IMG/VR virus record: IMGVR_UViG_3300006793_000365
Coordinates: 1-20,701 of that record
Length of the DNA: 20,701 nucleotides
Origin: a virus
Strand: one strand, 5' to 3'
Shown: positions 1 to 20,701 of the stretch, piece by piece
Layout of the letters: each line of letters starts with the position of its first letter
How positions within the stretch are numbered: the stretch's first letter is position 1
Notes under the pieces: generated by a model
What the model saw: only the letters and a program-made list of their open reading frames with translations
Database searches by the model: none
Told to the model about the DNA's origin: nothing
Translations under genes and position numbers: made by a program

Positions 1-240
1 ATTGATTGTAAGAAGTTTACAGATGAGCGTTATAAGAATGACCCTGACAGGAAAGCTCGTTCAGCGGCATGGCAAAAAGCGTACAGGAAAGAACAAGGCG
101 ATGAATACCGCACTTATATCCGGAATTATATGATAGAGTACCGCAAAACAGAGAAGCACAAAGCATGGCGTAAAAAGCACTACGAAGAAGTTTCGTCGCC
201 TGCGGCTAAGCGTAGATTAGCAAATAAGAAAGAAGAATAA
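1..240 (+). CDS. Basic hypothetical protein, 5' end outside the window
   Basis: An open frame runs from base 1 to a TAA at 238-240 without any stop, so the window holds the last 79 codons of a gene that begins upstream. The peptide is very rich in Lys, Arg, Glu and Tyr and looks helical. It contains one Cys near the visible start and a run of charged repeats such as YRKTEKHKAWRKKHYEE. Basic tails of this kind often follow a zinc-binding or HNH-type region in small phage proteins, but no catalytic motif is visible here, so function is unknown. Its stop overlaps the next start as TAATG, so the two plus-strand genes are probably translated together. GC content is higher than in the adjacent minus-strand genes. 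Confidence 0.6.
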   Translation: MDCKKFTDERYKNDPDRKARSAAWQKAYRKEQGDEYRTYIRNYMIEYRKTEKHKAWRKKHYEEVSSPAAKRRLANKKEE

Positions 241-509
241 TGAAAGAGCCTTTGCGTAAGCACTTAATTAACAATTACAAATTATATCAATTAACAAAAG
301 GTCATTTAAATAATAGTAATTTTGTTGTTGAAGGTAATGTAGTAATTGGTATTACTAATTGTACTAAATCCAATTGCACGCACTGTAATAAAGAATTTGA
401 CAAGGCACCTATTCTTAGTTGGAGATTATCTAAATCAGGTAAGCATTGGCTTGGTAGATGTACCTGTAAGAAGACGTTTAAAATCCCTATTACAAAGAGC
501 AACAGATAG
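240..509 (+). CDS. Small Cys-rich hypothetical protein (possible zinc ribbon)
   Basis: This 89-aa protein begins at an ATG that shares one base with the upstream stop (TAATG). Cysteines at about 41, 46, 49, 74 and 76 form a CxxC (46-49) and a CxC (74-76) separated by 24 residues, which would suit a small zinc ribbon. The N-terminal 30 residues are basic and helical. No enzyme motif is present and the family is not recognised. The gene converges with the minus-strand late block, leaving only 30 bases between the two stop codons, and an inverted repeat sits across that junction. A role in DNA or RNA binding is an inference from the cysteines and basic charge only. Confidence 0.55.
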   Translation: MKEPLRKHLINNYKLYQLTKGHLNNSNFVVEGNVVIGITNCTKSNCTHCNKEFDKAPILSWRLSKSGKHWLGRCTCKKTFKIPITKSNR

Positions 510-522
510 CCAAATCAAAGAG

Positions 523-565
523 ATTATTTAAAAGTGATACTACACATTAAGTTCTTTTAAATAAT
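523..565. repeat. 12-bp perfect inverted repeat at the convergent gene junction
   Basis: Bases 523-534 (ATTATTTAAAAG) are the exact reverse complement of 554-565, separated by 19 bases. The repeat covers the gap between the plus-strand gene ending at 509 and the minus-strand gene ending at 540, and it includes the last codons of the latter. Its place suggests a bidirectional terminator or protein-binding site. The stem has only two G:C pairs and no clear U tract follows on either strand, so it is not a standard intrinsic terminator. Confidence 0.45.
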
Positions 566-887
566 GTTTAGTTTGTGGAATTGCTTGTTTCATTACAGCT
601 TCAATATCAACTGTTAAATCCAAGTGTTTAATTAAGTCTTCTACTTGAAATAAAGCCGCCTCTATTAAGTCGTCTACTTGCGCTGGCGTAATAAAAGTAT
701 TAAGTCTTAGTGCTTTAACATTAATAGAGTTGTTAGGCTTGTCTTCGTCTAAGAATGTAATGTTTATCTTATCAATAAACTCAGTGCTAACACCAGCATC
801 GAACTCAATGCTGTTAATTAACTTAGCCCATTGCTTAATAAGTTTTGTATTATCTACGTTGTTTAAGTTGTTTAAGTTAATTGACAT
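540..887 (-). CDS. Hypothetical protein at the end of the late gene block
   Basis: This 115-aa protein is mostly helical and acidic, with an Asn-rich start and no Cys. It has no recognisable domain. It is the last gene of the long minus-strand structural block and follows a fibre protein by 12 bases. A fibre-associated or chaperone role is possible from position alone. The start is reached through an odd sequence reading TAATGAATAAATGTAATG, in which the upstream stop, a two-codon ATG-TAA and the real ATG at 887 follow each other. No strong Shine-Dalgarno site is present, so translation may depend on re-initiation by ribosomes that finished the upstream gene. Confidence 0.6.
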   Translation of the reverse strand: MSINLNNLNNVDNTKLIKQWAKLINSIEFDAGVSTEFIDKINITFLDEDKPNNSINVKALRLNTFITPAQVDDLIEAALFQVEDLIKHLDLTVDIEAVMKQAIPQTKHYLKELNV

Positions 888-899
888 TACATTTATTCA

Positions 900-1322
900 T
901 TATGTTGTTGAAATTGTGGTACCTAAACTAACAACTTTCCAATCAGTACCATTGTACACAGCGGCACATGCACTACCAGCATCGCCATTACTACAATAAG
1001 CAACGTCACCTTCACTTGCAGTTAATGCATTTAACTGTGTTACTGTTCGTGGATTTAAATTAATAATATTCTGGAATGAAGTTCTTTCACTTCCTGGTAA
1101 TAAATTAATGTCATTACTTCCACTACTACTTAATGTATTTGGTACTTGTGCTTGTGGAACTAATCCTGATGCATCTAAACTAGCAATACCATCTGCACTT
1201 GCTCTTTCAGCAATGATGTCATTTACCGCATCGCCTATTGCTTTAATCTGTGGTCTTGCAGATAATGGACTATCTGTATCTGCATCTAAGTATGTTAATG
1301 TTACTGTTGTAGGCCAAGCCAT
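900..1322 (-). CDS. Small tail fibre-like protein with N-terminal WPT module
   Basis: This 140-aa protein starts with a module of about 36 residues (MAWPT, then LDADTDS, SAR and IKAIGDAVNDI) that also opens the proteins at 1332-1958 and 17425-19260. Next comes a segment with ASLDASGLVPQAQVPNT at about 48-64, a pattern often seen in phage tail fibres. The end (AAVYNGTDWKVVSLGT) resembles the short beta hairpin found at fibre tips. Two cysteines lie near residues 110-118. An AGGAGA Shine-Dalgarno site precedes the ATG. The likely role is a short distal fibre or a tip accessory attached through the WPT module; host binding is inferred, not shown. Confidence 0.65.
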   Translation of the reverse strand: MAWPTTVTLTYLDADTDSPLSARPQIKAIGDAVNDIIAERASADGIASLDASGLVPQAQVPNTLSSSGSNDINLLPGSERTSFQNIINLNPRTVTQLNALTASEGDVAYCSNGDAGSACAAVYNGTDWKVVSLGTTISTT

Positions 1323-1331
1323 GTTGTTCTC

Positions 1332-1958
1332 CTATTCCAAACTATTACCAAGATGAATAATTGTATATTCACTTGCAGACAGTTTTGTAATTTTAAAATA
1401 TTGATAAATGTCGTTTGTTGCATCACTTGTTATTGAAAATGAAGTTGCAGTACTTAAGTACGATGAATTTAAATTCATCGTTCTAGCTGTACTAGTAATA
1501 TTTTTTATATATAGCTCAAGTTCCTGTCCTACATCCATATAAGTTGGTAAAGCAAGTGTGAATGAATGGGTTGGTGCACCAGTTTCAAGTGTCCAAAAAT
1601 GTATCTTACCTATATCTCTTTTTAATTCGGGTACTGTACTTGAATTAAATGTTTCTGTGTTAACAACATTAGTAAACTCTGTTGTATCTACACCAATGGA
1701 TATTGAATCTGTAGCAGAATTAGCAGTTAATGTTACTCCAGTTGATGAATGAAGATTTAATGTATCAAGTCCATCAGCAGTTAAGTCAGTAACAGAGTTC
1801 ACAGTTATTGTTTCCCAACCAATTGCACCAGCAGGTGCTGTATCAACCATATCGTTGATGTTGTCAGCCATTTGCTTTAATTCAGCACGACTATCGGTTA
1901 TACTATCTGCACCAGCATCAAATTTTGTTTCATCAATACTAGTTGTTGGCCATGTCAT
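1332..1958 (-). CDS. Tail fibre-like protein with N-terminal WPT module
   Basis: The 208-aa product opens with MTWPT, DAGADS and a LKQMADNINDM segment, matching the module of the genes at 900-1322 and 17425-19260. The rest is Thr/Ser/Asn-rich and predicted to be beta-structured, as in phage fibre shafts. The C-terminal half (about 110-208) alternates hydrophobic and polar residues like a compact beta domain. Its start overlaps the end of the upstream gene by four bases (ATGA, 1955-1958), with GAGGAC as the Shine-Dalgarno site. The coding region carries a 22-bp perfect palindrome at 1460-1481. The family of the C-terminal part is not recognised. Confidence 0.65.
   Translation of the reverse strand: MTWPTTSIDETKFDAGADSITDSRAELKQMADNINDMVDTAPAGAIGWETITVNSVTDLTADGLDTLNLHSSTGVTLTANSATDSISIGVDTTEFTNVVNTETFNSSTVPELKRDIGKIHFWTLETGAPTHSFTLALPTYMDVGQELELYIKNITSTARTMNLNSSYLSTATSFSITSDATNDIYQYFKITKLSASEYTIIHLGNSLE
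1460..1481. repeat. 22-bp perfect palindrome inside a fibre gene
   Basis: The 22 bases starting ACGATGAATTT are their own reverse complement, with no spacer. They overlap by two bases a second palindrome, GTACTTAAGTAC, at 1450-1461. The two lie in the coding sequence for TMNLNSSYLST of the WPT fibre protein. Confidence 0.85.
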
Positions 1959-2626
1959 TGTATTGTCCTCACTTCACCTGTTGATGCAACTGTTTCAATT
2001 GCAGGAAATCCATTTACTACCATATTTATTGTTGTATCAATTGCAACTTTACCATATGAATCCATATCAATTAATGAGAACTGTAGTAAGTCGTAAGGTG
2101 TGTTTAGTACAACTCTTGGCATAACAACATCTGATATACTCGTAGCAGTTGCTTCCATTGTAAATATTTTGGATAGTTCATCTGATAAGTCTAATGTTCT
2201 ACTACCTGTTGAACCAGATAACGCTGATGTATCTAAACCAGTCCTAGTAACAAACTTAGTGTCGAAGTTTGCTTCTGTTATAACACTACTAATACCTTCG
2301 TAAGTAGTGTCAAGTGAAATAGTTACTTGTGTTTTAATGTACCGTGCTTTAAATGCTTGTGGTAATTGATATGATGAATACGTAATGTCATCATCACTAG
2401 TTGCATATTCAACTGTAATAGTACTACTAGAACTAGTATTAACTGTATTACACGTTGTAGTTGGATAGAACCATTTAGAACTACCTAAGTCTAATGCACT
2501 TGTTTCTACTGTCATATAAGCAGATGATGTAAATGAACCTTCAGGACTAAACCATGAATGATTTGATGCTTGCCAAGTACTTGGCATTAATGCCCATGTT
2601 CCACCTGTTCCACCAAACTGTGCCAT
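1955..2626 (-). CDS. Distal tail or fibre protein next to the J-like tip
   Basis: The 223-aa protein is Ser/Thr-rich and beta-structured. The N-terminal 100 residues contain MAQFGGTGGTWALMPSTWQA, an ALDLGSSKWFYP segment and an ARYIKTQVTISL segment. The last of these resembles the jelly-roll (discoidin-like) domains that phages carry beside their central tail fibre, but the resemblance is only at motif level. It starts on TAATG with the stop of the J-like gene and has a clear GAGGAG site 6-10 bases upstream. Its position directly after the tip protein suggests it is attached to the central fibre and may contact the receptor. Confidence 0.6.
   Translation of the reverse strand: MAQFGGTGGTWALMPSTWQASNHSWFSPEGSFTSSAYMTVETSALDLGSSKWFYPTTTCNTVNTSSSSTITVEYATSDDDITYSSYQLPQAFKARYIKTQVTISLDTTYEGISSVITEANFDTKFVTRTGLDTSALSGSTGSRTLDLSDELSKIFTMEATATSISDVVMPRVVLNTPYDLLQFSLIDMDSYGKVAIDTTINMVVNGFPAIETVASTGEVRTIQ
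2571..2594. repeat. Two overlapping perfect palindromes (16 bp and 12 bp)
   Basis: TGCCAAGTACTTGGCA (2571-2586) and GGCATTAATGCC (2583-2594) are both self-complementary and share four bases, so TGCC/GGCA occurs three times in 24 bases. They lie about 40 bases inside the gene starting at 2626. Confidence 0.8.
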
Positions 2627-4713
2627 TAGTACTCCTCGTAAACTGTTGAATTATTAGTTAAATCACTAACTGATATTGATATATCATTACTTAACCCAGT
2701 TATATGACCATTCGCCTGTGCTTTAAGTGCATATCTCGTTGCTCTACTGGCATTAATGCGTATTATATTAATCTTACCAGTCTCTGGATTTTTGGACTGG
2801 GTTGCTAAGCCGGCCCATACTTGTTCACCTTCATGCCAGTAGTAAACGTTGACAGAATGGACTTGCGGCTCTGTAATAGGGTTGAAGTTAATTACTATAT
2901 CGCGTTCCAATGCTGAACCTTCTACTGACGGCAGTACATTAATTGATGTCATAACAGGTGTTGGTGCGTACCAAATACTTGGATAGATAATATCATAAGG
3001 TGAATCAAATGTATATGTTCCATTTGCAATTGCTTCTAGTCCGTCTTCATCTGTTGTACCTGCATATGGACCTATGTCATCAAGTAAGTCAGAGAATGTA
3101 CCTATATTAACACCCGTCGATACTTTAACAAACGTAGTAGGAACTCCTTCGCCTACTCTACCAACAACAATATTTCTTGCTATATAAACACTTGGATTAC
3201 CTGCATATGTATTATCATTGTGTTCTTCAGCAACAATACCAAATGTGTAATTGTCATTAAAGTTGATTTTTCTTACTCTAAATGTACCATTAATACCTAA
3301 ACTTCCGTATTCCATTGTGAATACATCATTAATTTCTAATTCATTTAAAGAAGCATCACCAATAAAGCCAAGTACTTTACTTCTGTTTCTTGACCTTGCT
3401 AATAATACTTCAGCATGTTTTTTAGCAACACTACCCGAAGTAACATGATTTAATTCCAATCTGTGTTGATTGATTTTATTGTTATCTTCGCTTAGGTATG
3501 TTGCTTCCTCTCCCCCGCCTGCTTCTGGCACTTGTAACTCAATTGCTTGGTTATTCTCCCCACCTCTGTAACTAACAACAATACTATTGTATTTGTTTTT
3601 AACATTCTCTGACTCAAGTTTAACTGAACCAATAATGTTATCCTCTGTAATAGTCATTACTGATGTAGCAGTACTGCCATATCTGCTTGTATTTGACCGA
3701 TTATCTTCTAAGTTAACCTTGTACTTGCCTTGTACAAATGGCATAGCACTACGCATATTTGCTAATATTGCTTTAACATTACTTAGTACAGACTTTTCAG
3801 TGAAAATAACAGCATTACATTCTTGTTTTAACTCACTTGGTGCTGAACTTCCATCATCTAATGTATTAAAACGAGTTCCTTCATCTTTAAATGATTGATA
3901 ATTTAACGACTCGTTAGGTAAGTTCTTACCGTATATTGGATTGCGTAAGTAATCAAGTAATGCATTAACATTATTAGTATTGTACGAAGTAGTTTCATTT
4001 TCGTATAATGTTGAACGTGTTTCTGAATCAGGGAATGTAGTTGCATCTGCAATTTTCTTACCCTTTAATGTAACAGTAACTTTAGGTAGTCCACCTGCCC
4101 AAGGTGTTTTGTCTTGGTCTTCTTGATTTTCAATTTTAAACCACTTAAATCTAAATGCAATGTAAGCAATTCCTTTTCCTTGATGTGAATGTGACCAACC
4201 TTGTGTTTCTCTTAATAAAGCACTTGATGTTTGTGTACTAGTACCATGAAATGGCTCGAATACAATGTGGTTTGCAAATTTACCCTTAAATCCCGAACTT
4301 ACTCTAGTTCCATGTGATGTTGTTCCTTCCCATGCTAGTTCATCATTAATGTAAATCTTTTTAAATGCATTAATTTCACCTTCTGATACAGCAAATGCAA
4401 TGTACAAGAACTTGTTACTATCTCCATTTGTTGCAACATATGCTCTATTACCACCAACAGTTCTTTCGCCGTATATAACAGGTATATTGTTGTTGGTACC
4501 TGCTTTATTCACAGTTATACCGTCGTTTAGTTGCGATTCACCTGTGTCGTATGATGGGTTTAGGAATGAATTAACTAAGTCAGCAACAATTTCGCCTCCT
4601 ACATAACCAAGTCCTGCTCCAATTACAGCTCCAACGATACCACCTAGTGCAAAGCCAACTACAGCTCCAACTACTACACTAACTACTTTGAAAAGACTCT
4701 TAAAAAATCCCAT
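2626..4713 (-). CDS. Tail tip / central fibre protein, J-like (phage-tail_3 type)
   Basis: This 695-aa protein is the tail tip that should bind the host envelope. Residues about 9-46 form a long hydrophobic Gly-rich segment with repeated GxxxG spacing, which could insert in a membrane. Residues about 74-130 (IPVIYGERTVGGNRAY, then AVSEGEINAFKKIYIND) match the opening of lambda J and GTA megatron-type proteins. A NPIYGKNLP segment near 258 and a KNKYNSIVVSYR segment near 370 also belong to this family. A fibronectin-like domain fills about 590-685. At 695 residues it is shorter than lambda J (about 1130), so receptor contacts may be made by the downstream fibre genes. It starts on TAATG after the GNAT-like gene and shows no clear Shine-Dalgarno site, so it is probably translationally coupled. 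Confidence 0.88.
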   Translation of the reverse strand: MGFFKSLFKVVSVVVGAVVGFALGGIVGAVIGAGLGYVGGEIVADLVNSFLNPSYDTGESQLNDGITVNKAGTNNNIPVIYGERTVGGNRAYVATNGDSNKFLYIAFAVSEGEINAFKKIYINDELAWEGTTSHGTRVSSGFKGKFANHIVFEPFHGTSTQTSSALLRETQGWSHSHQGKGIAYIAFRFKWFKIENQEDQDKTPWAGGLPKVTVTLKGKKIADATTFPDSETRSTLYENETTSYNTNNVNALLDYLRNPIYGKNLPNESLNYQSFKDEGTRFNTLDDGSSAPSELKQECNAVIFTEKSVLSNVKAILANMRSAMPFVQGKYKVNLEDNRSNTSRYGSTATSVMTITEDNIIGSVKLESENVKNKYNSIVVSYRGGENNQAIELQVPEAGGGEEATYLSEDNNKINQHRLELNHVTSGSVAKKHAEVLLARSRNRSKVLGFIGDASLNELEINDVFTMEYGSLGINGTFRVRKINFNDNYTFGIVAEEHNDNTYAGNPSVYIARNIVVGRVGEGVPTTFVKVSTGVNIGTFSDLLDDIGPYAGTTDEDGLEAIANGTYTFDSPYDIIYPSIWYAPTPVMTSINVLPSVEGSALERDIVINFNPITEPQVHSVNVYYWHEGEQVWAGLATQSKNPETGKINIIRINASRATRYALKAQANGHITGLSNDISISVSDLTNNSTVYEEY

Positions 4714-5120
4714 TATGCTATGCTATATGTTTTAATTTCAGGTTCTTTGAACCCATAATCTTGTTGTGAAAACAAACTAACACTAACGTCATTTACTTGT
4801 CTTTGTTGACCCCATGTTTTTACTTTTCTAATCATTGCGTCTGCTACTTTGTTTTTATCAACTGCATCACTAACATGCAATGCACTAATAATAAGTTTGT
4901 AGTTTTGATTAAATCCATTTGTAACAACTTGTCCTAGTAAAGCACCATTAATTACTTTGTCATCCTTTGATATTAGAACAACACAGTTATCTTTTGCTAG
5001 ATAACTTCTAATATTGTTTTGTGTAATTGACTTTACGTATTCAATGTCTAATTCAGTAGTTAATTCTTTAAATAACTTACTTAATGGTTTAATGTCCTTT
5101 GAAACTGCTTCTCTAATCAT
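4713..5120 (-). CDS. GNAT-like acetyltransferase-fold protein in the tail cassette
   Basis: The product (135 aa from ATG 5120) follows the GNAT plan: an opening strand MIREA, a helix DIKPLSKLFKEL, central strands VVLISKDDKVINGALLGQ, a strand IISALHVS, a helix VADAMIRKVKTWGQ, a strand VSVSLF, and a closing DYGFKEPEIKTY. The acetyl-CoA loop, normally R/Q-x-x-G-x-G/A, reads DKNKVA here, so catalysis is doubtful. It sits between a DUF2163 hub gene and the J-like gene, where related phages and gene transfer agents keep an NlpC/P60 peptidase. A longer reading from GTG 5132 exists, but ATG 5120 makes the usual ATGA overlap with the upstream stop and begins exactly at the fold. It may be structural or modify a protein or host component. 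Confidence 0.6.
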   Translation of the reverse strand: MIREAVSKDIKPLSKLFKELTTELDIEYVKSITQNNIRSYLAKDNCVVLISKDDKVINGALLGQVVTNGFNQNYKLIISALHVSDAVDKNKVADAMIRKVKTWGQQRQVNDVSVSLFSQQDYGFKEPEIKTYSIA

Positions 5121-5692
5121 TGTTTGCCCCACTTAATGTCACTAATTGCTTCTGTACTGTACTGAAAGAACCTATCACCTGGATAGAATCTTTGTTGACT
5201 TCCATCGTTAGTTTTTCTGCCTGCTATGTAGTCAAAGTCTGAGAAGTGAGCACTTGTTGTAAAAGTAACTATACTCTCAGATGGACCATCAGTTAAACTA
5301 GCACCAGTGAACTTACCTTGGTACCACATAATAGGGTCTACTAATGAACTTAAATCACTTGTATCAAAGAATGCTTTGTAAATTCTTACATTTTTGTGTA
5401 AGAAATCATCTGTTAATGCAATATCACGGAATGTACTTGGTACACCAGTGAATACTAAACTAATTGTGTTAATTGCTGGGTCTTCTCTTTCACTAACAGG
5501 AGAATGTTTCATGAACTTACCTTGTGCAAAATAAGTTTGTGTTCCCCCACTAGTACCAGTAGACACATCTAAGTCATATCCAGCACTTGTAAAATACATT
5601 GGTGTATCTAATTCTAATTCAACTAAATCAGCAGTAATAAAAGCACCACTGCTTAATATATTCTTTGTTGCTGTACTTAATCCTCTTGGCAT
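5117..5692 (-). CDS. Tail hub protein, DUF2163-like
   Basis: This 191-aa protein resembles the conserved phage proteins of the DUF2163 type, known in gene transfer agents as the hub below the distal tail ring. The N-terminal half is beta-rich (ITADLVELELDTPMYFTSAGYDL). The C-terminal segment SQQRFYPGDRFFQY, followed by the terminal ISDIKWGK, is the family hallmark, preceded by the usual AGRKTNDG. It probably links the Dit-like ring to the J-like tip. The start forms TAATG with the stop of the Dit-like gene, and the end overlaps the GNAT-like gene as ATGA. No metal-binding cysteines are present. Confidence 0.72.
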   Translation of the reverse strand: MPRGLSTATKNILSSGAFITADLVELELDTPMYFTSAGYDLDVSTGTSGGTQTYFAQGKFMKHSPVSEREDPAINTISLVFTGVPSTFRDIALTDDFLHKNVRIYKAFFDTSDLSSLVDPIMWYQGKFTGASLTDGPSESIVTFTTSAHFSDFDYIAGRKTNDGSQQRFYPGDRFFQYSTEAISDIKWGKQ

Positions 5693-6348
5693 TAGATACT
5701 CTCTTGTAATTTAAGTGTTATTGTTGCTTTACCATTTAATGCGTAGTTAACTTCTTGGTCTTGTGTAACACTATAAACAGTAAAATCAATATTATTGTAT
5801 TTAATCTGTTCTGCATTAGCAACATCTGCAAATAAGTTAGGGAATATACTAATAGTTCCTCCACCTGTTGCATTAAATGTTACATCATCTGTTACTTTGT
5901 ATACTTTATTATGTCCAGTGAACTTAATAAAGTCGCCTGCTAACAAACCTTGTGTTGCATCAACGCCTGAACTAGTAAACAATGCACTATTAAAGTCGCT
6001 GTCGAACGTAACACTACTGTCGCCTTTACTAGCACTAGCAGTTGTTGCAATTGTTGTTGAAACAGCAGGATTATCAGCAATAACTGTCTTAACAGTACCA
6101 TCAGTACTACCAATTTCAGGAATTGTCATAGTAAAGTCGTACAAACTGTTTCGTTGTTTGTTTAAAAATGCAATAACAGGCTTTGCTTGTTCTCTTGTTA
6201 GTACTGGGTAAGCAATTTCAAACCTAAAGAACTGTGAAAGTATTTGTTTACGTTGAGACTTACCACTTACAGCAGTAGTAACCATTGTTGGTGTTACTTC
6301 TGTAACTTTAACACTTCTAAAACTATTATTTGGTAATGTACCTGACAT
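5692..6348 (-). CDS. Distal tail (Dit-like) protein
   Basis: The 218-aa product carries a segment FRFEIAYPVLTREQAKPVIA at about 42-61 followed by FLNKQRNSLYDFTMTIPE, typical of small tail-ring proteins that cap the tube distally (DUF2460/GTA gp12 or lambda gpM-like). The middle is a variable beta domain and the C terminus (VNYALNGKATITLKLQE) closes a beta barrel. It follows the tape measure by nine bases, has a good TAGGAG site, and ends on a TAATG junction with the hub gene. Its place between tape measure and hub is the expected place of Dit. Exact family membership needs a profile search, but the role is well supported by gene order. Confidence 0.68.
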   Translation of the reverse strand: MSGTLPNNSFRSVKVTEVTPTMVTTAVSGKSQRKQILSQFFRFEIAYPVLTREQAKPVIAFLNKQRNSLYDFTMTIPEIGSTDGTVKTVIADNPAVSTTIATTASASKGDSSVTFDSDFNSALFTSSGVDATQGLLAGDFIKFTGHNKVYKVTDDVTFNATGGGTISIFPNLFADVANAEQIKYNNIDFTVYSVTQDQEVNYALNGKATITLKLQESI

Positions 6349-6357
6349 TATCTACTC

Positions 6358-8469
6358 CTATAAGTTTGCTTGGAAACCTGCATCTTCGTGTGCAGAGCGT
6401 ACCATATTAACAATCATCTCTTTTCTTTCTGTTATTAACTCATCGACACTATTAGCATCAGTAGCAGTAATTTCAAATGTAATATTAGTAGTACCACCAC
6501 CCTGTAATTGTCCATTATTAACAACTGTACCTGTTCTACCAGGAATCATTAACTCTGGTCCTTTCTCACCAACCATGTAAGGTTTGTTACCTGTTACTGT
6601 ACCACCAAATTGTCTTCCTTGGTACTGTTGGTTTCGAATAGTAGCAACATTTGCCATACCCATTCCAATAACAGCCGCTGCCGCAATAAAGTTATACGGA
6701 GGTGGATAAGAAGCAAGTGCTTTGGTAGCACCAGTGTATGTATTCATTACTGCTTGTGCAATATTAAATGCTTTAGCGGCTTTAAATGCGGCCTTACTAT
6801 GTTGTCCTAATGCAGTAAGTGCTTCAGCGCCTTGTGAAATAGCCCATTCTGTTTTTTCAGTTTGGGTTTTCTTATCAAACTCAGCGTATGTTTCAGCCAT
6901 TTGTTTACTTTCGTTATGGTTGAATCCTTCTTTACGGATACGCTTGTACTGCTCTGCTTGTACAATCTTAGTTTTTCTTTCTTCTGTACGTTGTGCTAAT
7001 CTAACTTCAAAGTCGTAATGTCTAAGTAATGCTTGTGTTTCTTCGTTTAAGTAACCAACTTTATTTGCTAGTCTTGCTTCGTCTAAACGGTCTAGTACCT
7101 CGTTCTTCTGTTCATTAAGTTTTTGACTGAATTCATATATTTCCAACTCAAGAGTTACTGCATAACCTTTTCTTTTTAATAATGCATCGTGTTCATGCTT
7201 TAAAATCTTCTTTTCATTTTCTAACTTCAGGTCAGCATGTGCCTTAGCCTCTCGCAAATCAATTTGTCTATACGCTTCTGTGATTTTCATCTTCTGCGCT
7301 TCTGTTTTTTCAGTAACTACTAATTCAGCGGCACCCAAACGCTCTCTATCTTCTTTTGCTTTTTGTATTGCTAATTTAGGTGATTCAAATCCACCTAAGC
7401 CACTTATAATAGCACTGTCTAACGCTTGTTTGCGCTTAGTCTTTTCGTACCCAATATCTTTATCAATTTGTACTTGATGTTCAGCAAATGCCTTTTTGTG
7501 TAATCCTTTAGCAGTTGCTAACTCTTTTGTAAGTGCATCAATACGTTGTTGTAGTCCAAAGCCACCTCTGCCTGTTATTTTTTCGCGTTTCCTGTACAAC
7601 GCACCTATTTGTTGTTCAAGTGCAATTATTTCAGCAGGTAAATTGGCTAGTTGCTGTGGTGTTGACAATCTACCCATTCGTGTAGTTAAATCATCAGTTG
7701 ATTTAAGGAAATCATTTACAGAAATAGTTGCGCCATCGAACACTTTGGCTAGCCAAAGTAATCCATCACCCACACCCATCTTCTCGTATATAGTAACTGC
7801 TAATTCATCACCTGACATACCTGCGTTGTCCCACGCTTTGGCAACTGTATTTGCTTGTTCAGAGGATAAATCAGCGTACTTTACACCAAGTGCTTTAAGT
7901 AAAGTATCAGTGATTTCTTTAGCACCTTGTGCAGACTTACCGTACTTGGTAATTTCATCCTTAGTAAGTCCCATCTCGTCTTGCAAGACTTTAAATACAG
8001 GAATACCTCTGTCCATTAGTCTGTTTAAATTTTCTAAATTTAAACCACCACTAACAGTTCTAGCAAATAGGTCTGACATTGCAGACAATGTGCCCATCTG
8101 GTCCGAAGTACCTCCAGCAATATCAGCGAACGTTGATAGTTTTTCAGTAGCACCATCAACACCAGCACCTTGCATTTTAACAAACGCATCAGTTAATGCA
8201 TTAACATCAAACTGTGTTGTTTTTGCAATGTCTGATATTTGTTCAAACTTGGCCATGCCTTGGCCACTTGTCATTTTGTTTAAAACAACTTTTGTTTCTT
8301 GAAAACGACCGATTAAACCAGTCATTGAGCCAGCGGCATCTTTTGCACGAGCGCCTAAGTTAATTAAACTATCGAGTTTTACTGCCGCTAAGTCGCGATT
8401 AAGTTTGTTAATTGCGGCTGTTGCTTGTCTAGTATCAGCTCCAATTCTTAAATTTGCATCATTTGCCAT
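6358..8469 (-). CDS. Tail tape measure protein
   Basis: At 703 aa this is the longest protein of the window and lies between the chaperone and Dit genes, as expected. The N terminus (about 1-30, ADTRQATAAINKLNRDLAAV) and the helical region 75-240 match the tape-measure N-terminal domain. Residues about 280-560 form long charged coiled coils. A hydrophobic stretch near 593-612 (FIAAAAVIGMGMANVATI) may enter the host membrane during DNA injection. The C terminus contains GEKGPELMIPG, common to this family. At roughly 0.15 nm per residue the tail would be about 100 nm long (inference). No lytic or peptidase domain is visible. The start lies inside the -1 frame extension of the chaperone gene. 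Confidence 0.9.
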   Translation of the reverse strand: MANDANLRIGADTRQATAAINKLNRDLAAVKLDSLINLGARAKDAAGSMTGLIGRFQETKVVLNKMTSGQGMAKFEQISDIAKTTQFDVNALTDAFVKMQGAGVDGATEKLSTFADIAGGTSDQMGTLSAMSDLFARTVSGGLNLENLNRLMDRGIPVFKVLQDEMGLTKDEITKYGKSAQGAKEITDTLLKALGVKYADLSSEQANTVAKAWDNAGMSGDELAVTIYEKMGVGDGLLWLAKVFDGATISVNDFLKSTDDLTTRMGRLSTPQQLANLPAEIIALEQQIGALYRKREKITGRGGFGLQQRIDALTKELATAKGLHKKAFAEHQVQIDKDIGYEKTKRKQALDSAIISGLGGFESPKLAIQKAKEDRERLGAAELVVTEKTEAQKMKITEAYRQIDLREAKAHADLKLENEKKILKHEHDALLKRKGYAVTLELEIYEFSQKLNEQKNEVLDRLDEARLANKVGYLNEETQALLRHYDFEVRLAQRTEERKTKIVQAEQYKRIRKEGFNHNESKQMAETYAEFDKKTQTEKTEWAISQGAEALTALGQHSKAAFKAAKAFNIAQAVMNTYTGATKALASYPPPYNFIAAAAVIGMGMANVATIRNQQYQGRQFGGTVTGNKPYMVGEKGPELMIPGRTGTVVNNGQLQGGGTTNITFEITATDANSVDELITERKEMIVNMVRSAHEDAGFQANL
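7742..7759. repeat. 18-bp perfect palindrome in the tape measure gene
   Basis: ACTTTGGCTAGCCAAAGT is self-complementary without a spacer. It encodes part of LLWLAKVF in the tape measure. An 8-bp inverted repeat with a 5-base spacer lies just beside it at 7686-7706. Confidence 0.85.
8023..8045. repeat. Inverted repeat with 10-bp arms and 3-base spacer
   Basis: GTTTAAATTT (8023-8032) pairs with AAATTTAAAC (8036-8045). It encodes the partly repeated LNLENLN of the tape measure, so the symmetry may come partly from the protein repeat. A 14-bp perfect palindrome, GTTAATGCATTAAC, lies nearby at 8192-8205. Confidence 0.75.
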
Positions 8470-8961
8470 GTTTCTTAACCGCCTCTTCTTCTAGTTTCTG
8501 CTGATGCTTGAAGTACATCAAGTGCAATTGAATATTAAAATTGGACATTGTTGATATTTCATCGTATGTTTTGTGCAGTTTATCACACAAGAACAATACG
8601 TTCATCAAATCAACATCCTCAATTAGTTTTTTTCAACTTCCTCAATATTAACTTCGCTACTTGCCATTGCATCAGCAATTTTATAAAGTATCTTAGGGTC
8701 TACTTCATTCATAAGCTCTGGCATGTTATTCTTATTAAACATAGGTGTTCCATCTTTGTCTAATGCACGCATAATAATGCCCATTGCAAGTCCTTCTTGC
8801 ATCTTACCTTCATCGTAGTACTTGGTAATCTCTTGTAACTTTGCGAATGTAGTAACAGGTCTAAAATACACTGTTTCATTTAATTCGGGTACTTCAATAC
8901 TTTGTAACTCTTGTGTTAGACATGCGTTGAAGTGTTTTTTTGCTTTGTTTAAGAAACTCAT
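8459..8961 (-). CDS. Predicted frameshift fusion of the tail assembly chaperone (gpGT-like)
   Basis: Reading the 112-codon chaperone to the A AAA AAC heptamer at 8632-8626 and then slipping back one base gives 55 more codons that end at TGA 8461-8459, for a product of about 167 aa. The extension begins LIEDVDLMNVLFLCDKL and ends EEEAVKKHGK. It fills the 153-base gap before the tape measure exactly and overlaps its start by 11 bases. This is the arrangement of lambda G/GT and many siphoviruses, where the rare fusion recruits the tail tube while coating the tape measure. An ATG at 8605 with an upstream GAGGA could instead start the 3' part as a separate 48-aa protein. Confidence 0.75.
8623..8961 (-). 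CDS. Tail assembly chaperone, zero-frame product (gpG-like)
   Basis: The 112-aa helical, acidic protein contains ETVYFRPVTTFAKLQEI, then RALDKDGTPMF at about 66-76, followed by a short helical end. This is the pattern of phage tail assembly chaperones that coat the tape measure before tube polymerisation. It lies directly upstream of the tape measure gene, the fixed place of this family. The start overlaps the upstream gene as ATGA (8958-8961), with CAGGAG about 12 bases before the ATG. The last codons include the slippery heptamer. This zero-frame form should be made in excess over the frameshift fusion. Confidence 0.8.
   Translation of the reverse strand: MSFLNKAKKHFNACLTQELQSIEVPELNETVYFRPVTTFAKLQEITKYYDEGKMQEGLAMGIIMRALDKDGTPMFNKNNMPELMNEVDPKILYKIADAMASSEVNIEEVEKN
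8626..8632 (-). other. Programmed -1 ribosomal frameshift site (A AAA AAC)
   Basis: The minus strand reads GAA AAA AAC TAA in the zero frame, so A AAA AAC fits the X XXY YYZ rule just before the stop. A Shine-Dalgarno-like GAGGAAG (8643-8637) ends four bases upstream of the heptamer, a placement known to stimulate -1 slippage in bacteria. The nearby zero-frame stop could add a pause. Confidence 0.75.
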
Positions 8962-9377
8962 CTAAATTTACTCCTGATTGATTTAATTGTAGGTCTAAGA
9001 ATACCCTTCCTAGCCTGTTTACTGTGGCCTCTGTTTAATGGTCCAATGTAAGGGACAGTGTTACTTAACACACTTTGCATTCCCTTACCTTTAATTTCCC
9101 ATCCTCGTTGTGCTCTCCCAGTATCAACCGGTGTATAACGCTTCGCCATTTTCTGGCCGTAAGTCATTATCTGATTGACTTTCTTGTCCCCCGCACGATT
9201 TATGGTGCTAAGCATTTGCTTAGCGTTAATTTGGATGCCTGCAGTGATGCGTATTGGTGCTTTGCCTAAAGTAGGTTTCTCTTTACGAAAAAGTTTACTT
9301 AAGGTTTTGGCTCTAAGTAGTGTTTTAACACTACCTATAGCACGAAATACAGCTCCAACAACAGCAGGTACAGGCAT
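8958..9377 (-). CDS. Tail completion / neck protein, HK97 gp10-like
   Basis: The 139-aa basic protein has a PVDTGRAQRGWEIKG segment at about 83-97, followed by NTVPYIGPLNRGHSKQA, the signature of HK97 gp10-type proteins (also called minor tail protein Z-like). These act at the head-tail joint or tail completion. The N-terminal 40 residues are hydrophobic and then strongly basic. No Shine-Dalgarno site precedes ATG 9377, which lies six bases after the tail tube stop, so coupling is likely. In HK97-like phages this gene usually precedes the tail tube gene; here it follows it. The DNA contains two 8-bp inverted repeats with TT spacers at 9207-9224 and 9317-9334. Confidence 0.68.
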   Translation of the reverse strand: MPVPAVVGAVFRAIGSVKTLLRAKTLSKLFRKEKPTLGKAPIRITAGIQINAKQMLSTINRAGDKKVNQIMTYGQKMAKRYTPVDTGRAQRGWEIKGKGMQSVLSNTVPYIGPLNRGHSKQARKGILRPTIKSIRSKFR

Positions 9378-9383
9378 AAGTTA

Positions 9384-9782
9384 TTAAGTCGCAGTGCCTA
9401 ATGTTAAGTCGCCTGAACCTTGCAGTGAAATATCACCAGTTACTAACGAATCAGTACTTGATGAAACTGAAAGTCCGGTAATGATAACATTACCTGACAA
9501 CTTAGGGTCGCCACTGGCACTAGTACTTGGGTATGCTAAAAAAGCAACCTCGGCATCAGTGTTAATAGCAGTGTTTATAGTGCCTTGGTCGGTTGGATTG
9601 TAACTGATTGTTGCAGTTGCAGTCCACTCTTTCAAGCCTGCCATAAATGTTTTACTGTTGTCGCCCATTACAGTTGATTCAACTGTATTAACCGTGTAAT
9701 CAACAGATATATTTTGCAATTGGCCAATTGCAACAGAGTTAACTGTTAGCGTACCTTCTTGACCTGTGTAATGATTTGCCAT
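9384..9782 (-). CDS. Major tail (tube) protein
   Basis: The 132-aa protein is a compact beta protein: GQEGTLTVNSVAIGQLQNIS at the start, VESTVMGDNSKTFMAGLKEW in the middle and LSGNVIITGLSVSSSTDS near the end. This matches the tail tube family of siphoviruses, whose hexamers stack into the tube. The segment around MAGLKEWTATATISY is the usual conserved core. A strong AAGGAG site lies 7-12 bases before the ATG, fitting high expression. Gene order (terminator upstream, chaperone and tape measure downstream) supports the call. The 5' part of the gene holds a 20-bp perfect palindrome and a 19-base near-palindrome. Confidence 0.82.
   Translation of the reverse strand: MANHYTGQEGTLTVNSVAIGQLQNISVDYTVNTVESTVMGDNSKTFMAGLKEWTATATISYNPTDQGTINTAINTDAEVAFLAYPSTSASGDPKLSGNVIITGLSVSSSTDSLVTGDISLQGSGDLTLGTAT
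9714..9733. repeat. 20-bp perfect palindrome early in the tail tube gene
   Basis: The 20 bases starting TTGCAATTGG are their own reverse complement. They encode AIGQLQ about 50 bases after the start codon. A second symmetric element, TACAGTTGA-T-TCAACTGTA, lies 26 bases further into the gene at 9669-9687. Confidence 0.85.
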
Positions 9783-9785
9783 CTT

Positions 9786-9935
9786 CTACTCCTTTTTGGT
9801 ATCTTTTGGTTCTTTTACTTTTTTGAGGACAATCTTATCGGAAACTAATTTCCAACCCGCATTTTCCCAACTCTTAACATCATCGCTGTTAATAGTTCTA
9901 GTATCAGTACCGTTTTTAATTTTTACTTGGCTCAT
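9786..9935 (-). CDS. Small hypothetical protein between tail terminator and tail tube
   Basis: This 49-codon ORF fills the gap between the tail terminator and tail tube genes. Its ATG at 9935 overlaps the upstream stop as ATGA (9932-9935), and its TAG ends three bases before the tube gene start, with the tube gene's AAGGAG site inside its last codons. The peptide starts MSQVKIKNGT, has a DVKSWENAGWKLV segment and ends in a Lys-rich tail. The W-x(3)-GW pattern is reminiscent of small beta-fold phage proteins, but the family is not recognised. The exact fit between two coupled genes is the main support for its being real. Confidence 0.7.
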   Translation of the reverse strand: MSQVKIKNGTDTRTINSDDVKSWENAGWKLVSDKIVLKKVKEPKDTKKE

Positions 9936-10363
9936 AATTCACCTCGTGTGTATGTATAATAAATTTCAGTAGTTATTTCAACTCTACCAAAAGGCTCAAT
10001 GATATCAAAATCAACACTAATATCACGTACCTGTGTCCATTTAGCATTACCATCTCTAGTTCTGTCTAAATCAATCACTTCTTCAATACGTTCAATAATG
10101 TTGTTTCTTTGAGTATCAATATTTGCCCCATTAACCCATGCTACAAATGTAACTTCAAGTATTCCTTCTCTAGTGCCATTACTGCCACCTTGTGTTAGGT
10201 CTGCTCTAGTTTCATTTGCAGTTGCAATATAGATAGCAGGAAATTGTTGTCGACTTAAACTCTCTGGGTCGAACAAATCTCTTGTTACTAAACCAAATCG
10301 TGGGTCATCAGCATCACTTAAAACACTGATTAAATCTTCAACAATTAATTCCCGTTTATTCAT
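9932..10363 (-). CDS. Tail terminator protein (gpU-like)
   Basis: The 143-aa product begins with a helix MNKRELIVEDLISVLSDA, then FPAIYIATANETRAD, then a strand GILEVTFVAWVNG followed by the helix RNNIIERIEEVIDLD, and ends with RVEITTEIYYTYTRGEL. This alpha-beta order is typical of tail terminator proteins such as lambda gpU, which cap the tail tube at the head-proximal end and stop its growth. It starts directly after the connector stop (TAGATG) and is followed by a small ORF and the tail tube gene. The final YTYTRGEL strand is common in this family. Confidence 0.72.
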   Translation of the reverse strand: MNKRELIVEDLISVLSDADDPRFGLVTRDLFDPESLSRQQFPAIYIATANETRADLTQGGSNGTREGILEVTFVAWVNGANIDTQRNNIIERIEEVIDLDRTRDGNAKWTQVRDISVDFDIIEPFGRVEITTEIYYTYTRGEL

Positions 10364-10786
10364 CTATCGTTCCAACTTTAAAAATACTTCAGGTGCTTTT
10401 TCTGAATCAGTAACAGTACTGTCACCATCTTCATCATATTCAATTCCGTCTCGAAGAATTAAATTAAATTCTTCTTCATATCGACCTTTATAAAAGTCCA
10501 ACATTACTTGAAATCTATCACCATCAGTAGTAAACTGAGTTAACTTAGGTAAAATGTAATAACTTAGAACATGAAACACTGCAACTCGCGTGAACTGCGA
10601 TTCCGTTAACTTAGATACATCCATCTCTGAAGATGAATGCCCTCTATGTCTTGGGTACCATTCAATTCTAAGTCTCCTTAGAATATCATTGCGTGTTTTA
10701 GCATGTTCGTCGCTAAACCCTTGTATGCCATAATCGTTTAAATCAGGCATATATTCAAGGATATCGTTGTCTGTGCTCATGCTCAT
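10364..10786 (-). CDS. Head-tail connector (adaptor) candidate
   Basis: The 140-aa protein starts with MPDLNDYGIQGF after a short Met-rich leader, then a helical region DILRRLRIEWYPRHRG and a second helical block YYILPKLTQ plus MLDFYKGRYEEEFNLILRDG. Acidic helices of this kind between the capsid gene and the tail terminator are typical of adaptor proteins that sit on the portal. ATG 10786 is preceded by AGG at a suitable distance; a second in-frame ATG at 10780 is possible. A separate stopper gene is not visible, so this protein may serve both roles. The family assignment rests on position and helical pattern more than on a fixed motif. Confidence 0.6.
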   Translation of the reverse strand: MSMSTDNDILEYMPDLNDYGIQGFSDEHAKTRNDILRRLRIEWYPRHRGHSSSEMDVSKLTESQFTRVAVFHVLSYYILPKLTQFTTDGDRFQVMLDFYKGRYEEEFNLILRDGIEYDEDGDSTVTDSEKAPEVFLKLER

Positions 10787-10805
10787 AACTTATACCTACT
10801 TAAAA

Positions 10806-11621
10806 TTAAACATTAATAAGTTGAATACCTCTGTTAGCATCTACAACGCCTGCACCAGCCGCCATATGTGCAACAATATCAACACCCATTGCAGCCAAAC
10901 GAGACTCAGTATCTACACGTAGAGTTTGACCCATAGCAATACGAGCCGCATCTTTACCAAAGATGAAACCTGAGTGTGCTGATGGAACTAGTGCTGACTG
11001 GAAGAATTGTACTCCACCAAAAGATAGAACAAAACCATTACGCAATGCTTCAGTTTGGAAGTCACCGCCTGCAATGTTAGCATCGCCGTAAAGTGCTTTC
11101 ATAAGCGTATTTGCTTCTGAAGTTGAAAGGATACCATACAACTGACCCATTTCACCTGCACCACGAATTTGCTCAACACTATCAAAGATAGAATCTGCTG
11201 TCATTGGAACTGAATCTGTAGTTGAAGATGTAAAGTCAGTTGCCATTGCAGTTAGTACTGCTGTATCAAATGTTTTAGCAACCGCGTTACCAAGTACACG
11301 ACCTAGCTCTGCAGGGTCAATACCATGTGCACTACGCAATACAGAACGAGCACCAATTGGATTTACTGAAATTGAGTTGTTTGTATCAGTAATAACATTA
11401 GCCGCTAAGTCTGAATTAGCACTGTCTGATGTGTATTCAGTAGCAGTTGCTTCACCCAATAGTGGAATTTGTGCTGATGCTGAACCAGCGCCAACATTGA
11501 TAACTGGAACTAATTGACCTGATAAAAATAATGACTGCTCTTGTGCTGTGTAAAGAGCTGCCGCCTTAGTTGGAACTACTAGACTATCTAAACTGAAGCC
11601 TGATAAGTATTCATTTGCCAT
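10806..11621 (-). CDS. Major capsid protein
   Basis: The 271-aa protein lies after portal and scaffold, as expected for the capsid subunit. It shows an N-terminal arm (1-40), an E-loop-like region (about 45-85, PLLGEATATEYTSD), a helix around 100-130 (DPAELGRVLGNAVAKTFDTA) and a C-terminal part with FGGVQFFQSALVPSAH and FGKDAARIAMGQTLRV, consistent with the HK97 fold. The length is close to an E-, P- and A-domain core without an N-terminal delta domain. This agrees with a separate scaffold gene and no visible protease. A strong TAGGAG site precedes the ATG. Confidence 0.85.
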   Translation of the reverse strand: MANEYLSGFSLDSLVVPTKAAALYTAQEQSLFLSGQLVPVINVGAGSASAQIPLLGEATATEYTSDSANSDLAANVITDTNNSISVNPIGARSVLRSAHGIDPAELGRVLGNAVAKTFDTAVLTAMATDFTSSTTDSVPMTADSIFDSVEQIRGAGEMGQLYGILSTSEANTLMKALYGDANIAGGDFQTEALRNGFVLSFGGVQFFQSALVPSAHSGFIFGKDAARIAMGQTLRVDTESRLAAMGVDIVAHMAAGAGVVDANRGIQLINV

Positions 11622-11644
11622 TTTTTATTCTCCTAAAAAATATA

Positions 11645-12310
11645 TTAAATTAACCCTCTAACCTTCGCCTCTGCATATTTGGCACGGTCTATAGGATTGT
11701 TCATGTCTAACGATTCAAGGTCGAAATCATTATTAGTTGGCTGTTGTGCTGTCATAGCATTTGACGTACCCGAACCTTTAGGTCCTGCTTGTACAAAATG
11801 TGGGTTTGATTGTAGAAACTCTCCTACAAAATCATGGACTCCCATGAGGTCACCACCTTCTGTATATCTTGGTTGACCATTATCATCTAATACTTCAACC
11901 TGTCCATCAGTTAACTTAACCCTATCACTTAGTAGTCTTACTACTTGGTCTGGATTAATTGCTTTTCTAGTACTTGCTTCGTTTAACAAAGCACCATTTA
12001 CTTTAATGTTTCTTAGTTCATTTTCTAAGTTATTAATAACAGTGTCTTTTTTTGTTACTGTGTCTTTTAATAACTTGTCAAACTCGCCACGGGCCTTAGC
12101 CTCGTTAATTTCTTTCTTCTCTTTTTGCTCAACTAATTTGCTGTATAAGTCCAAATCAACGCCCGAGAATTTCTTTTCGAACTTGTTTCTTTCTCTGTCA
12201 ACTCGTTGTGCAATAAGTTTATTAACATCCTCTTGTGAAAATGTTGTTTCCTGTGTTTGAGAAGTATCAGTATCTTCGTTTACCATATTTTTCAGTTCTG
12301 TTTCTGACAT
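11645..12310 (-). CDS. Capsid scaffold protein
   Basis: The 221-aa acidic protein is dominated by a charged coiled coil at about 25-105 (EEDVNKLI-type start, then RNKFEKKFS and EQKEKKEINEAKARGEFDKL). It is followed by a helical region NPDQVVRLLSDR and an unstructured Gln/Asn-rich stretch near 175-200. This is the pattern of GP20-like phage scaffold proteins, which form the core on which capsid subunits assemble and then leave. It lies between portal and major capsid genes. The Shine-Dalgarno site GAGG lies about 8 bases before the ATG. No Ser protease motif is seen, so removal of the scaffold probably does not depend on a fused protease. Confidence 0.78.
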   Translation of the reverse strand: MSETELKNMVNEDTDTSQTQETTFSQEDVNKLIAQRVDRERNKFEKKFSGVDLDLYSKLVEQKEKKEINEAKARGEFDKLLKDTVTKKDTVINNLENELRNIKVNGALLNEASTRKAINPDQVVRLLSDRVKLTDGQVEVLDDNGQPRYTEGGDLMGVHDFVGEFLQSNPHFVQAGPKGSGTSNAMTAQQPTNNDFDLESLDMNNPIDRAKYAEAKVRGLI

Positions 12311-12323
12311 TTTGTTTACCTCG

Positions 12324-12404
12324 TTAATGTTTATGAGTAATAGCCTGCTCTATGCAGTGTTGTTTGTATTTAGCGTTTCCGTTGTCGATGAGTTCTCTTT
12401 GCAT
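12324..12404 (-). CDS. 26-codon micro-ORF coupled to the portal gene
   Basis: The ATG at 12404 shares a base with the portal stop codon (TAATG), and the frame ends at TAA 12326-12324, just before the scaffold gene's ribosome site. The peptide begins MQRELIDNGNAKY and ends AITHKH; it is hydrophilic, with one Cys. It fills the 93-base gap between portal and scaffold. It has no Shine-Dalgarno site of its own and could serve mainly to bring ribosomes to the scaffold start. Its reality as a protein is uncertain. Confidence 0.4.
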   Translation of the reverse strand: MQRELIDNGNAKYKQHCIEQAITHKH

Positions 12405-13738
12405 TAAATGAATTCGTCTATATCTTCTAATATAGCATCTAACTCTTCTGCATCAATCATCAGCATCGCTAACTTCTTTTCTAACTTACTAAGAATTTTA
12501 GGATTACTAGTAAGTTGTTGTGCTTTTTCAATAAGCAATAAATCGTTTTGTGTGTCATGTGCATTAAAACTATCTGGGTACTTAATAACTCCATCCCATT
12601 GATAGCCTAGCATTTCTGCAATTAGTTGTAGCACTTGTTCTTCTGCTAGTTCTAATTGGTCTGCTTTTTCAGCAAGTCTAGCATTAAGCAATCTAAATTC
12701 AGTTTCCATCGCTACACCACTCATTCGTGCCACTTCTGAAGTTCTAATTGAGCCTATGTTTGCCATCGAATTTATAGACTCTACTTTGTCTTTAATACTT
12801 GCTCTAATTGAATCCAATGACTGTGCATTTGGCTGTAGCAAGTACGGCTTTGTTTCAGGAGTAATGTCATCTGGTATTTGAATAATAGCACCTGCACCTG
12901 CACCTGCTTGTGTTTCAGCAGTTTTAACTAGCGATGGGTGTGAACTTAATCTAATGATTTGTTCTATCTCACTGTTCTCATTAAAGATTGCTCTTTGCAT
13001 ATCTGCAATATCAGCAATGTCTGAAATACCAATACCTGGAATAGCATCTCGTTTGTTATAAACACAAACTGCCATAACTTTACCATATGGATTATCAGTA
13101 CGGTCTACGTGTACTTCTTCTTCTTCACCATTCTCAATAATAGTAATTGTATCTGTGTAATCTTGATAGTAGCACTTATATACATTCTCAGATATCTTCA
13201 CTTTTAAGTGTGTAAGTACTCTACTGCCGTTATCTGTAACTGTATATTCCCAATCAATAACATTTAATGGGTTCATTACAGAAACATAAGGTCTTACATC
13301 TTGTTCTATTTCTTCTTGTCTTGTAGTAAGCTCAATTGATGGCCTATCAACAATAATCCATGAGTGTCCAAGAACACTTGATAATGTAGATGCTTCTTTC
13401 ATGAAGTTAGTGAAGTTTCTTCCTTCTCTATCAGCATCTTCTAAAAACTTTCCAATAACTGGGTCTTTAGCCATTGTTCCTAGTTCTCTTACAGGCTCAT
13501 TTGCAAATATAAATGATGTGTATATTTGTACAACTGATTGACAGTGATTATCTAATGGAGTTTGTTCTGCTCTCTTACGATATTCATTACTAGTCTCGAA
13601 CACATACCTAGCCAAGTAATCTTGTTCTTTGTATAAGTGTCCACCTCTATAACTGTGGTATAAAAACAGCCAATTTACAGCGATTGAACTGTAAAGGGAA
13701 TTTACTTCTTCTAAACTATCTTTTGTGTATGTTGTCAT
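12404..13738 (-). CDS. Portal protein
   Basis: The 444-aa protein follows terL and precedes scaffold and capsid genes, the standard place of the portal. Family-like segments are QTPLDNHCQSVVQIYTSFIF near 60-79, then VLGHSWIIVDRP near 124, YVSVMNPLNVIDWEY near 153, the helical stem region after about 300 (MANIGSIRTSEVARMSG) and the C-terminal helix AEKADQLELAEEQVLQLIAEM. The portal forms the dodecameric ring at one capsid vertex through which DNA enters. A Glu/Asp-rich end (LEDIDEFI) closes the protein. No strong ribosome site precedes the ATG at 13738. The overlap with the micro-ORF at 12404 suggests translation continues downstream. Confidence 0.85.
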   Translation of the reverse strand: MTTYTKDSLEEVNSLYSSIAVNWLFLYHSYRGGHLYKEQDYLARYVFETSNEYRKRAEQTPLDNHCQSVVQIYTSFIFANEPVRELGTMAKDPVIGKFLEDADREGRNFTNFMKEASTLSSVLGHSWIIVDRPSIELTTRQEEIEQDVRPYVSVMNPLNVIDWEYTVTDNGSRVLTHLKVKISENVYKCYYQDYTDTITIIENGEEEEVHVDRTDNPYGKVMAVCVYNKRDAIPGIGISDIADIADMQRAIFNENSEIEQIIRLSSHPSLVKTAETQAGAGAGAIIQIPDDITPETKPYLLQPNAQSLDSIRASIKDKVESINSMANIGSIRTSEVARMSGVAMETEFRLLNARLAEKADQLELAEEQVLQLIAEMLGYQWDGVIKYPDSFNAHDTQNDLLLIEKAQQLTSNPKILSKLEKKLAMLMIDAEELDAILEDIDEFI

Positions 13739-13764
13739 AAGTGTTCTCTGTTTATATATTTATA

Positions 13765-15006
13765 TTAATATGTTCCTACAGTCCAAGCTTCATTGCGTTT
13801 TAGTACAGGTACTTCTTTTCTAATTGGATACAAGTATTCAATCATGTAACCAATAGCATCGTTGGTGTGGTCGTGCCCACTATCTTTATCTGGTACTTGT
13901 GTACCTTCTTTATAAACTTGCTTTTGTAAACCACTAATGATATGTTTGCACTTAGCATCTATCTGTACTTTAACATTACCGTCGCTTGACATTAATGCTG
14001 AGTTAACTGCATTAATTCTATCTCTTACAGGCGGATGCTTGGGTCTATGTTTAACAATAAATCTAGCATTCTGTAGTATTGATATATCAGTTCTACCGCC
14101 TGCACTAGTCTTACGCTGTGCTCCTGCAGGGTCTGGGTATATTACAATACGCTTACCTGGATAGCGAGTTTTAATCTCTTGTACAAGCTCATCTGTATTG
14201 GATGAGTAGATTACTATTTCGTCAAATAAGTGTAAACCTTCTTTAGTTTTAACTGCAACTCCGGCACTAATTGGATTGACATTGAAGTCGCATCCGATAT
14301 GTAATTCTTTAATGTCGTCCAAGTTAAACTTTGCTTGTTTAACATGGGTCTTTGTATCAAAGTTGTAGTAAATTTGTCCCGAGTATGTTTCAAAACTCGC
14401 TTCGTACTCTTGACGAAATGTTCTATCATCTAAATCTCTCCTCGCTTGTTCTATTTCTTCTTCAGAAACACGGCCACCCTCTAATGTAGTAAATTGTGCA
14501 CTAAACCATTCTTCTTCTGTGTCATCTGCACCTCTCTCAAATAAATCATAACCCCAATTACCCTTACCACTTGGTGTTGAGATGAACATTGCACTACCAT
14601 TAGTATCTGATAATGTTGGTCTTAGTACTTCGGTCCATGCTTCTTTTGGTATGTAGGCAAACTCATCTAATACAATGAAATCTAAACCTACACCACGCAG
14701 TGAATCGAAGTTATTCGCTCCCCTTAAACTAATTGTACTTCCGTTAACTAAGGTTGCTGTTAAATCACTTTCATTAACTGAATTTAACCAATTAAGGTCT
14801 TGTAATTTATATTTTAACTTAGTCCACAGAACTTGCTTTGCTTGTCTGTAACTCGGCGCAACATAAAACACCTTCTTGTTTGGATGCCTAGCATGTTTAG
14901 CAAGTTCCCGTGTTGCTAAAAATGTCTTACCGGCCCGACGCCCAGCCATGATTACTTTGAATCTTGCATCTGATGCGGAAACTTGCTTTTGCCAATCACT
15001 CAACAT
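13765..15006 (-). CDS. terL: Terminase large subunit
   Basis: This 413-aa protein is the ATP-driven packaging motor and headful or cos nuclease. Walker A is AGRRAGKT at residues 21-28, Walker B is LDFIVLDE at 108-115 with the catalytic Glu at 115, and the coupling motif is FISTPSGKGNWG near 141-152. The nuclease domain (about 215-413) shows the acidic residues expected of its RNase H fold: Asp 240 in GCDFN, Asp 292 in YPDPAG, and Asp 383 in DHTNDAIGY. All key residues are present, so the enzyme should be active. The length is normal for compact phage terminases. An AAGGTGAG site precedes ATG 15006. A 61-base gap with a small hairpin separates it from terS. Confidence 0.95.
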   Translation of the reverse strand: MLSDWQKQVSASDARFKVIMAGRRAGKTFLATRELAKHARHPNKKVFYVAPSYRQAKQVLWTKLKYKLQDLNWLNSVNESDLTATLVNGSTISLRGANNFDSLRGVGLDFIVLDEFAYIPKEAWTEVLRPTLSDTNGSAMFISTPSGKGNWGYDLFERGADDTEEEWFSAQFTTLEGGRVSEEEIEQARRDLDDRTFRQEYEASFETYSGQIYYNFDTKTHVKQAKFNLDDIKELHIGCDFNVNPISAGVAVKTKEGLHLFDEIVIYSSNTDELVQEIKTRYPGKRIVIYPDPAGAQRKTSAGGRTDISILQNARFIVKHRPKHPPVRDRINAVNSALMSSDGNVKVQIDAKCKHIISGLQKQVYKEGTQVPDKDSGHDHTNDAIGYMIEYLYPIRKEVPVLKRNEAWTVGTY

Positions 15007-15025
15007 TTAACTCACCTTCATTATG

Positions 15026-15042
15026 TGGTGTACATAACACCA
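15026..15042. repeat. Small hairpin in the terS-terL gap
   Basis: TGGTGT (15026-15031) pairs with ACACCA (15037-15042) across five bases. It lies about 20 bases upstream of the terL start and its ribosome site. This gap could hold a terminase recognition site, but no direct sign of a cos or pac site is seen. Confidence 0.5.
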
Positions 15043-15067
15043 AACAGGTTTATCTTTAGTACCCACG

Positions 15068-15445
15068 TTAATTTTGTGCATCATCATTCCAAGGTAACGG
15101 CATGTTGTTATCATCGTTCTTAGGGCCTTGGTCTGTTTGCTGGAGCATTTGTTTTCCAAGCCAAATAAGCAGTGTTGTATTGCCGTTGTACGCTTCTTCT
15201 AGTTGTTTGGCACGCAGTTTCTGCTTAGTTTTTTCTTTCTCCTCGTTAATCATTGGTCCAAAATGATGCAATAATGTTGTTTGAGGAATATCAAAGTACC
15301 TAACCATATCTGTTACTGGACAAAACAATCTCGCTAACATGCGCACTTCTTCTTCAGAAACAACTATCTTGCCTTTGCGCTTTGATTTTAACTCAATGCC
15401 GTTCTTAACAACAGTGTAGTCTTTAGCGACTTTCTTAGTTGACAT
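15068..15445 (-). CDS. terS: Terminase small subunit
   Basis: The 125-aa protein has a helix-turn-helix-like region at about 31-63 (EEEVRMLARLF, then TDMVRYFDIPQTTLLHHF), a charged linker helix, and the segment AYNGNTTLLIWLGKQMLQQTD at about 85-105, which is typical of phage small terminase proteins. It recognises viral DNA and delivers it to TerL. The neighbouring terL downstream supports this. The start shares a base with the stop of the adaptor-like gene (TAATG at 15445). The N terminus is Lys-rich, and the acidic C-terminal tail (DDNNMPLPWNDD) probably contacts the large subunit. Confidence 0.82.
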   Translation of the reverse strand: MSTKKVAKDYTVVKNGIELKSKRKGKIVVSEEEVRMLARLFCPVTDMVRYFDIPQTTLLHHFGPMINEEKEKTKQKLRAKQLEEAYNGNTTLLIWLGKQMLQQTDQGPKNDDNNMPLPWNDDAQN

Positions 15446-15774
15446 TATGCACTTCTGTCCTTAACAAAGATTCTGAAGTACCGTTCTTCAGTAATACCGT
15501 TGTTAGTAGTAATAGTATTAGTAATTATGTACTTATTACCTGCTGTACCTGCACTTAACCATATAGTTGTAGTGCTACTACCTGCATTAAATGAATTACT
15601 TGAAGTAGTCATTGGACTAGCATCACCTGAAATTGTTTCAATTGCCCAAGTACTTGCTGTAATACTATCACCTGAGTTAATCCAACTACTCCAATCAATT
15701 GTATAATCGAGTGTTCCTTGTGGGTCTTTCTCAATGTAAGTACCTACTCTATCTTTTGTGAACCCTGTTGCCAT
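15445..15774 (-). CDS. Ig-like small virion protein (cement or fibre-tail adaptor type)
   Basis: The 109-aa beta protein shows EKDPQGTLDYTIDWSSWINS at about 15-34, then TTIWLSAGTAGNKYIITNTI at about 69-88, and a closing ERYFRIFVKDR. This pattern recurs in small phage structural proteins with an Ig-like fold described as capsid cement or fibre-tail adaptor proteins. Which of the two applies cannot be decided here. It lies between the 390-aa repeat protein and terS, with a TAATG junction to terS. The ribosome site overlaps the upstream stop (TAGGAG). The N-terminal segment before residue 15 may anchor to the particle. Confidence 0.62.
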   Translation of the reverse strand: MATGFTKDRVGTYIEKDPQGTLDYTIDWSSWINSGDSITASTWAIETISGDASPMTTSSNSFNAGSSTTTIWLSAGTAGNKYIITNTITTNNGITEERYFRIFVKDRSA

Positions 15775-15783
15775 AATAAACTC

Positions 15784-16956
15784 CTAAGCGGCTACTTTTA
15801 AATTAATAGGAATAACTAAATTCCTTGTTTCTTGTTTAATTTCTAATGTTCTATCTTCTTCTGCAAGATTAATTATTCTAGTTTCTGCTGGAATAATAAT
15901 ATATCTTGTTCTATCAATGAAGTACGTTGTTGGTGTTCCTGATAATGTAAATGCAGTATCTAAACTTGCACTAGCGTATTTAACAACACCACCAACACCA
16001 CTAAATCCAAATGCAGTATTAATAGTTCCACCAGTACCAAGTATAACTCCTCCTGCTGTTGTAGCAGTAAAGGCACTTGACATTGAAACACTAGATGATA
16101 TAATTGTTAAACCACTTACACTTTCAGTGAATTCAGAAGTTAAGTCTACTTCAGCGTATCGTGTTATTGATGAACCAATTGTTGTACTAAATGCAGTACT
16201 TAATGATACATCAGTTGCTTTAGTAAGTGCTGGTGTAGTAGACATTGATGCAGTTGTTGTGCAATCAATATCACCTACTCTAGTACCAACAATACTGGCA
16301 TCCCATGTTAATGCTGAATCAACATCAAGTTCACCATGAACAATACGATTAGCGGATGTAGTTGTACTGAATTCAGTCTCCAACATCCATGTGTTTTGCC
16401 ATTGTGGCCAATCATCCCTATTGTCGTTATCTGACCAATCGTATGTTTCGCCACCTAATGTAATTAAATTACTTGCAGTTGTATCTTGTGAGAACTCAGT
16501 AGTTAATGAAGCAGAACCTAATATTTCGCCTGTGTCTACAACAGCACTTATAGATGTACTAAATGTTGATTGAGCATTAACACTAGTGCCAAGGAGTGGC
16601 GACCCAAGTGCAGACCAATTAGTAATTAAACCAACCGGTAAGTCAGCGCCTATTAATAGACCTGGGTCTGTTACTTGTGTTAAAGTTAAATCAAGGATTA
16701 TATCCGTCGTTAATTGACCGAATATAGTACAACTATAAGTTGTAGTGACACTAGCATCTAGTTCAGCAGTTATTTGTGTACCAGCAACAGTTGTAGTACT
16801 AAAGTTACTACTAAGTGATACTACACCACTAACGTATGCAACAATATTACCTGCAATAGTTGTACTTGCAGACACGTACATATCTCTACGGACATAACCT
16901 ACAGCGACATAATCGCGTTTTACATAATTGCTAACCGAACCGTTGACTAATGCCAT
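15784..16956 (-). CDS. Repeat-rich virion protein with 20-residue and 9-residue repeats
   Basis: The 390-aa protein is rich in Thr, Ser, Val and Ala and almost free of charge in its centre. From about 192 to 339 it repeats every 20 residues, best seen as LSTAFSTT (252), LTSEFTES (272), MSSAFTAT (292), INTAFGFS (312) and LDTAFTLS (332). Less regular copies occur near 48, 130 and 151. The C terminus has three 9-residue units ending in E-x-R at 360, 369 and 378 (IPAETR, LAEEDR, KQETR). Similar E-x-R series occur in phage virion proteins, but the family is not known to me. It probably forms a beta-solenoid fibre or a capsid decoration, ending in an attachment tag. Its AGG site lies close to the upstream stop. 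Confidence 0.62.
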   Translation of the reverse strand: MALVNGSVSNYVKRDYVAVGYVRRDMYVSASTTIAGNIVAYVSGVVSLSSNFSTTTVAGTQITAELDASVTTTYSCTIFGQLTTDIILDLTLTQVTDPGLLIGADLPVGLITNWSALGSPLLGTSVNAQSTFSTSISAVVDTGEILGSASLTTEFSQDTTASNLITLGGETYDWSDNDNRDDWPQWQNTWMLETEFSTTTSANRIVHGELDVDSALTWDASIVGTRVGDIDCTTTASMSTTPALTKATDVSLSTAFSTTIGSSITRYAEVDLTSEFTESVSGLTIISSSVSMSSAFTATTAGGVILGTGGTINTAFGFSGVGGVVKYASASLDTAFTLSGTPTTYFIDRTRYIIIPAETRIINLAEEDRTLEIKQETRNLVIPINLKVAA

Positions 16957-16965
16957 TTAATTAAC

Positions 16966-17364
16966 CTATGCTAATGAAATACTTAATTGTCCACTGTTAA
17001 TCTGGAATGTATCTCCATCAGTTACTGTTTTTGATACAGTTAATGCACCATAAAACAACAAGTTACCACCACTAGTACTATCATAGATACCTGCGTGTGT
17101 AACAGTACCCCAGTTACCGCCTGATGCAGTTGGGAATGTAACATTAGCACTATTAGATGCTGAACCTGAACTAGATGCACCAAATGTTACTGCTGTTCTA
17201 GCATACGCATTACCTGATACTTCTGTTACAGAACCTGCTTCACCGTCTGCTACTGCTGTGAATAAACCAACAGTTAGTGTTGTTGGACTTGTAAAGTCCG
17301 TTGTGCCTTTACCAAGTACATGGTCTAGGACTTCATTTTCTAAATAATTAGTTGCCGCTGACAT
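16966..17364 (-). CDS. Gp80-like phage structural protein
   Basis: This 132-aa protein fits a common phage family (Gp80-like): an N-terminal helix NYLENEVLDHVLG, then TLTVGLFTAVADGEAG, EVSGNAYARTAVTF at about 49-62, NVTFPTASGGNWGTVTHAG at about 74-92, and LLFYGALTVSKTVTDGDTF near the end. The family is found beside tail fibre or head decoration genes and is thought to be a virion component, but its place in the particle is not settled. It has a strong AAGGAG site. It stands between the large WPT fibre and the 390-aa repeat protein. A short inverted repeat lies upstream at 17386-17405. Confidence 0.68.
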   Translation of the reverse strand: MSAATNYLENEVLDHVLGKGTTDFTSPTTLTVGLFTAVADGEAGSVTEVSGNAYARTAVTFGASSSGSASNSANVTFPTASGGNWGTVTHAGIYDSTSGGNLLFYGALTVSKTVTDGDTFQINSGQLSISLA

Positions 17365-17385
17365 CTTTTTATCTCCTTATGTAAT

Positions 17386-17405
17386 AACCTGCTTAACCCC
17401 AGGTT
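17386..17405. repeat. 6-bp inverted repeat upstream of the Gp80-like gene
   Basis: AACCTG (17386-17391) pairs with CAGGTT (17400-17405) across eight bases, in the 60-base gap between the fibre stop and the next start. No U tract follows on the minus strand. It could affect mRNA folding near the ribosome site. Confidence 0.4.
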
Positions 17406-17424
17406 GAATGGGTATTCTGTTGAA

Positions 17425-19260
17425 TTAGTCTTCATCAAAGAATGTTTCGCCTGTGAACTCTTCTAGTTTACGAATCATTCTTTCCATGTTAACTCTTACA
17501 GTCTTACCTGTGTTCTTGTTAATTGAATAATATTCCCAATCGCCTGCATCATTATGCGGTGATATCTTTGTAACATTACCTGCTTCATCTTGTACATATA
17601 CTTCCGATGAACCTGCATCGTCTTTAGCGTATATGTGTGAACCGTTTGACCTAAGTGATGGGTCACTTGACTTATTCTGTAAAAATATATCATTCAAACG
17701 AGATTGTCCTGCAGTAGTATCTGCTACAAATGCAAGTTCGTATGAAGCGCCGCCACCTCTAGCATGGAAGTGACAAAACTTATCAACATCGTTTGTTCCA
17801 CTACCGCCTTCGCTAAATCCACGAGAACTATATCCATATACTGTGTCAAAAGTAAGAGTAGTTCCACTACCAGCATTAGTTTCAATTGAAGCTGAGTGAG
17901 CCGCTGATTCTGTTATTGTTAAATTACCTGAGCCTGTGGTTTTGGCTGTTAATACATTTTGTGCTCCGTTAGCATTACCTAATGTTGAACTTGACGAACC
18001 TGAATTGTATACAGTTGTAAAGAATGCATTCTGTGGTCCTCTAGACAAATAGCTACTAGTGTTAGTTGAATCCTTTCCATTTAAATCAAGGTCTACTTGT
18101 AAAATGTTTCTCCATCTGTCACTAGAGCTATTACTGTCTGATTCACTACCATCAATTTTAGCATCAACTAGAATTTGATTTGAATAATGTCTTGTTCCAA
18201 ATGTTGATGAGTGGTTTTTGTACAACATAAGGTTTCTTGTGTTATTACCCGGCAATGAATCTACTTCTGATTGATTTGACATCATTGCTATACCTGTGCC
18301 ATTTGCTTCTAAGTACAAATTACCATCTGTTGTGCTTACTGACAATTCAGTGTCATCAACTTCTAAATTACCTAAGTCGGCTCCACCGCCTCCACTGCCT
18401 CCACTTTGTGCAACAATGTGCGTAAGTTTAAAATACTGCGTTGGTACATAGTAACCACTAACACCACGAATATCAACTGTTGTTGATGTTGCTAATGTGA
18501 ACACACCACCAAAAGCATAGATACCTTCATTTTGAGTACCTATCTCATTGTAGCCACCGCCACCGCCACTACTACTAAGTATTGTGCCGTTTGTGTTTGA
18601 ATTAGCCAAAGCAGTATCATAATGTCCATCAACTGCATTAATCACAGTCTGTAAATGTTCAAGCATGTAAGTACCTGCAGGCAATGTAATCCCATAACCC
18701 GACACTGAATAATAACTTGATGGGTCTGTCATGTTGTTGATAGTTCGTCTGTACGGTGCTGTTGATTCACCACCATAGTTGCCACCACTTGTTGAATCAA
18801 CATAAAACACACAGGTTTCACCACCTGTACTACCTGCACTAGGTGTTTCCCATGACAATGAACCTGCTGTTGCGCCTGCTGTTAAGACTTTACCATTGTT
18901 GGTAGTGCTTGTTGCAGGTACATGAAGGTTGCCATCAGTTGTTGGGTGCGTGTAAACAGTATCATTGTCTGTAAATAATGCGCCTGCAGGTACATTCGTT
19001 AGTACCTGTGAATCATCTACTTTAGCATCTAATGCTGTTTGCAAAGTAGATACTTCACTAATGCTATGTGTTGCAGGGTGCGAGTAATTGTTAGCATTTG
19101 CTTCGATAGCACTTAACTTAGCACCATCGCCATCTTGGAATTCATCTTTAATAGCATTGACATTGTCTGCCATTTGCTTAATGTCTGCTCTTGCTGATGC
19201 TGGACTATCTGTACCTGCATCTAAGTTTGTTGTACTAATTGTACCAGTAGGCCAAGTCAT
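17425..19260 (-). CDS. Large tail fibre with N-terminal WPT module
   Basis: The 611-aa protein opens with MTWPT, LDAGTDSPASAR and DIKQMADNVNAI, the module shared with the genes at 900-1322 and 1332-1958. Residues 45-75 look like a short coiled coil (ISEVSTLQTALDAKV). A TVYTHPTTDGNLHVP segment near 106, common in marine phage fibres, is followed by Gly/Ser-rich linkers (SSGGGGG near 230; GGSGGGGADLG near 284) that separate beta domains. The C-terminal segment from about 535 contains IYAKDDAGSSEVYVQDEAG and a final helix MERMIRKLEEFTGE, which may trimerise the shaft. It ends EFTGETFFDED and probably binds a host surface structure. Its start forms TAATG with the upstream stop. Confidence 0.75.
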   Translation of the reverse strand: MTWPTGTISTTNLDAGTDSPASARADIKQMADNVNAIKDEFQDGDGAKLSAIEANANNYSHPATHSISEVSTLQTALDAKVDDSQVLTNVPAGALFTDNDTVYTHPTTDGNLHVPATSTTNNGKVLTAGATAGSLSWETPSAGSTGGETCVFYVDSTSGGNYGGESTAPYRRTINNMTDPSSYYSVSGYGITLPAGTYMLEHLQTVINAVDGHYDTALANSNTNGTILSSSGGGGGYNEIGTQNEGIYAFGGVFTLATSTTVDIRGVSGYYVPTQYFKLTHIVAQSGGSGGGGADLGNLEVDDTELSVSTTDGNLYLEANGTGIAMMSNQSEVDSLPGNNTRNLMLYKNHSSTFGTRHYSNQILVDAKIDGSESDSNSSSDRWRNILQVDLDLNGKDSTNTSSYLSRGPQNAFFTTVYNSGSSSSTLGNANGAQNVLTAKTTGSGNLTITESAAHSASIETNAGSGTTLTFDTVYGYSSRGFSEGGSGTNDVDKFCHFHARGGGASYELAFVADTTAGQSRLNDIFLQNKSSDPSLRSNGSHIYAKDDAGSSEVYVQDEAGNVTKISPHNDAGDWEYYSINKNTGKTVRVNMERMIRKLEEFTGETFFDED

Positions 19261-19562
19261 TAGATGTTCTCCTTATCATTGTACCAAGATTCCATTAATG
19301 TCTGAACCTCAGCTACTGTCATTACAGTTTCAATGTCATCGTTGTTAAGACGCATTGGATGTACATTATGTATTAGTACCTGTCTGTCTTGCAATTGCTG
19401 TAATGTTAGCTGTTTAACTGTTTCTGGAATGTAGTGCTCCGTATTAGTAGTAATACCAATGTATGTATTGTTATCTGGATTACCAAAGTAACCACCATCT
19501 TCAATCCATGCAGGCGTACACATACCTTTGTCACTAGCGTGTAGTTTGTATTCAAGTATCAT
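19260..19562 (-). CDS. Hypothetical protein in the fibre module
   Basis: The 100-aa protein begins MILEYKLHASDKGM and contains a PAWIEDGGYFGNPDNNTYIG segment near 17-36, then LTLQQLQDRQVLIHNVHP at about 53-70, and an acidic helical end. It is not recognised. It overlaps the coiled-coil gene upstream by four bases (ATGA, 19559-19562) and the large fibre gene downstream by one base (TAATG). Being coupled directly to the fibre gene, it may help the fibre fold or attach, but nothing in the sequence proves this. Confidence 0.55.
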   Translation of the reverse strand: MILEYKLHASDKGMCTPAWIEDGGYFGNPDNNTYIGITTNTEHYIPETVKQLTLQQLQDRQVLIHNVHPMRLNNDDIETVMTVAEVQTLMESWYNDKENI

Positions 19563-20380
19563 TTGTTCTCCAAATATAAGTACTCGTCTTTGATTAGTTC
19601 TTTAATACCAATCCTATTAAGTACATCTTCATGTGCGTTGTGAAATGTTTCTGCCATCTTATCTAAGAATGAGTACAAACGATTAACTGTTGGCATTTGT
19701 CCTTCATCAATCATCTTCTCTTCTTCCTGTATGTAGTTAGCAATAATGCGTTGTGCTGTTTGTGGATGTATTCCAAATTGCTCTAAGTACTCCATGTTGC
19801 CTAAGCCTATTCTACCTGTGTTCATCATATCACGATGTGCTTGTCTAAATGCCATCTTAATATGATTATCAATCTCAGCTAACTCTGCATCGCGTTCATC
19901 CCAATCGTCAGGGATATTATGTGCTTCTTGTATTTCTTGTTTTGTTTCTAAGAACACTGCTAACTCTTTATAAGCCGCATCAATGTAATCTCTAGAGCGA
20001 TATAACTTATGTTCTAACTCATCTGCTTCAACAGCATCAAGTTCATCATTAGTTGCTCTTAATCGTTTAATTTTGATTTGTTCTTTCTTTAAAGAAAATG
20101 CAGTTTCTTCAATAGCACTGCGTTTGCTTTCTATTTGTGCCAAGCACTGTCTTATTCTTCTGTAAGGGCTATCTGACATCATTGTTAATGTCATTAGTTG
20201 ATTTGTAGTTTGTGTATTACCACGACCAGCTGTGTGGTTTTCTCTATCAACAGCTGGTAGCATTGCTTCAATCTTTGCTAACTTCTGTTCGTTGATAGTA
20301 GCAAGTCCACCTGCAGACTTAACTAACTCAAGTGCTTTAGAGTGCTGTTGGTATTCTTTTAAGTACGCTACTTCACCCAT
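19559..20380 (-). CDS. Coiled-coil hypothetical protein
   Basis: The 273-aa product (from ATG 20380) is mainly alpha-helical. Charged coiled coils cover about 80-160 (KKEQIKIKRLRATNDELDAV), then DDWDERDAELAEIDNHIKMA, GLGNMEYLEQFGIHPQTAQR near 190-210, and a helical end. The family is not recognised; similar proteins appear in marine phage structural blocks, so a virion or chaperone role is possible. A longer reading from ATG 20410 would add ten residues, but this would overlap the upstream gene by 29 bases, whereas 20380 starts one base after its stop, in keeping with the tight spacing elsewhere. A 9-bp inverted repeat (20225-20233 with 20250-20258) lies within the gene. Confidence 0.55.
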   Translation of the reverse strand: MGEVAYLKEYQQHSKALELVKSAGGLATINEQKLAKIEAMLPAVDRENHTAGRGNTQTTNQLMTLTMMSDSPYRRIRQCLAQIESKRSAIEETAFSLKKEQIKIKRLRATNDELDAVEADELEHKLYRSRDYIDAAYKELAVFLETKQEIQEAHNIPDDWDERDAELAEIDNHIKMAFRQAHRDMMNTGRIGLGNMEYLEQFGIHPQTAQRIIANYIQEEEKMIDEGQMPTVNRLYSFLDKMAETFHNAHEDVLNRIGIKELIKDEYLYLENK

Positions 20381-20381
20381 A

Positions 20382-20701
20382 TTAATCGCCCGATGTTGCT
20401 GAAGCACCATTAACTTCGCGTGTTAAATCACCGAAGTCTGTAGCGTTACCTGCTGACGCAATAGTTACATACGCAATTGTATCTTTATTAGTACCATCTG
20501 TATCACCACCAACAAATACACCTCTAGTTGCATTACTTGTTGCGGCCAATTGGTCTCTAGCCATTGTTAAATCGCCAAAATCAGTAGCATTACCTGTTGT
20601 TTGGATATTCACATAATCAATTGTATTAATACTTACTGTTGTTAAACCACCGCCGAATATAGCTCTGGATGTACTTCCTGTTGCACTAAGACCTTGTCTA
20701 G
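20382..20701 (-). CDS. Kelch-like repeat virion protein, 5' end outside the window
   Basis: The frame is open from the window edge at 20701 to TAA at 20384-20382, so only the last 105 or so codons are present. A 48-residue unit repeats exactly: GNATDFGDLTMARDQLAATS, then NATRGVFVGG and DTIAYVTIASA, after which GNATDFGDLT begins again. A preceding partial unit (RAIFGGGL, then NTIDYVNIQTT) shows at least two units. Repeats of this kind build kelch-like or beta-propeller fibres in phages from marine settings and probably bind carbohydrate or surface proteins. The 144-base spacing is also visible in the DNA (GTTAAATC at 20422 and 20566). A GTG at 20612 is not a true start, because the reading frame is open upstream of it. 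Confidence 0.68.
   Translation of the reverse strand, partial: RQGLSATGSTSRAIFGGGLTTVSINTIDYVNIQTTGNATDFGDLTMARDQLAATSNATRGVFVGGDTDGTNKDTIAYVTIASAGNATDFGDLTREVNGASATSGD

Follow-up and report, generated by a model that had tools for sequence, protein, structure and literature searches.

Many tailed phages control the assembly of their tails through G–T frameshifting. In lambda gpG/gpGT, a short chaperone encoded between the major tail protein and the tape measure is extended in the −1 frame near its end, using a slippery heptamer with low-level fusion expected (PMC5009743). According to the same review, stimulators seem dispensable for frameshifting in certain tailed phages (PMC5009743), and a reporter shift of 6–7% has been recorded in a tail-chaperone cluster similar to an HK97 protein (PMC3711429). 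Outside phage tails, Escherichia coli dnaX combines a Shine–Dalgarno (SD)-like element, an A-rich heptamer (A AAA AAG) and a short local hairpin a few nucleotides downstream, its products being two polymerase subunits. The insertion sequences IS911 and IS3411 provide a bacterial precedent for stimulatory pairing across tens of nucleotides (PMC5009743); the pairing there takes the form of a three-way junction or an apical-loop/internal-loop pseudoknot.

Here we describe a minus-strand locus in a 20,701-nt stretch of viral DNA (the window), which very probably encodes a lambda-type G/GT tail assembly chaperone pair produced via a −1 frameshift. The likeness to lambda is one of function and layout. 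The locus differs from lambda G/GT in its A AAA AAC heptamer, which the stop codon follows at once, in its SD-like element and in a downstream stem that covaries in the family. The upstream element, A-rich heptamer and nearby stem recall dnaX; the heptamer itself and the products differ, and the family stem usually closes a loop of ~40–90 nt, in contrast to the local hairpin of dnaX. Unlike the junction and pseudoknot of the IS elements, the stem is known here as a predicted helix. Conserved candidate stimulators are evident in the phages studied here, unlike the stimulator-free tailed phages of the review, and the putative cassette of this phage family is a dnaX-like three-part layout, which goes beyond what an earlier note on this DNA had claimed; that note had overlooked the stem. 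A literature search for a stem at G–T sites found no paper, though an earlier description may exist.

Anatomy of the locus

The G open reading frame (ORF; minus strand, 8961–8623) ends GAA-GTT-GAA-AAA-AAC-TAA, with GAGGAAG (8643–8637) four bases upstream of the heptamer at 8632–8626 (Table 1). From CTA 8626 the −1 frame continues for 55 codons to TGA 8461–8459, overlapping the tape-measure ATG (8469–8467) by 11 bases; the +1 frame shuts after one codon (read in locus L001, whose sequence is identical to the window). Re-examination found every coordinate and distance in the earlier note to be correct (ORF, heptamer, GAGGAAG, 55 codons and 11-base overlap). Its proposal that the −1 extension accounts for the gap between the G stop and the tape-measure ATG also held, both the gap size of 153 bases and the open frame being confirmed.

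Table 1 Features of the G/T locus and its neighbours in the window
Feature	Position	Strand	Remarks
gpG-type tail assembly chaperone ORF, zero-frame product	8623..8961	(-)	112 aa; phrog_344, AlphaFold model
SD-like upstream element GAGGAAG	8637..8643	(-)	GAGG core 8643-8640, 7 nt from heptamer
Slippery heptamer A AAA AAC	8626..8632	(-)	In-frame counterpart in 50/53 clusters
Zero-frame stop TAA, abutting the heptamer	8623..8625	(-)	Abutting stop in 44/50 heptamer clusters
T-type extension, −1 frame	8459..8626	(-)	55 codons + TGA; missed in ordinary gene calling
5′ arm of predicted downstream stem, GGATGTTG	8611..8618	(-)	7 nt after heptamer
3′ arm of predicted downstream stem, CAATGTCC	8543..8550	(-)	Fold prediction
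Inner helix, 5′ side TTGATG	8603..8608	(-)	MFE structure; pairs with 8556-8551
Inner helix, 3′ side TATCAA	8551..8556	(-)	MFE structure
Tape measure protein ORF, 703 aa, directly downstream	6358..8469	(-)	TMP_3 E 6.8e-10; phrog_3336 E 1.2e-15
Major tail protein, expected partner of T domain	9384..9782	(-)	phrog_10528 E 3e-10

G is a tail assembly chaperone by profile and predicted fold

G belongs to the tail-assembly-chaperone family, judged both by profile and by predicted fold. The window protein matches the tail assembly chaperone family phrog_344 with an E value of 2.5e-5, a family also matched by 48 of 52 G relatives; its match to Pfam PF16459 falls below cut-off. An AlphaFold model (pLDDT 89, built from 48 sequences) finds its best solved-structure match in the HK97 tail assembly chaperone gp13 (2ob9; Foldseek E 4.6e-3, probability 1.00). 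Superposition with VIA-align extends over 101 residues (Z 11.3, rmsd 3.0), the runner-up reaching Z 6.8. G is hence predicted to share the HK97 tail-chaperone fold, with 12% sequence identity and the same role in gene order. A sequence-profile search of solved structures gave no meaningful match. The genes run tail terminator, major tail protein, neck-type protein, G, T and tape measure. The placement of G between the major tail protein gene and the tape measure gene, seen in DSL-LC06 as well, is that of lambda-type systems.

The slip site is conserved across 53 clusters

Relatives were collected from public contigs using patterns inside G, away from the heptamer, and grouped into 53 G-gene clusters at 80% amino-acid identity; these share ancestry, so counts over clusters are not independent events. 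An in-frame slippery heptamer lies at the end of G in 50 of the 53 (45 AAAAAAC, four GGGAAAC and one AAAAAAG). The zero-frame stop sits directly behind it in 44 of these 50, giving a heptamer-to-stop distance of zero in most clusters, as against means of 26 and 36 nt in the two data sets of PRFect (PMC10885494). The asparagine codon at the slip site is always AAC; gene bodies favour AAT (102 AAC, 170 AAT). The alignment of homologues for which the earlier note had called shows the heptamer and −1 extension to be kept, with coding-type substitutions, down to ~25–46% G identity. Of 50 clusters, 31 have an SD-like tetramer or longer match 5–22 nt ahead of the heptamer, where synonymous shuffling predicts 11.2 ± 2.6. 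The element is kept beyond protein need in the family, and the window has GAGGAAG.

Loss of the heptamer, which the earlier note had named as evidence against its reading, does occur, rarely: the canonical form is absent from three of the 53 clusters (L075, L086 and L007), and all three retain the T domain. L075 and L086 retain the −1 extension and the stem, with A AAG instead of the heptamer. The local sequence is GCA AAG GAA TAG (L075, ~630–640; L086, ~2336–2345), the stem is strong in both, and a slip on the single codon A AAG is possible. In L007, the T domain is in the +1 frame, at A AAA AGC. This contig (~3220–3450; MH327491.1, marine virus AG-345-A17) carries the domain after TTG AAA AGC TAA, which suggests either that the shift has changed direction or that sequencing of amplified single-cell DNA left an indel. 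Brevundimonas phage vB_BpoS-MaInes (L205, ~1488–1611) has an unannotated T-like domain in the +1 frame behind a chaperone-sized ORF, making it another candidate +1 G–T junction. A DNA-level search of the window tail region against 50,697 phage records gave no match, and among bacterial genome contigs no relative was confirmed.

A predicted stem is anchored to the heptamer

Inverted repeats beginning just after the heptamer were spotted while reading the relatives, and then tested. Among 47 gapless sequences, pairing in register x+y=93 is 63% Watson–Crick, against 24% for the average register and 35% for the next best. Synonymous shuffling yields 44% (maximum 49%) and the stricter null, column-wise synonymous permutation, 56% (maximum 59%). 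An alignment of 26 sequences (A3), picked after the helix had been seen, has 93.7% of cells paired and 21 double changes, a result reached by 0 of 500 shuffles, with slid-partner controls at most 40% paired; the unselected alignment A2 has 70.8% of cells paired and 59 double changes.

The predicted helix covaries in the main clade, and its 3′ arm is placed differently between clades. A second group uses register 61; CRP-811, CRP-821 and L057 use register 114; HTVC112P and R4C have a local hairpin; and L199, L201 and L202 place a 3′ arm CGTCCTC at +52 to +58. A single family-wide register was ruled out, at least three being in use. A common stem was also sought in the HTVC026P clade, and none was found. 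When 5′ arm positions were scored in turn against synonymous shuffles, mean z was 2.1 at +5 and 1.3 at +8; it was 0.2–0.6 over the rest of the extension and ranged from −0.04 to 0.32 across the G gene, with 0–0.3 at most positions outside the +5 to +8 peak. In 39 of 50 clusters the best helix has its start within this +5 to +8 interval. Where the stop lies 3–60 nt past the heptamer (L028, L064, L072, L169, L043, L052 and L195), the stem still lies at +6 to +8 relative to the heptamer. It is thus the heptamer, and not the stop codon, to which the stem keeps its distance, and this ties the stem to slipping and not to termination or reinitiation.

We considered whether the helix could be a by-product of codon or protein constraint, or a terminator or a means of hiding an SD sequence, with no part in stimulating a frameshift. 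Such an origin is unlikely: although both arms lie within coding sequence and conserved residues supply part of the main-clade pairing (the synonymous null is already at 44%), the observed pairing exceeds the synonymous nulls, and the 5′ position is the same across at least three registers with differing 3′ arms. The main-clade 5′ arm region does hold AGGAGG, but several arms lack any SD sequence; the helix is not followed by a U run, and it moves with the heptamer and not with the stop.

A stem 5–9 nt downstream with covariation is supported at the level of the family as a whole; in the clade of the window, the arms hardly vary and no covariation of them was found. The predicted window stem pairs 8618–8611 with 8550–8543, with an inner helix of 8608–8603 and 8556–8551, and its start 7 nt after the heptamer falls within the family-wide peak of helix starts (5–8 nt). 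The whole fold is better than dinucleotide shuffles (z −2.27) and, over 92 nt, than synonymous shuffles (z −2.8); taken by itself, the perfect 8-bp helix does not exceed the synonymous shuffles (z 0.27), and L002/L003 show no fold excess over shuffles (z about −0.2). An Rfam search of the window returned none. A stem in the window is likely, but it is weaker than those of its relatives.

The extension is coding in the −1 frame

T extensions are homologous in the −1 frame across all 52 aligned clusters, with a common motif LGKSxEEVMxxSxLE..W. A Pfam search of the T extension gave no match, and its PHROGs links are weak (phrog_9001 for the window, E 0.021; phrog_337, tail protein, for 15 of 51 relatives). 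The second ORF is open through the heptamer and under coding selection: comparison of the window clade with L002 in the −1 frame counts 10 synonymous changes over 30.8 sites and 6 nonsynonymous over 131.2 sites. Evidence from extensions with no start codon comes from the relatives, eight clusters lacking ATG, GTG and TTG throughout the first 16 extension codons and 17 clusters lacking ATG in the first 17. The HTVC026P clade, in which the slip site is invariant, has no ATG in the first 25 extension codons, and over these codons dN/dS is 0.29 in the −1 frame (63 distinct sequences), compared with 0.92 (0 frame) and 1.63 for the extension DNA in the other two frames. In this clade, codons ahead of the first possible start show purifying selection solely in the −1 frame.

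These data bear on the possibility of a separate small gene, the 3′ part of the locus being translated on its own from TTG 8608 or ATG 8605 by reinitiation after TAA 8625, aided by GAGG 8620–8617. In-frame TTG and ATG codons do occur in the window clade, with GAGG 8 and 11 nt upstream, and an ATG at extension codon 9–11 is common among other clusters; internal initiation there nevertheless cannot be the general mechanism, because there are relatives with no nearby start and selection in the −1 frame acts ahead of the starts. The heptamer codons are moreover fixed beyond protein need, the stem stays with the heptamer even with the stop 48–60 nt away, and both window start codons fall inside the predicted inner helix, making a separate gene very improbable. 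The earlier note had held that translation from ATG 8605 only would speak against a fusion, and the relatives with no ATG, GTG or TTG near the extension start run counter to that outcome.

A fusion could also arise with no ribosomal slipping if polymerase slippage on the A run gave mRNAs of altered length. The window has seven A, but many relatives have only six (GCAAAAAAC) and in four clusters the heptamer is GGGAAAC, free of any long run, which identifies the heptamer in frame, and not the A run, as the conserved thing. Transcriptional slippage would need neither a helix at ribosomal spacing nor a conserved SD-like element and is, for the family, a remote prospect. A point against ribosomal slipping is that, in E. 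coli, A AAA AAC shifts less readily than A AAA AAG (PMC5009743).

The 80-member HTVC026P clade stands apart: its shift site has nine A (for example, L006 3330–3345), and no conserved stem follows. It possibly takes a different route to the same fusion, perhaps transcriptional slippage, and is the one place where polymerase slippage stays a fair alternative.

An ordinary gene end with a randomly open frame, or a sequencing artefact in error-prone AT-rich A runs, can be dismissed, the arrangement being repeated in dozens of independently assembled contigs and isolates, and an open frame of 55 codons alone arising in 1.3% of composition-matched first-order Markov sequences. In-frame AAAAAAC occurs a single time among the 3,809 codons of 13 tail and head ORFs of the window. 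Relatives aside, the open −1 frame, the rare heptamer and its placement at the very end of G are far beyond chance.

Proposed mechanism

The reading of the locus as a gpG/gpGT frameshift, first made in the earlier note, gains support from the 50 of 53 heptamers, the homology and selection in the −1 frame and the chaperone profile and fold. It draws on anatomy, conservation, −1-frame coding selection and family-level stem covariation as read from sequence, with the predicted fold match also counted. From these we infer slippage and its efficiency, stimulation by the stem and SD-like element, and the functions of the proteins. Most ribosomes would end at TAA 8625, releasing gpG, while a minority would slip back one base on A AAA AAC, with tRNA-Lys and tRNA-Asn on AAA AAC, and read the −1 frame for 55 codons to yield gpGT. 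Two stimulators probably raise slippage, the SD-like GAGG 7 nt upstream and the RNA stem ~7 nt downstream. In this scheme, gpG would form a coat on the tape measure protein, and recruitment of the major tail protein would fall to the T tail of gpGT.

More broadly, the gpG:gpGT ratio in these environmental tailed phages, a group that includes isolates on SAR11 and roseobacters, is probably set by a three-part stimulated cassette whose 5′ arm is pinned at 5–8 nt and whose 3′ arm has been relocated. The 3′ arm occupies different places in the T coding region between clades, and the same device would therefore have been rebuilt several times. Conservation of the stimulators would point to tight selection on the chaperone ratio, and the family supplies a series of naturally occurring stem variants with which to probe how −1 efficiency depends on stem position.

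Annotation of the T half and other observations

The earlier note had predicted that ordinary gene calling misses the extension, and the T half is absent as a G extension in every GenBank isolate examined. The annotation of Sinorhizobium phi3LM21 has a separate hypothetical ORF at the T half. In HTVC112P (L194 1906–2052) and HTVC111P (L198 1906–2058), GenBank places an antisense ‘hypothetical protein’ over the T extension, probably a false gene. With the T half missing or overlain in the annotations of isolates, gene callers therefore routinely lose the T protein.

Elsewhere in the window, three minus-strand ORFs (900–1322, 1332–1958 and 17425–19260), the first two adjoining each other, have a common N-terminal motif (M[AT]WPT... 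LDA..DS... R..K...D..N) and differ in their remainders. They are apparently tail-fibre-like paralogues with a common anchor.
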